This document shows positions 1-64,000 of a stretch of DNA of 64,000 nucleotides, piece after piece (position 1 is the first letter of the stretch; every line of letters begins with the position of its first letter). The stretch comes from Shimia sp. R9_2 (lineage in GTDB: Bacteria > Pseudomonadota > Alphaproteobacteria > Rhodobacterales > Rhodobacteraceae): contig NZ_JAGHRO010000001.1 of NCBI RefSeq assembly GCF_017743735.1, forward strand, positions 682,001-746,000, in the 5' to 3' direction. The notes beneath the pieces were generated by a model. It did not search any database, was not told the origin of the DNA, and worked only from the letters and a program-made list of their open reading frames with translations. The translations under genes and the position numbers were made by a program.

Positions 1-61
1 AGCCTGAGAAACCTCTATCTCCAATCCCGCTTTCCGGCGAAGCAGTTTCAGATCAGGCCAA

Positions 62-694
62 TCAAAGCTTGCGCGTCACCAGATACCGGCTTGGTGGATC
101 CACCGGGAAATTTCCACTTTCTATGATGTCAAAGCCGGCTTCGGTGATCATGGTTTCCAACTCCGCGATGGAGAAGAAGCGCACAAAGGGGGCTTTGCCA
201 AAGAACTGCAGCAACGGAATGGCGCGTTTCATGACACGGAACTTCAGAGATTTCATGTTCTCGTTGAGACATGGTGTTTTAGAGATGAACAAGCCGCCGG
301 GTTTGAGCCGTTTGGCAACTGCAGAGATCGAAGTCTCGGTGTCGTCCAAAAGATGTAGCAGGTTATGTGCCATAACCACATCAAACGGTCCTTCAGGGGC
401 ATTTTCCGGAGTGGCCTGCGCAAGTCTGATATTGTTCGCACCCGCTTCCGCCACACGATCGCGCGCAATTTCCAGCATCCCGCCTGACACATCACTTGCC
501 ACCATCTCGGCAACAGCATCTGCCAGTTTGATTGCGGTGGAGCCGGTTCCGCAGCCCAATTCCAGCGCCACATCCGTGTCTTTCAGGTATGATCGTGTGC
601 GCCCCAGCGTGTACTCATAAGCCTGCATGTCCCCAATCGGTGATTTTGCATATTTCTGTGCGATTCCGTCCCAAAACTTTGCGGTTGCTTGCAT
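62..694 (-). CDS. Class I SAM-dependent methyltransferase
   Basis: Small-molecule type methyltransferase of about 210 residues. It shows SAM motif I (ELGCGTGSTAIKLA, near residues 47-60), an acidic residue after strand 2 (VASDVSGGML), and the post-motif LKPGGLFISKTP, all in the order of UbiE/BioC-like enzymes. The substrate is not evident. An in-frame ATG lies upstream at 700, but the AAGGAG at 703-708 sits only two bases from it and seven to eight from the ATG at 694, so 694 is chosen. The gene is transcribed away from the LysR regulator at 780, so that regulator may control it (inference). Confidence 0.85.
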   Translation of the reverse strand: MQATAKFWDGIAQKYAKSPIGDMQAYEYTLGRTRSYLKDTDVALELGCGTGSTAIKLADAVAEMVASDVSGGMLEIARDRVAEAGANNIRLAQATPENAPEGPFDVVMAHNLLHLLDDTETSISAVAKRLKPGGLFISKTPCLNENMKSLKFRVMKRAIPLLQFFGKAPFVRFFSIAELETMITEAGFDIIESGNFPVDPPSRYLVTRKL

Positions 695-743
695 GGTCAT
701 ACTCCTTTTGAGCACAAAGTAGTCATGCGGAAATGCAAGATAA

Positions 744-760
744 ATTGCCGAAAATCGCAG
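744..760. promoter_or_regulatory. Candidate LysR-type operator in the divergent promoter region
   Basis: The 85-base gap between the methyltransferase and the lysR gene holds an imperfect dyad, TGC-N8-GCA at 746-759, with AT-rich flanks. LysR regulators usually bind T-N11-A dyads between divergent genes. The spacing here is one base longer than the classic motif, so this is only a positional suggestion. Confidence 0.25.
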
Positions 761-779
761 TTATGATATACGAAAATGC

Positions 780-1670
780 ATGAATGGTCCGCTCGCCGCT
801 TTTGATTGGAACCACATCCGCGCGTTTCTCAAGACCGCGGAGACAGGATCGTTGTCCGCAGCGGCGCGAGACTTGGGATTGACTCAGCCAACTTTGGGGC
901 GGCAGGTGACCGCGCTTGAGACAGATCTCGGTGTGATGTTGTTTGAGCGCGTTGGGCGGGGGCTTTCGCTGACCTCAGCCGGAGCGGAACTGCTCGACCA
1001 TGTGCGTGCAATGGGAGAGGCGGCAGAGCGTGTGGCGCTCGCGGCCTCTGGTCAAAGCCAAACGATTGAAGGGCGCGTGGCCATCACCGCGTCAGATGTC
1101 TACTCCGCACATCTTCTGCCGCCGATCCTGAAAGAGCTGCAGTCCATGGCGCCCAAGCTGGTGATAGATGTCGTGGCTTCAGATGAGTTGCAGGATTTGA
1201 TGCGGCGCGAGGCGGATATCGCCATTCGTCATGTGCGTCCCGATCAGCCCGATCTTATTGCGCGACTGGTGCGCGAAGCGGAAGGGTTTTTCTATGCCTC
1301 AACGGACTATCTGGACCGGCGCGGTCGTCCAGAAGCCTTGGAGGACCTCAAGGCGCATGATTTTGTAGGCTCAGGCGATGTAGGCCGGATGCTGGAATAT
1401 CTGCATCCTCTGGGATTTCCGATTGCTCACAGCAATTTCCGGATCGGGTCTGAGAGTGGGTTGGTGGCATGGGAGCTGTGCAAACAAGGATTTGGCATCG
1501 CCCCTATGGCCGCTGAGGTGGCTGAGGTCACTGACGGGATCGAAAAGGTCCTGCCCAATATCGCGCCAATTGTCTTCCCGATCTGGCTCACGACACATCG
1601 CGAGTTGCACACCAGCCGCCGGATAAGATTGGTGTTTGACACGCTCGCCGAACATCTGGCGCGCGGCTAG
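780..1670 (+). CDS. LysR family transcriptional regulator
   Basis: The protein has 296 residues, the usual LysR length. An N-terminal winged helix-turn-helix (about residues 10-68, including AARDLGLTQPTLGRQVTALE) precedes a LysR substrate-binding domain running to the C terminus. It is divergent from the methyltransferase at 62-694, the classic arrangement for a LysR regulator and its target. The start is ATG at 780 with only a weak upstream purine stretch. The last four bases overlap the end of the convergent GNAT gene. The effector cannot be deduced from sequence. Confidence 0.9.
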   Translation: MNGPLAAFDWNHIRAFLKTAETGSLSAAARDLGLTQPTLGRQVTALETDLGVMLFERVGRGLSLTSAGAELLDHVRAMGEAAERVALAASGQSQTIEGRVAITASDVYSAHLLPPILKELQSMAPKLVIDVVASDELQDLMRREADIAIRHVRPDQPDLIARLVREAEGFFYASTDYLDRRGRPEALEDLKAHDFVGSGDVGRMLEYLHPLGFPIAHSNFRIGSESGLVAWELCKQGFGIAPMAAEVAEVTDGIEKVLPNIAPIVFPIWLTTHRELHTSRRIRLVFDTLAEHLARG

Positions 1671-2107
1671 GGTAACGCGCGCAGCATCCTAATACGGACG
1701 TCGTCACGCGAACTGATTTGCCAACCGTAGCGATCATAAAGCGTGACGTTTTCCGGCATCTGCGCATGCGTGGCCAAGGCGATTTCTGCACAGCCCGCCT
1801 CTGTCGCTTGGGTGATGGCAAAGAGAATGAGCTGCCCGCCGATGCCCCGCCCGCGTGCTTTGGGCGCGACAGCGACGTTCATCAAATGGGCTTGTGGTGG
1901 TGAGAGCGTGAGCATCAAAACCCCAAGCAGGTCTTCGTCTTCAAGAACCCAAACTTGGTTTGCAGCGATCGCATCCGCCACGCCGCCGGACACATCCGGC
2001 AGCGCGATCCCTGCGTCGCGATAGGGTTGGTAAGCCGCATCAATCAGCCGCGCAATGGCAGGGGCCTCATCGGCCCATGCCTGTCGCGGCTGAGGGGCGT
2101 TAGCCAC
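1667..2107 (-). CDS. GNAT family N-acetyltransferase
   Basis: A 146-residue single-domain acetyltransferase. The acetyl-CoA binding motif A is visible as VAPKARGRGIGGQLILFA (around residues 82-100), followed by an alpha/beta end with YDRYGW. It begins with GTG inside the last codons of pheT (8-base overlap), so translation is probably coupled to pheT and it may be the final gene of the pheS-pheT group of genes. Its 3' end overlaps the convergent lysR gene by four bases. The acceptor substrate is unknown. Confidence 0.8.
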   Translation of the reverse strand: MANAPQPRQAWADEAPAIARLIDAAYQPYRDAGIALPDVSGGVADAIAANQVWVLEDEDLLGVLMLTLSPPQAHLMNVAVAPKARGRGIGGQLILFAITQATEAGCAEIALATHAQMPENVTLYDRYGWQISSRDDVRIRMLRALP

Positions 2108-4499
2108 GCAGCGTGCCGCCGGTGGCTTTGCTGACTTTCTCGACGATCTTTGTGGCCACGGCCTCGATATCGGCTTCTTTCAGCGTCTTGTCAGTGGGTT
2201 GCAGGCGCACGGTGATCGCGAGGGATTTCTTACCCTCACCCAATGCGCCGCCAATGAACTCGTCAAAGACACGCACGTTTTCAATCAGTGCTTTGTCCGC
2301 ACCCGCGGCAGCATTCACCAGCGTCAGGGCTTCGACGTCGGCGTCCACCACAAAGGCAAAATCGCGTTCCACTGCCTGAAGTTCAGACATGGTCACCGCA
2401 CCTTTGGAGGCGGATTTCTTACGTGGCAGCGGGATTTCCGTGATGTGGATCGCAAAGGCCACAACCGGCCCCTTTACGTTCAACGCGTCCAGCACTTTCG
2501 GGTGAATCTCACCAAAGGCACCAAGGATCTTCTTCGGACCCAGACCAACCTTCGCGCTGCGGCCCGGATGCCACCAGCCATTCACACCGCGATTGTACGT
2601 CAGCTTTGCTGGCGCGCCGAGCGCTTCCATCACCGCTTCCATATCCGCCTTGGCGTCGTAGATATCCACGCCACGGCTTTGGCCATGAATGTCTTTGCCA
2701 ACGGTACGGCCCACCAGAATACCGGTCAGCAGGTTTTCCTGCTCACCCGGCTCACCACCGTGGAACACGGCACCACATTCAAACAGCGCCATATCCATGA
2801 AACCACGCGCCTGATTGCGGGCAGCGGCCTGCAGCAGACCCGGCAGCAGCGATGGGCGCATGTGGCTCATCTCGCTGGAGATCGGGTTTTCCAGCATGGT
2901 CGCATCAGAGCCACCGCCAAACAGCTCTGCCGCCGCTTTGTCGATGAAGCTGTAGGTCACACATTCGTTGTAGCCAAGGCTCGCGGTGGTGCGGCGTGCG
3001 ATCTGCTCGCGCTTCTGCATCGGCGACAGAATCTGCTCTGGCAGACCAGCGGTGGCGCGCGGCATCGGTTTGCCTTCCAGCTTGGTCAGCGAGGCGATAC
3101 GGGCAACCTCTTCCACCAGATCGGCAGAGCCACGCACATCCGGGCGCCAGCTTGGCACATGGGCCATGTCGCCCTCGATGGTGAAGCCAAGCGCTTCAAG
3201 CGTCGCGCGCTGGGTTTCCGCCGGGATTTCCATGCCAACAAGAGACTGCACACGATCTGTGTCGAGCTTATAGGCGCGGGACACATCCGGCACAGTGCCA
3301 GCGGTCACGATCTCAGATGGCTCACCGCCGCACAGCTCGATGATCATCTGGGTCGCGTCATCCAGCGCCTGCATATTGTGAGCCGGATCAATGCCGCGCT
3401 CGTTACGATAACGTGCGTCGGTGTTGATCTTCAGGCCACGGCCTGTGTAGGCGATCTGAACGTGATCCCAAACCGCAGCTTCCAGGAAAACATTGGTGGT
3501 TTCTTCGGTGCAGCCGGTTGCGAGGCCCCCCATGATCCCGCCGATGGATTCAACGGCGTTGTCATCAGAGATCACCACCATGCCGGGGCCGAAGGTGTAT
3601 TCCTTCTCATCCAGCCCCATCAGGGTTTCACCACCCCGGGTGCGGTGCACACGCAGGTTACCCTTGACCTTGTCGGCGTCAAACACGTGCAGCGGGCGGT
3701 TGCGATCAAAGGTGAAGAAGTTGGTGATGTCCACCAGCGCGGAAATCGGGCGCAGGCCGATGGCCTTCAGCCGGTCCTGCAACCACTGCGGGGAGGGGCC
3801 GTTTTTCACACCTTTGATCAGACGGCCACCAAAGACTTCGCAGCCATCGGTGGCTGTGTCTTCATCGATGGTGACAGTGATCGGGCTGGCGTAGGTGCCG
3901 GTGATCTCTGCGGTTTTGGCAGGTTTCATCTTGCCGAGCCCGCGCGCTGCGAGATCCAGCGCAATGCCGCGCACACCCAGCGCATCGGGGCGGTTTGGCG
4001 TGATCGCAATTTCGATCACCGTGTCGACCTTGGATGGATCGTTTTCGGCCAGCCAGTCGATGAATTTGTCACCCACCTCACCGGAAGGCAGCTCAATGAT
4101 GCCATCATGTTCGTCGGACAGCTCCAGCTCGCGCTCGGAGGCCATCATGCCGTAGCTTTCCACGCCGCGGATCTTGCCCACGCTGATGGTGATGTCGAGG
4201 CCGGGAATATACATGCCCGGTTTGCAGACCACCACGGTGATGCCTTCGCGTGCGTTGGGCGCGCCACAGATGATCTGCAGCTCACCTTCATCGGTTTCCA
4301 CCTTACAGACGCGCAGCTTATCCGCATCGGGGTGCTTTTCTGCATGAACCACTTTGCCCAGCGTGAAATCCGCCAACCGCTCAGCAGGGTTGAACACATC
4401 TTCTACCTCAAGGCCAAGGTCGGTGAGCGCTTCAACAATCTCGTCGACGCTCGCGTCAGTCTCAAGGTGGTCTTTCAGCCAAGAAAGCGTGAATTTCAT
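2100..4499 (-). CDS. pheT: Phenylalanine--tRNA ligase beta subunit
   Basis: Beta chain of the alpha2beta2 phenylalanyl-tRNA synthetase, 799 residues, the normal bacterial length. The N-terminal tRNA-binding/OB region (about 40-150), B3/B4 editing domain, B5 domain, synthetase-like core and C-terminal FDX-ACB anticodon-binding domain (about 705-799, starting near AVERDFAFVVD) are all present and uninterrupted. The start MKFTLSWLKDHL is the family's usual one. pheS lies upstream on the same strand but two other genes intervene. An open frame of about 800 codons on the opposite strand is a GC-skew shadow. Confidence 0.98.
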   Translation of the reverse strand: MKFTLSWLKDHLETDASVDEIVEALTDLGLEVEDVFNPAERLADFTLGKVVHAEKHPDADKLRVCKVETDEGELQIICGAPNAREGITVVVCKPGMYIPGLDITISVGKIRGVESYGMMASERELELSDEHDGIIELPSGEVGDKFIDWLAENDPSKVDTVIEIAITPNRPDALGVRGIALDLAARGLGKMKPAKTAEITGTYASPITVTIDEDTATDGCEVFGGRLIKGVKNGPSPQWLQDRLKAIGLRPISALVDITNFFTFDRNRPLHVFDADKVKGNLRVHRTRGGETLMGLDEKEYTFGPGMVVISDDNAVESIGGIMGGLATGCTEETTNVFLEAAVWDHVQIAYTGRGLKINTDARYRNERGIDPAHNMQALDDATQMIIELCGGEPSEIVTAGTVPDVSRAYKLDTDRVQSLVGMEIPAETQRATLEALGFTIEGDMAHVPSWRPDVRGSADLVEEVARIASLTKLEGKPMPRATAGLPEQILSPMQKREQIARRTTASLGYNECVTYSFIDKAAAELFGGGSDATMLENPISSEMSHMRPSLLPGLLQAAARNQARGFMDMALFECGAVFHGGEPGEQENLLTGILVGRTVGKDIHGQSRGVDIYDAKADMEAVMEALGAPAKLTYNRGVNGWWHPGRSAKVGLGPKKILGAFGEIHPKVLDALNVKGPVVAFAIHITEIPLPRKKSASKGAVTMSELQAVERDFAFVVDADVEALTLVNAAAGADKALIENVRVFDEFIGGALGEGKKSLAITVRLQPTDKTLKEADIEAVATKIVEKVSKATGGTLRG

Positions 4500-4588
4500 C
4501 TGTCCGGTGTCCTATGGCAAGCCATGTTTGTTGCAGCAGGCAATGACAAAGATTGCCCTCATGTGCAAGCCTTGCTGCAAATGCAGGT

Positions 4589-5407
4589 CTACGGATAGCT
4601 CGGAGCGAGGCCCAAAAGCTCGTCCAGCTGCCGGCCAATCCACCCGTGAGGGATAAAATGTCCCCCCGGATGCAGATCCAGTGTCACCGGCCCGTCGGCG
4701 CAGTCCCAGGCCGTGCGCGAGAGTGTCAGAAAGCTGCGTGCCTGCCAGTCGCCCTGATCCTCACCGGCGGTGGTACACCCCAACTCGCGCCGCCAAAGCG
4801 CAACCGGATAGGTCACATCGCCCCCCGGCCCCATCGGGAAATCCATCACCGTATCTGCCAACCCATGCACATGGCGCACCTCGGACGGAGCCTCCGGGCA
4901 GGTCTCGTTTTGATCCACGCTGCCCGCGATCGCCAAAAGCGCGGTGACATCATTTCCGCTCTGACAGGCATAGCGCCACGCCATTGCGGAGCCGAATGAA
5001 TAGCCCGACACATAGATTTTCTCGCGATCTATGGGATAGCGCTGCGCCACATCTTCCAGCACGGCATCGGCAAATGGCACGTCCTCTGTGCTCGCGCGCC
5101 AAAAGCTCCAGGTCTTATTACGCCCGTTGGGAGTGACCAGCAGAACCCCACGCCGCTTGGCAGAGGCCCCTACCCGGTCCGAGCGTTGCGGGTGAACCCC
5201 GTTTCGGGACCAGCCATGAAAATGCAGCAGCACCGGCAGAGGGCTTGCTCCATCCCAATCTTCAGGTTCCATCACATGGTAGGACCGCTCCCCCAGCGGG
5301 CAGGCCACATCACCGCCACAGGGTTCCACCTCACCTTTCCACGGCCCCATGGCAAAAACAGCAGGGGCAAGAAGTGTCGGGGCAAGGGTGAGGGCAAATC
5401 GTTTCAT
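4589..5407 (-). CDS. Secreted PHB-depolymerase-like (LpqC-type) alpha/beta hydrolase
   Basis: An exported alpha/beta hydrolase of 272 residues. A signal peptide with an AVFA cleavage site ends near residue 19. The nucleophile motif GYSFG places the serine at 137. HGLADTVMDF (Asp about 185) and PGGHFIPHGW (His about 250) complete a credible triad, and LHFHGWSRNG supplies the oxyanion region. The family includes feruloyl esterases and polyhydroxybutyrate depolymerases, so the true substrate is open. The ATG at 5407 is preferred to a TTG at 5425 because it begins the signal peptide. It lies between the glutamine amidotransferase and pheT on the same strand. Confidence 0.85.
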   Translation of the reverse strand: MKRFALTLAPTLLAPAVFAMGPWKGEVEPCGGDVACPLGERSYHVMEPEDWDGASPLPVLLHFHGWSRNGVHPQRSDRVGASAKRRGVLLVTPNGRNKTWSFWRASTEDVPFADAVLEDVAQRYPIDREKIYVSGYSFGSAMAWRYACQSGNDVTALLAIAGSVDQNETCPEAPSEVRHVHGLADTVMDFPMGPGGDVTYPVALWRRELGCTTAGEDQGDWQARSFLTLSRTAWDCADGPVTLDLHPGGHFIPHGWIGRQLDELLGLAPSYP

Positions 5408-5491
5408 GCCGCTGACACTACCCAAGGGAGAGGCGCTGTCACGTCACATATTTGTGGGAGTTGGCTTTTGACCAAAGCCAATGGTCTCAGC

Positions 5492-6268
5492 CTAGGCGCG
5501 GGCACCAATATAGGTGAGCCAGTTGGACAGCTCGCGCATTCGCATCTGCGGGGCAAGGTCTTCAGGCCGCGCCCCCAAACGCCGTGCTGCCTCCGCATCG
5601 ACATCGGCTGAAAGCAGGTCTGGTACCATCGCCGCGTGATCCTCTTTCAGGCGCAGGGCATTGGCAATTCGGCCCACATCCAGCGCCGCCATTTCCGGAT
5701 GATACTGCACGCCCCAGAAATCCACACCGTTTTGCTGATAGGCCATGGCCTGCACTTCGGAATGCCCGTTGGAAGCCAGCACCACCGCGCCTTCGGGCAA
5801 ACGGATCACCTCATGGGAATGCACACAGGGGCTGGCAAGCCCGCAGTCGCGACCGGCAAACATCGGGTGCGTCTTGCCCGCGTCGGTGAAGGTCACGCCG
5901 GAGGCGAGGCCAAATTCCAGCCCGTTGGGGGAGTCATCCACATGCCCGCCCAGCACCGAAGCGGCCAGTTGCATCCCGTTACACGATCCCCAGACCGGCA
6001 GGCCGGTGGCAAAAGCCTGCTCCATCGCGGCCCGCAAAGGCGCGGCGCGCGTGTCGCTGGTGGTCCAGTCCACACCGGATCCGGTGAAAACGATGCCGTC
6101 CACCCCGTCAAACACATCCGCCGCCAAAGGCGCTGCATAGGGGCTCACCACGCGCAGATGCGCATGCGGTGCCAGCGCCAGAAAAGCTTTGAGGAAATAC
6201 GCCGCTGCGGACCGGCTCTGCGCCAGCAGCTCAGGTGTGTTGCTTTCGGCAATCAAAATCCGTGTCAC
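5492..6268 (-). CDS. Type 1 glutamine amidotransferase (GMP synthase-like)
   Basis: A stand-alone class I glutamine amidotransferase of 258 residues that releases ammonia from glutamine or acts as a gamma-glutamyl hydrolase. The nucleophile is Cys96 in WGSCNGMQ, and His190/Glu192 in QYHPEM complete the triad. The GMP-synthase-like domain occupies residues 1-200, with a short helical tail. The start is GTG at 6268. It sits between pheS and the hydrolase on the same strand. No synthase partner is encoded next to it, so the ammonia acceptor is unknown. Confidence 0.85.
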   Translation of the reverse strand: MTRILIAESNTPELLAQSRSAAAYFLKAFLALAPHAHLRVVSPYAAPLAADVFDGVDGIVFTGSGVDWTTSDTRAAPLRAAMEQAFATGLPVWGSCNGMQLAASVLGGHVDDSPNGLEFGLASGVTFTDAGKTHPMFAGRDCGLASPCVHSHEVIRLPEGAVVLASNGHSEVQAMAYQQNGVDFWGVQYHPEMAALDVGRIANALRLKEDHAAMVPDLLSADVDAEAARRLGARPEDLAPQMRMRELSNWLTYIGARA

Positions 6269-6311
6269 GGCGCGTCTCGTTTCGTCAGTCTTGCATGGGG
6301 GCAGAAAGGAA

Positions 6312-6331
6312 AGAGCGCCCGCAGGCGCTCT
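6312..6331 (-). terminator. Rho-independent terminator after pheS
   Basis: A perfect 8-bp stem AGAGCGCC/GGCGCTCT with a 4-base loop lies 23 bases past the pheS stop on the minus strand and is followed there by CTTTCCTTTCT. This suggests pheS can end its own transcript before the amidotransferase gene. Confidence 0.7.
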
Positions 6332-6353
6332 GAAGTCGTAGCTGTGTCCGCGC

Positions 6354-7424
6354 TTAGCGGGTCAAACCGCCGTGCAGCGTTGGCTGGTCGAGGCTGGCAA
6401 AGCCGTAGTGGCGCAGCCAGCGCAGGTCGCTATCAAAGAAGGCGCGCAGATCAGGAATGCCGTACTTCAGCATCGCCAGACGGTCGATGCCGATGCCAAA
6501 GGCAAAGCCCTGATATTCGTTTGGATCAATGCCACCCGCTTCAAGCACTTTGGGATGCACCATGCCGGACCCCAGCACTTCGAGCCAATCGTCGCCTTCG
6601 CCCACCTTCACGGTGCCACCTTCCCAGCTGCACTGGATGTCCACCTCGGCGGAAGGCTCCGTGAACGGGAAGTGGGACGCGCGGAAGCGGGTTTTCACCT
6701 CAGTGCCAAAGAAGGCCGAGAAGAATTCTTCCAGCACCCATTTCAGGTTCGCCATGGAGATGTCCTTGCCAATCGCAAGGCCTTCGACCTGGTGGAACAT
6801 CGGTGTGTGGGTCTGGTCATAGTCCGCGCGGTACACACGACCGGGGCAGATGATGCGGATCGGCGCGCCGGTTTTTTCCATCGAGCGGATCTGCACCGGG
6901 CTGGTGTGGGTGCGCAGCACATGTGGCGGGCGCTCGTCCCCTTCGGCGCGATGCGTGTAGAACGTGTCCATCTCGGCGCGAGCAGGGTGGTGGCCGGGGA
7001 TGTTCAGCGCATCAAAGTTGTACCAATCGGTTTCGATCTGCGGGCCTTCAGCCACGGCAAACCCCATATCGGCGAAGATCGCGGTGACCTCTTCGGTCAC
7101 TTGGCTGATCGGGTGGATGGTGCCCACACGGCGGTTGCGCGCAGGCAGGGTCACGTCCAGCCACTCGGTCGCCAGACGTGCATCCAGCGCCGCATCAGCG
7201 AGGGCGACTTTTTTGGCCGCGAGGGCAGAGTTGATCTCGTTCTTCAGCGCGTTCAGCGCGGGGCCAGCCACCTGACGCTCTTCCGGGGTCATCTTGCCCA
7301 GCTCGCGCATTTTCAGGCTGACTTCGCCCTTTTTGCCCACGGCCTGCAGGCGCAGCTCTTCCAGCGCGGCTTCATCCGCAGCTGCGGCAATGGCGTCGAT
7401 ATATTTGATGCGCAGATCGTCCAT
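6354..7424 (-). CDS. pheS: Phenylalanine--tRNA ligase alpha subunit
   Basis: Catalytic alpha chain of phenylalanyl-tRNA synthetase, 356 residues. An N-terminal coiled-coil tRNA-binding region (about 1-90) is followed by the class II core with motif 2 around [15 protein letters not shown] and motif 3 [18 protein letters not shown] near the C terminus. The ATG at 7424 gives the normal N terminus. Its partner pheT starts about 1.9 kb downstream on the same strand, beyond a terminator and two unrelated genes, so the two subunits may not share a single transcript. Confidence 0.98.
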
Positions 7425-7498
7425 GGCAGGGCCGTCCCAAGTGAAGAAAATACCGCAGACCTCCTACCACAAGGCCTGTTGATTGCAAGCACGGAGGC

Positions 7499-7522
7499 GC
7501 GGGTGCCCCGATAGGCACCCGC
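7499..7522 (-). terminator. Hairpin after the alanine/glycine symporter gene
   Basis: A perfect 9-bp stem GCGGGTGCC/GGCACCCGC with a 6-base loop begins 10 bases past the symporter stop. There is no clear U tract, so it may end transcription weakly or protect the 3' end. Confidence 0.45.
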
Positions 7523-7531
7523 CAGAAGGTG

Positions 7532-9028
7532 TCACTTCCAGATATCAGCGTCCACGCCACGCGCGATTTTGGCGTGCTCAGAGATGCTGAAGTTTGGCGT
7601 TTTGCCGGCTTTGCGCTGGGCCTGATAGTCTCGGGTCACACGCACCACGATGGGAGACAGCAAGGCCAGAGCGAACAGGTTCAGCAAGGCCATGATGCCA
7701 ATCGCCATGTCCGCTGCGTTGAACACCACGGCGACCGACTGGCCTGCGCCCCAGAACACCACCAGCATCACACCCAGCCGAAGGAGGTTCAGGCGTGATT
7801 TGCTTGTCTGTTTGAGGAACGCCATGCCGCTCTCCGCGTAGCCGTAGCAGGCGATGATGGTGGTGAAGGCGAACAGCAGAACCGCAAAAGCGATGAAGTA
7901 GACACCAAATGGCCCAAGGAAGGCGGCGGCGGCCTGTTGGGTCATGGCAATGCCTTCCAGCGCGTTGCCGTCTGCGTCCACCATCTTGTGCGCGCCTGAG
8001 ACAATGATCATCACTGCCGTCGCGGTACAGACAAGAATGGTGTCGATGAACACGCCAAACGCCTGCACAAAGCCCTGCGAGGCCGGGTGATTTGGCACCG
8101 GGGTGGCCGCTGCGGCGATGTTGGGGGCAGAGCCCATACCCGCTTCATTAGAGAAGAGACCACGTTTCACACCGTTCAAAAGCGCTGCGGTCATACCGCC
8201 TGCTGCACCGCCTGCAGCTTCTTCCAGACCAAAGGCGCCGCGCACAATCTGCAGCAATACGCCGGGGATCTCGGCAAAGTTGGTCGCCAGGATGTAGAGC
8301 GCCACAATGATATAGGCCCCGGCCATAAACGGCACCAAGACTTCCGCAACGCGGGTGATGGAGCGGATGCCGCCAAAGATGACCACACCTGTTGCGACCG
8401 CAAGCAGGATGCCGGTGGTGGTTTTGGGGAGCTCGAAGGCTTCGTTCATCGCCTGCGCGATGGAGTTGGACTGCACGCCGTTGACCACAAGGCCAAAGGC
8501 AAAGACCAGAAAGATCGAGAAGATCAGGCCAAGCCAGCGCATGTTGAGGCCGCGCGCGATATAGAACGCGGGGCCACCGCGATACTGGCCGTCCGGACCG
8601 CGTGTTTTGTAGAGCTGCGCGAGCGTTGCCTCAGAGAATGAGGTCGCCATGCCCACCAGCGCCACAATCCACATCCAAAAGATCGCGCCAGGTCCACCAA
8701 GAGAGATCGCCACCGCCACACCGGCGAGGTTGCCGGTGCCGATGCGGGAGGCGAGGCTGACGGCGAGCGCCTGAAATGGCGAAATGCCCGCGCCGTCTTG
8801 GCCGCGGGAGGCCACGGTCAGGCGGAATTGTTCGCGAAAGTTGGTGAACTGGATAAAGCCGAGGCGCAGGGTGAAAAACAGCCCGCTGCCGATGAGCAGG
8901 TACATCAGCAGGTACCCCCACAAGATCCCGTTGGCGGTGTTCACAACGTTTTCGATAGAGGTCACGAGAGAGTTGGCAAAAGAGGCGAAGACGCCTCCGG
9001 CTTCGGCGGCGTTTGATGTCGGTTCCAT
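7532..9028 (-). CDS. Alanine/glycine:cation symporter (AGCS) family protein
   Basis: An inner-membrane sodium- or proton-coupled amino acid symporter of 498 residues with about 10-11 hydrophobic helices. AGCS hallmarks are visible, including ISPFQALAVSLASRIGTGNLAGVA near the N terminus and the FSNEAGMGSAPNIAAAA segment in the middle. The ATG at 9028 follows AGGAAG at good spacing, while an upstream ATG at 9073 has no ribosome binding site. The expected substrates are alanine or glycine. It is preceded by its own 166-base intergenic space and followed by a hairpin, so it is probably monocistronic. Confidence 0.92.
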   Translation of the reverse strand: MEPTSNAAEAGGVFASFANSLVTSIENVVNTANGILWGYLLMYLLIGSGLFFTLRLGFIQFTNFREQFRLTVASRGQDGAGISPFQALAVSLASRIGTGNLAGVAVAISLGGPGAIFWMWIVALVGMATSFSEATLAQLYKTRGPDGQYRGGPAFYIARGLNMRWLGLIFSIFLVFAFGLVVNGVQSNSIAQAMNEAFELPKTTTGILLAVATGVVIFGGIRSITRVAEVLVPFMAGAYIIVALYILATNFAEIPGVLLQIVRGAFGLEEAAGGAAGGMTAALLNGVKRGLFSNEAGMGSAPNIAAAATPVPNHPASQGFVQAFGVFIDTILVCTATAVMIIVSGAHKMVDADGNALEGIAMTQQAAAAFLGPFGVYFIAFAVLLFAFTTIIACYGYAESGMAFLKQTSKSRLNLLRLGVMLVVFWGAGQSVAVVFNAADMAIGIMALLNLFALALLSPIVVRVTRDYQAQRKAGKTPNFSISEHAKIARGVDADIWK

Positions 9029-9127
9029 AGGCTTCCTGTGTCGTTTGCGCAGCGGGGCTGCGGTGCCGGGCACAAGCGAAGGCGGCCCGACTCAAATTTC
9101 GGCGCCTCCTTACGCCTCACAGAAAGA

Positions 9128-9148
9128 GGGGGAAATGGCTTTTCCCCC
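9128..9148 (-). terminator. Terminator after the Hint-domain gene
   Basis: An 8-bp stem GGGGGAAA/TTTCCCCC with a 5-base loop lies 47 bases past the Hint gene stop on the minus strand. TCTTTCTG follows it in that direction. It could instead be part of the symporter leader. Confidence 0.5.
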
Positions 9149-9194
9149 ATTTTAGGCTGATTTTGCCCTTAAAACGCTGCGTAAACTGCTTTGA

Positions 9195-10271
9195 TCAACC
9201 TGAGCGCACCAATAGTGGCCCCAAGCTCGCCTTTGAGGTGGGGTGACGGTTGCGCCCAAAGACATGCACTTTGGTCGCCAGCTCGGGAAAATGCGCAAAC
9301 ATTTCTGCGCGCCCTGCCTGCGCGCATAGCGCTTTGGCCTGCGCATCAGGGTGAAAACACTGGCTCAGCACCCCGTCCCCGCTGACAATCTGAGGCGTTT
9401 CAAAGGCGAGGTGATAATAGGTGATCTTGTCTGTCTCGGCTGCGCGCACATCGCAATTGTCGACCAGGGCCTTGGCGGGCACCAAGATCTCTTCCTCGCC
9501 ATAAAGCAGCTCTGCGCGCCAGCCTGTGAGCAAGACCAGATGATCCGGCGCCACCAGATGCGGCCTAAAGGCACCAAAGGTTTCATGGGCAATCTGAACC
9601 GGCGCATATTGTCCCCGCGCGGGCAAAAGGCGCTTTCCGATCCACAAGATGGGCTGAGGCCCGTTATCTCTGGTCCAGATCTGATCCCCTTCTTTCAGGG
9701 TTTCAATCAGCTGATACCCCACTTCGGTGCGAATGCGGGTGCCTTCCGTGAAACAGGCGAGCCCACCGGTGGTGCGTATTTTGGCGATTGGGGTTGTGGC
9801 CTGCACTGGGGCGGCGGGGACGGATGGTTGTTCCGACACCAAAGGGGCGGGGCTGGCCCAGGATGTGCTTGCAGAGGAGCCGCATGACATCGCGCCTGCA
9901 GCCGCGCCGTCCACGGCCACCACCGGCGCAGAGTTTGCACGTGTGTCAAAGAAACAGAGCACGCGACCATTCGAAAGATCCGTCAGGGCCACGGCCGTGA
10001 TGCGCGTTTCCCGCGTGCCTTGGGCAAACAGAACCGGAAAGCGGGACGCAGAAATCACAAAGGTCTGCGTGTTTTTCTCCGAATGAATAAACGTCAGAAC
10101 GCCAGCTTCGGTGAGCGTGATCTCTCTGCCGATGTGCCCGTCGATCTGATAACAGGAGACAATGAAACCTGTGGCGTCTTCGTTTGGGTCCAGCGTGACC
10201 TCAATAAAATCCTCAACCCCGGTCGGATGGGTAAAGTCATTGGAAAAATGCAGCTCGCTGATACGCGCCAT
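9195..10271 (-). CDS. Hint domain-containing protein
   Basis: A 358-residue protein with an N-terminal beta-rich region (about 1-115) of the type often preceding roseobacterial Hint domains, a Ser/Ala/Pro-rich linker (115-165), and a C-terminal Hint (hedgehog/intein) domain beginning at Cys173 in CFTEGTRIRT. The domain continues through GDQIWTRDNG, VAPDHLVLL and the C-terminal His-rich region. Hint domains can self-cleave at the N-terminal cysteine, and many bacterial Hint_2 proteins resemble haemolysin-type secreted proteins. No calcium-binding RTX repeats are seen. The role is unknown. The ATG at 10271 follows AGGTTTTAA. Confidence 0.8.
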   Translation of the reverse strand: MARISELHFSNDFTHPTGVEDFIEVTLDPNEDATGFIVSCYQIDGHIGREITLTEAGVLTFIHSEKNTQTFVISASRFPVLFAQGTRETRITAVALTDLSNGRVLCFFDTRANSAPVVAVDGAAAGAMSCGSSASTSWASPAPLVSEQPSVPAAPVQATTPIAKIRTTGGLACFTEGTRIRTEVGYQLIETLKEGDQIWTRDNGPQPILWIGKRLLPARGQYAPVQIAHETFGAFRPHLVAPDHLVLLTGWRAELLYGEEEILVPAKALVDNCDVRAAETDKITYYHLAFETPQIVSGDGVLSQCFHPDAQAKALCAQAGRAEMFAHFPELATKVHVFGRNRHPTSKASLGPLLVRSG

Positions 10272-10457
10272 TAAAACCTCCAGATACTAACACTCATGCG
10301 GCAACACACGCCGCTGGCGACATCTTGGGGCTGAAATGGTGAATAAATCGTAATATGTTTTTCTTTTGTTCCCTTATGTTCTGCTTGATGACCTGATCTG
10401 TTCCGGTTTTGACCGTGATTCCAATGTGCCAGCTGCGGGAGATGCCGCAATAAGAAA

Positions 10458-10481
10458 GGCCCGGAGCTTGCGCTCCGAGCC
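10458..10481 (-). terminator. Rho-independent terminator after rplT
   Basis: Stem GGCCCGGAGC/GCTCCGAGCC (one mismatch) with loop TTGC, about 25 bases after the rplT stop. On the minus strand it is followed by CTTTCTTAT. It ends the rpmI-rplT transcript. The rest of 10272-10457 is AT-rich and presumably carries the Hint gene promoter. Confidence 0.75.
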
Positions 10482-10505
10482 TCTTAATCTTGGTGTTGCC
10501 TAGAC

Positions 10506-10871
10506 TTACGCAGCCAGAGCAGCTTTCGCTTGATCCACGATCGCGGTGAACGCTTCGGGCTCATGCACGGCCAGATCGGCCAGAACCTTACGGTCCACTT
10601 CGATGCCAGCCAGGTTCAGGCCGTTGATGAAGCGGGAGTAGGTCAGCGCTTCGTCGTGTGCGCGGACAGCAGCGTTGATACGCTGGATCCAGAGCGCACG
10701 GAAATTACGCTTCCGGTTCTTGCGGTCACGAGTTGCGTACTGGTTCGCCTTGTCAACTGCCTGACGTGCCACCTTGAAGGTGTTCTTACGACGGCCGTAG
10801 TAGCCTTTTGCGGCCTTGACGACTTTCTTGTGACGGGCGTGGGTTACGGTACCACCTTTAACGCGGGACAT
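10506..10871 (-). CDS. rplT: 50S ribosomal protein L20
   Basis: Large-subunit protein L20, 121 residues, binding 23S rRNA early in assembly. The basic N terminus ([22 protein letters not shown]) and the C-terminal globular part ([24 protein letters not shown]) match the family throughout. It lies 14 bases after rpmI on the same strand and is clearly cotranscribed. In many bacteria L20 represses its own operon at a leader RNA. infC, often the first gene of this operon, is not adjacent here. Confidence 0.98.
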
Positions 10872-10885
10872 ATATCAATCTCCTC

Positions 10886-11086
10886 TTAGCGGTCGTAGGG
10901 CATGAAGCCCTTGACGATCTTCGCGTCCGGTGCGGACAGCGTTGTGGTGCCGCGTGCATCACGCAGGAATTTGTTGGTGCGTTTGATCATGCCGTGGCGC
11001 TTACCGGCTTGGCCGGCTTTCACTTTGCCAGAGGCAGTGACCTTAAAGCGCTTTTTGGCGCTCGACTTGGTCTTCATCTTAGGCAT
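10886..11086 (-). CDS. rpmI: 50S ribosomal protein L35
   Basis: A 66-residue basic ribosomal protein beginning [20 protein letters not shown] and ending KGFMPYDR, the complete L35 family length. The open frame continues upstream to 11266, but the ATG at 11086 follows GGAGACGGAA and gives the conserved N terminus, so the longer form is rejected. It is the first gene of a two-gene operon with rplT and is preceded by a good promoter candidate about 80 bases upstream. Confidence 0.97.
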
Positions 11087-11162
11087 TTCCGTCTCCTTTG
11101 TATTCGGTCGGTGACAAACGCGACTCGGCATGCCATCCAGCCGGTCGCGCGAATAGAGGCGC

Positions 11163-11191
11163 CGTATAGAGCGCTCAGTGCGGTGGCGCAA
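11163..11191 (-). promoter_or_regulatory. Predicted sigma-70 type promoter of rpmI-rplT
   Basis: On the minus strand TTGCGC (11186-11191) and TATACG (11163-11168) are separated by exactly 17 bases. This puts the transcript start near 11156 and leaves a leader of about 70 bases before rpmI. Confidence 0.5.
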
Positions 11192-11246
11192 GGGGTAATT
11201 CGCCGATTTCCTACCGTTTGTCCCAATGAAAGCAGCCTGTCGTGCC

Positions 11247-11471
11247 TCAATGCAGGATGTCGGCAATCACGCGCACCACAACATTTGGCAGCTCCCCAAA
11301 GCTGTAGCGCGCCGGGTTAAGCAGCACGGCCAGCGTGATCACCGCCGCAGACAGCACAAACGCGGCCATCGGCGCGCGTGGAAAGCGGTCGTCCGCATAG
11401 GCGGAAATCATGGCTGGGATGGAAAACACCCCAACCAAAAGTCCGATGGTGATCAGATAGTCCGTGGTCAT
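11247..11471 (-). CDS. Small hypothetical membrane protein
   Basis: A 74-residue protein with two predicted membrane helices (about 5-25 and 36-55), the first starting [20 protein letters not shown], and a charged connecting loop RFPRAP. It lies 28 bases after pyk on the same strand, so it may be expressed with pyk. Similar short proteins are common beside roseobacterial housekeeping genes, but I recognise no function. The ATG at 11471 is the only sensible start. Confidence 0.6.
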
Positions 11472-11499
11472 GCTGTGGTCCGGTTGTTACCGGCCGACG

Positions 11500-12945
11500 C
11501 TACTCCGACTCGACGTTGAAAATCAAACGCTCGTCACAGGGCGATACGCGCAGAATGTTCGTTGTGCCAGGCACATTGAACGGCAGACCTGCGGTCACAA
11601 CGATCTGATCGCTCTCCTGCGCATAGCCAAGATCGCGCGCGGCGCGGGCCGAGGCCACAACCGCCATCTTAAAGCGGCTGACGTTAGAGGTGATCACACA
11701 GTTGGTGCCCCAGCTCAGGGCCAGACGGCGCGCGGTGCCGCGCAGGCTGGTCATCGCGATGATCGGCACGCGCGGACGCTCCCGCGCAATCAACAGCGCC
11801 GTGGTGCCCGATTGACTGAAACAGCAGATCGCGGCGACCTGCGTTGTTTCCGCAATCTCACGAGCCGCAGCCACGATCGCATCCGCCACGCCGGAACGCG
11901 GCTGCGTGCGGCTGGCTTCGATGATCTCGCGGTAAGTCGGATCGTTTTCCACTTCCACAGCCACGTTGTTCATCGTGGTGACCGCTTCAATCGGATAGCT
12001 GCCTGCCGCCGATTCGGCGGACAACATGATTGCGTCAGAGCCTTCATAGATCGCGGTGGCCACATCCGAGATTTCCGCGCGGGTTGGCATCGGGCTGTCG
12101 ATCATGCTTTCCAGCATCTGAGTTGCCACAATCACCGGCTTGGCCACATGGCGGCACTTCCGCACAAGGCGCTTTTGGATCGGAGGCACGGCGCTGACCG
12201 GCAGTTCCACGCCCAGGTCGCCACGCGCCACCATGATCCCGTCAGAGACCGCAAGAATATCGTCAAAGGCCTCCACGGCGGCTGGCTTTTCAATCTTGGA
12301 CAGGATCGCCGCGCGCCCCTGCGCCAGCTCGCGTGCCTCGGTCACATCTTCCGGGCGCTGCACAAAGGACAGCGCCAGCCAGTCCACGCCAAGACCACAG
12401 ACAAATTCCAGATCGTCCCGGTCCTTGTCTGACAGAGCGGCCAGTGGCAGCACCACGTCAGGCACGTTCACGCCCTTACGGTTTGAGATCGTGCCACCCG
12501 TGGTCACGACGCAATTGGCAAAATCATCACCGCAATCTTCGACCTTCAGGCGGATCTTGCCGTCATTCACCAGAAGGTTTGCACCGGGCTTGAGCGCGGC
12601 AAAAATTTCCGGGTGCGGCAGGCAGACGCGATGGATGTCGCCTTCTGCCGTGTCCAAATCGAGGCGGAATTTGGCGCCTTCTTCGAGATCTTCCGCGCCA
12701 TTGGCAAAAACGCCCACACGCAGCTTCGGACCCTGAAGGTCGGCCAGAATGGCAATCGGGCTTTGCAGGTCTTTTTCCACCTGCCGGATGATGCGGTGCT
12801 TTTCGCGGATTTCTTCGTGGCTGCCGTGGCTCATGTTGAGCCGGAAGACATCGGCACCCGCTTCGTGCAGGGCGCGGATCATGTCATAGGTTTCAGAGGA
12901 GGGGCCCAGTGTGGCCACGATTTTCACGTTTCTCAGTCGTCGCAT
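11500..12945 (-). CDS. pyk: Pyruvate kinase
   Basis: Converts phosphoenolpyruvate and ADP to pyruvate and ATP at the end of the Entner-Doudoroff/glycolytic route. The product has 481 residues. It starts MRRLRNVKIVATLGPSSE, contains the active-site segment FRLNMSHGSHEE and the signature ILSKIEKPAAVE with the catalytic lysine, then MVARGDLGVELP and QMLESM, and ends in a complete C-terminal allosteric-type domain. The frame extends to 13041, but the ATG at 12945 gives the family N terminus. A LacI-type operator lies 76 bases upstream. Confidence 0.97.
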   Translation of the reverse strand: MRRLRNVKIVATLGPSSETYDMIRALHEAGADVFRLNMSHGSHEEIREKHRIIRQVEKDLQSPIAILADLQGPKLRVGVFANGAEDLEEGAKFRLDLDTAEGDIHRVCLPHPEIFAALKPGANLLVNDGKIRLKVEDCGDDFANCVVTTGGTISNRKGVNVPDVVLPLAALSDKDRDDLEFVCGLGVDWLALSFVQRPEDVTEARELAQGRAAILSKIEKPAAVEAFDDILAVSDGIMVARGDLGVELPVSAVPPIQKRLVRKCRHVAKPVIVATQMLESMIDSPMPTRAEISDVATAIYEGSDAIMLSAESAAGSYPIEAVTTMNNVAVEVENDPTYREIIEASRTQPRSGVADAIVAAAREIAETTQVAAICCFSQSGTTALLIARERPRVPIIAMTSLRGTARRLALSWGTNCVITSNVSRFKMAVVASARAARDLGYAQESDQIVVTAGLPFNVPGTTNILRVSPCDERLIFNVESE

Positions 12946-13020
12946 GATCGGTCTTTCTTTGGCTTTGCCTGTCGGGCGCGCGGTCATTCCGTTTCGGGAT
13001 GTCTTGCGGTTTGCGCTACA

Positions 13021-13034
13021 TGTTAACGCTAACA
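13021..13034. promoter_or_regulatory. LacI-family (CceR-like) operator upstream of pyk
   Basis: TGTTAACGCTAACA is a 14-base dyad with perfect TGTTA/TAACA arms and one central deviation from TGTTAGCGCTAACA. On the minus strand it falls in the 17-base spacer between a TTGCAT and a weak -10-like TAGCGC, a position suited to repression. CceR, a LacI-type regulator of central carbon metabolism known from Rhodobacter sphaeroides, binds sites of this kind. The assignment to CceR is inference. Confidence 0.6.
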
Positions 13035-13111
13035 AATGCAAGTTTTACCTCTATGGAATTCCTTTTTAGGTCGAACTCTCTTAACTCAGAGCAAATAGCA
13101 ATGACAGGCCC

Positions 13112-13855
13112 ATGACATACACTCCTTTTTCTATCTATGGCGCGGATCGCCCCGCGCGTTGGCTCATCACCTGTGACCATGCATCTAACCATGTGCCCAG
13201 CGACATCGCGGGCGGCGACCTTGGTTTGCCAGCCGAAGATATGGCGCGTCACATCGCTTACGATGTGGGGGCACGCGGCACGTCTCTGCGATTGGGGGAG
13301 CTGCTTGATGCGCCGGTGATCTGCACCAATTTCTCGCGCCTCTGTATTGATCCCAACCGGGGCATGGATGATCCAACCCTTGTGATGCGGCTGTGTGATG
13401 GCTCCGTGATTGAGGGCAACCGACATGTGGATGACGCCGAAATCGCCCGCCGAGTTGAGGCGCATTATAAGCCCTACCACGAAGCGCTGGAGGCACTTGC
13501 CACGGCGCGGACGGCCCCTGTGATCATCGCCATGCACAGCTTTACGCCCCAATATAAAGGCCGCGCGCCGCGCCCATGGGAAATCGCCGTGTTGCATGCC
13601 AAACCCGAAGACCGCTTTGGCCACGCTCTCCTGTCGCGCCTTTCCAAAGAGCATGATCTGACCGTTGGTGACAATGAGCCCTATGACGGCGATTTGCCCG
13701 GTGACAGTATCGATCAGCACGCGCTGCAATCTGGCCGTTTGAACGCGCTGATCGAGCTGCGCAACGACGAGATCGAAACAGCTGAGCAGCAAAACCACTG
13801 GGCGGAGCGGCTGGCTGTGATCCTGCAGGAAACCCTTGAGGAAAGTGGCCTTTAA
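13112..13855 (+). CDS. N-formylglutamate amidohydrolase
   Basis: A 247-residue member of the N-formylglutamate amidohydrolase family (the HutG type), a zinc-dependent hydrolase that yields glutamate and formate. Visible family features are LITCDHASNHVP near the N terminus, TNFSRLCIDPNR, IAMHSFTP and the C-terminal DQHALQSGRLNALIELRND. No histidine-degradation (hut) genes lie nearby, so the physiological substrate is uncertain. The ATG at 13112 was chosen. It is divergent from pyk across a 166-base region that carries the LacI-type site. Confidence 0.88.
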   Translation: MTYTPFSIYGADRPARWLITCDHASNHVPSDIAGGDLGLPAEDMARHIAYDVGARGTSLRLGELLDAPVICTNFSRLCIDPNRGMDDPTLVMRLCDGSVIEGNRHVDDAEIARRVEAHYKPYHEALEALATARTAPVIIAMHSFTPQYKGRAPRPWEIAVLHAKPEDRFGHALLSRLSKEHDLTVGDNEPYDGDLPGDSIDQHALQSGRLNALIELRNDEIETAEQQNHWAERLAVILQETLEESGL

Positions 13856-13949
13856 CGCCTTGCGATTAAGTGTCGTCTCCCTTGTTACAGATCGTCGCCG
13901 TCACCATATTTGGGGTAAGGAATCGCTGCTGCCACAAAGGAGGCTCACA

Positions 13950-14189
13950 ATGTCTCATGCAATACTCACAAGCTTCTTCGGCTGGATGACTGTGCTTCAC
14001 GTCGCGCTCCTGTTGGTTGCGTCCATTGGCATCTATGGGATGCGGGGCAAGGTGACGGCCATGCATGCGCGGCTCACCGGCGTGCCCCAAGACAGCCTGG
14101 CGCCGCTCTACTTTCAGTGGCTTGGCGCCTATAAGCTGCTGATTTTTGTCTTCGCATTGGTGCCGTGGATTGCCCTACGGCTCCTCTGA
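13950..14189 (+). CDS. DUF6868-like small membrane protein
   Basis: A 79-residue protein starting MSHAILTSFFGWMTVLHVAL with two membrane helices (about 9-29 and 57-77) and a cytoplasmic loop carrying KVTAMHARLTGV. A strong AAAGGAGG at 13936-13943 fixes the ATG at 13950 and rules out the longer frame that overlaps the preceding gene. Similar proteins are found in marine proteobacteria as DUF6868, of unknown role. Family naming is from memory and moderately sure. Confidence 0.7.
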   Translation: MSHAILTSFFGWMTVLHVALLLVASIGIYGMRGKVTAMHARLTGVPQDSLAPLYFQWLGAYKLLIFVFALVPWIALRLL

Positions 14190-14253
14190 CCGGCTTGCTG
14201 CGCGTCTCTGCGCTTGTTAGGCCTTAAAAACACCCTGCTCTGAGGAGAGTGAC

Positions 14254-14571
14254 ATGGACGAGCAAACCCAAATCGAACTGGAAGCCGCAGCATTCCGCAC
14301 GTTGCGCGCGCATCTGATGGAAAAGCGCACCGATGTGCAGAACATCGACATGATGAACCTTGCCGGATTCTGCCGCAACTGCCTGTCGCGCTGGTATCAG
14401 GAAGCCGCCAATGAGCGCGGCATCGAAATGGGTAAGGAAGAGGCGCGCGAGCTGTTCTACGGCATGACCATGGCAGAGTGGAAAGCCAACTACCAAACCG
14501 ACGCCAGCCCGGAAAAGCAGAAGGACTTTGAAAAAGCCTTCGCAGAGAATGTTGGCAACGAAGGTAAGTAA
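14254..14571 (+). CDS. DUF1244 domain-containing protein
   Basis: A 105-residue soluble helical protein almost entirely covered by DUF1244. It has LMEKRTDVQNIDMMNLAGFCRNC near the middle and the C-terminal YGMTMAEWK...KQ segment. Family members are conserved in alphaproteobacteria, and the FCRNCLSRWY motif holds two cysteines that could bind a metal (inference). GAGGAGAGTGAC precedes the ATG at 14254. Function is unknown. Confidence 0.85.
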   Translation: MDEQTQIELEAAAFRTLRAHLMEKRTDVQNIDMMNLAGFCRNCLSRWYQEAANERGIEMGKEEARELFYGMTMAEWKANYQTDASPEKQKDFEKAFAENVGNEGK

Positions 14572-14713
14572 ACTCCTTTGAGTGGGCCAGGCGTGCGGTA
14601 AATCTACATCACGCTTGGCCAACAATCTGGGCTCCAAGCAATTTTGCCTGCTTTGGCCACATTGCTGCCCTTTTCCATCCGCTCCGTGCAGTGGGGCGTG
14701 GAGGAATGAAGTG

Positions 14714-14803
14714 ATGATTACACTGCTGACACTAAGCGCATGTATGGGCCTTGGCCTGATGGCGCGGGACTTTGCCCCCAACGAAAACAGCGACACCCGC
14801 TAG
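14714..14803 (+). CDS. Possible very small hydrophobic protein (29 aa)
   Basis: A frame of 29 codons, MITLLTLSACMGLGLMARDF and a polar tail, preceded by GGAGG at 14700-14704 with acceptable spacing. The N-terminal hydrophobic stretch with a Ser-Ala-Cys could be a lipobox or a short membrane segment. It is too short for homology to be judged by eye, and the 290-base gap in which it lies shows nothing else. It may not be a gene. Confidence 0.3.
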   Translation: MITLLTLSACMGLGLMARDFAPNENSDTR

Positions 14804-14861
14804 ATGAATTGCCGTCAAAACGAGAGACCGTAACCTCGGCCAAACCTCATCTCATTGAGGC

Positions 14862-15629
14862 CTACCGGCTAAGCTCATGCTCATAGCGCTGCTTGGCAAT
14901 CTCTTCGTTTTGTGTGGATTTCTTATGGTTGGACAAGGCGTTTTCCACATAATCTAAATGCGCAATCACCGCGTTGCGCGCCCCTTTGGCATCCCGCGCC
15001 TGCAGCGCCTTGTTGATGGCCCGGTGCTGCTCCAGCAACTCGCCCCTGGTTGTGCGCTGTTTGAACATGATCATGCGGTTATAAAACACACCTTCACGCA
15101 GCAGCTGATACATCGAACGCATCATATGCAGCATGATCACATTGTGGCTCGCCTCAATGATCGCCAGATGAAAATCCGCATCCAGCTGCGCTTCATCCGT
15201 GGGATTGCGCTTTGGGTGAGCAGCCTCCATCTTGTCAAACACCGCCTGAATGACCTGCAGATCCGTATCAGATGCCAGCATCGCGGCGCGTTCTGCGGCC
15301 AACCCCTCCATGTCACGGCGGAAAGCGATGTAGTCAAACACCGCCTCATCATGCGCCGAAAACAACTGCACCAAGGCTTGCGAAAACGCGCTGCCCAGAA
15401 CATCGGCGACAAAAATGCCCGCCCCGGCTTTGGACGTCAGCAGCCCCTTATCCTGCAGCATTGCAATCGCTTCACGCAGGCTGGGGCGCGAAACACCCAG
15501 CCGATCGCTCAGTTCCCGCTCCGCCGGAAGCCGCTCCCCGGGGCGCAAAATCCCCCGCAGGATCAGCAACTCGATCTGTCGCACAACGGAGGTGGAGAGT
15601 TTTTCTGGCTGAACCTTTTGAAACGGCAT
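14862..15629 (-). CDS. FadR-type GntR family transcriptional regulator
   Basis: A 255-residue regulator. The N-terminal GntR winged helix (about 8-75) contains RLPAERELSDRLGVSRPSLR and the wing GLLTSKAGAGIFV. The C-terminal FCD ligand domain (about 95-230) carries the metal/ligand residues DADFHLAIIEASHN and EQHRAINKALQARD. This subgroup (PdhR/LldR/GlcC) senses organic acids, but no lactate, glycolate or pyruvate operon is next to it, so the target is unknown. The ATG at 15629 follows AGAAGGAAAG, and an upstream frame to 15689 is rejected. Confidence 0.9.
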   Translation of the reverse strand: MPFQKVQPEKLSTSVVRQIELLILRGILRPGERLPAERELSDRLGVSRPSLREAIAMLQDKGLLTSKAGAGIFVADVLGSAFSQALVQLFSAHDEAVFDYIAFRRDMEGLAAERAAMLASDTDLQVIQAVFDKMEAAHPKRNPTDEAQLDADFHLAIIEASHNVIMLHMMRSMYQLLREGVFYNRMIMFKQRTTRGELLEQHRAINKALQARDAKGARNAVIAHLDYVENALSNHKKSTQNEEIAKQRYEHELSR

Positions 15630-15721
15630 GACTTTCCTTCTGGCCCAAAATGAGCGCATCAAACTGGTCAGGTAATTTGACCACGCCATTCCACAGAGGG
15701 CAAGCCCCGTTGGATCACTGC

Positions 15722-16192
15722 TTAGGTGAGGGTCTTTGCCATAAAGATTGAAGAACTGTTGGCTTCATAGTCCCCAAAGGGCCCGCAATCTTCAAATCCA
15801 TGCGCATGATAGAGGCTGTGCGCCTCGCTCAGCTTGTCTCCGGTTTCAAGTTTTAGCTCAGCAAGGCCCTGATCCCGAGCGGCCGTATCAAGCTGCGCCA
15901 TGAGCTTATGGGCAATGCCTTTGCCGCGGGCCTCTGGATCAACAAACATGGATTTGATCTCGCCATAGGCGCCTTTGCTCGCAAGCGCGACGCAGCCCAA
16001 TGTGGTGTCGCCTTCTTTGGCCACAAAGAAGCTGATTTCCGGAACACACAGCTCATCGATCGACAGAAAGTGATTGTCCTCAGCAGCAAATAGGCTCTGC
16101 ATCAGGGCATGGCTGGCCTGCAGCAGCGCGGTCGCCTGCGGATCACGTGGATCACCGGGAATGACCGCAATATTCGATGTGTCTTGTGCCAT
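15722..16192 (-). CDS. GNAT family N-acetyltransferase
   Basis: A 156-residue acetyltransferase. Motif A is visible as MFVDPEARGKGIAHKLMAQLD (about 88-108), followed by LKLETGDKLSEAHSLYHAHGF, which is typical of small-molecule GNATs. The ATG at 16192 is the first of the frame. It is divergent from smc across a 328-base region. The substrate is not recognisable. Confidence 0.82.
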   Translation of the reverse strand: MAQDTSNIAVIPGDPRDPQATALLQASHALMQSLFAAEDNHFLSIDELCVPEISFFVAKEGDTTLGCVALASKGAYGEIKSMFVDPEARGKGIAHKLMAQLDTAARDQGLAELKLETGDKLSEAHSLYHAHGFEDCGPFGDYEANSSSIFMAKTLT

Positions 16193-16520
16193 GTTTGACC
16201 CCTGTCATTGTAAGCTGTCATCTGACCTTGTGGTTGTCTGGCAGCAGTTCTCAGCCAAGTCCAGAAGAGACGTGCCCACAGGGAGGTTTTGTACCACCCT
16301 TTCGCAGTCCCGTCCTTGCGGTTGCATAGAATCATGGCGCTTTGCGCGATCAGCTTTGTCGGGCTTTTTAAGCGCCTGCGCAGGGCTATCTTCGCCTCAG
16401 TGGCAATATCTTGTGGATAAATCCGCCACCTTTGCCACATCATGTGGTTTGCCGTTGACTCCCCGCCACAAGCCTTTGCAGACTTCTAAAAATCACAGGA
16501 ATCATAGGGCCGCAGGTAAT
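16193..16520. other. 328-base region upstream of smc with a DnaA-box sequence and promoter candidate
   Basis: No coding frame is credible here. TGTGGATAA at 16412-16420 is an exact match to the DnaA R-box (TTATCCACA on the minus strand). A possible smc promoter is TTGACT at 16455-16460 with CAGACT at 16479-16484 (18-base spacer). A lone box could occur by chance. Confidence 0.4.
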
Positions 16521-19500
16521 TTGCGCTTCTCCAAACTCAGACTGACAGGCTTCAAAAGCTTCGTGGATCCCACCGATCTGATCATCGCTGATGGTCTGAC
16601 CGGCGTTGTGGGGCCAAACGGCTGTGGCAAGTCCAATCTGCTGGAGGCCCTGCGCTGGGTCATGGGGGAAAACCGTCCAAAGGCCATGCGCGGTGGCGGT
16701 ATGGAGGATGTGATTTTTGCCGGTGCGGCCACCCGGCCCGCCCGCAACTTTGCCGAAGTGTCGCTGCAGATCGACAACTCCGAACGACTTGCCCCGGCAG
16801 GCTTTAACGATGATGACGCGCTCGACATCGTGCGCCGCATCACCCGTGACGTGGGCAGCGCCTATAAGGTGAACACCAAAGACGTGCGCGCCCGCGATGT
16901 GCAGATGCTTTTTGCCGATGCCTCAACCGGCGCGCATTCTCCGGCCTTGGTGCGGCAGGGGCAGATTGCCGAGCTGATCAACTCTAAGCCCAAGGCCCGC
17001 CGCCGCATTCTGGAAGAGGCGGCAGGGATTTCCGGCCTCTACCAGCGCCGCCATGAGGCCGAGTTGAAGCTCAAAGGGGCCGAAACCAATCTCGCGCGCG
17101 TCGATGACGTGATTGAGCAATTGGCCAACCAATTGAGCCAACTGGCGCGTCAGGCCCGACAGGCGGCGCGTTACCGCGCGATCGGGGATGAGCTGCGTCA
17201 GGCCGAAGGGCTGTTGCTCTATCGCCGCTGGCGCGAGGCCGATGAGGCGCGGGCAAAGGCAGATGACGAGCTGCGTGAGCGCACCACCTTGGCCAGTCAG
17301 GCGGAAATCGCGGCCCGCGCTGCGGCCAAAGAACGGGTGGCGCGCGATGATCTTGTGCCGGGCAAACGCGAAGAAGAAGCCATCGCCTCTGCGATCCTGC
17401 AGCGCCTGCAGGTGCAGCGCGACAGCCTGAACGATCAGGAAGCCCACGCGCTTCAAATCATCGAAACGCTCAAGAACCGCATTCTGCAACTCAGCCGTGA
17501 TATGGAGCGCGAAGCCGGTCTGAACCGTGACGCCGTTGACACCATTGAGCGGCTGGAATGGGAGCAGCGCGAGCTTGGAAAGGCCAGCGAAGGCCACGCG
17601 GAGAAGCTCGAAGCGGCCTCTGATGAATCCCGTGAAGCCGCCAGCGTGTTGCAAGACCGCGAGGCCGAGCTTTCCCAGCTGACCGAAGATGTGGCCCGTT
17701 TGGCCGCGCGCCACCAATCCGCGCAGCGTCTTTTGCATGATAGCCAGAAGACGCAGGAAAAAAGCGAAGCGGAAGCCGCCCGCGCCCGCGCCGCGGTTGC
17801 GGAGTCTAAAGACGCCCTCAGCCGCGCCGCTGAAGAGTTGGAGACCGCGCGCGAGGCCGAAGAAGAAGCGATTGAGGCGGCGCAAGACGCCGAGGAACGG
17901 CTCGCAGCCGTCGAAGAAGAACGCGCGGAAGCCCAATCCCGCGAGGCGGAGGCCCGAGCAGAGCGCTCTGAGGCTGAAGGCGAACTCAACGCGCTCAGGG
18001 CAGAAACCACCGCTTTGGCCAAGCTCGTAGAGCGCGACACCGCAGAAGGTGGTCAGATCCTGGATCGGCTTCAGGTGCAGCAGGGCTTTGAGAAAGCGCT
18101 GGGCGCAGCCTTGGCGGATGACCTGCGCGCGCCGGAGGTCGAGGAAGAGGGGCCATCCGGGTGGTACGTTCTGCCGCAATACGGTGATGTGCAGCCGCTG
18201 CCCGATGGGGTCACCTCGCTGACCCAGCACGTTTCCGTGCCTGAGGTGCTTGAGCGCCGCATGAGCCAGATCGGCCTTGTGGCCACCGAAGATGCCTTGC
18301 AGTTGCAGCCGCTTTTGAAGCCGGGGCAACGCCTTGTCTCTATCGAAGGCGACCTGTGGCGCTGGGATGGTTACCGCGCCTGGGCCGAAGATGCGCCGAG
18401 CGCGGCCGCGCTGCGCCTGCAACAACTCAACCGTCTTGAGGAACTCAAACAAGCCATGGCCAGCGCCACCGCGCGCACCGATGGGGCCGTGGACGCCCAT
18501 GAAACGCTGCAAAACCGCTTGCGGGAATTGTCTGATATTGATCAGGCCGCCCGCGAAGCCCGCCGTGCCGCCGACCGGGCCGTGGCGGATGCCAACCGCG
18601 CCTTGAGCCGGGCAGAGGCTGATCGCAATCTGGCCGAAGGCAAGCTTGAAAGTCTTGGCCTTGCGGTGACGCGCCACGAAGAAGAGGCCATGGCTGCACG
18701 CGCGCAACTCAATGAAGCGGAACGCGCCTTGGCGGATCTTGGCGATCTGGATGCTGCGCGTCAGGGCGTCGAAGACATCAAAATGACAGTCGAAGCCGCC
18801 CGCATCATGATGATGTCACGCCGCTCTGCTCATGATGAGCTGCGCCGTGAGGGCGAGGCGCGTCTGAAGCGCTCTCAAGGGGTGATCAAAGAGATCAGCG
18901 GCTGGCGCCACCGCCTTGAGACCGCTGAAAAACGCATGAACGAACTGGCTGAGCGCAAAGACAGTTCCGAAGAGGAGCTGATTGATGCAGGTGCCGCTCC
19001 GGAAGAGATCGCAGCCAAGCGCGAAGAGCTGACCGATACCATCGAGGCCGCCGAAGAGCGCCGCCGCACCGCCGCGGATGCTTTGGCGGAGGCGGAAGGC
19101 GCGCTGCGTGAGGCGGAACATGCGGAGCGGGACGCGGAACGCGCGGCCAGTGAGGCCCGTGAAGCCCGCGCGCGATCTGAAGCGCGCGCAGATGCGGCGC
19201 GCGAGACCGTGGTCTACGCAGCAGAGCGGATCATGGAAGAGCAGGAAGTCACACCTGCCGACCTTCTGGAGCGCCTTGCCGTGGAGCCGGATAAAATGCC
19301 GGATGCAGGCGACATTGAAGCCGATGTGAACCGCCTCAAGCGACAGCGCGACAGCCTTGGCGCGGTCAACCTGCGCGCCGAAGAAGACGCCAAAGAAGTG
19401 CAGGAAGAATATGACGCGCTGACCAGCGAGAAATCCGATCTCGAAGCCGCGATCAGCACCCTGCGCAGCGGCATTGCCAGCCTCAACAAAGAGGGGCGTG

Positions 19501-19976
19501 AGCGCCTTCTGACGGCCTTTGAACAGGTCAATAGCAACTTCTCTTTGCTGTTCCGCCATCTGTTTGGCGGGGGCGAGGCCAATCTGGTTCTGGTGGAAAG
19601 CGAGGACCCGCTGGAGGCAGGCCTTGAAATCATGTGCCAGCCGCCGGGCAAGAAGCTCTCCACCCTGTCCCTGCTGTCTGGCGGAGAACAGACCCTCACC
19701 GCCATGGCGCTGATCTTTGCGGTGTTCCTGGCCAATCCGGCACCGATCTGTGTGCTGGATGAGGTCGACGCGCCATTGGATGACGCCAATGTCACGCGCT
19801 TCTGTGATTTGCTGGACGAGATGTGTCGTCGCACCAACACCCGCTTTTTGATCATCACCCACCACGCCGTCACCATGGCGCGGATGGACCGCCTCTTTGG
19901 CGTTACCATGGTAGAGCAGGGCGTGAGCCAGCTTGTGTCGGTTGATCTTAAGGCGGCAGAGACGCTGGTGGCGTAA
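16521..19976 (+). CDS. smc: Chromosome segregation protein SMC
   Basis: The ATPase core of the condensin-like SMC-ScpAB complex that organises and segregates the chromosome. 1151 residues are read from a TTG at 16521 that follows CAGG and gives the family N terminus (RFSKLRLTGFKSF). Walker A GPNGCGKSN is at 31-39. Two long Ala/Glu/Arg-rich coiled coils flank a hinge near 500-640. The signature LSGGEQ is near 1052 and Walker B CVLDEVDAP near 1078. The frame is open to 16074, but that part overlaps the GNAT gene and is not SMC-like. scpA and scpB are not in the window. Confidence 0.97.
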   Translation: MRFSKLRLTGFKSFVDPTDLIIADGLTGVVGPNGCGKSNLLEALRWVMGENRPKAMRGGGMEDVIFAGAATRPARNFAEVSLQIDNSERLAPAGFNDDDALDIVRRITRDVGSAYKVNTKDVRARDVQMLFADASTGAHSPALVRQGQIAELINSKPKARRRILEEAAGISGLYQRRHEAELKLKGAETNLARVDDVIEQLANQLSQLARQARQAARYRAIGDELRQAEGLLLYRRWREADEARAKADDELRERTTLASQAEIAARAAAKERVARDDLVPGKREEEAIASAILQRLQVQRDSLNDQEAHALQIIETLKNRILQLSRDMEREAGLNRDAVDTIERLEWEQRELGKASEGHAEKLEAASDESREAASVLQDREAELSQLTEDVARLAARHQSAQRLLHDSQKTQEKSEAEAARARAAVAESKDALSRAAEELETAREAEEEAIEAAQDAEERLAAVEEERAEAQSREAEARAERSEAEGELNALRAETTALAKLVERDTAEGGQILDRLQVQQGFEKALGAALADDLRAPEVEEEGPSGWYVLPQYGDVQPLPDGVTSLTQHVSVPEVLERRMSQIGLVATEDALQLQPLLKPGQRLVSIEGDLWRWDGYRAWAEDAPSAAALRLQQLNRLEELKQAMASATARTDGAVDAHETLQNRLRELSDIDQAAREARRAADRAVADANRALSRAEADRNLAEGKLESLGLAVTRHEEEAMAARAQLNEAERALADLGDLDAARQGVEDIKMTVEAARIMMMSRRSAHDELRREGEARLKRSQGVIKEISGWRHRLETAEKRMNELAERKDSSEEELIDAGAAPEEIAAKREELTDTIEAAEERRRTAADALAEAEGALREAEHAERDAERAASEAREARARSEARADAARETVVYAAERIMEEQEVTPADLLERLAVEPDKMPDAGDIEADVNRLKRQRDSLGAVNLRAEEDAKEVQEEYDALTSEKSDLEAAISTLRSGIASLNKEGRERLLTAFEQVNSNFSLLFRHLFGGGEANLVLVESEDPLEAGLEIMCQPPGKKLSTLSLLSGGEQTLTAMALIFAVFLANPAPICVLDEVDAPLDDANVTRFCDLLDEMCRRTNTRFLIITHHAVTMARMDRLFGVTMVEQGVSQLVSVDLKAAETLVA

Positions 19977-19982
19977 CGCCCA

Positions 19983-20043
19983 GGGGCCGGCCCCTCTTGG
20001 CCTGATGGCCAATTCACCCCGGAGTATTTTTGGCAGAATGAAG
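19983..20043 (+). repeat. Intergenic double-hairpin repeat, copy A (after smc)
   Basis: The order is a palindrome GGGGCCGGCCCC (19983-19994), a hairpin TTGGCC-TGAT-GGCCAA (19997-20012), and a tail whose last 22 bases (20022-20043, starting GAGTATTTTTGGCAGAATGA) are identical to copy B at 46969-46990. It begins seven bases after the smc stop and could act as a terminator or mobile RNA-level element. Confidence 0.75.
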
Positions 20044-20111
20044 AGGCTCACCGCTTTGTGACGCAGAAACATCGACCGCTCGGTTTAGGGTTGCGGCATG
20101 GAGGATGCGTG

Positions 20112-20477
20112 ATGCGGATGATGATCGGGTTTTTGATGCTATTGGCCGCGCCAGTGGCTGCGCAGGATTGGAAAACCCAGCCCGGCGACACAGCTTTTGA
20201 CAGCGCAGGCCTGACCGAGCGCCTGTCAGGACAGACCTTGGTATTCTTTGACAACGGGCGGTCGGTCTTTGAAAGCAACGGCCAGTATCAATACACCTAT
20301 GGCGGTGGCGGGACCTGGTATGGCCATTGGAAGGCCGCCGCGGACAGCACGTTTTGCGTGACTTTTGTCACCGGCGTGGAGCGCTGCGACCGTATTGTGG
20401 AAAACGGCGGCCGCCTTGTGCTGCAGACCAAAGACGGCATGCGCTTTCCAGTGCGCGAGGTTGTCGCGCATTCCTAA
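20112..20477 (+). CDS. Hypothetical periplasmic protein
   Basis: A 121-residue exported protein. The signal peptide MRMMIGFLMLLAAPVAA ends before QDW. The mature part is beta-rich with an aromatic/glycine stretch (YQYTYGGGGTWYGHW) and two cysteines (CVTFVTGVERC) that could form a disulfide. GGAGG at 20101-20105 supports the ATG at 20112. Its upstream leader carries repeat copy A. The layout, with WYGHW and FCVTF, resembles small sugar- or lipid-binding exported proteins of unknown function. No function is assigned. Confidence 0.65.
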   Translation: MRMMIGFLMLLAAPVAAQDWKTQPGDTAFDSAGLTERLSGQTLVFFDNGRSVFESNGQYQYTYGGGGTWYGHWKAAADSTFCVTFVTGVERCDRIVENGGRLVLQTKDGMRFPVREVVAHS

Positions 20478-20485
20478 TCGAGCTT

Positions 20486-21658
20486 TTAGAGCGCGTTCAG
20501 CAATTGCTGTGTGGGCCAGGCATCCGCAGGCAAGCCCAATCGTTGTTGTTCTGCCTGCACCGCACGGCGGGTCAGCTTGCCGAGAATGCCATCCACCTTG
20601 CCAACATCATGGCCGCGGGCCTTGAGTTTGCTCTGCAACTGCTTCATCTGCGCGCCGCTCAGACCGGGATCGGCATTGCCTGCATCATAGCGCGCCGCCC
20701 CTTCCAGGCGGGTGGCAAAATAGGCCGCGGTGGTCACATAGACAAAGCTCTGGTTCCACTCAAAATACACATTGAAGTTCGGGTAGGCGAGGAAGGCCGG
20801 CCCTTTGCGCCCTTGTGGCAGCAACAGTGACGCAGGCAGGTTGGCCAGTTGCCCTTCACGCGGTTTCACGCCCATCTTGGCCCATTGTTTTGCAGGCAAT
20901 GTGGTGTCCAGCCCGGACTTGGACCAATCCAGATTGGCGGGCACTGTGACTTCCTGCAGCCAAGGCTCGCCCGCGCGCCAGCCGAGATGGGAGAGCATCT
21001 TGCCGCCCGACATCAGCGCATCTTGGGGAGATGTCTTGAGGCTCACTTTGCCGTCGCCATCGCCATCCACGCCGTTCTCGATGATGTCTGCTGGCAGCAT
21101 CTGGACCATGCCGATCTCACCAGCCCAGGCACCTGTGGTTTTGGTCGGGCTGAAGTTGCCGCGTTTGTACAGCTCCAGCGCCGCAAACACCTGTGGGCGG
21201 AACAGCTCCGGGCGACGGCAATCATGGGACAGGGTCACCAGAGAGTTCAACGTATTGAAGTCCCCCTGAAATGCGCCGTAATCGGTTTCAAACGCCCAGA
21301 ACGCCAACAGTACGCCGCGCGACACGCCATATTGGCGCTCGATGCGGTCAAAGGTGCTGGCATATTGCTGTGCTTTTTTGCGGCCCACATCGATCCGGTT
21401 CTGACTGATCAACCGCTGGCTGAAATCCAGAAACGGGCGTTGGAATACCCCTTGGCTGCGGTCCGCTTTGATGGTGGCTGGGTCTTGGCGCACATTGGCG
21501 AAAAATGCGTTCACCGTGCTTTTGTCATAGCCCTTGGCACGGGCTTCCTGCTTCAGACCGCTGACGAAGCTGTTAAACGACCCCCCGCATTGCGCGATTG
21601 CGGTGCTGGCGGTGGTGATGGAAAGAAACGCGGCGGCAAGCGCAGGCAAAAGACGCAT
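20486..21658 (-). CDS. Lytic murein transglycosylase (MltB family)
   Basis: A 390-residue exported enzyme that cleaves peptidoglycan glycan strands to 1,6-anhydro products. The signal peptide ends at about residue 22. The MltB/SLT_2 catalytic domain spans about 30-310 with the motif FWAFETDYGAFQGD, whose glutamate is the likely general acid, and GEIGMVQMLPADI. A C-terminal peptidoglycan-binding domain follows, with LKARGHDVGKVDGILGKLTRRAV. The ATG at 21658 follows AGGGAC, and upstream ATGs lack a binding site. It converges on the periplasmic protein gene 8 bases away. Confidence 0.92.
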   Translation of the reverse strand: MRLLPALAAAFLSITTASTAIAQCGGSFNSFVSGLKQEARAKGYDKSTVNAFFANVRQDPATIKADRSQGVFQRPFLDFSQRLISQNRIDVGRKKAQQYASTFDRIERQYGVSRGVLLAFWAFETDYGAFQGDFNTLNSLVTLSHDCRRPELFRPQVFAALELYKRGNFSPTKTTGAWAGEIGMVQMLPADIIENGVDGDGDGKVSLKTSPQDALMSGGKMLSHLGWRAGEPWLQEVTVPANLDWSKSGLDTTLPAKQWAKMGVKPREGQLANLPASLLLPQGRKGPAFLAYPNFNVYFEWNQSFVYVTTAAYFATRLEGAARYDAGNADPGLSGAQMKQLQSKLKARGHDVGKVDGILGKLTRRAVQAEQQRLGLPADAWPTQQLLNAL

Positions 21659-21722
21659 CTGAAAGTCCCTGAAGCAATATTTGCGTTCAGACATAGCCAG
21701 AGGCGTCTGGCTGGGCAAGCGC

Positions 21723-22631
21723 TCAGAACAGAGCCAGTATCAAGGCTGCCGCGAGCGTGATGCCCCAACTGCGCCACAGCGCGCCACAGGCGGCGTCCAC
21801 ATCATCAGGTCCGAGCTCTTTGCGGCCTTCAGGGTTCACAAAGGGAAAGCTCTGCATCTTGCCGTCATAAGCGCGGGGCCCCGCCAGAGAGATGCCAAGC
21901 GCGCGGGCCATGGCAGCCTCCGGCCAGCCCGCATTGGGCGAGCGGTGCAGACGCGCATCCGCTTTGATGGCCTGCCACTGGGACAGCCCAGCATGACTGA
22001 CGGCAATCAGGGCTGCGGTGATGCGGGCAGGCACCCAGTTCAGCACATCATCAAGCCGCGCAGCGGCCCAGCCAAAGTGCAGATATTTCTCAGAGCGGTA
22101 GCCAATCATGCTGTCTGCGGTGTTCACCACTTTATAGACCAGCAGGCCGGGCAGCCCGCCGATCAGGAACCAGAAAGCCGGGGCGATCACCCCGTCGCTC
22201 AGGTTCTCCGCACCGGATTCAATGGCGGAGCGTGCCACCGCGCTTTGATCCATATGGGCGGTGTCTCGACTTACAATCCGCGCCACCATGCGCCGCCCAT
22301 CCCCGAGCGACAGCCGCAAGCCATCGCCCACCGCTTGAACGTGATCCACAAGCGAACGTTGCGCCAAAAGGATGGCAGTAATGATCAGTTCGGGTAGCCA
22401 GCCAAACAGGCCAATCACCTTGCCAAGCACCATGGCGCCGATGACCAGACCAACCACCACAAGCGCTCCTTTGAGGCGGCCGGCCTCACCGGTGTTGAAA
22501 CACGCATCGGCCTGTCCAATCACGCGGCCCATCAGAACCGCCGGATGGGGCAGCCGTTGCCAAAGCCAGCGTGGCTCCCCCAGCGCGGCATCCAGAAGCA
22601 TCGCGCCAACCAAAACACATGCCGTGCTCAT
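21723..22631 (-). CDS. cbiB: Adenosylcobinamide-phosphate synthase CbiB/CobD
   Basis: An inner-membrane protein of 302 residues that joins adenosylcobyric acid to aminopropanol phosphate in the late steps of vitamin B12 synthesis. Family features are LDAALGEPRWLWQRLPHPAVLMGRVI at the N terminus, RDTAHMDQSAVARSAIESGAENLSDGVIAP and MIGYRSEKYLHFGWAAARLDD. It overlaps cobC by four bases (ATGA), so the two are translationally coupled. The rest of the cobalamin pathway is not in the window. Some alphaproteobacteria call this gene cobD. Confidence 0.92.
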   Translation of the reverse strand: MSTACVLVGAMLLDAALGEPRWLWQRLPHPAVLMGRVIGQADACFNTGEAGRLKGALVVVGLVIGAMVLGKVIGLFGWLPELIITAILLAQRSLVDHVQAVGDGLRLSLGDGRRMVARIVSRDTAHMDQSAVARSAIESGAENLSDGVIAPAFWFLIGGLPGLLVYKVVNTADSMIGYRSEKYLHFGWAAARLDDVLNWVPARITAALIAVSHAGLSQWQAIKADARLHRSPNAGWPEAAMARALGISLAGPRAYDGKMQSFPFVNPEGRKELGPDDVDAACGALWRSWGITLAAALILALF

Positions 22632-23611
22632 GCGCCTGCCTCCATTGTCGTCAACGCATTCTCAAGCTGTGCCCAGCGATCCGGCGTAGGCAGGCCAAGG
22701 CGCAGGAATGTCTCCGAGTATGGGAAAACCCGTGTCCAGATGTGATGCTCAGCCAGTTGTTCCTGCCATTTGGCCGCATCCGGCACGTCATAGAGACGGA
22801 ACAGCGTGGTGCCGCCCACAATCCGCGCGCCTTTGGCTGTCATCAGCGCATCCAGACGGTCACTGTCTTTGCTCAATCGCGCGCGTGTATCTGCGGCCCA
22901 GCTGTGATCTTGCAATGCCGCCGCACCAGTGCGCAACGCCGGGCCGGAGACTGCCCATGGGCCGCTCAGAGCGCTCAGCTTGGCGATGGTGTCAGGTGTG
23001 GCAATTGCAAAGCCGAGCCGCATCCCGGCCAGCCCCCAGAATTTGCCAAAACTCTTCAGCACAATCCGCCCCGGCTGATCAGCTAGATGCACGAGGCTGT
23101 CATCCGGGCAGACGTCACAAAAGCTCTCGTCGATCACCAACAGCGGCGCATCCACATCCTCTGCCTGCCATCGTTTACCGGTTGGGTTGTTGGGATGCAC
23201 CAGCACCCGCGCGTCAGGCGCGCCGTTGCCAAAGGCCCAGCCCTGCGCCGCAAAGGCGGCGGCATGTTCATTGTAGGTTGGGGCAGGGATGTCCACGCTG
23301 CCTGTAGGCAGCAGTGCCGGAATACGTGCGATCAGAGCCGAGGCCCCGGGAGCCGCAAGGATCGCAGCACCCTCTGGCAACTTCCAGAATTCCCGCGCGG
23401 CGCGGATCAGCGCATCCTGCGCCGCCTGATCGGGCAGATCATTCCAATCCGCCGCGGTAAACTCTGGCAAAGGATAGGGCACCGGGTTGATCCCGGTGGA
23501 CAAATCCAGCCACTGTACTCGTGTGCCGCCCCAGCGGGCCACCGCTGCATCAATGCCGCCACCATGATCGCGCGGCGGCATGACTGAAACCAATTCTTTT
23601 CCCGCCTGCAT
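22628..23611 (-). CDS. cobC: Threonine-phosphate decarboxylase CobC (PLP enzyme)
   Basis: A class I/II PLP-dependent aminotransferase-fold enzyme that makes aminopropanol phosphate from threonine phosphate for the B12 nucleotide arm, the substrate of CbiB encoded next. It has 327 residues. Visible features are the N-terminal HGGGIDAAVARWGG and LDLSTGINPVPYP, HPNNPTGKRW, VIDESFCDVCP, and a PLP lysine in LKSFGKFWGLAGMRLG. The ATG at 23611 has GGGAG at seven bases. A second in-frame ATG at 23581 (MPPRDHGG) is possible. The start region is buried in a strong hairpin. Confidence 0.88.
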   Translation of the reverse strand: MQAGKELVSVMPPRDHGGGIDAAVARWGGTRVQWLDLSTGINPVPYPLPEFTAADWNDLPDQAAQDALIRAAREFWKLPEGAAILAAPGASALIARIPALLPTGSVDIPAPTYNEHAAAFAAQGWAFGNGAPDARVLVHPNNPTGKRWQAEDVDAPLLVIDESFCDVCPDDSLVHLADQPGRIVLKSFGKFWGLAGMRLGFAIATPDTIAKLSALSGPWAVSGPALRTGAAALQDHSWAADTRARLSKDSDRLDALMTAKGARIVGGTTLFRLYDVPDAAKWQEQLAEHHIWTRVFPYSETFLRLGLPTPDRWAQLENALTTMEAGA

Positions 23612-23614
23612 CGC

Positions 23615-23656
23615 GCCGCGCTCCCAGTCTTGCAAAACTGCTGTTCAGAGCGCGGC
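23615..23656 (-). promoter_or_regulatory. Hairpin covering the cobC translation start signal
   Basis: GCCGCGCTC (23615-23623) and GAGCGCGGC (23648-23656) form a perfect 9-bp stem around a 24-base loop. On the minus strand the second arm contains the GGGAG that would serve the cobC ATG at 23611. It may terminate the upstream gene or limit cobC translation. Its regulatory role is inferred. Confidence 0.4.
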
Positions 23657-23689
23657 TACACCACCAAGAAGGCGTTTGGCAAGCCGCGC

Positions 23690-24664
23690 TCAGCCGCGCC
23701 CGTGCGGTGCGTCAAAATCCAGAAGCGGATTGATCGGCACAATACGGTGCGGATTGATGCTTTCATGGCTGCGGTGATAGTGGCCGATGATGTGATCCAT
23801 ATTCACGGTCTCAGCCACACCTTCCACCTGATAGAGCTCCCGCGTGTAGCCCCAGAGGTTCGGATAATCGATCAGCCGCTTGCGGTTGCATTTGAAATGC
23901 AGGTGATAGACCGGATCAAAACGCACAAGCGTAGTGAAGAGCCGCCAATCCGCTTCGGTGATTTGATCGCCCATCAGATAGCGGTTTTGCGAAAGCCGCT
24001 CTTCCAGCCAGTCCAGCGTGTCAAACAGCGGGTGCACAGCGGCGTCGTAGGCCTCTTGCGAAGTGGCAAAGCCGCTTTTGTAAACGCCATTGTTGACCCT
24101 GTCATAGATCCGAGCATTGACCTCTTCGATCGCCTCTCGTTCGGCTTCAGGCCAGAAATCCAGTGTATTGCCGGTCAGCCCGTCAAAGGCGCAGTTGAAC
24201 ATGCGGATGATCTCAGAGCTTTCATTGCTCACAATGGTTTCCCGCTGCTTGTCCCAAAGAATCGGCACGGTCACGCGGCCTGAGTAGCTCGCATCCGCCT
24301 TGGAATAGAGACTATAGGCAAATGGCAGACCATAAAGCGTGTCGCCCGTCGCACCGGCGCCGTCTGTCTCAAAGGTCCAGCCCTCGCTCAGCATGTCCGG
24401 ATGCACCGCAGAGATGCTGATGTGATCCTCAAGCCCTTTCAGCTTGCGAAAGATCAGCGTGCGATGCGCCCAGGGACAGGCGTAGGACACATAAAGGTGA
24501 TAGCGACCGCTCTCGGCCTTGAAGCCATCTGTGCCGCTTGGCCCCGCGCTGCCATCTGCGGTGATCCAGTTGCGAAACTGCGATTGCGAGCGCACAAATT
24601 TGCCGCCCGTGGACTTGGTGTCATACCATTGATCGGTCCATTTCCCATCAACCAAAAGCCCCAT
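23690..24664 (-). CDS. Glutathionyl-hydroquinone reductase (YqjG/Xi-class GST)
   Basis: A cytoplasmic glutathione transferase of the Xi class that reduces glutathionyl-hydroquinones. It has 324 residues. The N-terminal thioredoxin-like part holds the catalytic cysteine in YVSYACPWAHRTLIFR. It is followed by SNESSEIIRMFN for glutathione binding and a C-terminal helical domain with RFDPVYHLHFKCN and NLWGYTRELYQ, which are typical of the family. ATG at 24664. It is upstream of cobC on the same strand but functionally unrelated. Confidence 0.9.
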   Translation of the reverse strand: MGLLVDGKWTDQWYDTKSTGGKFVRSQSQFRNWITADGSAGPSGTDGFKAESGRYHLYVSYACPWAHRTLIFRKLKGLEDHISISAVHPDMLSEGWTFETDGAGATGDTLYGLPFAYSLYSKADASYSGRVTVPILWDKQRETIVSNESSEIIRMFNCAFDGLTGNTLDFWPEAEREAIEEVNARIYDRVNNGVYKSGFATSQEAYDAAVHPLFDTLDWLEERLSQNRYLMGDQITEADWRLFTTLVRFDPVYHLHFKCNRKRLIDYPNLWGYTRELYQVEGVAETVNMDHIIGHYHRSHESINPHRIVPINPLLDFDAPHGRG

Positions 24665-24915
24665 GGCGTGCTCCCTTCCGAGGTGGTGTCGTCATCGATG
24701 TTGCTGAGTAATCTAGGGGCCACAGCGGCGTCATAACACCGGCATCCCCGCGCGCTTGCTGCGCATTTTTGCACAGAAGAACCAGGCAAACCCGCATGGG
24801 ATATCGCGGTTTTACAAGGCGTTGCCATTCCGAACGGTGGCGTATGTTTACAAAATCTTCGCTTGACCCAGCTCTAATGGGTCGCGACGATGGAGGCCGA
24901 TTTTGGAGATTCTCG

Positions 24916-25269
24916 ATGAGTACATTCGTTTCCGCTGAAGTGCAGGCAGGCTTGGATGCCGCCCGCAAGAAAGCCCTGAAACAGCGCCATCGCCTTCGTA
25001 TAGAAGCGGATGGTCAGAGCATTCGTGTGCTGCGTCATTGGGAAACCGGTTTCACGCTGGACGCCGAAACCGCGCCACATCTGCGCGGGCTGGTCGATCT
25101 CTATGACGGCAGCAAACACCTGTTTCAATGTCTGGTGATTGCCGCAGATGAGGAACACGGCGAAATGCGCTATGAGTTCAAGCGCTCCACCCCGGCAATG
25201 GAACGCGCTCCGGTCGATTTTTATCAGGAAGAGCCCGCGCCGGTCGCTCTGCTGGAACAGCAGAACTGA
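24916..25269 (+). CDS. Conserved hypothetical protein
   Basis: A 117-residue soluble protein beginning MSTFVSAEVQAGLDAARKKA. A GGAGAT before the ATG at 24916 and loss of sensible composition upstream reject the longer frame from 24769. The central part, with IRVLRHWETGFTLDAETAPHLRGLVDLYDG, has a beta-strand pattern reminiscent of small PilZ-like or regulatory domains, but no diagnostic residues are seen. It stands alone between two minus-strand genes. The 250 bases before it show no other feature. Confidence 0.7.
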   Translation: MSTFVSAEVQAGLDAARKKALKQRHRLRIEADGQSIRVLRHWETGFTLDAETAPHLRGLVDLYDGSKHLFQCLVIAADEEHGEMRYEFKRSTPAMERAPVDFYQEEPAPVALLEQQN

Positions 25270-25323
25270 CCCGCGCTGCAGGTGGCGGCCGGCCCGTTTG
25301 AATAGCGGCAGGGCGCCTTTGTT

Positions 25324-26496
25324 TTACTGCATATCGGCAAATGCCGTGCGCAGACGGCTTGCTGCCTCTTCCACGCGCGCCCGCGGTGTGGCGATATTGA
25401 ACCGCAGGAAGTTCTCGCCGCCTTTGCCAAAGGTTGGCCCGTGGTTCACTGCGATACGGGCATCTTGTTCCACCCGTTTGGTGAACTCTGCCCGTGACAT
25501 GCCAGTGTCGGTGAAATCCACCCAGCTGAGGTATGTCGCCTCAAGCGGCATGGAGGCCACGCCGGGAATATCTGCAATTGCCGCATCCAGAATTTTCCGG
25601 TTGCCGTCCAGATAGGTGATCAGATCATCTACCCAGGCCGCACCATCCGGCGAATAGGCCGCTTCCGCCATAAACAAGCCAAAGCTGTTGGGCGATAGCC
25701 CAAGCGCGGCCATGCGGGTCGCAAACTTGGCGCGCAGCGCCGGGTCGGGAATGATCACATTGCCGGAATGGCTGCCCGCGATGTTGAACGTCTTGGTGGT
25801 GGCGGTCATCATCACCAACCGGTCCAGAATGCTCTCATCCACGTTGGTCATCGGGATATGGGTGTGCCCCGGGTAGACCAGATCATGGTGGATTTCATCA
25901 GACACCAGAATGAGATCGTGGCGTTTGCAGAAATCTGCCACGCCCTGCAGCTCTTCACGGGTCCAGACACGGCCACCGGGATTATGCGGCGAGCAAAGGA
26001 TGAACATGGTTTCATGCCCCTGCATCTGCGCATCCCAGGCTGCAAAATCCATCTCATAGCGCCCCTCGTTCAGCGCCAGCGGGCACTCCACAACCTCGCG
26101 GCCTGCCGACGCAATGACCCGTGCAAAGGCGTGATAGACCGGTGTGGTTAACACAACGCCATCGCCCGGTTTGGTAAAGCTGTCCACACACATGCCGGTG
26201 CCGTTCACCAGCCCATGGGTGGTGAAGACCGAGGCCGGGTCCACCTCCCAGCCATGCCGGGTCTTCATCCACCAACAGATCGCTTCGTTGTACGCAGTCT
26301 CATCGCCGTAATAGCCATAGATGCCCTGCGCCTGCATTTTGGCAATTGCGTCAGCTACACATTGCGGCGGGCGGAAATCCATATCCGCAACCCACATGGC
26401 AATCCCGTCATCGGCTGGCACGCCATAGATTTGCTCCATCATGTCCCATTTCACAGAGTGGGTGCCAAAACGGTCGATGATTTCGTCAAAACTCAT
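25324..26496 (-). CDS. MalY/PatB family PLP-dependent C-S lyase
   Basis: A fold-type I PLP enzyme of 390 residues in the MalY/PatB group, which cleaves cystathionine or related thioethers to a thiol, pyruvate and ammonia. Family marks are IAMWVADMDFRPP at the N terminus, YTHGLVNGTG-type active-site context, CSPHNPGGRVWTREEL, SDEIHHDLVYPG, and the PLP lysine in TATTKTFNIAGSH. The ATG at 26496 follows AAAGGACG, so the upstream ATG-like start at 26529 is rejected. Its role in methionine or sulfur metabolism is inferred. Confidence 0.9.
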   Translation of the reverse strand: MSFDEIIDRFGTHSVKWDMMEQIYGVPADDGIAMWVADMDFRPPQCVADAIAKMQAQGIYGYYGDETAYNEAICWWMKTRHGWEVDPASVFTTHGLVNGTGMCVDSFTKPGDGVVLTTPVYHAFARVIASAGREVVECPLALNEGRYEMDFAAWDAQMQGHETMFILCSPHNPGGRVWTREELQGVADFCKRHDLILVSDEIHHDLVYPGHTHIPMTNVDESILDRLVMMTATTKTFNIAGSHSGNVIIPDPALRAKFATRMAALGLSPNSFGLFMAEAAYSPDGAAWVDDLITYLDGNRKILDAAIADIPGVASMPLEATYLSWVDFTDTGMSRAEFTKRVEQDARIAVNHGPTFGKGGENFLRFNIATPRARVEEAASRLRTAFADMQ

Positions 26497-26758
26497 GTGC
26501 TGCGTCCTTTGCTTAACATCGCAAGGCACGCTAGCGAAAAGCGGGCGCGGTGCAACCCATCTTGCAAAAAACCCACATCTGCGCCCTTTGGATTTGAGGA
26601 TATTTTGTCTGATGTCGCTCTAGTGACTTGTAATTGCGCATCTATTGGGGTGGTGGCGGGCAGTCTGTGTCAGAAAAGCCGCTTTACCCGGTCGTTGGGC
26701 GCTATTGCACAGAGCCTAACCCGTTGCGCGCAGGGCGCGTCTGTCCTAGATGAGGGCC

Positions 26759-27271
26759 ATGATTAAGCCCATTCTCATCCACCCCGATCCGCGCCTTAAA
26801 AAACTCTGCGCGCCCGTCGCCGATCTGAGCGACGATCTGCGCACATTGGCCGAAGACATGCTGGAAACCATGTATGACGCGCCGGGCATCGGCCTGGCCG
26901 CGCCGCAGGTTGGCGTGCTGGAGCGTCTGATCGTGATGGATTGCATCAAAGAAGGCGAACCGGAACCGGTAGTGATGTTCAATCCTGAGGTGCTGTCCAG
27001 CTCTGAGGATCAGAGCGTCTATGAGGAGGGCTGCCTGTCTATCCCGGAGCAGTTTGCCGAAGTCACCCGCCCCGCCGAAGTGCGGGTGGGCTGGATCGAT
27101 ATGGATGGCAATCCGCAGGAGAAAGATTTCGATGGCCTTTGGGCGACCTGCGTGCAGCATGAGATCGACCACCTCAACGGCAAGCTCTTCATCGACTATC
27201 TCGGCCCGATGAAACGCCAGATGATGACCCGCAAATCCCAAAAGCTGAAGCGCGAGCTGGCACGCGGATGA
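26759..27271 (+). CDS. def: Peptide deformylase (first of three, intact)
   Basis: Removes the formyl group from N-terminal formylmethionine of new proteins. It has 170 residues. All three motifs are intact: GIGLAAPQ (43-50), EEGCLS with metal ligand Cys92, and QHEIDHLNG with His134, Glu135 and His138. The ATG at 26759 follows GAGGG, and an ATG nine bases upstream lacks a site. Its last codons overlap the second deformylase gene by four bases (ATGA), so the three deformylases and fmt form one unit. Confidence 0.95.
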   Translation: MIKPILIHPDPRLKKLCAPVADLSDDLRTLAEDMLETMYDAPGIGLAAPQVGVLERLIVMDCIKEGEPEPVVMFNPEVLSSSEDQSVYEEGCLSIPEQFAEVTRPAEVRVGWIDMDGNPQEKDFDGLWATCVQHEIDHLNGKLFIDYLGPMKRQMMTRKSQKLKRELARG

Positions 27272-27771
27272 GCATTCTGCCGCTGGTCTTCTATCCCGAC
27301 TTGAGGCTGGCGCAGCCCTGCGCTCCGGTCAAAGATCCGGTCACTGACGAAGACCTGGGCCCCCTGATCGCAGATATGTTTGATACCATGTATGCCGCTC
27401 CCGGTCGTGGTTTGGCCGGGCCACAGGTGGGTGTGATGAAACGTGTCTTTGTGATGGATTGCACCTGGAAAGACGGCGCAGGCACGCCAATGGCATTTCT
27501 CAATCCGGAGATCATCGCGCAGAGCGAGGGTGAGGATACGCTTGATGAAGGCTGCCTCTCGATCCCTGATCTGATGGTGCCTGTTGTCCGCCCCACAGAG
27601 ATCACAGTGCGGTGGATGGATGAGCTTGGCGGCACGCATGAGCGTGATTTTGACGGCTTTGAAGCCCGCTGCATTCAGCACGAAATGGATCATCTTGACG
27701 GCCGCGTGACGCTTGATCACCTATCCGAGCCCGCACGCGCCGAGATTTTGCAAGGATATACCGCCCCATGA
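27268..27771 (+). CDS. def: Peptide deformylase (second of three)
   Basis: A second deformylase of 167 residues. It keeps GRGLAGPQ (46-53), EGCLS with Cys96, and QHEMDHLDG with His138, Glu139 and His142, so it should be active. The first motif has Arg and Gly in place of the usual hydrophobic residue and Ala. It overlaps the genes on both sides by four bases. Sequence differences from the first copy, mainly in its middle, suggest an old duplication with a different substrate preference rather than a recent one. Confidence 0.92.
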   Translation: MSILPLVFYPDLRLAQPCAPVKDPVTDEDLGPLIADMFDTMYAAPGRGLAGPQVGVMKRVFVMDCTWKDGAGTPMAFLNPEIIAQSEGEDTLDEGCLSIPDLMVPVVRPTEITVRWMDELGGTHERDFDGFEARCIQHEMDHLDGRVTLDHLSEPARAEILQGYTAP

Positions 27772-28262
27772 CCGTTCGCCCCTGCCTGCCTTGGCCTGAC
27801 AAACGCCTGCGCACCGTTTCCGAACCTGTGGCAGAGATCACCGATGAAGTTCGTCAGGTCTGGGATGATCTGATTGACACCATGTACGCCATGCCCGGCG
27901 TTGGCATGGGGGCCAACCAGATTGGCGTGCTCAAGCGCCTGATCGTGGTCGACGCCACCGAAGAGGGCAACCAGCCCATCCGCATGGCCAACCCTGAAAT
28001 CCTGCACGCCTCGGTTCAGCCGCGCGAGCATGAAGAGGCGAGCCCCAACCTCGTGGGTGTTTCTGCCAAAATCTCCCGCCCCCGCGCGGTGACCGTGCGC
28101 TATATGGATGAGTCTGGTGAGACCGTTGAGAAAGACTTTGTTGGCCTCTGGGCCACCTCCGTGCAGCACCAGATCGACCACATCAACGGCAAAATGTACT
28201 TTGATCATCTCAGCAAAACCAAACGCGCGATGCTGATCAAAAAAGCCCAGAAACGCCGCTGA
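27768..28262 (+). CDS. Peptide deformylase-like protein with altered active site
   Basis: A 164-residue protein aligned end to end with the first deformylase of the cluster. The first motif reads GVGMGANQ. The EGCLS motif is replaced by EEASPNL, so the metal ligand Cys92 is Ser92. HEIDH becomes HQIDH, so the catalytic Glu135 is Gln135. The two metal-binding histidines remain. Classical deformylase activity is therefore unlikely. It may be a regulatory or partner subunit, or have another reaction (inference). It is coupled by a four-base overlap to the previous gene and precedes fmt by 37 bases. Confidence 0.9.
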
Positions 28263-28299
28263 CACCCAACTTAAATTCCACGCACGCAGGAGCCAAACC

Positions 28300-29205
28300 A
28301 TGCGCATTCTTTTCATGGGAACCCCCGATTTCTCAGTTTCCGTGCTTGATGCTCTGGTTGACGCGGGCCACGAGATTGCCGCCGTTTTCTGCCAACCACC
28401 GCGCCCGGCTGGACGCGGTAAGAAAGACCGCCCAACCCCGGTCCATGCCCGCGCACTGGAACTGGGTCTTGAGGTGCACCATCCCAAAAGCCTGCGCACC
28501 GATGAGGTGCAACAGACCATCCGCGATCTGAAGGCGGATGTGGGGGTTGTGGTGGCCTACGGGCTGCTTCTGCCCCAGGCGGTGCTCGACGCTCCGACGC
28601 AGGGTTGTCTGAACATCCACGCCAGCCTTCTGCCACGTTGGCGCGGCGCTGCCCCCATCCACCGCGCGATCATGGCGGGAGATGCAGAAACGGGTGTGTG
28701 CATCATGCAAATGGATGCGGGGCTGGACACTGGCCCGGTTCTGCTGCGTCGTGACCTCACCATTGGCACCGAGGAAACCACCGCAGAGCTGCATGACCGC
28801 CTCGCGGTCTTGGGCTCCGGCGCCATTGTGGACACTCTTGCCGCATTACCCGAACTGACAGCCACGCCACAGCCAGAAGAAGGGGTCACTTACGCCGAAA
28901 AGATCGACAAATCCGAAGCGCGCATCGACTGGTCCGCCCCGGCGGTTGAGGTGGACCGAAAAATCCGCGGTCTCTCCCCATTCCCCGGTGCATGGACAGA
29001 GATTGAAGGCCAACGGGTGAAACTCCTCGCCTCCCGCCTTACAGAGGGGCAGGGCGACGCTGGCACTTTACTGGATGATGCGCTCACCGTGGCCTGCGGC
29101 GACGGCGCCGTGCAACTCCTGCGCCTGCAACGCGCCGGCAAAGGCGCGCAGGATGCCGACGTGTTTCTCCGAGGCTTCCAGCTCAGCAAGGGCGATGTGA
29201 TCTAG
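28300..29205 (+). CDS. fmt: Methionyl-tRNA formyltransferase
   Basis: Formylates methionyl initiator tRNA with 10-formyltetrahydrofolate. It has 301 residues. The N terminus [13 protein letters not shown], the folate-binding motif [21 protein letters not shown] with conserved Asn and His, [11 protein letters not shown], and the C-terminal OB-like domain (about 205-301) are all present. It is the natural partner of deformylase and lies directly after three deformylase genes. AGGAGC precedes the ATG at 28300. Confidence 0.97.
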
Positions 29206-29286
29206 CAGCACCGCTCAATTAGGCGCCCCGTGTTTCAGCATTGGTGGAGAACCCAACATCGCCGACACGCCCGCCACTGCGTTTGC

Positions 29287-29328
29287 TCATTCGTCAAATA
29301 TCCCGGGGGTGCGGGGGCTGGCCCCCGC
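29287..29328 (-). repeat. Diverged inverted relative of the intergenic repeat
   Basis: On the minus strand GCGGGGGC-CA-GCCCCCGC (29311-29328) is followed by CCCCCGGGATATTTGACGAA. This resembles the hairpin plus CCCCGGAGTATTTTTGGCAGAA tail of copies A and B but with substitutions and only one hairpin. It lies about 80 bases after fmt. Apart from this element the 242-base gap 29206-29447 shows nothing. Confidence 0.5.
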
Positions 29329-29447
29329 GAAGTCCGACGTCGCGCATCTTTCTTCAGCTCCCGGCCCCAAGGCCATCTCTTGCCCCGCAGCGCGTTTTGC
29401 CCAATCGTAGGCAGGTAAATACACCGCTAGCACGCCCATGAGGTCCC

Positions 29448-29684
29448 ATGTTCTTTGCCTTCTTCGGAACCGTCATCATCGCCGGAATCATCGGCTATGC
29501 CTCAGAGCGCATCCGCTTCACGCATAATGGCTACATCCCGTCGATCATCATCTGCATTGGCGGGGCATTTCTGTTTTTCATGATCAGCCGCATGTTTCAC
29601 ATCGGTTTTGGCAGCCCGGGCATGAATGCGATCGTGTCTTCGATCGGCGCACTCATCATCGTGCCAACCCATTACCGCCGCTAA
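29448..29684 (+). CDS. Small membrane protein, GlsB/YeaQ/YmgE-like
   Basis: A 78-residue protein with three hydrophobic helices (about 3-21, 31-49 and 59-73) separated by short polar loops. It has glycine-rich ends, a layout like the transglycosylase-associated (GlsB/YeaQ/YmgE) stress-response membrane family. Exact motif conservation is not obvious, so the family is tentative. The ATG at 29448 follows GAGGTCCC. It lies between fmt and a glycosyltransferase with no evident operon partner. Confidence 0.6.
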   Translation: MFFAFFGTVIIAGIIGYASERIRFTHNGYIPSIIICIGGAFLFFMISRMFHIGFGSPGMNAIVSSIGALIIVPTHYRR

Positions 29685-29730
29685 ATCCCGGCACGCCGGT
29701 GCCCCGAAAGCCACAAACGCCTGCGCTACA

Positions 29731-29745
29731 TTAAGAATTTCTTAA
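29731..29745. promoter_or_regulatory. CtrA-like box upstream of the glycosyltransferase
   Basis: TTAAGAATTTCTTAA is a perfect 7+1+7 palindrome and also fits the CtrA consensus TTAA-N7-TTAA exactly. It lies 86 bases ahead of the glycosyltransferase start at 29832. CtrA is the alphaproteobacterial cell-cycle regulator, which in Rhodobacterales controls motility and gene transfer agents. Binding has not been shown here. Confidence 0.5.
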
Positions 29746-29831
29746 AATTGTAGACCGCTGGCCAAAACCTTGACTATGCTCGACTCATATAAGCGGCACC
29801 AAAGCCGCATGCTTTATTGAGGCGAGCAAAA

Positions 29832-30890
29832 ATGGCGATTTTGGATTTTGGCAGCGATTCCGCTGCGCCAAAGGTCACGGTTGTGACCACCATGAAGGAC
29901 GAAGGTCCTTACATTCTTGATTGGGTTGCACACTACAAGGCCCTTGGTGCAACTGACATTGTTGTGTTCACCAACGACTGCAGCGATCCCACCGACCAGA
30001 TTCTACGAAATCTCAATAGGCTGGGCTATGTCCATCACCGGTTCAACCGTGTGATGCGGCGCGGGCCGCACAAAAGCGCGCTGATGTGGGCGGAGCAAGA
30101 ACCTGTGGTGCGCGATGCGGATTGGCTGCTGGTGGTTGATGTGGATGAGTATCTCGACATCAAAGTCGGAGACGGCACTTTCAAAGCGCTCATTGATCAT
30201 CACAAAGGCGCAGATGCGATCTCTCTCGTGTGGCGCATCTTTGGCAACGCGGGAATTGAGCACATCTCAGACCGCCCTGTGCCGGAAGAGTTCGTGAAGT
30301 GCGAAGGCGCCGAAGTTAACCCGCAACGCCGCAGCCGCTTTTTCAAGACTCTGTTTCGGAACAACGAGAAATTCAACCGCATGGGGGTGCACCGCCCGTT
30401 TCTTGAACGCCGCGCCTCAGATATTGTCTGGGTCACCGCTGATGGCACGCGCATCCCCGATGAAAACATGCCCGGCGCACTCCATGTGAGTGACGGCTAC
30501 GGCTATGAGGTTGCACAGCTCAACCACTATGCTTTGCGCTCCAAGGATGCGTTTTTGAACAAGCAGCGCCGAGGGCGCGCCAATCATGTCGGTGGGAACC
30601 TCAAGCTCGCCTACTGGAAAAAATTTGATCGCAACGAGGTAGAAGATCACAGTCTGGCAGAAGGCTTCGCCAAAGCCCTGCCGATCAAAGAAGCGATGCT
30701 AGACGATCCTGTGGTCCGAAGACGGCATGAAGAGGCGATCGAGGGCGCGCGGGCCATGGCCAAAATGGCGCGTAGAAAACGCCCAGGCCGCGCCTTTGTT
30801 GTGCATCTGGATCGCATGCTTTCCGGCGGGCACATGCCCGATGAGGAGGAGATCGAACTCTCAAGTGATGGCACCGATCAGGCAGCCTAA
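29832..30890 (+). CDS. Glycosyltransferase family 2-like protein
   Basis: A cytoplasmic or peripheral glycosyltransferase of 352 residues in the Glyco_tranf_2_4 group. The N-terminal core carries TTMKDEGPYILDWVAHYKALG, FTNDCSDPTDQ and a DxD motif in LLVVDVDEYLD for metal and nucleotide-sugar binding. The C-terminal third is basic. The ATG at 29832 has GAGG nine bases upstream. It is followed 29 bases later by a methyltransferase-like gene on the same strand. The pair may act on a surface glycan (inference). A CtrA-like box precedes it. Confidence 0.82.
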   Translation: MAILDFGSDSAAPKVTVVTTMKDEGPYILDWVAHYKALGATDIVVFTNDCSDPTDQILRNLNRLGYVHHRFNRVMRRGPHKSALMWAEQEPVVRDADWLLVVDVDEYLDIKVGDGTFKALIDHHKGADAISLVWRIFGNAGIEHISDRPVPEEFVKCEGAEVNPQRRSRFFKTLFRNNEKFNRMGVHRPFLERRASDIVWVTADGTRIPDENMPGALHVSDGYGYEVAQLNHYALRSKDAFLNKQRRGRANHVGGNLKLAYWKKFDRNEVEDHSLAEGFAKALPIKEAMLDDPVVRRRHEEAIEGARAMAKMARRKRPGRAFVVHLDRMLSGGHMPDEEEIELSSDGTDQAA

Positions 30891-30919
30891 GACGATAAAA
30901 ACGCAGGTAGGAGAATATC

Positions 30920-31687
30920 ATGGCAATCCCTGACACGCTCGCCGTGCGACTCATGAATGTCGTCGGAGATCACGAGCTCGGCGGAAATTTTCTAATGCTG
31001 GGACGTCAGCGCTGGGTTGGGAGCCGTCGAAAGCGTTCCGCCCGACTGTTTCAAGACACGATTAAGGCGCGTTTTCCGGATCTCTCCGAGGAAGATTTCG
31101 CCAGCCCGGATAACAAATACTCGGAAACCTTCTTTGAGCGTTTGGGCTTTGATCAGGTAGACAGTATGGATGTCTCTGACTTTGAAGATGCCAGCATCGT
31201 TCAGGATCTTTCCGGTAAGCTCCCAAAAAAACTGCGTGGGCGTTTTGATGTGATCTATGATGGCGGCACATGCGAGCATGTCTTTGATCTGCCAACCGCT
31301 TATCGCAACATTGACCGGATGCTAAAGCCTGGTGGGGTCTTGATCGGCCATAGCCCGTGCAACAACTGGATCAACCATGGATTTTATCAAATCACGCCGG
31401 AAATGGTGTATGGGTTCTGGGAAAAAACGCTCGGCTATGAAGTGCTTGAATGCGAATTGCAGCCGTTGCTTCCCATGTTTGCGCACCGGAGCGTAGGGAC
31501 AACGAACCCCAACGAAACCGGGGTGCGCCCCCGTTTGCTTGGCAAGCTGCCTGATGGCCCGGTCATCTTATCCTACGCTGTTCGCAAACCGCTTCAGAAG
31601 CGCGCTGATAAAGGCACAAAGGTCTATCAGACGGACTATCAGGCGCGCTGGTCAGAGGGCGAAGAACAGCAGGCTGTCGCGGTATAG
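30920..31687 (+). CDS. Methyltransferase-domain protein with unusual SAM region
   Basis: A 255-residue protein. The second half of a Rossmann methyltransferase is clear: DVIYDGGTCEHVFD, then NIDRMLKPGGVLIGHSPCNNW. The normal motif I (GxGxG) is missing: where it should be is a region with SETFFERLGFDQVDSMDVSDFED. An N-terminal stretch LMLGRQRWVG may replace it. It could act as a methyltransferase of a diverged class or as a non-catalytic partner. GGAG precedes the ATG. It is probably cotranscribed with the glycosyltransferase. Confidence 0.65.
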   Translation: MAIPDTLAVRLMNVVGDHELGGNFLMLGRQRWVGSRRKRSARLFQDTIKARFPDLSEEDFASPDNKYSETFFERLGFDQVDSMDVSDFEDASIVQDLSGKLPKKLRGRFDVIYDGGTCEHVFDLPTAYRNIDRMLKPGGVLIGHSPCNNWINHGFYQITPEMVYGFWEKTLGYEVLECELQPLLPMFAHRSVGTTNPNETGVRPRLLGKLPDGPVILSYAVRKPLQKRADKGTKVYQTDYQARWSEGEEQQAVAV

Positions 31688-31696
31688 GGTTCGGCC

Positions 31697-32155
31697 CTAC
31701 TTCCCGGCCTTAAATGGGGCCATGCCTTCACGAGCAAGCTCGTCGGCGCGTTCGTTTTCCGGATGGCCAGCATGGCCTTTGACCCATTCCCAGGTCACTG
31801 AGTGGCGCGCTTGCGCCGTATCAAGTCGCTGCCACAGCTCAACATTTTTCACGGGCTTTTTGGCGGAAGTCTTCCAGCCGTTCTTCTTCCAGCCAAAAAT
31901 CCAGCCGGTCACACCGTTCTTCACATAGGTGCTGTCCGTCACAACCGTGATGGTGCTTGGGCGTTCCAGCGTTTCAAGCGCCATGATCGCGGCCATCAGC
32001 TCCATCTTGTTGTTGGTGGTCTCCGGTGCCCCGCCAGACAGATCACGTGACTTGATCACCGCGTCGCCATCCTTGGCCTGCAACAACACGCCCCAGCCCC
32101 CCGGACCCGGGTTTCCAGAACATGCGCCATCGGTATATGCAATCAAATCAGCCAT
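31697..32155 (-). CDS. rnhA: Ribonuclease HI
   Basis: Degrades RNA in RNA:DNA hybrids. It has 152 residues. The catalytic acidic set is visible: Asp9 in [14 protein letters not shown], Glu in NNKMELMA, Asp in VVTDSTYV and the distal His/Asp in [14 protein letters not shown]. Length and N terminus match bacterial RNase HI. The ATG at 32155 overlaps the end of the upstream methyltransferase gene by eight bases, so the two are coupled. It converges on the gene ending at 31687, nine bases away. Confidence 0.97.
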
Positions 32156-32753
32156 GGGCGGTCAGTATGACAAATGTGTCGTGGCCGCCAGCCAATCCTT
32201 GGCCATTGCCCCGCCTTTTTCGGATCACCGTAAAGCCCGCTGCTTCCAGCAGGCCAATCAGTTCCGCCTCGCCGTAGTAGCTGTAAAACCGCCCCAAGCG
32301 ATCCCGCGCCTCGGCCTCGCCCAGCTTCATGCCGATATGAAACGCGCCACCGGGTTTGAGTGCCCGGTACACCCGAGCCAGATGCATCGGGAAGTCAGCA
32401 CGGGGCGCATGCAGCAGGCTGAAATTGGCCCAGATGCCATCATATTTAGCCTCTGCCGTCAGATCTTCAAACACGCCCACGGTCACGTCCAGATCAAACC
32501 GGTCTTTGGCCAGTTTCGCCATCTCTGGTGAGGCATCCATGGCCTCAACCCGATATCCCGCATCACGGATCTTGGCCGCCCATTGCCCGGGGCCACATCC
32601 CAGATCCAGCACCAGCCCGCCGTCGGGCAACAGTTCAAACAGCGCCTTGAGATCGCTGAACTGATCGATGTCGCCCTCTGCGACCTTGGCAAATCGCTCT
32701 GCATAATCTTCGGCGGCTTGTGCATAAACCTGCATGGTTTCCTTGTCGCTCAT
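32148..32753 (-). CDS. Class I SAM-dependent methyltransferase
   Basis: A 201-residue methyltransferase with a clear motif I ([20 protein letters not shown], around 47-66), [26 protein letters not shown] and [23 protein letters not shown]. These are typical of small-molecule or tellurite-resistance-like methyltransferases of unknown substrate. It starts with ATG within the end of the LysE gene (four-base overlap) and overlaps rnhA, forming a three-gene transcript with both. Confidence 0.88.
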
Positions 32754-33361
32754 GCCCGCTCCAGTGCCAGACGACCGGCCAGCGCCACAAACAGCGTGGC
32801 AAAACTGCGGTTCAGCCAGGCGATCACCCGCTCACTGCCCAAGAGCGCATCCCGTGCCTTGGCCGCAAACAATCCATAAAGCACAAAAACGCCGAAGGTC
32901 ATCGCCATGAAAACCCCACCGAGCAAGGCCATCTCTGCGGTGGCGCTTGCAGGATTGCCGCTCAAAAAGGGCGGCAGAAGTGCGAGGAAAAACACTGAAA
33001 GTTTCGGGTTCAGGATATTGATCAATGCCCCGCGTCGCGCAATCACTGCGCCCTTTTGCACCTCGCGCTCAGCACGCACGCGCAAGGCGCCATCGCTGCG
33101 CAGCGCCTGCCAGGCCAGATACAGGAGGTAGGCCACCCCCGCGAATTTCACGACATTGAAGAGCACCGCAGAGGTGTGAAGCACCGCCGCCAACCCCAAT
33201 GTCGCGGCCAGCAGGTGCGGCAGAATTCCAGCTGTGCAGCCAAGTGCTGCCCAAACCGCAGCACGTGGCCCTTGGCCGAGCCCCATGGCCAACGTGTAAA
33301 TCACCCCGGTGCCGGGCGCGATCACCACCACCAAAGCGGTGATCAAAAACTGCAATGACAT
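32750..33361 (-). CDS. LysE family translocator
   Basis: An inner-membrane exporter of about 203 residues in the RhtB/LysE superfamily with five to six helices. It contains VVVIAPGTGVIYTLAMGLGQG near the N terminus and INILNPKLSVFFLALLPPF in the middle, the conserved family segments. These proteins export amino acids or related metabolites. Two adjacent ATGs (33364 and 33361) share GGAG. The second gives the usual N terminus. It is coupled to the methyltransferase downstream. Confidence 0.88.
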   Translation of the reverse strand: MSLQFLITALVVVIAPGTGVIYTLAMGLGQGPRAAVWAALGCTAGILPHLLAATLGLAAVLHTSAVLFNVVKFAGVAYLLYLAWQALRSDGALRVRAEREVQKGAVIARRGALINILNPKLSVFFLALLPPFLSGNPASATAEMALLGGVFMAMTFGVFVLYGLFAAKARDALLGSERVIAWLNRSFATLFVALAGRLALERA

Positions 33362-33406
33362 CATCCTAACTCCTCCACTCGGCCACAAGCGCAGCGCGCC
33401 ATGCGC

Positions 33407-33859
33407 TCAATAAACCACGCTGATCGCCAGACAGCTCACCACAACCGCTGTCAGGATCAGTCGCAACCGCATCCACCATGGCGGTGTCAGCCCCCATTTG
33501 AAAAACGCATAGTCCAGAAACAGAAGCCCGGCGAAACCAAACAACAGATTGGTCCCCGCGCTGACAGGCCCGCCGCCGGTCATGAAAAACGCCCAGAGCG
33601 CCGGAACAACCGCGAGCGCATAGCCTGTTGCCGCCCGCCCGCCTTCCGCTTTGGTGGCAAAGCCCCACAACACGCCGGACATGAAGCTTAAAATGATCGC
33701 ACCGTAGTAGAGCTGGATGTAAGGCCCGACAAACCGCGGCCCAATCGCCTGCGTGCCCCAAAGCGCCAGAACCGGGTTCAGGTAGGACAGCGCGCCCCAG
33801 ACAAACGGGATCAATCCGGCCAGCCCCAGTGCCAATGGCGCCTTTGGAATGCCTAACAT
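33407..33859 (-). CDS. DUF3429 domain-containing membrane protein
   Basis: A 150-residue protein of five short hydrophobic helices belonging to DUF3429: LGLAGLIPFVWGALSYL, YGAIILSFMSGVLWGFATK and a C-terminal helix pair. Functionally uncharacterised membrane proteins of this family occur widely in marine bacteria. The ATG at 33859 follows GAGGTGAAG at correct spacing. A GTG six bases upstream overlaps that site and is rejected. It precedes the LysE gene on the same strand. Confidence 0.8.
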   Translation of the reverse strand: MLGIPKAPLALGLAGLIPFVWGALSYLNPVLALWGTQAIGPRFVGPYIQLYYGAIILSFMSGVLWGFATKAEGGRAATGYALAVVPALWAFFMTGGGPVSAGTNLLFGFAGLLFLDYAFFKWGLTPPWWMRLRLILTAVVVSCLAISVVY

Positions 33860-33946
33860 CTTCACCTCTTTGCGTTTTTCTGTTTCGTCACGTCAGTATG
33901 CACGCGATCTCTTCCGTGCCCATAGGCAATACACTACCCAAGCGTG

Positions 33947-34201
33947 ATGACGATCAATAGACTAAACACACGCGCGCTTCTGGTGCTGACCATTGCCCAG
34001 CTCATAGGTATTATCGCCGCTGCCGCGCAACCTTGCCACCCCAGCTATAAAGGCGCGTGCCTGCCGCCAAATGGCCCGGACGTGGATTGTGCCGGTGGCA
34101 GCGGAAATGGCCCGATTTATGTGAAAGGCCCTATTCAGGTTGTTGGGCCTGATCCCTACAAACTGGATCGCGATAAGGATGGGATCGCCTGCGAGAAATA
34201 A
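33947..34201 (+). CDS. Excalibur-type calcium-binding exported protein
   Basis: An 84-residue secreted protein. A signal peptide (about 1-27, LVLTIAQLIGIIAAAAQP) is followed by a short domain with Cys residues and the C-terminal acidic loop DRDKDGIACEK, the hallmark of the Excalibur calcium-binding module (Dx[DN]xDGxxCE). CHPSYKGACLPPNGPDVDC provides the paired cysteines. The role is unknown, and such modules often accompany nucleases. ATG at 33947 is chosen over an adjacent GTG. No strong ribosome binding site is seen. Confidence 0.75.
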   Translation: MTINRLNTRALLVLTIAQLIGIIAAAAQPCHPSYKGACLPPNGPDVDCAGGSGNGPIYVKGPIQVVGPDPYKLDRDKDGIACEK

Positions 34202-34210
34202 TGCGCCGCA

Positions 34211-34229
34211 GCGCTGAATGTCTCAGCGC
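34211..34229 (+). terminator. Weak hairpin after the Excalibur protein gene
   Basis: A perfect 7-bp stem GCGCTGA/TCAGCGC with loop ATGTC starts nine bases after the stop. No U run follows, so a termination role is uncertain. Confidence 0.35.
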
Positions 34230-34299
34230 ACAGGCACTTTCCAAAGAGGTGTACCGCTAATCATCCGCCCAACAGGCGCTCCCTGCCTCTGCAAGGACG

Positions 34300-35259
34300 T
34301 TAAGAGGCCGCTTCCACATCGCGCAGCACGCGCGGCACTTTGAAGTTCACCCGCTCAACGGCGGTTTCCACGATCTCGACCGTCACGTCAAAGCGGTCGC
34401 GGAAGGCGTCGATCACCTCATTCACCAGAACTTCCGGTGCGCTGGCACCTGCGGTGATGCCAAGAGCAGAGATGCCTTCCAGCGCGCGCCAGTCGATATC
34501 GGTGCTGCGCTGCACCAACTGGCTGTAATCACAGCCGTTTTTCGAACCCACTTCCACCAGACGTTTGGAGTTGGAGGAGTTGGGCGCACCCACAACCAGC
34601 ATCGCATCCACTTTGGGGGCCACTTCCTTCACCGCTTCCTGGCGGTTGGTGGTGGCATAGCAGATGTCTTCCTTATGTGGGCCCACAATATTGGGAAAGC
34701 GGTTGTTGAGCGCGGCAACAATGCCTTTGGTGTCATCCACCGACAGTGTGGTTTGCGTCACGAACGCGAGCTTGTCCGGATCACGCACATCCACATCGGC
34801 CACATCCGCCTCGGTCTCCACCAGAAGCACTTCGCCATCCGGCAATTGCCCCATGGTGCCAATGGTCTCCGGATGCCCGGCGTGGCCAATCATGATGATC
34901 TGCAGCCCGCTTTCAGAATGGCGCTCCGCCTCAATGTGGACCTTGCTCACCAACGGGCAGGTGGCGTCCACATAGATCATATTGCGCCGCTGAGCTTCCG
35001 CCGGGACCACCTTGGCCACACCATGGGCCGAAAAGATCACCGGACGGTCATCGGGGCATTCATCCAACTCTTCGACAAACACAGCACCTTTGTCGCGCAG
35101 CCCGTCGACCACATATTTGTTGTGCACGATCTCATGGCGGACATAGACCGGCGCACCCCATTTCGTGAGAGCCATCTCCACGATCTTAATGGCCCGGTCC
35201 ACACCGGCGCAAAAGCCGCGCGGGGCAGCAAGGTGAATGGTCAGAGGCGGCTTGCTCAT
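34300..35259 (-). CDS. ispH: 4-hydroxy-3-methylbut-2-enyl diphosphate reductase
   Basis: The last enzyme of the MEP isoprenoid pathway, a [4Fe-4S] protein making IPP and DMAPP. It has 319 residues. Cluster cysteines are Cys17 in PRGFCAGV, Cys101 in DATCPLV and Cys200 in EDICYATTN, and [12 protein letters not shown] is the substrate-binding segment. The frame is open for 52 codons upstream, but the ATG at 35259 follows GGAGTTGAG and matches the family N terminus. It is divergent from a cytochrome c gene. Confidence 0.97.
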
Positions 35260-35377
35260 CGGCTCAACTCCACATTGGTCGTTGCCCACAGGTAGTGATT
35301 TCCCAGCGCGCCGTCCAGTGCTTGACCTTCCAGTGTGGGAGGCTGCTAGCAGCGGGCAAACGACGAATGGAGAGGAC

Positions 35378-35851
35378 ATGTCTTTCAAGCAAGCAACCGT
35401 CGCAACCGCGGCCACTGTCGCCGTCGCCGCGATTGTCTGGCAATTTGCCTTTGGCGCTTCAGATGCGGATGCCGCTGCCCTGCGGCTGCCTTATGACGAA
35501 GCCGCGCGGGTTTCGCAGGGCGCAGAACTTTATGCCGAGAATTGCGCGGTCTGCCACGGCGCGGCTTTGCAAGGCGCACCCAATTGGCGCGAACGCGATG
35601 CAGACGGTTTGATGCCAGCCCCGCCGCATGACGCAAGCGGCCACACCTGGCACCATCCTGACGAGGTGCTCTTTAGGATCACCAAACTGGGCACGGAGGC
35701 AGTTGTGGGGCAGGGCTATCAAAGCAATATGCCGGGATTCGCTGGCAGCATGACCGATCAGGACATTCTGGATGTGCTGGCTTTTATCAAAAGCACCTGG
35801 CCCGACCGAGTGATTGAAATGCACAACAGCATGAACGCGCAATCGGAATGA
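35378..35851 (+). CDS. Membrane-anchored or periplasmic cytochrome c
   Basis: A 157-residue monohaem cytochrome c. An N-terminal hydrophobic helix (about 5-26) acts as a signal anchor or signal peptide. The haem motif CAVCH is at 56-60, and Met118 in NMPGF is the likely sixth ligand. It resembles the cytochrome c class of small soluble electron carriers with the [14 protein letters not shown] end. The ATG at 35378 follows GGAGAGGAC. It has no oxidase genes near it, so its partner is unknown. Confidence 0.85.
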
Positions 35852-35878
35852 CAATGTCCCTGTGACAGGACAAAGAAA

Positions 35879-35903
35879 AACCGGGGCGCTCAGCACCCCG
35901 GTT
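35879..35903 (-). terminator. Rho-independent terminator after the NYN-domain gene
   Basis: An 8-bp stem AACCGGGG/CCCCGGTT with a 9-base loop, followed on the minus strand by TTTCTTTG. It lies 26 bases past the NYN gene stop and faces the end of the cytochrome c gene, whose transcripts it may also end. Confidence 0.8.
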
Positions 35904-35928
35904 CGATTCTAACTCTTGTGTGTAAGGC

Positions 35929-36504
35929 TCAGTTGCCAACCATCTCCGCTTCGCGGCCCGGCTCCGGCATCGGGTCACGCGGCGGGCGCCCGATAACCTC
36001 GCGCAGCCCGTCGAGCTCGATAAAATTATCGGCCTGACGACGCAGTTCGTCGCTGATCATTGGTGGCTGGCTGCGGATCGTTGACACAACCGATACGCGC
36101 ACGCCCTGACGCTGCAAGCTTTCCACAAGCGGCCGGAAATCCCCATCTCCCGAAAACAGCACAATGTGGTCCACATGCGGCGCGAGCTCCATAGCATTCA
36201 CTGCCAGCTCGATATCCATGTTCCCCTTGACCTTACGGCGGCCCTGAGCATCGGTGTACTCCTTGGCAGCTTTGGTCACCATGGTGAAGCCGTTGTAATG
36301 CAGCCAATCAACCAGAGGTCGAATTGGCGAATACTCGTCATTTTCTAAAAGCGCGGTGTAGTAAAACGCACGCAACAGCTTACCACGGCGCATAAATTCC
36401 TGCCGCAGAAGCTTGTAGTCGATATCGAAACCGAGCGACTTGGCGGCCGCGTACAGATTCGAACCGTCTATGAACAGCGCAAGCCGTTCGTCTTTGTAAA
36501 ACAT
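35929..36504 (-). CDS. NYN domain-containing protein (LabA/DUF88 family)
   Basis: A 191-residue PIN-like NYN-domain protein. Acidic residues of the predicted nuclease site are visible in LALFIDGSNLYAA (Asp13), VKGNMDIELAVNAM and VLFSGDGDFRPLVESL. Family members (LabA/DUF88) are thought to be RNases or regulators of gene expression. A short proline- and arginine-rich tail follows. The ATG at 36504 follows AAAGGACA. The frame to 36612 is rejected. It is divergent from folK and ends at a strong terminator. Confidence 0.85.
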   Translation of the reverse strand: MFYKDERLALFIDGSNLYAAAKSLGFDIDYKLLRQEFMRRGKLLRAFYYTALLENDEYSPIRPLVDWLHYNGFTMVTKAAKEYTDAQGRRKVKGNMDIELAVNAMELAPHVDHIVLFSGDGDFRPLVESLQRQGVRVSVVSTIRSQPPMISDELRRQADNFIELDGLREVIGRPPRDPMPEPGREAEMVGN

Positions 36505-36660
36505 CAAAATGTCCTTTCTGGCTCTGTCGCGCTTGGCATGTCCCGTGAGTGAAATTATTTGGATAGGCGCGACAGCGTTGTTTAAAATATAGGTATCTTT
36601 CCGGGCCTTCAAGCGCTCGCGACATATCGCCCATAACTCGCGTAATTCGGAGCTACTTAA

Positions 36661-37221
36661 GTGAGCAGATACGGCCTCTTAGCCCTCGGCGGTAACTTGC
36701 CATCTAAATTCGGGACTCCCAAAGAAACAATAGTTCATTGTATCAAGGTATTGAGTGGTAATTCCATCCATATTCGCGCAATCAGCCGATTCTATCAAAC
36801 CCCTTGTTTTCCCGCGGGGGCTGGGCCTGATTTTGTGAATGCTGCAGTTGCCATTCACACGGATTTGAACCCGCGCGATCTTCTTATGTGTTTGCATGAC
36901 ATCGAAGCGGAGTTTGGGCGCGAGCGTCTCACACGCTGGGGCACACGTCCACTGGACATTGATCTTATTGCGCTGGACGATCTGGTGCTGCCGGACGCCG
37001 AAGTGCAGACCTGCTGGCGGCAGCTGGATCTGCAGACACAGGCCACCAAAGCGCCCGAGCAACTGATTCTCCCGCATCCGCGCCTGCAAGACCGCGCCTT
37101 CGTTCTGGCCCCGCTTCTGGACGTCGCTCCGCACTGGCGGCACCCGCTTATTGGCCTCACGGTGGCAGAAATGTTTGCCCAATTGCCCGAAACCGAGCGC
37201 AATGAGCCGGAGCCTCTGTGA
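36661..37221 (+). CDS. folK: 2-amino-4-hydroxy-6-hydroxymethyldihydropteridine diphosphokinase
   Basis: The folate-pathway pyrophosphokinase, 186 residues starting from GTG at 36661. It contains GLLALGGNLPSKFG at the N terminus, a TPCFPAGAGPDFVNAAV segment, the signature ERLTRWGTRPLDIDLIALDD, and LILPHPRLQDRAFVLAPL, all diagnostic. It is slightly long compared with E. coli HPPK. It opens the folK-rpoZ-rel string, though rpoZ has its own promoter candidate. Confidence 0.95.
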   Translation: MSRYGLLALGGNLPSKFGTPKETIVHCIKVLSGNSIHIRAISRFYQTPCFPAGAGPDFVNAAVAIHTDLNPRDLLMCLHDIEAEFGRERLTRWGTRPLDIDLIALDDLVLPDAEVQTCWRQLDLQTQATKAPEQLILPHPRLQDRAFVLAPLLDVAPHWRHPLIGLTVAEMFAQLPETERNEPEPL

Positions 37222-37228
37222 ATCTTGC

Positions 37229-37257
37229 TTGTCAAGGGGTACAATCCCGCTTACATA
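37229..37257 (+). promoter_or_regulatory. Predicted rpoZ promoter
   Basis: TTGTCA (37229-37234) and TACATA (37252-37257) are separated by exactly 17 bases, 40 bases ahead of the rpoZ start. The -35 element matches the sigma-70 consensus at five of six positions. Confidence 0.5.
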
Positions 37258-37296
37258 CACGACTTCCGACCCGATCCATAACGAATGGAGTGCCTG

Positions 37297-37650
37297 ATGG
37301 CCCGCGTGACCGTTGAAGACTGCGTAGACAAAGTTCAGAACCGCTTTGAGCTGGTGATGCTCGCGTCGCACCGTGCCCGTGAAATTTCGGCTGGCGCCGC
37401 AATCACACTGGATCGTGACAACGACAAAAACCCAGTCGTGGCCCTGCGCGAGATCGCGGAAGAGACCCAGACCGCTGACGAACTGCGTGAGCGTCTGATC
37501 GAATCCAACCAGAGCCAGATCGAAGTGGATGAACCAGAAGAAGACCGCATGGCGCTTCTGATGGGTGCCGAAGCCGATACCCCGGCGGAGGACGATATGT
37601 CCGAAGAGAAACTCCTGCGTGCCCTTATGGAAGCGCAAGGCCAGGGCTAA
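37297..37650 (+). CDS. rpoZ: DNA-directed RNA polymerase subunit omega
   Basis: The small polymerase assembly subunit, 117 residues. It begins [21 protein letters not shown] and includes [10 protein letters not shown] and [13 protein letters not shown], the conserved omega core (about 1-70). The acidic C-terminal extension is typical of alphaproteobacteria. GGAGTG precedes the ATG at 37297. Next to rel, it keeps a conserved gene order linked to (p)ppGpp control of polymerase. Confidence 0.96.
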
Positions 37651-37675
37651 GCCCCAGCAACTACGGTAGGCGCAA

Positions 37676-39811
37676 ATGATTCCTGCTGACGAACTTGTCG
37701 ACCACATTCGCGCCTACAACCCTAAGACCAACGATGATCTTATTCGCGCGGCCTATGAGTTTGGCCGCCAGATGCATGATGGTCAGTTCCGCCATTCCGG
37801 CGAACCCTATTTTACCCACCCCATCGAAGTCGCCTGCATCTTGGCAGAGCAGCATTTGGATGATGCCTCCATCATCACGGCGTTGCTGCATGACACGATC
37901 GAAGACACCAAAGCGTCTTATGAGCTGGTGGCAGAGCGCTTTGGCGAAGAGGTGGCCGGTCTGGTGGATGGCGTCACCAAGCTGACCAATCTGCAGCTGT
38001 CTTCTTCAGAGACCAAACAGGCCGAAAACTTCCGCAAGCTCTTCATGGCGATGTCCAAAGACCTGCGGGTGATCTTGGTCAAGCTGGCCGACCGCCTTCA
38101 CAACATGCGCACGATCAAAGCCATGCGCCCTGAAAAGCAGGCTGTGAAAGCGCGCGAAACCATGGACATCTATGCGCCTCTTGCCGGCCGCATGGGGATG
38201 CAGTGGATGCGCGACGAGCTGGAAGATCTGGCTTTCAAGGTGCTCAATTCCGATGGCCGCGCTTCGATCATGCGCCGGTTTGTGACGCTGCAGAAAGAAA
38301 CCGGCGACGTCATCGAGAAAACCACCGCCGACATGCGTCAGGAGCTGGCCGCCGTTAATGTGACCGGCGAGGTCTTTGGCCGGGCCAAAAAACCCTATTC
38401 AATCTGGCGCAAGATGCAGGAAAAGGATCAGGGCTTCTCCCGTCTGTCCGACATCTACGGCTTCCGCATCATCACCGATACCGAAGACAGCTGCTACCGC
38501 GCGCTCGGTGTGATTCACCAGCGTTGGCGCGCAGTGCCGGGGCGCTTCAAAGATTATATCAGCCAGCCGAAATCCAACGGCTACCGCTCGATTCACACCA
38601 CGGTGTCGGGCCGCAACGGCCGTCGGGTTGAGGTGCAGATTCGCACCCGTCAGATGCACGATGTGGCCGAATCCGGTGTGGCGGCACACTGGTCCTACAA
38701 AGACGGTGTGCGCGGCGAGAACCCTTTTGCCGTTGATCCGGTGAAATGGATCTCCGGCCTGACCGAACAGTTCGACGCCGAGGAGGATCACGAAGACTTC
38801 CTCGAGGCAGTGAAGCTTGAGATGTATTCTGATCAGGTTTTCTGCTTCACGCCCAAAGGCGAAGTGGTGAAGCTGCCCCGTGGCGCCACCCCGGTTGATT
38901 TTGCCTACGCGATCCACACTCGTATCGGCCACGCCTGTGTTGGTGCCAAAGTGGATCACCGTCGCGTGCCGCTCTGGACCCGCATCAAAAACGGCCAATC
39001 GGTGGAGATTATCACCGCGGAAGGGCAGGTCCCGCAGGCGACTTGGCTTGATATGGCCAAGACCGGCAAAGCCCGGACAGCGATTCGTCGCGCCCTGCGG
39101 GAAATGGACCGCGAACGTTTTGTGAAGCTTGGTTCAGAGCTGGCGCGCTCCGCCTTTGAGCATGTGGGCAAGAAATCCACCGACAAAGTGTTGGATATGG
39201 CCGCCAAACACCTGCGCCTGAAAGAGCGCGATGAGGTGCTGGCGCGCCTTGGCTCCGCCGAGCTGACCGCGCAACAGGTGCTGCAGGCGGTTTACCCCGA
39301 TCTTGCCCCCTCTGAGGCTGATGAAATTGGTGCGGAACGTGCTGTGATTGGTCTGTCTGCGGATCAGAGCTTTCAGCGCGCGCCCTGCTGCCAGCCGCTG
39401 CCCGGCGAGCGGATTGTGGGCATCACCTACCGCGGTCAGGGCGTGGTCGTGCACAGCATCGACTGCGATTCGCTGTCCAACTACGAAGACCAGCCCGACC
39501 GTTGGCTCGATCTGCATTGGCACGCTGGCAAACACAAACCGATCTATGCGGTGCAGCTCTTTGTCACCATTGGCAATGACGCGGGCGTACTGGGGCGTAT
39601 TTGCACATTGATTGGCGAGAACAACGCCAATATCTCTGACCTCGAGTTCGTTGACCGGAAACCGGATTTTTACCGCCTCCTGATAAGTGTGGACCTCGGC
39701 GATGCTGAGCATCTGCACAAGCTGATGCTGGCTTTGGAAGCGGAAACCGACGTGGCCGAGATTGAACGCTACAGAAACCCGGAGAGGGCTCGCTCCGCGC
39801 TGGCGCCCTGA
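37676..39811 (+). CDS. rel: Bifunctional (p)ppGpp synthetase/hydrolase Rel
   Basis: The single long stringent-response enzyme of alphaproteobacteria, 711 residues. Regions in order are the HD hydrolase domain (about 30-180, with HPIEVACILAEQHLD and LLHDTIEDT), the RelA/SpoT synthetase (about 220-350, with RLSDIYGFRIITDT and SNGYRSIHTTV), TGS (about 380-440), and a C-terminal ACT domain (about 640-705). Both catalytic halves look intact, so it should make and degrade (p)ppGpp. It lies 25 bases after rpoZ and 20 before the DUF2062 gene. Confidence 0.97.
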   Translation: MIPADELVDHIRAYNPKTNDDLIRAAYEFGRQMHDGQFRHSGEPYFTHPIEVACILAEQHLDDASIITALLHDTIEDTKASYELVAERFGEEVAGLVDGVTKLTNLQLSSSETKQAENFRKLFMAMSKDLRVILVKLADRLHNMRTIKAMRPEKQAVKARETMDIYAPLAGRMGMQWMRDELEDLAFKVLNSDGRASIMRRFVTLQKETGDVIEKTTADMRQELAAVNVTGEVFGRAKKPYSIWRKMQEKDQGFSRLSDIYGFRIITDTEDSCYRALGVIHQRWRAVPGRFKDYISQPKSNGYRSIHTTVSGRNGRRVEVQIRTRQMHDVAESGVAAHWSYKDGVRGENPFAVDPVKWISGLTEQFDAEEDHEDFLEAVKLEMYSDQVFCFTPKGEVVKLPRGATPVDFAYAIHTRIGHACVGAKVDHRRVPLWTRIKNGQSVEIITAEGQVPQATWLDMAKTGKARTAIRRALREMDRERFVKLGSELARSAFEHVGKKSTDKVLDMAAKHLRLKERDEVLARLGSAELTAQQVLQAVYPDLAPSEADEIGAERAVIGLSADQSFQRAPCCQPLPGERIVGITYRGQGVVVHSIDCDSLSNYEDQPDRWLDLHWHAGKHKPIYAVQLFVTIGNDAGVLGRICTLIGENNANISDLEFVDRKPDFYRLLISVDLGDAEHLHKLMLALEAETDVAEIERYRNPERARSALAP

Positions 39812-39831
39812 CGTAACTGAGGACAGACCCG

Positions 39832-40488
39832 GTGGTATTCAAACGCCGCGATAGAAGACCCTTCCTCCGAGTGCTCGGAGAGTTTTTCTATCCGCGTGGC
39901 GGATGGGGTCGCGCCTTTCGCTATGTCAAATATCGTGTGCACCGTCTGCCCGGTTCGCCGGAAACCATCGGTCGCGGCATCTGGGCCGGGGTGTTCACAA
40001 CCTTCACGCCGTTTTACACGCTGCACTTTGTTGTGGCTGCCATTCTGGCCCGCATCCTGGGCGGCAACATCCTTGCCGCGCTGCTGGCGACTTTCTTTGG
40101 CAACCCGCTGACCTATGTGCCCATCGGCGTGGCCTCTCTGCAAACCGGCCACTTCATTTTGGGTACCGAATTTGAAGCCGGTGACAAAAGCTCGCTGGGC
40201 GGCAAATTTGCCAATGCAGGCGCAGATTTGTGGCACAATCTCTTTGCGCTTTTTACCGATGAGGTGCCGGATTGGACGGGCCTGCGTATCTTCTATGACG
40301 AGGTGTTCTACCCCTACATGATCGGCGGGATCATCCCGGGCATCATTGCGGCGACCGTCATGTATTACCTCTCAGTCCCGGTGATCCGTGCCTATCAGAA
40401 GCGGCGCTCCGCGAAGTTCGCAGAACGCATCGCCAAGGCGCGCGCACGCGCCGAAGAGCAGGCCGCCAACGTCCAGTCAGACACGTAA
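39832..40488 (+). CDS. DUF2062 domain-containing membrane protein
   Basis: A 218-residue protein with an N-terminal basic region and two to three helices in DUF2062, GRGIWAGVFTTFTPFYTLHFVVAAIL followed by NPLTYVPIG. The C terminus is a charged RRSAKFAERIAKARARAEEQ tail. The function is unknown, but the gene is a constant neighbour of rel and pdxJ in Rhodobacteraceae. It starts with GTG at 39832, 20 bases after the rel stop, so it is in the same transcript. Confidence 0.85.
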   Translation: MVFKRRDRRPFLRVLGEFFYPRGGWGRAFRYVKYRVHRLPGSPETIGRGIWAGVFTTFTPFYTLHFVVAAILARILGGNILAALLATFFGNPLTYVPIGVASLQTGHFILGTEFEAGDKSSLGGKFANAGADLWHNLFALFTDEVPDWTGLRIFYDEVFYPYMIGGIIPGIIAATVMYYLSVPVIRAYQKRRSAKFAERIAKARARAEEQAANVQSDT

Positions 40489-40511
40489 ATCCTGAAAGAC
40501 CCTATCACATC

Positions 40512-40523
40512 TTTTGATCAAAA
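40512..40523. promoter_or_regulatory. 12-base palindrome ahead of pdxJ
   Basis: TTTTGATCAAAA is a perfect palindrome in the 105-base gap between the DUF2062 gene and pdxJ. It could be part of an operator or a promoter upstream element. No known regulator site is matched with confidence. Confidence 0.3.
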
Positions 40524-40593
40524 ATCGGTTTTCCTCGCGCGGCACCCGGCATAGGGTCGCCACAGACATATTAGCGAGATGAGGACTGAGATC

Positions 40594-41328
40594 ATGCTGC
40601 GTCTTGGGGTGAATATCGATCACGTCGCCACCGTGCGCAATGCGCGCGGCTCTGCTTACCCGGATCCGGTCCGCGCGGCCAAACTGGCCGAAGAGGCGGG
40701 GGCAGACGGCATCACCGCGCACCTGCGCGAAGACCGTCGCCATATTGCCGATGCCGACATCGACGCATTGATGGAGGCGCTTTCGGTGCCGCTCAACTTC
40801 GAGATGGCCGCCACCGATGAAATGCAGGCCATCGCCCTGTGTCACAAGCCTCACGCGGTTTGCATCGTGCCGGAAAAGCGGGAAGAGCGCACCACCGAAG
40901 GCGGGCTTGAGGTTGCGCGTGAGGAAAACAAATTGGCGCATTTCATCGCGCCGCTGCGCGAGGCGGGCTGCCGGGTGTCGATTTTCATCGCCGCTGATCA
41001 GGCCCAGATCGAAGCAGCTAACCGGATTGGCGCACAGGTGATTGAGCTGCATACGGGTGCGTATTGTGACTTCCACTACGAAGGCCGTTTTGAAGAGCGC
41101 GATGCAGAACTTGTGCGCCTCACTGAAATGGCGGGTTTTGCGCATTCACTGGGGCTGGAGGTCCATGCGGGTCACGGTCTGACCTATGAAACCGTTGGCC
41201 CCATCGCGGCGCTGCCAGAGCTCATGGAGCTCAACATCGGCCACTTCCTGATTGGCGAGTCGATCTTCCGCGGCCTTCAGCCCGCCATCGCGGAAATGCG
41301 CCGCCTGATGGATGAGGCACGGAGATGA
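40594..41328 (+). CDS. pdxJ: Pyridoxine 5'-phosphate synthase
   Basis: Makes pyridoxine phosphate from 1-deoxyxylulose phosphate and aminoacetone phosphate. It has 244 residues. The start [19 protein letters not shown] is preceded by GAGGA at nine bases and is preferred to an ATG at 40579. [26 protein letters not shown] and [11 protein letters not shown] follow in family order. The stop overlaps the next small membrane-protein gene by four bases (ATGA). Confidence 0.96.
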
Positions 41329-41798
41329 GACCAGAACACACCTCCATGGAGTTGGACCTACTTCTCTTCGCTCGGTTTTATAGCGTGTGGGTTTTAGGCT
41401 TGGTGGTGTGTGAGATGGTGTTGGCGATTTATGGTCGCCTTGATTGGCTCGCGAGTATCAGTCTTTGGCTCCCTGCTGCTACCGCAGCCCAAGATTTGGG
41501 GAGGAAGCACGGAAAACGAGCTCGCGCGGCTTTGCCCAAAGGGGCGGCGTGGAAACATGCACTGCCACTGACCGCAGTTGCAATTTGCATACAGGCGTTA
41601 GTCGCAGCACTTAAGGCAGCTGTATTGCCTATTTGGGGGCTGTCCGCCTCAGCGGTGTTTGCTATGTTACCGCCTCTGTATTGGCTGTTGTCCTTGGTGT
41701 TTTATGTGTCACTGATCTATCTGACGATTAGAATTTTTTTGCCGTCTGGAGTGCGCCACGGCATGAAACTGGCACAGCTGGAAGCAAACAAATCATGA
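41325..41798 (+). CDS. ABZJ_00895-like membrane protein
   Basis: A 157-residue protein with four hydrophobic helices (about 10-33, 35-50, 79-100 and 104-138), similar to a family annotated ABZJ_00895 in other proteobacteria. The family name is uncertain. The codon use is less GC-rich at third positions than neighbours and the sequence is rich in T-runs, suggesting later insertion into the pdxJ-lepB string. It overlaps pdxJ and the next LysE gene by four bases each, which would couple its translation. Confidence 0.65.
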
Positions 41799-42424
41799 TC
41801 ACTCCTGAGTTCATCGCGATCTGGATTGCATGGCTTATGGCCGGTGGCTCTCCGGGGCCGGCCACCATGGGCATCGCAGGCACCGCCATGTCTGCGGGGC
41901 GCAGCTCGACACTGGCCTTTGCACTAGGCATCCTTGCAGGCTCCGCCAGCTGGGGCATTGCCGCCGCGCTGGGGCTGTCTGCGGTGATGCTCGCAAATGT
42001 CTGGGTGTTTGAAATCCTGCGCTACGCCGGGGCCGCCTATCTTGGCTGGCTGGCGTTCAAGGCGCTCAAACGCGCTGTGGCCAAAGACACAACCGCCGCC
42101 GCTGGCACGCCCTTTTCCGGCAGCGCCCGCAGCCTCTTTGCCAAGGGTGCTGCGATCCACATCACCAACCCCAAAGCCATCCTCAGCTGGGCCTCCATAT
42201 ACGCCATCGTTGCCCCTGCCGATGCCACTCCGGCCACGCTCTTTGGCTATTTCGGCCTGCTGTATGTGGGCTCGATCCTGATCTTCATCGGCTATGCATT
42301 TCTGTTTTCCTCCCCAGCCATCGTGCGCGGCTACCAACGCGCCAGTCGTATATTTGATCTCGCATTTGCCGGGTTTTTCGGTTTTGCTGGCTTCAAAATT
42401 TTGACCGCAAAACTGGAGGGTTGA
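41795..42424 (+). CDS. LysE family translocator
   Basis: A second RhtB/LysE-type exporter in the window, 209 residues and about six helices. Visible are WLMAGGSPGPATMGIAGTAMSAGRSST, the family N-terminal motif with its Pro-Gly-Pro, and HITNPKAILSWASIYAIV. It probably exports an amino acid or its derivative, of unknown identity. It begins inside the preceding gene (ATGA) and is followed one base later by the exported hypothetical protein. Expression in the pdxJ-acpS string is probable. Confidence 0.87.
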   Translation: MITPEFIAIWIAWLMAGGSPGPATMGIAGTAMSAGRSSTLAFALGILAGSASWGIAAALGLSAVMLANVWVFEILRYAGAAYLGWLAFKALKRAVAKDTTAAAGTPFSGSARSLFAKGAAIHITNPKAILSWASIYAIVAPADATPATLFGYFGLLYVGSILIFIGYAFLFSSPAIVRGYQRASRIFDLAFAGFFGFAGFKILTAKLEG

Positions 42425-42425
42425 A

Positions 42426-42875
42426 GTGATTGTCAAACCTGCACTGACCGCCGCGGCTCTGTGCTTCGCCAGCGTTGCTGCTGCGCAAGAGGCCTATGAA
42501 TGCGAATGGCAGGCCCGCGCGGACTCCATTGTGGAGCCTTGGGAAAACAACACCCGTACCTTCGCGAATGGCGACGTCCGCCTTGCACTGCTGGACACCA
42601 TTGAGCCTGCAGCGGGCGCTTTCCATATACTGGTGCTCTCGCCGCCCTATGATGAAGTCGGTGGTCGACAGTGTCGCACTGTGTCGATGGCGGAGGGTAT
42701 CGGCTTCTCTGGTGCCGATTTCTCCAGTCTTGAGGCCAGCTATGATCCGGCTGTTGGCCTGGTCTTTGAAATGAACGTGCGTCGCTTTCTGCCGGACAGC
42801 GACAGCTTTGGTGACGCGCGACTGACCTTCACCCTTAACCAAGCCACCGGGCACATAGGCGCGACTCTTCAATGA
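42426..42875 (+). CDS. Hypothetical exported protein
   Basis: A 149-residue protein with a signal peptide ending AAA before QEAYECEWQ. The mature part is beta-rich with two cysteines (CEW and QCRT). It starts with GTG one base after the previous stop and overlaps acpS by four bases, so its translation is likely coupled on both sides. No domain is recognised. It may be periplasmic with one disulfide (inference). Confidence 0.7.
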
Positions 42876-43294
42876 TCCTTGGTATCGGCACCGATCTTGC
42901 CAACATCGACCGCATCTCCGGCACCATTGAGCGCTTTGGCGATCGTTTCAAAAACCGTGTTTTCACCGAGGTGGAGCAGGCCAAAGCAGAGCGCCGCCGC
43001 GACACCGTGGGCACCTATGCGAAGCGCTGGGCCGCCAAGGAGGCCTGCTCCAAGGCCTTGGGCACAGGTCTGGCCATGGGCATCAGCTGGAAAGACATGG
43101 CGGTCAAAAACATGCGCACGGGGCAGCCCGTGATGGAGGTCACTGGTTGGGCCAAGGAGCGGCTGGCCGAGATGACGCCGCCCGGCCATGAGGCGATCAT
43201 TCATGTGACATTGACCGATGACCACCCCTGGGCACAGGCCTTTGTGGTGATCGAAGCCCGCCCAATTGCGGCGCCACAGGGACAGTCTGCTTGA
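42872..43294 (+). CDS. acpS: Holo-[acyl-carrier-protein] synthase
   Basis: Transfers 4'-phosphopantetheine from CoA to apo-ACP. It has 140 residues with metal ligands Asp8 in [12 protein letters not shown] and Glu57 in [16 protein letters not shown]. The C-terminal beta region has [18 protein letters not shown]. The length is normal. It begins in a four-base overlap with the exported protein gene and is followed by lepB after 71 bases. Confidence 0.96.
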
Positions 43295-43365
43295 CACCTC
43301 GCGCCCGCGCCCGCATGTAACCTCAGACCAAAAAACACTGGCAGAACGAGCGGAGAGCATTCCCC

Positions 43366-44202
43366 ATGGCGGAAAAAGCCAAAAGCGAAAGCGGCATTGT
43401 CGAGACCATCAAAACGATCTTCTGGGCCTTGCTGATTGCCGGTGTCTTCCGCACCTTGTTCTTTCAGCCCTTCTGGATCCCGTCAGGCTCCATGAAAGAC
43501 ACGCTGCTGATCGGAGATTTCCTCTTCGTCAACAAGATGACCTACGGCTATTCCTATGCCTCCTGCCCGTCTGTGCGCATCCCGGCGGTGGGTGTGAATA
43601 TTGACGCCGAAGACCTCTGCGGCTGGCTTGGCGGCAACAACGGCCGTCTTCTGGGCGGCGAGCCTGAGCGCGGTGATGTTGTGGTCTTCCGCCATCCGGT
43701 GACCGGCTATGACTTCATCAAGCGCCTGATCGGTGTGCCCGGTGACAGGGTACAGATCAAAAATGGCGTGGTCTACCTCAACGGCGTGCCGGTGAAGCGC
43801 AAGGCCGATGGTGTCTTCCGCGAAGAATACGGCCCGCAGGGCCCACAAGGCCACCGCCCGCGCTGTGAAAACGGCCCCGTCGGCGATGGCGGCATCTGTG
43901 CCAAATCGCGCTATATTGAGACCCTGCCAAACGGTGTGAGCTACGCCACGCTCAACATCACCAATCAGCAGTCTGACAACACCGGTATCTACACCGTGCC
44001 CGAAGGCCACTACTTCTTCATGGGGGACAACCGCGACAACTCCACCGACAGCCGCGTGCCGCAATCCGCACGTGGGGTGGGCTTTGTACCCTATGAAAAC
44101 CTGATCGGCCGCGCCGACCGGGTGATGTTCTCCTCCGCCGGGCGCTCCATGTTTGCCTTCTGGACATGGCGCGGAGACCGTTTCTTCAAAGGGATCGAGT
44201 GA
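43366..44202 (+). CDS. lepB: Signal peptidase I
   Basis: An inner-membrane serine protease that removes signal peptides from exported proteins. It has 278 residues. The N-terminal transmembrane helix (about 13-33) precedes catalytic Ser42 in [10 protein letters not shown] and Lys119 in [13 protein letters not shown]. The C-terminal box [11 protein letters not shown] is present. The protein is of normal length for alphaproteobacteria. It sits in the acpS-lepB-rnc-era cluster and ends eight bases before rnc. Confidence 0.97.
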
Positions 44203-44209
44203 GGGCCAC

Positions 44210-44890
44210 GTGAAACTCGCAGCGGAACTGAAAGCGCTTGAAACGCGACTGGGGCACAAATTCTCGCGCCCCGAGCTTCTGGTGCGCGCGGTCACCCACT
44301 CCTCCATGTCTTCGCCCACACGGCAGGACAACCAGCGGCTGGAGTTTCTGGGCGACCGGGTGCTGGGCCTTGTCATGTCCGAAGCGCTGCTGGAGCACGA
44401 CAAATCCGCCGCCGAAGGTCAGCTCGCCCCGCGTTTTAACGCGCTTGTGCGCAAGGAAACCTGCGCCGATGTGGCGCGCGAGATTGATCTGGGCGCAGCC
44501 CTGAAGCTCGGCCGTTCCGAGATGATGTCCGGTGGCCGCCGCAAACAGGCGCTTCTGGGCGACGCCATGGAAGCGGTGATCGCCGCCGTTTATCGCGATG
44601 CGGGCTTTGAAGTGGCCAAGGCCCTGATCCTGCGGCTCTGGGGCAATCGCGTGAAATCGGTCGAGGCCGACGCACGCGACCCCAAAACCTCGCTGCAGGA
44701 ATGGGCACAGGCCCGCAAACTGCCGCCACCACGCTATGAGCTGGTCAAACGCTCCGGTCCCGACCACGTGCCGGTCTTCACCATTGCCGCCAAGCTAGAG
44801 AATGGCGCATCGGCTGAGGCGACAGACAACTCCAAACGCAAAGCGGAACAGGCCGCCGCGAAGGCGCTCTTGGACAAGGTGAACGGGTAG
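44210..44890 (+). CDS. rnc: Ribonuclease III
   Basis: A double-strand-specific RNase that processes rRNA and regulatory RNAs. It has 226 residues. The signature [13 protein letters not shown] is at 43-55, and the C-terminal dsRNA-binding domain (about 155-224) starts [13 protein letters not shown]. It begins with GTG at 44210, after GAGGGCCAC. Upstream in-frame codons lie in lepB and are rejected. Normally era follows directly; here a minus-strand nuclease gene separates them. Confidence 0.96.
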
Positions 44891-44892
44891 GC

Positions 44893-45441
44893 TTATACGC
44901 CAGGCGGCAACTTTCCGCGATGTTTTGCTGCGACACGCCAGAGTTTCTTGCGCGCGTCTTGAGTTTCAAACTCGCTATAAGCGCCGCCTGAAAACTTAGA
45001 CCAGTCGAGTGCCAAACCCTGTTTCACCATCTCAGCGCTAAGGTCGGTGCCGTCGTCCAGAACGCAATGTGCTACCACACGATCATAGCTGCTTTCTGGA
45101 AGTAGATTGGCTGTGACCGTTCGGCCCTTGGTAAGCGAGACCATCGCCCACTTGGCTTTCTTTCCATAGGGTTGATCCATCTCTGGCGCATCAATGCCAA
45201 AGAGACGTATGTGCGTTTTATCTATCACGATGGTGTCGCCATCGATCACATAACATTTGCCGACCAACTGTTTCTTTGCAGGTGTGTTGGCAGGTTTGAT
45301 CGTTTCTTTGGCAGAATGGCGAATTGCAGGCTTTTCGACGACCTGCAGTTTTGGTTTGTCAGAAAGGTAGTTCGCCTTTGGCGAAAAAGATGGCCGTTTT
45401 GGCGGGGCCCAGAATAAGCTTCTAAGGAACTTGATTAGCAT
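44893..45441 (-). CDS. Thermonuclease (SNase-like) family protein
   Basis: About 182 residues. An N-terminal basic, low-complexity stretch (about 1-60) precedes an SNase domain with YVIDGDTIVIDKTHIRLFGIDAPEM and the downstream KGRTVTANLLPESSYDRVVAHC and GLALDWSKF, the usual catalytic arginine/glutamate context. ATG at 45441 is used, but a TTG at 45453 is possible and no good binding site is seen. It opposes rnc, ends three bases from it and interrupts the rnc-era order. The sequence is less GC-rich than the flanks, suggesting insertion. Confidence 0.8.
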   Translation of the reverse strand: MLIKFLRSLFWAPPKRPSFSPKANYLSDKPKLQVVEKPAIRHSAKETIKPANTPAKKQLVGKCYVIDGDTIVIDKTHIRLFGIDAPEMDQPYGKKAKWAMVSLTKGRTVTANLLPESSYDRVVAHCVLDDGTDLSAEMVKQGLALDWSKFSGGAYSEFETQDARKKLWRVAAKHRGKLPPGV

Positions 45442-45671
45442 AATGATATTCAACTCAAAGGTGTTCTTTCCACCTTCCTTGAAATTTCGAAGCCGCTCAA
45501 GACTTTAGATTGTGAGGTCAACAGGCTTGGTTTGCGCATTTTAAAACGGATTTCCGTGAGAAAGCCCAACTCTCGCATATCTCCCATGCGCATCAGGCCC
45601 CTAGCCCCAGCCCGCAATTTCCGCTACAGACGCCCCTTAACCAGCCACAGCTGACTCACAAAGGCATTCAC

Positions 45672-46580
45672 ATGACCACACGCGCCGGATTCGTTGCCCT
45701 GATCGGAGAGCCCAATGCGGGCAAATCCACGCTCACCAACCAGATGGTGGGGGCGAAGGTCTCGATCGTGACCCATAAGGTGCAGACCACCCGCGCGCGC
45801 ATCCGGGGTGTGGCGCTCGAAGGCGACAGCCAGATTGTCTTTGTCGACACCCCGGGCCTGTTCCGCCCGCGCCGCCGTCTGGACCGCGCTATGGTTGCCG
45901 CTGCTTGGGGCGGGGCTGCAGATGCCGATGTCATCGTGATGATGGTGGAGGCCCATCGCGGCGTCACCAAAGGTGTCGAAGCCATTCTGGAGCAGCTGGA
46001 AGAGATCGCAGAGGGCCGCAAAGTGGCGCTGGCGATCAACAAGATCGACCGTGTGAAATCCGACGTCCTGCTGGCCCTGACCAAAGACCTCAACGAGCGC
46101 TTCATCTTTGTTGAGACCTTCATGATCTCCGCAGAGAAAGGCCACGGCTGCGCCGATCTGCGCAAATGGCTGGCCGCAGAGCTGCCTGAAGGCCCGTGGC
46201 TCTACCCCGAAGATCAGATCGCCGATCTGCCCATGCGCATGATCGCCGCTGAAATCACCCGTGAAAAGCTCACCCTGCGTCTGCATCAGGAGCTGCCTTA
46301 CCAGATGACGGTGGAAACCGAAAACTGGGAAGAGCGCAAAGACGGCTCCGCCCGTGTGGATCAGATGATTTATGTGATGCGTGACGGGCACAAAGGCATC
46401 GTTCTGGGCAATAAAGGCGAGACCATCAAGGCGGTTTCCAAAGCCGCCCGCGAAGAGCTTGAAGAGTTCATGGGCCGTCGTATCCACCTGTTTCTGCAGG
46501 TGAAAGTACGCCCGAACTGGCTTGAGGAAAAAGAGCGCTATTCCGAAATGGGCCTTGATTTCAAAGACGGCAACATCTGA
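45672..46580 (+). CDS. era: GTPase Era
   Basis: A GTPase binding 16S rRNA and needed for 30S maturation. It has 302 residues. G1 GEPNAGKST is at 12-20. G3 is DTPGLF, G4 is NKID, and the C-terminal KH domain has GHKGIVLGNKGETIKAVSKAA. It is in order with recO downstream. The upstream 218-base space opposes the thermonuclease gene and presumably carries its own promoter. Confidence 0.97.
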   Translation: MTTRAGFVALIGEPNAGKSTLTNQMVGAKVSIVTHKVQTTRARIRGVALEGDSQIVFVDTPGLFRPRRRLDRAMVAAAWGGAADADVIVMMVEAHRGVTKGVEAILEQLEEIAEGRKVALAINKIDRVKSDVLLALTKDLNERFIFVETFMISAEKGHGCADLRKWLAAELPEGPWLYPEDQIADLPMRMIAAEITREKLTLRLHQELPYQMTVETENWEERKDGSARVDQMIYVMRDGHKGIVLGNKGETIKAVSKAAREELEEFMGRRIHLFLQVKVRPNWLEEKERYSEMGLDFKDGNI

Positions 46581-46590
46581 AGGAACGCCC

Positions 46591-46920
46591 ATGCGCCTTA
46601 CCGCTGATTTCTGGGTGCATGCCTATATTGCGCGGCTTCGACTGGCGGACATCCCAACCTTTGTCGTGGCGCATGGCGATGACACGGCTGGGGCTGTTCT
46701 GGTGAAACTCAACACGCTGGATGGCAAAGCCACGGTGTTTCAGCGCAGCTTTGATCTCATGAGCGGGGAGCGCAAATGGGTTGTGCTGTCTGAGGGTGAT
46801 GAGGCTGAGGTGGATGCGGCACTGGCCCGTCAGCGCAGCTTTGATCCGGACGCCTGGGTGATCGAAGTTGAGGATCGCCAGGGGCGCCACATGCTGGATG
46901 AGCCGGGGCTGTCGGATTGA
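46591..46920 (+). CDS. DUF1491 family protein
   Basis: A 109-residue soluble protein belonging to DUF1491: MRLTADFWVHAYIARLRLADIPTF, KATVFQRSFD and FDPDAWVIEVEDRQGRHML. The ATG at 46591 has AAGGAACG and opens the family N terminus. The longer frame from 46522 belongs to the shadow of era. It is cotranscribed with era and followed by repeat copy B before recO. The function is unknown; its place in the era-recO group is conserved in this family of bacteria. Confidence 0.85.
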   Translation: MRLTADFWVHAYIARLRLADIPTFVVAHGDDTAGAVLVKLNTLDGKATVFQRSFDLMSGERKWVVLSEGDEAEVDAALARQRSFDPDAWVIEVEDRQGRHMLDEPGLSD

Positions 46921-46928
46921 ACGGGACA

Positions 46929-46990
46929 GGGGCTTCGCCCCGCTCACAGCAAAGCTGTGATCTCCCCAGAGTATTTTTGGCAGAATGAAG
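46929..46990 (+). repeat. Intergenic double-hairpin repeat, copy B (before recO)
   Basis: GGGGC-TTC-GCCCC (46929-46941), TCACAGC-AAA-GCTGTGA (46944-46960), then a tail starting CCCCAGAG. The last 22 bases (46969-46990) are identical to copy A after smc. The hairpin sequences differ between copies while their architecture is kept, which points to selection for structure. Confidence 0.75.
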
Positions 46991-47048
46991 CTGGAATGGG
47001 CTTTCCTTTTGGCCCCCTGCACGGTTTTCTGAGCCAAAGGATAGGGCG

Positions 47049-47780
47049 ATGGACTGGCGCGATCAGGGCTTTGTGCTCAGCACAAGAAAACACGGGGAAA
47101 CCTCGGTCATTCTGGAGGCCTTCACCGAGACGCAGGGCCGCCATGCAGGCATCGTGCGCGGTGGCATCAGCCGCAAGATGATCCCCATCCTGCAACCCGG
47201 TGGGCAGGTTGATCTCTCATGGCGCGCGCGCCTGTCAGATCATATTGGCACCTATTCGGTAGAGCCGCTGCGCTCCCGTGCGGCGGTGCTGAGTGACCGC
47301 TTTTCACTGGCCGGGCTCAATGTGGTGACGGCGCTTTTGTCCTTCTGCCTGCCGGATCGGGAGCCGCACCCGGCGCTCTATCGTCAAAGCGTGCAACTTC
47401 TGGATCTGCTGGGGCAGCACGAGCTGTGGCCGCTGGCCTATCTGCGCTGGGAAATGGCGCTGCTGACGGAGCTCGGCTATGGGCTTGATCTGACCTCCTG
47501 TGCGGTCACAGGCAGCTCTGACGCGCTGGTTTATGTTTCACCCAAATCGGGGCGCGCGGTCTCTGCCAAAGGCGCTGGAGAGTGGGCAGACAGGCTGCTG
47601 CCCTTGCCACCTGTCCTGCGCGGGGAGGGCGGCGCGCCGGATAAGGAGGTGCTGGCCGCGCTGGCGACCACGGGCTACTTTCTGTCAGAAAAGCTCGCCC
47701 CCGATCTGGGGCACAAGCCGCTGCCGGACGCGCGCGCGCGCTTTATTGATCGGTTTGCGCGGCAGCTGTCTGCCCGCTGA
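47049..47780 (+). CDS. recO: DNA repair protein RecO
   Basis: The RecFOR pathway mediator that loads RecA on gapped DNA. It has 243 residues. The N-terminal OB fold carries [21 protein letters not shown] and [12 protein letters not shown], and the C-terminal helical region has [26 protein letters not shown] and a Cys-containing zinc region [16 protein letters not shown], degenerate compared with four-cysteine forms. Its 3' end overlaps the convergent lipoprotein gene by 38 bases. Confidence 0.93.
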
Positions 47781-48162
47781 ACACCATCTCACGCCCCGCA
47801 TCATTGCTCAGCACCAGTGTCGGGCCAGAGACCTCCACTAGGCTCATCTCCTGCAGCGCGGTCAGATAGGCCTCTTCGCGGTCGATGTCCGGACAGTAGA
47901 TCTGCTCCACCACATCCACCTTTATGTTGATCCACGGGTAGGGGGCGTCCTGCGTTGCCAGAAAGCTGTTGCAGGGCCCTTGCCCCATCACCCGGCCGCT
48001 CTCTTCCAGCAATAGGATGGCTTCATAATCGACAGCCGCGCCGTCGATCTCCTGCAGCCGCCAAGTGTAGTCGGCGCCACCATATTGTGTCACCGTCTCA
48101 GACGGTGCGCAGGCGGCCACGCCCAAACCCGCTGCCAAAACCCAAGCAATCCGCCGCATCAT
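47743..48162 (-). CDS. META domain-containing lipoprotein
   Basis: A 139-residue lipoprotein. A signal with lipobox GVAAC ends in Cys18. The mature META-like domain begins [20 protein letters not shown] and contains [18 protein letters not shown] (HslJ-like) domains occur in heat-shock or antibiotic-related outer-membrane proteins of unclear function. It overlaps recO at its 3' end and is overlapped by tetR upstream, so it is likely cotranscribed with tetR. Confidence 0.78.
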
Positions 48163-48710
48163 TCTGCCTCGTGCAATGCCAAAATCAAATCAACCAATGT
48201 GCCCAGAGCCGGGCCATTCTGCACACCATCATGCGCAGACAGGGTCTCCATGCCAAGGAAGGCGCCATAGAGCAAGCGGGTCAATTCCGGATTGGTGAGG
48301 CCAATCTCCGACAGCAGGGTCTTGATGTGGCCCATGCGCGCCTCATCAACTGCTGTGATCTGAGCGGCCACATCCGCATTGTCCCGCGCCCAGGCCCGCA
48401 TCGCTGGCCCAAGCCGGGCGGTCTCGCTGTCTGTCTCTTGCTCGGCAATCTGCGCCAGATCACGCAGCTTCTGCACAGCCGTACCAGTGTCCTCCCGCTG
48501 GGCTGTGATCACCGCTTCAGCATCATCAGCCCAAGCCGCGAGCAATGCGGCGTGAAACCCCGGTACATCGTCAAAGTGCCAGTAGAAGGAACCCTTGGTT
48601 GTGCCAAGCCGCCGCGCCAGTGGCTCGGCCTTTAAGGCGGCCGGCCCAGCCTCGGTGAGCGCTTCAAATCCCGCCTGCAGCCAATCCTGCTGTGAAAGTC
48701 GCTTTGTCAT
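48159..48710 (-). CDS. TetR family transcriptional regulator
   Basis: A 183-residue repressor. The N-terminal helix-turn-helix (about 6-52) includes LARRLGTTKGSFYWHFDDV, the family DNA-binding motif, with a hydrophobic ligand domain behind it. The ATG at 48710 starts the conserved MTKRLSQQDW; a longer frame upstream is rejected. It leaves the lipoprotein gene in a four-base overlap. A GTTGCG/CGCAAC inverted repeat lies 61-82 bases upstream. Its target may be itself or the neighbouring acyl-CoA dehydrogenase (inference). Confidence 0.85.
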   Translation of the reverse strand: MTKRLSQQDWLQAGFEALTEAGPAALKAEPLARRLGTTKGSFYWHFDDVPGFHAALLAAWADDAEAVITAQREDTGTAVQKLRDLAQIAEQETDSETARLGPAMRAWARDNADVAAQITAVDEARMGHIKTLLSEIGLTNPELTRLLYGAFLGMETLSAHDGVQNGPALGTLVDLILALHEAE

Positions 48711-48770
48711 GATGGAAGCGTATGAGTGCAAATGCTGCACTGCAACAGGCGCAAAGGGAGTGTGACCAAA

Positions 48771-48792
48771 TGTTGCGCCATTTCACGCAACA
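48771..48792. promoter_or_regulatory. Inverted repeat TGTTGCG-N8-CGCAACA upstream of tetR
   Basis: Perfect 7-base arms at 48771-48777 and 48786-48792 with an 8-base spacer form a candidate operator for the TetR regulator or another factor. The same half-site recurs upstream of the acyl-CoA dehydrogenase at 50731-50758. The rest of 48711-48936 shows nothing. Confidence 0.45.
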
Positions 48793-48936
48793 ACGTGCGG
48801 TGTGTTTATTGCTGCACCTGCGAAAAGATCACCGAAATCGGCACCTCCGCGATACAGACGCAATACCGACGCGATACCGAACACGCGATTTTTGCGGATT
48901 CTGCGAATCAGCGACTTTATTAACGGGCACAAAAAA

Positions 48937-48961
48937 GCGCGGCTCCGAGGGAGAGCCGCGC
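48937..48961 (-). terminator. Rho-independent terminator after the acyl-CoA dehydrogenase
   Basis: A 9-bp stem GCGCGGCTC/GAGCCGCGC with a 7-base loop, followed on the minus strand by TTTTTT. It lies about 30 bases past the stop of the dehydrogenase gene. Confidence 0.9.
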
Positions 48962-48990
48962 CGGGTCTGCTGTCCAACTGAGAGCGGGTG

Positions 48991-50652
48991 TCAGCTCAGC
49001 AAACGTCTTGCAATCACTTGCGCCTGAATTTCAGCCGCACCTTCAAAGATGTTGAGAATACGCGCATCACACAGGATGCGGCTCACGGTGTATTCCAGCG
49101 CAAAGCCGTTGCCGCCATGAATTTGTAGCGCATTATCCGCCGCCGCCCAGGCCACACGTGCGCCCAGCAGCTTTGCCATACCCGCTTCAAGGTCACAGCG
49201 GTGACCGTGGTCTTTTTCCCAGGCAGAGAAATAGGTCAGCTGGCGGGCAATCATGATTTCCACCGCCATCATCGCGAGCTTGCCTGCCACACGTGGGAAA
49301 TCGATCAGCGATTTGCCAAACTGCTTGCGGTCGATCGCGTATTGCATGCCCACGTCGAGCGCGGCCTGTGCCACACCCACTGCGCGGGCCGCGGTCTGAA
49401 TGCGGGCCGACTCGAAGGTTTCCATCAACTGTTTGAAACCTTTACCTTCTTCGCCGCCCAGAAGGTTCTCGCCTTTGACTTTGAAGCGATCAAAGCCCAG
49501 CTCGTATTCTTTCATGCCGCGATAGCCCAGCACCTCGATTTCACCGCCGGTCATGCCTTCAGTCGGGAAGGGGTTCTCATCGGTGCCCGGGGTCTTTTCC
49601 GCCAGGAACATGGAGAGGCCGCGGTGATCGCTGCTGTCAGGATTTGTGCGTGCCAGCAGGGTCATCACATGGGTCCGCGCCGCATGGGTGATCCAGGTTT
49701 TGTTGCCGGTCACTTCCCAGTTGCCGTCCTCGGTTTTCACTGCGCGGGTGCGCAGGGAGCCGAGGTCAGACCCGGTGTTTGGCTCAGTAAACACAGCGGT
49801 TGGCAGGATCTCTGCGCTCGCCAGTTTCGGCAGCCAGTTCTGCTTTTGCTCTTCGGTGCCGCCACACAGGATCAGTTCAGCGGCGATCTCAGAGCGGGTT
49901 CCCAGCGAGCCCACGCCGATATAGCCGCGAGACAGTTCTTCAGACACCACAACCATGGAAGCTTTGGAGAGGCCAAACCCGCCGTACTCTTCCGGGATGG
50001 TCAGGCCAAACACGCCCATTTCCGCAAGCTCTTCAATGATTTCCATTGGGATGAGCTCGTCTTTGAGGTGCCACTCGTGGGCATTTGGTTCAACGCGATC
50101 CACCGCAAAACGGCGGAATTGCTCGCGGATCATTTCCAGCTCTTCATCAAGACCGGAGGTGCCGACAGTGATGTTTGCCGCCTGCTCCTGCATCAGCTCT
50201 ACAAGGCGCATACGCGCCGCTTGGCTGTTGCCCTCGGTGCAGAGGGTCATCACATCCGGCGCCATCAGGCCACGCATTTCATCTTGCGTCAGGCCGAGGT
50301 CCTGCAGGCGAATGATCTCGCCCTGGCTCATCGGAATGCCGCCATACACCTGCCAGAGGTATTCGCCAAACGCGATCTGGTGAATGATCTGTTCGATCTC
50401 GCCAAACTTGCCGTCTGCATTGAGCTTCTCTGCCCAAGCCTGCATCTGTTTGAGCGATTGCGCGTAAGTCGCGAGCCAGCTCAGGCCATGTGCAGCGGTC
50501 TGATTTTCCTCAATCAGCTTGCCGGAAACACGGCCATCTTCGGAGACAGTTTCCTTCACGCGCGCAATGGCGGTTTCCAAAATGGCTTCAACCGGGGCCA
50601 CAGCCGCGCCGGTCAATTTCAGAAGATCGGGAAGAATCACCGGAGTCGCCAT
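48991..50652 (-). CDS. mcd: Acyl-CoA dehydrogenase, probable (2S)-methylsuccinyl-CoA dehydrogenase
   Basis: A flavoprotein of 553 residues. The standard acyl-CoA dehydrogenase core (about 175-553) holds FTEPNTGSDLGSLRTRAV, NKTWITHAARTHV, DRKQFGKSLIDFPRVAGKLA and GGNGFALEYTVSRILCDARI. A helical N-terminal extension of about 170 residues is typical of methylsuccinyl-CoA dehydrogenase, which acts in the ethylmalonyl-CoA pathway for acetate assimilation. The closely matching length supports mcd, but substrate is inferred. The ATG at 50652 follows AGGATTTGACT. Other pathway genes are not in the window. Confidence 0.78.
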   Translation of the reverse strand: MATPVILPDLLKLTGAAVAPVEAILETAIARVKETVSEDGRVSGKLIEENQTAAHGLSWLATYAQSLKQMQAWAEKLNADGKFGEIEQIIHQIAFGEYLWQVYGGIPMSQGEIIRLQDLGLTQDEMRGLMAPDVMTLCTEGNSQAARMRLVELMQEQAANITVGTSGLDEELEMIREQFRRFAVDRVEPNAHEWHLKDELIPMEIIEELAEMGVFGLTIPEEYGGFGLSKASMVVVSEELSRGYIGVGSLGTRSEIAAELILCGGTEEQKQNWLPKLASAEILPTAVFTEPNTGSDLGSLRTRAVKTEDGNWEVTGNKTWITHAARTHVMTLLARTNPDSSDHRGLSMFLAEKTPGTDENPFPTEGMTGGEIEVLGYRGMKEYELGFDRFKVKGENLLGGEEGKGFKQLMETFESARIQTAARAVGVAQAALDVGMQYAIDRKQFGKSLIDFPRVAGKLAMMAVEIMIARQLTYFSAWEKDHGHRCDLEAGMAKLLGARVAWAAADNALQIHGGNGFALEYTVSRILCDARILNIFEGAAEIQAQVIARRLLS

Positions 50653-50730
50653 AGTCAAATCCTGTCCATCATGGGCCATGTTGCAATATCCTCTGTTTCT
50701 GCAGTGTGCATATTTCTTTTGCAGATGCAG

Positions 50731-50758
50731 CGCAACAAAAATGCCATAAGACGTTGCG
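50731..50758. promoter_or_regulatory. CGCAACA...GTTGCG half-sites upstream of the acyl-CoA dehydrogenase
   Basis: CGCAACA at 50731-50737 and GTTGCG at 50753-50758 lie in the 168-base gap between mcd and the divergent tauE-like gene. They match half-sites seen upstream of tetR, giving a possible shared regulator. Confidence 0.35.
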
Positions 50759-50820
50759 TTTTGATTGTTTATTTCGCGTCAAATCTTTGCCCGACAGGAT
50801 GTCAGGCACTATAGGAAGAT

Positions 50821-51588
50821 ATGGATTTCGACATTCTAACCCTACCGCCCGTTGCCTGGCTACTTTGCGCGGGAATCGCTGTTTTGGCGGGGGTTATCAA
50901 AGGGATGGTCGGGTTCGCCATGCCCATGGTCCTGATTTCTGGGCTAAGCTCGTTTCTGGCCCCGGAGCTGGCTTTGGCCGGTCTGATCCTGCCCACATTG
51001 GCCACAAACGGCATGCAGGCGTTGCGTCAGGGGCGTGCGGCGGCTTGGCAGTCCGTTAAGCGTTTCCGGCGATTTTTGATCGCGGGTGGCGCTGTCATGG
51101 TGATCAGCGCGCAGTTTGTCCGCATTCTTCCAGGGGACGTTTTGCTGTTGGTGATCGGTGTGCCGGTGTTTTTGTTTTCTCTGCTGCAACTGATGGGGCG
51201 TTCCATCACCATCGCAAAGCCAACGGCACGTGGCGAGATGGTTGTCGGTGGCGTTGCGGGAGCAATTGGCGGCATCTCAGGCGTTTGGGGGCCGCCCACG
51301 GTGGCCTATCTGACGGCACTGGGCACCGAGAAATCCGAGCAGATGCGCATTCAGGGGGTGATCTACGGGTTGGGCTCGGTTGTGCTGCTCTTTGCCCATA
51401 TCGGCTCAGGCGTGCTGAACACCAAAACCGCGCCTCTGTCACTCGCTCTGGTTCTGCCCGCCATTTTGGGCATGTGGTTTGGAGGGCGTATCTCTGATCG
51501 CATCGACCAACGCCGCTTCCGGCAGGCCACGCTTTTTGTGCTGCTGATCGCTTCGCTCAACCTTATGCGGCGCGCATTGATCGGTTGA
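50821..51588 (+). CDS. Sulfite exporter TauE/SafE family protein
   Basis: An inner-membrane protein of 255 residues with about eight helices. The family motif occurs twice: AGVIKGMVGFAMPMVLISGLSSF near the N terminus and GAIGGISGVWGPPTVAYLTALG in the second half. These transporters export sulfite or organosulfonates or other anions, and the exact substrate is unknown. It starts with ATG at 50821, divergent from mcd. Confidence 0.88.
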   Translation: MDFDILTLPPVAWLLCAGIAVLAGVIKGMVGFAMPMVLISGLSSFLAPELALAGLILPTLATNGMQALRQGRAAAWQSVKRFRRFLIAGGAVMVISAQFVRILPGDVLLLVIGVPVFLFSLLQLMGRSITIAKPTARGEMVVGGVAGAIGGISGVWGPPTVAYLTALGTEKSEQMRIQGVIYGLGSVVLLFAHIGSGVLNTKTAPLSLALVLPAILGMWFGGRISDRIDQRRFRQATLFVLLIASLNLMRRALIG

Positions 51589-51613
51589 GCGCTGGCGCTG
51601 GCAGATTAGCAGC

Positions 51614-52120
51614 TCAAGCGTTCACCTGATCATACCAGGCAAGAAGATCATCGATGTTGGGCTCCACTTGCGTGGCCATGCCCCCGGCAAACTCTTCAAA
51701 CACTCCGGCATTCAGCGGATTGGTGCCCGCGATCACCGTCGCGCCATTCTCCAACGCTTCAGCCAGCAGATCCCGGAAGCCCTTTCCTTCGGCTTCCTGC
51801 TTGCCAAATTTGTTCAGGAGGAACACGTCGTAAGGCTCTTCCATGGATTGCGACACAGCGGTGATTGCCGTGGCCATGGCGTCCGGATCAAGACGGCAGC
51901 CTTTGGCTTCTTTGCCAAGGTCTTGGGAAATACGAATGATCGGTCCGCTCGGCAGCACCTGAACGTCCATGTCGCAACGCTGATCGGTTTCACAGCCCGT
52001 GTTGGTCTGCACAATACCACGTGCGGTCAAACCGCGATCATTCAGCCGATCTGCCAGCTCCGCGAGCAGCAAATCCAGTTTCCCGCGCCCATGCGCCATC
52101 GTGTATGCAATTTTCATCAT
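51614..52120 (-). CDS. DUF2478 domain-containing protein
   Basis: A 168-residue cytosolic protein covered by DUF2478. It has IAYTMAHGRGKLDLLLAELADRLNDRGL, VLPSGPIIRISQDLGKEAKGCRLD and FLLNKFGKQEAEGKGFRDLLAEA. Several relatives are annotated as nucleoside-triphosphatase-like or linked to molybdenum uptake. No P-loop is clear here. Adjacent ATGs at 52120 and 52117 are equally possible. It is followed on the opposite strand by the TauE-like gene. Confidence 0.75.
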   Translation of the reverse strand: MMKIAYTMAHGRGKLDLLLAELADRLNDRGLTARGIVQTNTGCETDQRCDMDVQVLPSGPIIRISQDLGKEAKGCRLDPDAMATAITAVSQSMEEPYDVFLLNKFGKQEAEGKGFRDLLAEALENGATVIAGTNPLNAGVFEEFAGGMATQVEPNIDDLLAWYDQVNA

Positions 52121-52174
52121 GGTCTAATTTTAGGTTTCAGAGGCCGGATTACAACTGAGGCATATTGCCTTTGG

Positions 52175-52606
52175 TCAGTCGAGCGAGCGCGGCAACAGCC
52201 GGCTGATCAGGGAAACGAGAAACGCGGTGGAAATGCCAAAGCACAGGATGCCGGTCACGCCGCCAAAGGCTCCAAAGACGCGAAACTGAATGGGTAGCAC
52301 AACATCGCCATAGCCGACAGTGGTATAGGTCACGAGCGAGAAATAGAGCGCATCATAAAGGTAGTCAAACGCGCCCATGTAGATCAGCACATAAGCCCAG
52401 AGCCAAACCTGGATTGTGTGAGATCCTACTATCATGGCGAAGGCCGCACCGGTCACCACCGCTGTTCGGATGAACCTTGATCGCTGCGTCACCCATTTCC
52501 CAATTTTCTCAAGCGCTTCGATCATCAGAGACAAAAAACCGACATGAATGATCGCGCAGGCGCTGAGCACCACGGTGCCCCACAACAGCTGTTGCGGCTG
52601 ACTCAT
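52175..52606 (-). CDS. Two-TM potassium channel family protein
   Basis: A 143-residue membrane protein. The selectivity filter TTVGYGD is at 95-101, preceded by a pore helix (ALYFSLVTY), with transmembrane helices near 8-32, 48-78 and 107-137. This is the minimal KcsA-type pore without a cytosolic gating domain, though an extra N-terminal helix is present. It likely carries potassium. A weak start region gives only ATG at 52606. Its neighbours share no evident function. Confidence 0.85.
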   Translation of the reverse strand: MSQPQQLLWGTVVLSACAIIHVGFLSLMIEALEKIGKWVTQRSRFIRTAVVTGAAFAMIVGSHTIQVWLWAYVLIYMGAFDYLYDALYFSLVTYTTVGYGDVVLPIQFRVFGAFGGVTGILCFGISTAFLVSLISRLLPRSLD

Positions 52607-52678
52607 TGGAAACAGATCGGTGATGAGAGGATCCTATCGTTGACTGGAAATCTAGGTATCACGTTTTGAGGCGCGCGC

Positions 52679-53056
52679 TTACATCGTTTCGACACAGTGA
52701 CGCCGGAAGGCCCGTTTGAGCATGTCGAGCTCCGCCCGCAGCAAATCGATTTCAGCGCGCAGATCATCAGCAAGCGCTTCGCCGGCAACAAAGCTCAGGG
52801 TCTCAAGGCGATCTCCGCTCAGCTGATCTGTGATCAGCAGGGTTTGCACGCCATCTGACAGGCTTTCCTTAGGCAGCGGAAAGCGGAGCCGCCAGCTGTC
52901 TTGAGTGTCGGTAGCGTCAATCTGCACCCCGGTGACCGGATTGCCAAGGTAGGTGACGTCAACCTTTGGAACCGGTCCCTGACCGCTCTCATATTTCAGG
53001 ACACCTTCCCAAACACCTTCGAAAAGGCGGGTCTTGGTCAGCGTTAACTCACTCAT
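52679..53056 (-). CDS. Conserved hypothetical protein
   Basis: A 125-residue soluble protein. The N-terminal two thirds is beta-rich with LTKTRLFEGVWEGVL and VPKVDVTYLGNPV. The C-terminal third is a helix with a coiled-coil pattern (ADDLRAEIDLLRAELDMLK). It is well expressed by its AAAGGATC before the ATG at 53056. It lies 24 bases after the DUF6478 gene and probably forms a transcript with it. No function is recognised. Confidence 0.7.
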   Translation of the reverse strand: MSELTLTKTRLFEGVWEGVLKYESGQGPVPKVDVTYLGNPVTGVQIDATDTQDSWRLRFPLPKESLSDGVQTLLITDQLSGDRLETLSFVAGEALADDLRAEIDLLRAELDMLKRAFRRHCVETM

Positions 53057-53080
53057 ATCTCGATCCTTTTCACAGCAGGC

Positions 53081-53851
53081 TTAGAACTCTGCGCGGGGGC
53101 GGCGGGCAAATGTCACATCCCTGAGGACCACTTGGTTCATCTCAGGGCCTTCGAAAATCAGATCGATCCACATCTTTTCCACCCGCTTTTCGTTCAGGTT
53201 GGAATAAGCAAGATCAAACTCAACCCGAATGTCCTCGTCATGCAGCGGCAGCTCTCGCACAATTTGCTCGGTGTTTGGTCCATGCCGGATGTTGAGACGG
53301 GCAAAAATCTCAAGCGGCTTTTCCATTTCCACAATGGTATCGAGCCGTAGGACATGCTCCCGGCGCAGACCGGCGACCGATTCCGGTGGCAGGTCTATCA
53401 CCAGAGAGAGGAACGAGCCGTCAAAGCGGAACACGTCCATTCGCAGGCCAAAAGGCGCCAGATCTTTCTCGCGATGATTGCGCAATTGGCGAAGTGTCAG
53501 TTCCGAGATGCGGCAGTCATGAAACAGCGTAACCTCGTTGCCGAGTTTTTCTTTGTTCTGAACCCCAGCCAGACCTTTGGTGGGATTGGGTTCCCGCCAT
53601 AGAGCCGGACGCCAGGACCAATCGGTCCCGTGGGGTTTGGGAAAAGCGTTGGAGCCGATGATGGGCAACGCCAGCCGGCTCTCGGAAATCGCAATCACCA
53701 TGTCGAGATGATGGCGCAAAGTCCGTGCGCGCCGCCGTTGACGGCGCAGGCGGGTCAAGTCTTCATGTGCTGCTTTGCTTGCCACGCGCGCCCAATAGCG
53801 TGCCAGGCCAGCTTGAAAAAACTGCTGAAGAACGCGCTTGCTACGTGCCAT
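53081..53851 (-). CDS. DUF6478-like protein
   Basis: A 256-residue soluble protein. The basic N terminus (about 1-50, rich in Arg) is followed by a mixed region with LPIIGSNAFPKPHGTDWSWRPALWREP and a beta-rich C terminus ending VVLRDVTFARRPRAEF. Similar proteins are frequent in Rhodobacteraceae as DUF6478, of unknown function; the name is from memory. The TDWSWRP motif and IVEMEKPLEIFARLNI region recall lipid or glycan-linked proteins, but no catalytic residues are evident. Confidence 0.7.
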   Translation of the reverse strand: MARSKRVLQQFFQAGLARYWARVASKAAHEDLTRLRRQRRRARTLRHHLDMVIAISESRLALPIIGSNAFPKPHGTDWSWRPALWREPNPTKGLAGVQNKEKLGNEVTLFHDCRISELTLRQLRNHREKDLAPFGLRMDVFRFDGSFLSLVIDLPPESVAGLRREHVLRLDTIVEMEKPLEIFARLNIRHGPNTEQIVRELPLHDEDIRVEFDLAYSNLNEKRVEKMWIDLIFEGPEMNQVVLRDVTFARRPRAEF

Positions 53852-54148
53852 ATCGATTAGTGAGTCCCGCTCAATTGTTTCTGACTGCGAAACGATGCGC
53901 AGCTCGATTTTCTATTATCTACCCAATTGATTGAGATGAGACAAACGCCCATTCAACAATTGGGGCACACAAATTCACATTTGCCGACAAAGTGTTGCCC
54001 CGCCGCCAGCGCGCTTTGGCAGCAGGAAACGCCAATCACAGCAGGCTGGTTTCAACCGTTCCCGCAGGTGAGAGCACGCCATAGATTGCAATTCCTGACG
54101 TGGCGTCTTATTTCGGTGCCTGATTGGAAGCCAGAGGACCCTGATCAC
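53852..54148. promoter_or_regulatory. Intergenic region ahead of accD
   Basis: A 297-base stretch between divergent genes. An AT-rich segment around 53905-53935 is the likely promoter zone for accD, but no confident -35/-10 pair stands out. The open frame across it is not accD-like and is rejected. Confidence 0.35.
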
Positions 54149-55078
54149 ATGAACTGGATCACAAACTATGTCCGCCCGCGGATCAACTCGATCTTTTCGC
54201 GCCGTGAGGTGCCGGACAACCTTTGGACCAAATGCGACGAATGCGGCACGATGCTGTTTCACCGCGAGCTTAAGGGCAATCAGAACGTTTGCACCCAATG
54301 CGGCCACCACATGGCGATCACAGCCCGTGACCGTTTTGAGGCGCTTTTTGACGGTGGTGTCTTTGTTGAAGTCGAGGTGCCTGAACCGCTGGCCGATCCT
54401 CTGCAGTTCCGCGATCAGAAGAAATATCCGGAACGCATGAAGGCCGCGCAGAAGAAGACCGGCGAGAAAGAAGCGATGCTGGTGGCAGAAGGCGAAATCG
54501 GGCGCACACCGATTGTTGCCGCGTGTCAGGACTTCTCTTTCATGGGCGGCTCCATGGGCATGTATGTGGGCAATGCGATCATCGCTGCCGCTGAACGTGC
54601 GGTTGCCATGAAACGCCCGCTGGTGCTGTTCTCAGCCGCCGGTGGCGCGCGGATGCAGGAAGGTATCCTTTCGCTGATGCAGATGCCGCGCACGACGGTT
54701 GCTGTGCAGATGCTAAAAGAAGCCGGTCTGCCTTACATCGTGGTTTTGACCCACCCGACCACAGGCGGTGTGACAGCGTCTTACGCGATGCTGGGCGATG
54801 TGCAGATCTCTGAGCCAAACGCCTTGATTTGTTTTGCGGGGCCACGGGTCATTCAGCAAACCATCGGTGAACAGCTACCCGAGGGCTTCCAGCGCGCGGA
54901 GTACCTGCTGGATCACGGTATGCTCGATCGCGTCACCAAACGCACCGAAATGAAGGACGAGCTGGTGACGATCATCCGCATGCTGATGGACATGCCTCCG
55001 GCCGTCAAAGGAGACCTGCCGGCGCCAACCCAGGAAGAGTTGGACGAAGCCAAAGAGGACACTGCGCAGGACGCGTAA
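54149..55078 (+). CDS. accD: Acetyl-CoA carboxylase carboxyltransferase subunit beta
   Basis: Beta chain of the ACC carboxyltransferase that makes malonyl-CoA for fatty acid synthesis. It has 309 residues. The zinc ribbon CDEC...CTQC has cysteines at 29, 32, 48 and 51. The crotonase-fold core holds FSAAGGARMQEGILSLMQM, THPTTGGVTASYAMLGD and PRVIQQTIGEQLPEGFQ. The start MNWITNYVRPRIN follows GAGGA. folC is next, as usual, but a strong hairpin lies between them. The acidic tail is short. Confidence 0.97.
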   Translation: MNWITNYVRPRINSIFSRREVPDNLWTKCDECGTMLFHRELKGNQNVCTQCGHHMAITARDRFEALFDGGVFVEVEVPEPLADPLQFRDQKKYPERMKAAQKKTGEKEAMLVAEGEIGRTPIVAACQDFSFMGGSMGMYVGNAIIAAAERAVAMKRPLVLFSAAGGARMQEGILSLMQMPRTTVAVQMLKEAGLPYIVVLTHPTTGGVTASYAMLGDVQISEPNALICFAGPRVIQQTIGEQLPEGFQRAEYLLDHGMLDRVTKRTEMKDELVTIIRMLMDMPPAVKGDLPAPTQEELDEAKEDTAQDA

Positions 55079-55100
55079 GTTTTCAGAATTTTGTTGAGTT

Positions 55101-55133
55101 GCGGGCTTTCGGTTTGTTTGACCGGAAGCCCGC
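55101..55133 (+). terminator. Rho-independent terminator between accD and folC
   Basis: A 13-bp stem (GCGGGCTTTCGGT / ACCGGAAGCCCGC with one G-U pair) and a 7-base loop are followed by TTTCATTT. It lies 22 bases past accD and 37 before folC, so folC would depend on read-through or another promoter. Confidence 0.8.
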
Positions 55134-55170
55134 TTTCATTTAGGGCGGGCTCACTGTTTCGGAGGCGCAC

Positions 55171-56451
55171 ATGACCCACACTTCAGACACATCAGATGCC
55201 ATCCTCGCCCGGATGCTGGCGCTGCACCCCAAGATCATTGATCTGACGTTGGATCGGATGTGGCGATTGCTCAATGCGCTTGAAAATCCGGAGAAGAAGA
55301 TGCCTCCGGTCATCCACCTGGCGGGCACCAACGGCAAGGGCAGCACACAGGCGATGATCCGCGCTGGGCTGGAAGGTGCAGGCAAAACGGTCCACGCCTA
55401 TACAAGCCCCCATCTCGCCCGGTTTCACGAGCGTATCCGGCTCGCAGGGGAGCTGATTGACGAGGCGCATCTGACACAGGTGCTGGATGAGTGTTGGGAG
55501 GCCAACGAGCGCCAGAACATCACTTATTTTGAGATCACCACCTGCGCGGCCCTGCTCGCATTTTCGCGCGTGCAGGCAGATTACACCTTGCTTGAGGTCG
55601 GTCTTGGAGGCCGTCTGGATGCGACCAATGTGATCGACGATCCCAAGCTGTGCGTGATCACGCCAATTTCTATCGACCATGAGCAGTTCCTCGGGAACAC
55701 GCTTGCCAAGATCGCCTCTGAAAAAGCTGGGATCATCAAGCGCGGGATCCCTGTTGTGGTGGGCCCTCAGCCGGAAGAGGCGATGGCGGTGATTGAAGAA
55801 ACCGCAGCCCGTCTGGGTGCTCCGGTGATCGCCTATGGCCAGCATTGGCATGTGTATGAGGAACACGGCCGCCTGATTTATCAGGATGAAACTGGCCTGC
55901 TGGATCTGCCGCTCCCTGCCTTGCCCGGTGCACATCAGATCCAAAACGCCGGTGCGGCCTTGGCGGCGTTGCGCCACCTCGGTTGCGATGCGGAAGCTTG
56001 CGAAGCGGCCATGCGGGATGTTTTCTGGCCTGCGCGTATGCAACGCTTGCGCAAGGGGCCATTGGTGGAGGCGGTTGCCTCCGCTGAGCTTTGGCTCGAC
56101 GGTGGGCACAATGCAGCGGCAGGGCAGGCTTTGGCCGCTCATATCGCGGGGTTGCCCAAGCGCGAGACACATCTCATCTGTGGCATGCTGAACACCAAAG
56201 ACGTCTCTGGGTATTTGTCACCCTTGGCTAAGGTGTCCGACAGCTTGCACGCGGTTTCCATTCCGGGAGAAGCCAACACGCTTCTGGCAGAAGAAACCGC
56301 CGAACATGCGAATGCGGCCGGACTTACAGCACATGTCGCGGAAAGTGTTGCCAAGGCGATAGCGACCATTTCGGCGCAATCCCCGGAAGCGCGTATCCTG
56401 ATTTGCGGCTCGCTTTATCTGGCGGGCGCGGTGCTGCGCGAAAACGGCTAA
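55171..56451 (+). CDS. folC: Dihydrofolate synthase/folylpolyglutamate synthase
   Basis: Adds glutamate to dihydropteroate and later to folates. It has 426 residues. The P-loop is VIHLAGTNGKGSTQAMI (about residues 48-64), followed by TSPHLARFHERIR, EVGLGGRLDATNV and the C-terminal ligase domain with LWLDGGHNAAAGQAL. All motifs are intact. GGAGG precedes the ATG at 55171. It follows accD across a terminator and ends at a strong hairpin. Confidence 0.96.
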   Translation: MTHTSDTSDAILARMLALHPKIIDLTLDRMWRLLNALENPEKKMPPVIHLAGTNGKGSTQAMIRAGLEGAGKTVHAYTSPHLARFHERIRLAGELIDEAHLTQVLDECWEANERQNITYFEITTCAALLAFSRVQADYTLLEVGLGGRLDATNVIDDPKLCVITPISIDHEQFLGNTLAKIASEKAGIIKRGIPVVVGPQPEEAMAVIEETAARLGAPVIAYGQHWHVYEEHGRLIYQDETGLLDLPLPALPGAHQIQNAGAALAALRHLGCDAEACEAAMRDVFWPARMQRLRKGPLVEAVASAELWLDGGHNAAAGQALAAHIAGLPKRETHLICGMLNTKDVSGYLSPLAKVSDSLHAVSIPGEANTLLAEETAEHANAAGLTAHVAESVAKAIATISAQSPEARILICGSLYLAGAVLRENG

Positions 56452-56459
56452 TGTTATGC

Positions 56460-56484
56460 ATCTGCCAAGCTCTGCTTGGCAGAT
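56460..56484 (+). terminator. Hairpin directly after folC
   Basis: A perfect 11-bp stem ATCTGCCAAGC/GCTTGGCAGAT with loop TCT starts nine bases after the folC stop and is followed by TTGCGATTTGCG. The U run is broken, so termination may be partial. Confidence 0.7.
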
Positions 56485-56610
56485 TTGCGATTTGCGATCC
56501 CAGACAGTTGACGGGAGCGAATCACCGCTCCTATAGTGAAAGCAACTCCTCGCGCCGTAAAAATAAGGCAGATGGCGTTTGGGAACAGGGACCGGCAGGT
56601 GAAAAGAATG

Positions 56611-56627
56611 GGGGGCGTTCGGCCCCC
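56611..56627 (+). terminator. Second terminator in the folC-TRIC gap
   Basis: A 6-bp stem GGGGGC/GCCCCC with a 5-base loop, followed by TTAATAAT on the plus strand and ATTCTTTTC on the minus strand. It is 160 bases after folC and could stop leftover read-through. The remainder of 56485-56699 shows nothing. Confidence 0.55.
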
Positions 56628-56699
56628 TTAATAATGTCAGCTAGATGCGTCGTTGGGCATCAATCTGCGCCATTTGGGGCCACTTGAAAGTCGCTACCT

Positions 56700-57320
56700 A
56701 TGATCGACCCGCTCACCCAGTTTGTCACCTTCACAACAATCATCGCGACCGCCGTTATGGCGGCCTCTGCTTCGATCCAAGGGGTGCGCCATACGCTGGA
56801 TCTCTTCGGTGCCACTTTGATCGGTGTCGCCACCGCCGTGGGTGGTGGCACGCTTCGGGACTTGCTGCTTGGCCGCACGCCGGTGTTTTGGATTGAGGAT
56901 CTGAGTTATCTCGCCACAGCGGTGCCCGTGGCCGTTGCCATGTATTTTGTCGCCACACGCCTTCCATCAGGCAATGGCAGACGTTTGCGCCTTCTGATGC
57001 AACTTGATGCCATAGGGTTGGCACTGTTCACTCTTGTGGGCGTGCGTGTCGCGCTGGATATGAGCACCCACCCCGCCATTGCTGTGGTGATCGGCTGTAT
57101 CACGGGTATCGTGGGCGGTATCATCCGCGATGTTCTTTGCAATGTGACCCCATCGGTTCTGAAAGAAGATCTCTATGCGACGGTTTCGCTGATTGGTGGC
57201 GGCATCTATGTGCTGTCTGCGCCCATCATTGGCGAAACGCTCTCCTTCGCTCTCTGTTTTGTGCTGATGTTGATTGCGCGTCTCATCCTCATCAAACAGC
57301 TGATCGCCGCAGAAGAGTGA
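56700..57320 (+). CDS. Trimeric intracellular cation channel family (UPF0126) protein
   Basis: A membrane protein of 206 residues with seven helices, formed by two repeats of the UPF0126/TRIC unit. The signature GGGTLRDLLLGRTPVFW in the first repeat and GGIIRDVLCNVTPSVL in the second are diagnostic. Bacterial and archaeal members conduct cations. Some relatives were suggested to carry glycine, so the substrate is open. ATG at 56700. It is followed by a terminator. Confidence 0.88.
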   Translation: MIDPLTQFVTFTTIIATAVMAASASIQGVRHTLDLFGATLIGVATAVGGGTLRDLLLGRTPVFWIEDLSYLATAVPVAVAMYFVATRLPSGNGRRLRLLMQLDAIGLALFTLVGVRVALDMSTHPAIAVVIGCITGIVGGIIRDVLCNVTPSVLKEDLYATVSLIGGGIYVLSAPIIGETLSFALCFVLMLIARLILIKQLIAAEE

Positions 57321-57327
57321 GCTGTCC

Positions 57328-57352
57328 AGAGATTGGACCCATCTCTCTTTTT
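57328..57352 (+). terminator. Rho-independent terminator after the TRIC-type gene
   Basis: A 6-bp stem AGAGAT/ATCTCT with a 7-base loop is followed by CTTTTTCTT. It begins eight bases past the stop. Confidence 0.55.
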
Positions 57353-57418
57353 CTTGCGGGGATGCAAATGTTTGTACAGATTGACAAAAAGTTGTGACCG
57401 CAAGCACTGGAGTTTGAG

Positions 57419-59425
57419 ATGCAAACGGTGGAAGATTTTCCCTATCAAGTGAATGAGCATCCGCATGTTCAGATTCCAATGCCAGATGGCACCCTGTTGT
57501 CCGCCCGGATTTGGCGACCTGAGACCGATGAGCCACTGCCCGCAATTCTGGAATTCCTGCCTTACCGCAAACGGGATGGCACTGCTGAACGGGACGCTCT
57601 GACCCATCCCTATATGGCTGGACACGGCTATGTCTGCGTCCGCGTGGACATGCGCGGCTGCGGCGACAGCGAAGGCCTGTTTGATGACGAATACTCCCCA
57701 CAAGAGCTCGCCGATGGCGTCTCGGTGGTCGAATGGCTGGCGGCGCAGGAGTGGTGCTCTGGCAGCGTTGGCATGATGGGTATCAGCTGGGGCGGTTTCA
57801 ACGGTCTTCAGATCGCGGCTTTGGCGCCTGAAGCGCTAAAGGCCGTGGTGAGCATATGCTCGACCACCGACCGCTTTGCCGATGACATCCATTACAAAGG
57901 CGGTGTCATGCTTGGCGAAAACACCGGCTGGGCAGCAACCGTTTTGGGATGGTTTGCTTTGCCTCCCGATCCAGAAATTGTTGACGATAGCTGGCGGGAA
58001 GTCTGGCTTGAAAGGCTAGACAACACGCCGTTCCTTGCGGAGAAATGGGTGCAGGAACAAGCGCGCAATGGCTATTGGAAGCATGGGTCCGTCTGCGAGG
58101 ACTATAGCGCGATCAAGGCCGCAGTGTTGAGTGTGGGCGGCTGGCACGATGGCTATCGCAACACCATCGCGCATCTTGTTCAAAACCTCGACGCACCTGT
58201 GAAAGGCCTCATCGGGCCTTGGATCCATAGGTATCCTCATTTTGCTGCGCCGGGACCACAGATCGACTTTCTGGGGGAAATGCTGCGGTGGTGGGATCGC
58301 TGGCTTAAGGGCATCGACAACGGTGTAGAAGCGCTGCCAGACATGCGACGCTGGTTGATGGACAGCGTGCCACCGGCGACCATCTATGATGACCGCCCAG
58401 GGCGATGGATTGCGGACTCCGCAAAAGACGTCAACGCGCCAGCTGAGAGTTTTTTCCTGACCGGGAAGAGCCTTTCAGAGACCGAAGGCCCAGCGGAGCG
58501 TATCGTTGCGCCCGCTCTGTTCTGCGGACAGGCCACGGGCGAGTATTTCCCGGTTTCGCTGGCACCTGCCGGAACGGCACCGGGCGAATTGCCCGCTGAT
58601 CAGCGCGAAGACGATGCTTTGTCCTGCTGCTTTGAGACAGAGGTTATCACCACTCCTCGCGCCATTGTTGGCGCGCCCTCGGTGCGGTTGAAGCTGTCAG
58701 CAGACAAGCCAAAGGCGCAGTTGATTGCGCGTTTGTGCGATGTGCACCCGGATGGCCAGAGTACGTTGATCACACATGGCGTGCTGAATCTTCGGCATCG
58801 TGATGGACACGAGGCTTTTGTCGATCTGCCGATCAATCAGCCCGTTGATGTGACCCTGACATTGGACCACTGCGCCTATCAGCTGCCTGCCGGGCATCAG
58901 CTGCGGTTGGCCTTGTCTTCGAGCTATTGGCCTTATGTCTGGCCTGAGGCAGAAACGGCGGTTTTGACGCTGCAAAGCGGTGTTCTCTCATTGCCGGTGC
59001 GCGAAGAACCTGCGGAGGAAACATTCGTTTCCTTTGATCCGCCAAAGGCGGCGAAGCCGCGGCGCACACGTCAGGTTTCTGCGTCAGAAAATAAGAAGAC
59101 CATCACCAAGGATGTGGGGTCTCAACAGCTTACTCTGGAGATTGTGGGTGACACGGGTCTTACAGAGGATCTGGACACCGGCCTCATTTCCGAAGCCCGT
59201 GTGGAAGAGCGGTTCTCGATTGTCGAACGTGATCCGAATTCCGCTGAAAACCACTTCACATGGCGGCGCATTATGGCACGCGGTGACTGGAAGGTTGAGA
59301 TCTATGCCGATGTTTCCATGCGCACCGATGGGCAGAACTTCCTGATCACGGCTGATCTGAAAACATCCGAGGATGGCGCGGAGGTGTTTGCCAAACACTG
59401 GGAAAGCACGGTGCAGCGCCTCTGA
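57419..59425 (+). CDS. CocE/NonD family hydrolase (X-Pro dipeptidyl-peptidase-like)
   Basis: A 668-residue serine hydrolase. The N-terminal alpha/beta hydrolase domain (about 20-320) has the nucleophile Ser123 in GISWGGFNG and a conserved RVDMRGCGDSEG loop; Asp and His lie further on near WHDGYRNT and GPWIHRYPHF. A C-terminal beta-sandwich domain (about 350-530) resembles PepX C. A further 140-residue tail is less familiar and may be a third domain. It lacks a signal peptide. Substrates could be esters or peptides. ATG at 57419, GTTTGAG upstream. Confidence 0.85.
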   Translation: MQTVEDFPYQVNEHPHVQIPMPDGTLLSARIWRPETDEPLPAILEFLPYRKRDGTAERDALTHPYMAGHGYVCVRVDMRGCGDSEGLFDDEYSPQELADGVSVVEWLAAQEWCSGSVGMMGISWGGFNGLQIAALAPEALKAVVSICSTTDRFADDIHYKGGVMLGENTGWAATVLGWFALPPDPEIVDDSWREVWLERLDNTPFLAEKWVQEQARNGYWKHGSVCEDYSAIKAAVLSVGGWHDGYRNTIAHLVQNLDAPVKGLIGPWIHRYPHFAAPGPQIDFLGEMLRWWDRWLKGIDNGVEALPDMRRWLMDSVPPATIYDDRPGRWIADSAKDVNAPAESFFLTGKSLSETEGPAERIVAPALFCGQATGEYFPVSLAPAGTAPGELPADQREDDALSCCFETEVITTPRAIVGAPSVRLKLSADKPKAQLIARLCDVHPDGQSTLITHGVLNLRHRDGHEAFVDLPINQPVDVTLTLDHCAYQLPAGHQLRLALSSSYWPYVWPEAETAVLTLQSGVLSLPVREEPAEETFVSFDPPKAAKPRRTRQVSASENKKTITKDVGSQQLTLEIVGDTGLTEDLDTGLISEARVEERFSIVERDPNSAENHFTWRRIMARGDWKVEIYADVSMRTDGQNFLITADLKTSEDGAEVFAKHWESTVQRL

Positions 59426-59446
59426 TCTCGGCAGGTGCACAAAAGC

Positions 59447-59482
59447 AAAAGGCCCGCCGCATTGCGCGACGGGCCTTTTTTT
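59447..59482. terminator. Bidirectional Rho-independent terminator
   Basis: A 10-bp stem AAAAGGCCCG/CGGGCCTTTT with a 13-base loop is followed by TTT on the plus strand and by TTTT then GCTTTTG on the minus strand. It lies between the converging hydrolase and universal stress protein genes and can serve both. Confidence 0.9.
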
Positions 59483-59494
59483 GAAAGTGCCGGA

Positions 59495-59920
59495 TCAGCG
59501 GATCACAAAAACTGATTGTTTGGCGTGCCGTGCGATCCGCGCGGCATTGGGACCAATCAGATAGTCCTTCAGCTGGGATTTGTGGGCGCCAACGATGATC
59601 GCATCTGCTTTCACGCTTTTGGCTTCCTTTAGAACGAGATCATAGATTGTGCCCTGATCCACATGCAGGCGCAGGTTCTCCACACCTGCCAGCGCGCTTT
59701 TGGCCCAATCCTCCAATGCCGCTTTGGCCTCTTTCAGAATCAGCTTGTTGTGATCCTGGCTGAAGAACGAGCCAACGATCGACATGCCGTAATCGGGCAC
59801 GACGTTCATGACGTGCAGTTCAGCCCCATCGGCCATTGCCATCACACGCGCGGCTTCTGCGGGGCGCTCAGAGCCTTTCAGATCGTTGACGTCCACGGTT
59901 AGCAAGATTGTCTTAAACAT
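59495..59920 (-). CDS. Universal stress protein (UspA family)
   Basis: A 141-residue UspA-fold protein. It starts MFKTILLTVDVND, which is the beta-1 strand with the acidic residue, and ends in the AIIVGAHKSQLKDYLIGPNAARIARHA region. The usual G-x2-G-x9-G(S/T) nucleotide loop is only partly kept, since the second glycine is absent and the last position reads GPNA. ATP binding is therefore uncertain. It follows the TRAP permease by 12 bases in one operon, like TeaD beside TeaABC, which modulates transport. Confidence 0.87.
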   Translation of the reverse strand: MFKTILLTVDVNDLKGSERPAEAARVMAMADGAELHVMNVVPDYGMSIVGSFFSQDHNKLILKEAKAALEDWAKSALAGVENLRLHVDQGTIYDLVLKEAKSVKADAIIVGAHKSQLKDYLIGPNAARIARHAKQSVFVIR

Positions 59921-59932
59921 GACTTTCTCTCC

Positions 59933-62566
59933 TTAGAACGCCGGTTGTGTGGCGCGTGGCCGCTGGATCATCATCAAGCCTGCAAGCAGAAGCAGCGCCG
60001 GAATGAAGAACAGTTCTTTTGGCATCCGCTCGTTTTCAACTTGCACTTGCGAGATCACCACAGGCTGATCGCCGTAGTAATCATACTCTGTGCCCAACTG
60101 GCCAAAGTAGGGCGTGCCGGGGAAAGGCTCTTCGAGCAGCAGCTTACCATCTTCCTCAAACACGCTCAGGCCGCCGTCTGACATCGCCGTCAACGCATCG
60201 CCGCCTGGGTAGATCATCGTGACGGTGGTGGCGCGGTTATCGCCGGTGTCAAAGTCCGGTCCTTCGACCTTAAAGCGCACCAGCGCGCCTTCAGGCTGTT
60301 CGCCGACCAGCTGCACCGCTTCCGGTCCAACCATGGTCTGATACTTCTCTGAAACTTGGTCGAGGAAGAAATCCGGTCGGAAAAGCATGAAGGCGATGAA
60401 GAGTAGCGCCGCGCTTTCCCATTTTCGGGATTTGGCTATGAAATAGCCTTGGGTCGCGGCCGCAAATATCAGCATCGCGATGAGCGAGATAAAGAACACC
60501 AAAACGGCTTTTCCAAAGCTCACGTCAATCAGCAGAAGATCAGTGTTGAAGATGAACATGAATGGCAGAAGAGCCGTCCGGATGTCATAGGCAAAGCCCT
60601 GCACACCGGTCTTGATCGGATCGCCCCGCGAGATCGCAGCCGCCGCATAGGCGGCAAGGCCCACAGGCGGCGTGTCGTCCGCCAAAATGCCAAAGTAGAA
60701 CACAAACATATGGACCGCGATGAGCGGCACAACCAAGCCGGCTTGTGCACCAACGCCCACGATAACAGGTGCCATCAGAGAGCTGACAACAATGTAGTTC
60801 GCAGTGGTTGGAAGGCCCATGCCAAGGATCAAGCTCAGCACTGCCACCAGAAGCAGCAGGATGATCAGGTTACCGCCAGAGATGACCTCAATCACCTGAC
60901 CAATCACTTGGTGAGCACCGGTGAGGCTGATGGTGCCAACGATGATGCCTGCAGCACCGGTCGCCACGCCAATTCCAATCATGTTCCGAGCCCCCATGAT
61001 CAGGCCTTGAACAAAGTCGTTCCAGCCTTGGGTGAAAGCGGCGTTCACGGCCGTTTCGCCGCGGAAGAACGCTTTGATCGGGCGGTGTGTCACCGCCACA
61101 ATGATCATAAAGATTGTCGCCCAAAAGGCCGAGAGCGCTGGGGACAAGCGATCCAGATTCTCGGTTTTCACCATCAGGTTCCAAACCAGAATGAAAATTG
61201 GCAGCGCATAGTAAGCCCCACCCAAAAGCGTTGGTGTCAGACGAGGGGCCGCCAATGGCGCGTCTGGATCATCCATTGCGATGTCTGGATATTTTGACGC
61301 CACATAGAGCAAACCAAGATACATCACGGCAACCAGTGCTACGGCGATATAGATGCTGTCGCCCACCATTGGCTCCAGCACATTGCGGATCCCGATCATT
61401 GCGAAAGTGATCGCGCCAAGGCCGATGAAGCCGGTCAGGAACAACACGAGGATCATGATCGGTCCGATGTGACGACCGGCCTTCTTCAGACCCTGCATCT
61501 GCATTTTTAGCGCTTCGAGATGCACGATGTAGAGCAGCGCGATGTATGAGATCACCGCAGGCAAGAAGGCGTGTTTGACCACGTCGATGTAGGGGATGTT
61601 CACATATTCAACCATCAGGAAGGCTGCGGCCCCCATGACAGGCGGGGTCAGCTGACCATTGGTCGAAGAGGCCACTTCAACCGCGCCGGCTTTCTCTGCA
61701 GGGAAGCCAATACGCTTCATGAGTGGGATGGTGAATGTGCCGGTGGTGACGGTGTTCGCAATCGAGCTGCCGGAGATCATGCCGGTCATCATGGAGCTGA
61801 GAACCGAGGCTTTGGCCGGGCCGCCGCGCAGCGCGCCAAGGAGGGCAATGGCCACTTTGATGAACCAGTTGCCGCCTCCTGCGCGATCCAGCAGTGCGCC
61901 AAACAGCACAAAGAGGAAGATCATTGTGGTGGAGACACCCAACGCGACACCAAAGACACCTTCGGTTTGCATCCAGTAATGGCCGAGTGCCTTGGACAGC
62001 GAGGCGCCCCCATAGTTGGTGATCTCGCGCACCCATTCTGAGTTGCCGCCAAAGAAGGCAAAGAGCACAAAGGCCCCAGCAATAATGACCAGCGGCAGGC
62101 CAAGTGAGCGATACACGCAGATCATCAAAACGATCATGCCAAGAGCAGACATGGTGATGTCTGTGCTGGTCCAGAGGCCGGGACGATCCGCAATCTGGTA
62201 GCGGAAAAAGACGAGGTAGAGACAGGCGCTGACACCGATGATCAGGAGCAGCCAGTCATAAAGCGGGATGCGATCACGCGGCGATGTTCTAAACATCGGA
62301 AAGGCCAGAATCGCCAGTGACATCGCAAAAGCGAGGTGGATATAGCGCGCTTGGCTGACCACATTCGCAAAATCAGAAAGCCCGGTGAGTTGGGCGAGCG
62401 TGCCGGGGAGTTTGGACGCGATATAGAGCTGAAACAACGACCAGATGATACAGATCGCGATGATGAGTTTTCCTTGAAAACCCGTGGCATTGCGCGCGCC
62501 GGTGTCGACTTCTGCGACCATAGCATCGGCGGAAGCAGCGCCATCTTTATTGGGGTCCTGAACCAT
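59933..62566 (-). CDS. TRAP transporter fused permease subunit (TAXI type)
   Basis: An 877-residue inner-membrane permease. The N-terminal quarter corresponds to the small DctQ-like subunit and the following DctM-like part carries about 12 helices with GGPAKASVLSSMMTGMISGSSIANTVTTGTF and the repeat GLPTTANYIVVSSL. A C-terminal DUF3394-like region (about 690-800) and a hydrophilic segment follow. These fused proteins serve TAXI binding proteins and import organic acids or amino acids using sodium or proton gradients. GAGGA precedes the ATG at 62566. An intercistronic hairpin separates it from the binding protein gene. Confidence 0.95.
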   Translation of the reverse strand: MVQDPNKDGAASADAMVAEVDTGARNATGFQGKLIIAICIIWSLFQLYIASKLPGTLAQLTGLSDFANVVSQARYIHLAFAMSLAILAFPMFRTSPRDRIPLYDWLLLIIGVSACLYLVFFRYQIADRPGLWTSTDITMSALGMIVLMICVYRSLGLPLVIIAGAFVLFAFFGGNSEWVREITNYGGASLSKALGHYWMQTEGVFGVALGVSTTMIFLFVLFGALLDRAGGGNWFIKVAIALLGALRGGPAKASVLSSMMTGMISGSSIANTVTTGTFTIPLMKRIGFPAEKAGAVEVASSTNGQLTPPVMGAAAFLMVEYVNIPYIDVVKHAFLPAVISYIALLYIVHLEALKMQMQGLKKAGRHIGPIMILVLFLTGFIGLGAITFAMIGIRNVLEPMVGDSIYIAVALVAVMYLGLLYVASKYPDIAMDDPDAPLAAPRLTPTLLGGAYYALPIFILVWNLMVKTENLDRLSPALSAFWATIFMIIVAVTHRPIKAFFRGETAVNAAFTQGWNDFVQGLIMGARNMIGIGVATGAAGIIVGTISLTGAHQVIGQVIEVISGGNLIILLLLVAVLSLILGMGLPTTANYIVVSSLMAPVIVGVGAQAGLVVPLIAVHMFVFYFGILADDTPPVGLAAYAAAAISRGDPIKTGVQGFAYDIRTALLPFMFIFNTDLLLIDVSFGKAVLVFFISLIAMLIFAAATQGYFIAKSRKWESAALLFIAFMLFRPDFFLDQVSEKYQTMVGPEAVQLVGEQPEGALVRFKVEGPDFDTGDNRATTVTMIYPGGDALTAMSDGGLSVFEEDGKLLLEEPFPGTPYFGQLGTEYDYYGDQPVVISQVQVENERMPKELFFIPALLLLAGLMMIQRPRATQPAF

Positions 62567-62590
62567 TTTTGTCCTCGTCTAGCCCTTGGC

Positions 62591-62621
62591 CAAATGCGCC
62601 CTCATTTCTGGGGCGCATTTG
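62591..62621 (-). promoter_or_regulatory. Intercistronic hairpin between binding protein and permease genes
   Basis: A perfect 11-bp stem CAAATGCGCCC/GGGCGCATTTG with a 9-base loop lies 25 bases after the binding-protein stop. No U run follows on the minus strand, so it more likely protects the upstream mRNA 3' end than ends transcription. Confidence 0.6.
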
Positions 62622-62646
62622 TAGTTTTTAGAGATTTGAACCCGAA

Positions 62647-63609
62647 TTATTTCAGGCCGAGTTCTTTGTATGCTTTCTCCGCACCTGGGTGGATTGGTGC
62701 GCTCAGGCCGTCGCTAACCATTTCTTTGGGGTCAAGGTTGGCAAACGCCGGGTGCAGCTTGCGGAAGTCTTCGATGTTTTCCATCACAGATTTCGCCACC
62801 ACATAGACAACATCGTCAGAGATTTTTGCGGAGGTCACGAAGGTTGCGCCCACACCAAAGGTGGTGGTGTCGCCATCGGTGCCTTTGTACATGCCACCTG
62901 GGATGGTTGCGACGCGGTAGAACGGGTTATCGGCAACCAGCTTGTCGATTTCCGGGCCGGTCACGTTTACGAGGTTCGCATCACAAGTGGTGGTGGCTTC
63001 TTTAATGGCTGCGGCAGGGTGACCGATGGTGTAGATCATCGCGTCGATGTTGCCGTCACACAGCTGCTTCGCCATCTCAGAACCTTTGTACTCGGTTGCG
63101 AGAGCAAAGTCGTCCATGGTGAAGCCATAGGCTTCCATCACAACTTCCATGGTGGCGCGCTGGCCGGAACCTGGGTTGCCCACGTTCACGCGCTTGCCTT
63201 TAAGGTCAGCAAAGCTGTTCACGCCCGCATCAGAACGTGCGATCACGCTGAACGGCTCTGGGTGTACAGAGAACACAGCGCGCACGTCAGGGAATGGGTT
63301 GTCTGCAAACTTGGAAGTGCCGTTATAGGCGTGGTGCTGCCAGTCAGATTGCGCAACACCGAACTCAAGTTCGCCGGCTTTGATGGTGTTGATGTTGTAA
63401 ACAGAACCACCGGTGGATTCCACAGCACAGCGGATGCCGTGCTCTTTGCGGCCTTTGTTCACCAGACGGCAGATCGCGCCGCCAGTTGGGTAATAGACGC
63501 CGGTCACGCCGCCTGTGCCGATGGAGATAAACTCCTGTGCGGATGCACCCGCGGAAATGCCCATGGAGGCAATTATGGCGGCGCCCGCCAGTTTAAGTTT
63601 CGAAATCAT
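62647..63609 (-). CDS. TAXI family TRAP transporter solute-binding protein
   Basis: A 320-residue periplasmic receptor. The signal peptide ends after ASA at about residue 24. The mature protein begins [27 protein letters not shown], the characteristic TAXI glycine-rich start. [32 protein letters not shown] and the following region cover the two lobes. It captures the solute, which is not predicted here, and hands it to the fused permease encoded next. The operon continues to the universal stress protein and lies behind an RpiR regulator. Confidence 0.95.
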
Positions 63610-63659
63610 CTTAGGCTCCCTAGTTGATGATGGTTTGAGTAATTCTAGTGTTGTTGTGG

Positions 63660-64000
63660 TCAGTCGTTCCAGAATTCGCCCAAGCTTTGGTTCCGGCGTT
63701 CTACGTCGCGGATACGGCGGCTTGCGTCTTCGCCTGACTGTGCGACCAACATGGCAATCATGGTCTCCAATAGAGACAGAGTCGCAGCATAGGACGAGAA
63801 GAATTGTGGACTATCTGACGGAACAATAAAGGGAAAAGTTGCAAACTCAATCGCGGGACAGGCGTGGCTGTCGCTGATAACGATGACCGTCGCGCCCGAA
63901 GCGCGGGCAGATTCCGCCGCGCGCACCGCTTTTTTGGCGTAAGGCGTTTTGGTGACTATGAGGAGAACATCTTCTTTTGCCAGTGTGGACAACGCCGCGC
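63660..64000 (-). CDS. RpiR-type transcriptional regulator, C-terminal SIS domain (partial)
   Basis: The readable part is at least 110 residues of a SIS sugar-phosphate-binding domain, with [35 protein letters not shown] and [17 protein letters not shown] typical of MurR/RpiR regulators. The N-terminal helix-turn-helix lies beyond the right edge of the window, so the gene is cut. It ends 50 bases before the TAXI binding protein on the same strand and is the natural candidate to regulate that operon. Confidence 0.75.

Follow-up and report, generated by a model that had tools for sequence, protein, structure and literature searches.

The third deformylase-like gene in a def-fmt string of Shimia sp. 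R9_2 encodes a protein, Def3, for which the loss of deformylase activity is strongly supported. Its role at the ribosome is one that we infer: tentatively, and with somewhat less than an even chance, we regard Def3 as a pseudo-deformylase under selection that would dock at the tunnel exit, where it may compete with the active copy Def1, shield from it or assist it. The window (the whole stretch of 64,000 nucleotides that was analysed) contains the following features.

26759..27271, + strand: Def1, canonical peptide deformylase of 170 aa (PF01327 172.6 bits, TIGR00079 169.9 bits)
26750, + strand: ATG, alternative start of Def1 (open reading frame list)
27268..27771, + strand: Def2, second deformylase, catalytic residues present (PF01327 165.4 bits)
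27768..28262, + strand: Def3, very probably a pseudo-deformylase, 164 aa (PF01327 134.9 bits; AlphaFold2 model)
27897..27920, + strand: Def3 motif I GVGMGANQ, with Gln51 (Gln50 in E. coli) retained here and in all 301 distinct copies
28035..28052, + strand: Def3 motif II, EASPNL replacing EGCLSI (Cys90 to Ser, Leu91 to Pro); Ser and Pro each in 301 of 301
28167..28181, + strand: Def3 motif III, HQIDH replacing HEIDH (Glu133 to Gln); Gln and both His in 301 of 301
28215..28256, + strand: Def3 basic C-terminal helix, residues 150-163 in the model, matching the ribosome-docking helix of E. coli peptide deformylase; positions 150, 157 and 160 (E. coli numbering) are Lys or Arg in all 301 copies
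28300..29205, + strand: fmt, methionyl-tRNA formyltransferase, next in the string (TIGR00460 292.9 bits, cut-off 201.5)

Residues are numbered below as in E. coli peptide deformylase (PDF) without the first Met, and positions 90, 91, 129 and 133 correspond to Def3 residues 92, 93, 131 and 135. All three window proteins exceed the PF01327 gathering cut-off of 22.8 bits, and exactly these three PF01327 genes were found in the genome. The Def3 reading frame is intact, with an ATG start and no internal stop, and overlaps the Def2 stop in an ATGA at 27768-27771, the same overlap that joins Def1 and Def2 at 27268-27271; the preliminary description had reported this four-base coupling and the lack of a frameshift correctly. 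In its nearest named relatives, which are also Shimia, Def3 is 96% identical to the window protein. Upstream of the string, on the opposite strand (25324-26529, −), lies what we presume from its look to be a MalY/PatB-type aminotransferase gene. Downstream of Def3, fmt was found on the same strand in 74 of the 80 named loci (the best 80 of 174 relatives, ranked by similarity to the query) and in 85 of 90 other loci. The six named loci in which no fmt was found on that strand over roughly 4 kb downstream (L041, L042, L043, L052, L056 and L080) come from five Salipiger and one Thalassovita, showing that the def string can part from fmt.

Active-site replacements in Def3

In E. coli PDF, the metal is bound by Cys90, His132 and His136, Glu133 acts as the base, and Gln50 together with the Leu91 backbone NH holds the formyl oxygen. 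Excerpts from the literature name Cys90 as a PDF metal ligand and, in a docking study, describe hydrogen bonding to the backbone of Leu91 and to the side chain of Gln50. When the three window proteins were aligned, Def3 carried Ser92 and Gln135 opposite Cys92 and Glu135 of Def1 with both His (134 and 138) kept, and Def2 retained the Cys, the His-Glu-x-x-His and the Gln, all as first described. Def1 of the window has EGCLS and QHEIDH intact. We found two further changes in Def3 that had gone unreported, namely the Leu after the Cys, which became Pro, and the pocket residue Cys129, which became Ser.

To count these residues more widely, we used an order sample of 244 genomes drawn evenly, all from the window's family (f1) and covering 100 genera, together with the named loci and the genus. 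This gave 301 distinct Def3, 302 distinct Def1 and 183 distinct Def2 proteins, after a cut Def3 (L092, 94 aa) and a cut Def1 (L375, 130 aa) had been left out. Classes were assigned with profiles from 81-locus sets in which Def3 had been chosen by its QHQxDH motif; since the margin of each Def3 over the other two profiles is at least 28 bits, a single residue change would leave its class as it is.

Among the distinct full-length Def3 proteins, Ser90, Pro91 and Gln133 were present in all 301 and Ser129 in 300, and Gln50, Glu88, Asp135 and both His were kept throughout. An earlier tally of 158 distinct copies gave the same picture. Set against an active PDF (which we take to be EC 3.5.1.88), Def3 thus has the Gln of motif I, but Ser in place of the metal Cys of motif II (EGCLS) and Gln in place of the catalytic Glu of motif III (HExxH), with both His of the latter kept. 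Def1 was canonical at its catalytic residues in 302 of 302 and had the Ser, Pro or Gln replacements in none. In the order sample alone, Gln50, Glu88, Ser90, Pro91, His132, Gln133 and His136 were found in 237 of 237 Def3 proteins and Ser129 in 236. The exception (L309, genome G630) retains Cys129 alongside Ser90, Pro91 and Gln133, the sole such case among the 237 genomes. The preliminary description had proposed a pseudoenzyme and suggested asking whether the Ser and Gln are fixed in a clade; Ser, Pro and Gln in every Def3-bearing genome of the order sample support that proposal, and our search for relatives that restore the Cys or the Glu, which would have spoken for a recent random loss, found none in any Def3 copy.

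In 28 alignment columns, Def1 and Def3 are each at least 97% invariant, and in only five of these do the two proteins have different residues: E41 (two positions before motif I), C90, L91, C129 and E133. Where both are fixed, Def1 and Def3 therefore differ solely within the catalytic centre or beside it. Position 44, in the S1′ pocket, is Val in 267 and Tyr in 28 of the 301 Def3 copies, and motif I is mildly variable, with Ala47 changed to Gly in 61 of the 158 distinct copies. Two divergent Def3 copies, L237 (G596) and L072, keep Gly89 and read EGSP, an apparent intermediate between EGCL and EASP.

The replacements are not a matter of chance, as they occur in 301 of 301 Def3 and 0 of 302 Def1, and the five broken copies among 183 Def2 (see below) are each changed differently. 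Random decay of one strain's copy was rejected as an explanation, as the same Ser, Pro and Gln are found in 237 of 237 Def3-carrying order genomes. An alignment slip at motif II was likewise dismissed, since all 81 copies measured are equally long from E[AG]SP to QHQ and P. aeruginosa PDF (1n5n) aligns by profile through both motifs with no gap. To judge from these residues, Ser90, Gln133 and Pro91 strike all three elements, namely the metal ligand, the base and the oxyanion hold, and ordinary deformylase activity has very probably been lost in Def3.

Distribution, ancestry and selection

With a profile from 28 Def3 proteins, we found Def3 in 237 of the 244 order genomes, with best matches of at least 202.9 bits. 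The seven genomes without it, from five genera, reached 140 to 164 bits, and the stretch read in each of them holds Def1 only, except G628, which has Def1 and Def2. In the tree described below, Def1 of G540, G624 and G509 branches apart from the main Def1 group, and Def1 of G465, G608 and G629 (genomes of 2.6-2.7 Mb) and of G628 lies inside it, which suggests a later loss of Def3 in these four. Within the genus, all 25 genomes carry Def3, in G020 as two pieces at contig ends.

A class sample of 385 genomes, some of them incomplete or small and 20 of them without any match, was searched with the same profile. Its five genomes of family f1 scored at least 269 bits, and no Def3-level score was found in the 380 alphaproteobacterial genomes from outside f1 (maximum 173.4 bits, against at least 202.9 for Def3). 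An origin from another sampled alphaproteobacterial family was rejected on this basis. Spread by plasmids was also rejected, as 72,556 plasmid records gave a single match of at least 60% identity, on a 1.58 Mb Pseudorhodobacter record. A class-wide scan with a short DNA pattern encoding QHQxDH proved too unspecific (102 of 385 genomes matched, and the window's own genome matched at a second site) and was replaced by profile searches.

In a quick IQ-TREE tree of 102 rows, the copies from Rhodobacteraceae group together (SH-aLRT 89) relative to an outgroup of 25 loci, in which each genome is represented by its best profile match and not by all its accessory copies. We take Rhodobacteraceae here in the broad GTDB sense, as family f1, members of which are filed under Roseobacteraceae and Paracoccaceae in the lineage shown. 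Def3 forms one clade (SH-aLRT 100) beside Def1 and Def2 (86), and still does so (99) when the seven columns 41, 89-92, 129 and 133 are left out. Def1 is no clade, as Def2 joins Def1 of G596; several Def2 rows are long branches and many inner branches are weakly supported. Among the Rhodobacteraceae deformylases, Def3 thus appears as an old paralogue with a very long history of retention.

Since the named loci lean towards Def3, we read the even order sample gene by gene and remeasured both the constancy of the residues and dN/dS (Nei-Gojobori estimates for 27,261 pairs among 234 order genomes, of which those with dS of 0.1-1.5 were counted). The medians, which are rough as dS is near saturation, were 0.203 for Def1 (17,802 pairs), 0.265 for Def3 (16,036 pairs) and 0.417 for Def2 (4,403 pairs), and on the same 3,571 pairs they were 0.234, 0.299 and 0.436, respectively. 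Mean protein difference in the order sample was 28.7% for Def1 and 33.4% for Def3. The named set, which was chosen by similarity to Def3 and is biased towards it, gave 0.155 for Def1, 0.173 for Def3 and 0.348 for Def2. Constraint on Def3 is clear: it is much stronger than on Def2, though somewhat weaker than on Def1. Purifying selection on Def3 had been deduced beforehand from gene coupling and the absence of a frameshift; that argument alone is too weak, but the conclusion was right, as shown by the median dN/dS of 0.27 in the order sample.

The C-terminal helix and the second copy

An AlphaFold2 model of Def3, made from a 28-row alignment, has a mean pLDDT of 89.5 and a pTM of 0.84; it contains no metal and predicts a PDF fold with a helix at residues 150-163. 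The 20 best Foldseek matches in the PDB were all deformylases (TM 0.90-0.94 on the query), and against E. coli PDF (2w3t) the model gave a TM of 0.93 and an rmsd of 1.4 Å.

E. coli PDF docks on uL22 and 23S rRNA via L149, K150, R153, K157, K160 and R163, as stated in a 2025 survey (PMC12690207), and its site overlaps that of methionine aminopeptidase (MAP), where both compete (excerpt of PMC8712518). Lys or Arg at 150, 157 and 160 together was found in 301 of 301 Def3, 302 of 302 Def1 and 0 of 183 Def2. Position 153 is Met in 276 of 301 Def3 and 260 of 302 Def1, and basic in 10 and none of them, respectively. Position 163 is basic in all 302 Def1 but in only 80 of 301 Def3, of which 125 have a gap there, and position 149 of Def3 is mostly Val or Thr. 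The Def3 helix is thus shorter, with the basic residues at 150, 157 and 160 but without the combination of Arg153 and a basic 163. In the named set, the mean net charge after the DHL motif was +7.7 in 80 Def1, −1.8 in 42 Def2 and +6.8 in 81 Def3. We infer that Def3 is dead but dockable and that Def2 is catalytic-looking but would not dock in the same way.

Def2, which lacks the basic C-terminal helix, is an optional member of the string. It was present in 148 and absent in 86 of the 234 order genomes in which Def1 and Def3 were read, and present in 41 of 80 loci holding Def1 (the window and the named loci, drawn from the best 80 of 174 relatives). Its counterpart of E. coli Ile44 is Arg in 182 of 183 distinct copies (GRGLA against GIGLA). 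Five of the 183 (L246, L201, L039, L388 and L285) have a broken catalytic residue, and the changes among them are C90G, E133K, E133L, C90A+H132Q+E133V and H132Q+E133Q+H136I. Two further Def2 matches, in G419 and G639, contain an in-frame TGA. These copies apparently represent decay in progress. The intact Def2 may be an off-ribosome deformylase with another specificity or inhibitor tolerance.

Possible roles of Def3 and known systems

According to the tunnel-exit explanation, Def3 would share an mRNA with Def1, Def2 and, in most cases, Fmt, and would dock through its basic helix at uL22, a ribosomal protein next to the tunnel exit. Docked there, it might compete with Def1 (and with methionine aminopeptidase) or hold formyl-Met N-termini uncut, and would thereby tune the rate of formyl removal and which chains lose the formyl group. 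Def2 would be its complement, with the catalytic residues kept and the docking helix lost. It is the kept basic helix that favours the tunnel exit, where Def3 would meet Def1; since a basic tail suits any RNA binding, however, docking at the ribosome is plausible only, and since the S1′ pocket has changed as well (C129S and position 44), binding of formyl-Met by Def3 is not assured. Other observations go against the explanation: none of the 301 copies has lost either metal-ligand His, which is odd for a simply empty site, seven of the 244 order genomes live without Def3, and Def3 is less constrained than Def1 (0.265 against 0.203).

A more elaborate form of this explanation is conceivable, although we consider it rather doubtful. 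The tunnel exit would be served by a three-part system of an active docked Def1, an active undocked and optional Def2 and a dead docked Def3, and formyl removal would be regulated, not constitutive. Def3 would then read or shield formyl-Met or block the site, and formyl-Met would stay on chosen proteins.

It is unlikely that Def3 instead forms a heteromer with Def1 or Def2 and acts there without catalysis, by stabilising the active enzyme or regulating it allosterically, its active-site changes merely freeing it from product-making. The gene order is strict (Def1-Def2-Def3 in 41 of 81 loci, Def1-Def3 in 39) and the four-base overlaps fit stoichiometric synthesis. Def2, however, cannot be an obligate partner, as only 148 of the 234 order genomes with Def1 and Def3 have it, and the fixed differences between Def1 and Def3 lie in or beside the active centre and form no surface patch.

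We also see only a small chance that Def3 is another enzyme, with a His-His-Ser(-Gln) site that holds a different metal or none and that catalyses another reaction, or slow deformylation, for example under oxidative stress. All 301 copies retain both His, Asp135, Gln50 and Glu88, and three of the replacements are themselves without exception, as would suit a re-tooled site, and the loss of both active-site Cys in all but one copy would spare thiol oxidation. Against this, Pro91 removes the backbone NH that holds the oxyanion, and the five fixed differences include no new acid or base residue. The excerpt of PMC12690207 cites motif-altered PDFs of T. brucei as active and suggests, for type 3 deformylases in general, a role in special situations, for instance oxidative stress.

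That Def3 is still active as a deformylase, with unusual ligands, is very unlikely. The predicted fold, Gln50 and both His are kept, and Def3 passes the TIGR00079 equivalog cut-off (128.9 against 103.95 bits), but the metal ligand and the general base are lost together, along with the change of Leu91 to Pro. Moreover, Def1 stands beside Def3 in 80 of 81 loci (the contig of the remaining one ends there) and was read with it in 234 of 237 order genomes; the other three had no Def1 in the stretch read, yet two or three profile matches per genome. Since Def3 scores above the TIGR00079 cut-off, automatic annotation would name a very probable non-enzyme a peptide deformylase.

It is highly improbable that Def3 is a duplicate in decay that persists through its place in the operon: the catalytic residues are gone and dN/dS is somewhat above that of Def1, but dN/dS is still 0.27, the gene is present in 237 of 244 genomes, and its changes are constant, which speaks strongly against decay, whereas those of the decaying Def2 copies vary. 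A sponge for natural inhibitors was also rated low, since actinonin-type inhibitors bind through the metal, and Def3 probably cannot hold a metal in the same way.

Deformylation is usually treated as an automatic, essential step and as an antibiotic target. A dead paralogue in nearly all sampled family members suggests regulation of deformylation or a second function of the scaffold at the ribosome. Clustered deformylase genes in Rhodobacterales, as well as inactive accessory deformylases elsewhere, are already in print (PMC12690207), and the seen part of that survey calls the rationale of the clusters elusive and does not mention a uniformly non-catalytic member; Def3 offers a specific, testable reason for them. 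Among the open-access matches listed, nothing further was found on a deformylase pseudoenzyme or a fixed dead paralogue of the Def3 type. The seen part of a paper on duplication in R. sphaeroides (PMC3024229) names deformylases only for B. subtilis, and the main text of an R. sphaeroides Tn-seq paper (PMC5513736) does not mention deformylase.

Compared with known systems, Def3 resembles type 1 PDF (E. coli Def, PF01327) in its fold, the Gln of motif I, both metal His, Glu88 and the basic C-terminal helix, but differs in lacking Cys90, Leu91 and Glu133 in 301 of 301 copies and Cys129 in 300. With the inactive type 3 accessory PDFs of S. aureus and S. pneumoniae it shares the arrangement of an altered-motif copy beside an active one; as described in the excerpt of PMC12690207, however, type 3 PDFs are altered in motifs I and II, and Def3 in II and III. 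In the tree, Def3 falls among the deformylases of Rhodobacteraceae; its gene belongs to the def-fmt string and has been retained by almost the whole family. The V. cholerae Def2 and integron PDFs treated in the same excerpt are likewise accessory copies in which the ribosome-docking residues differ from those of the housekeeping copy. They are active with intact motifs, so that Def3 is the opposite case and Def2 of the window resembles them more.
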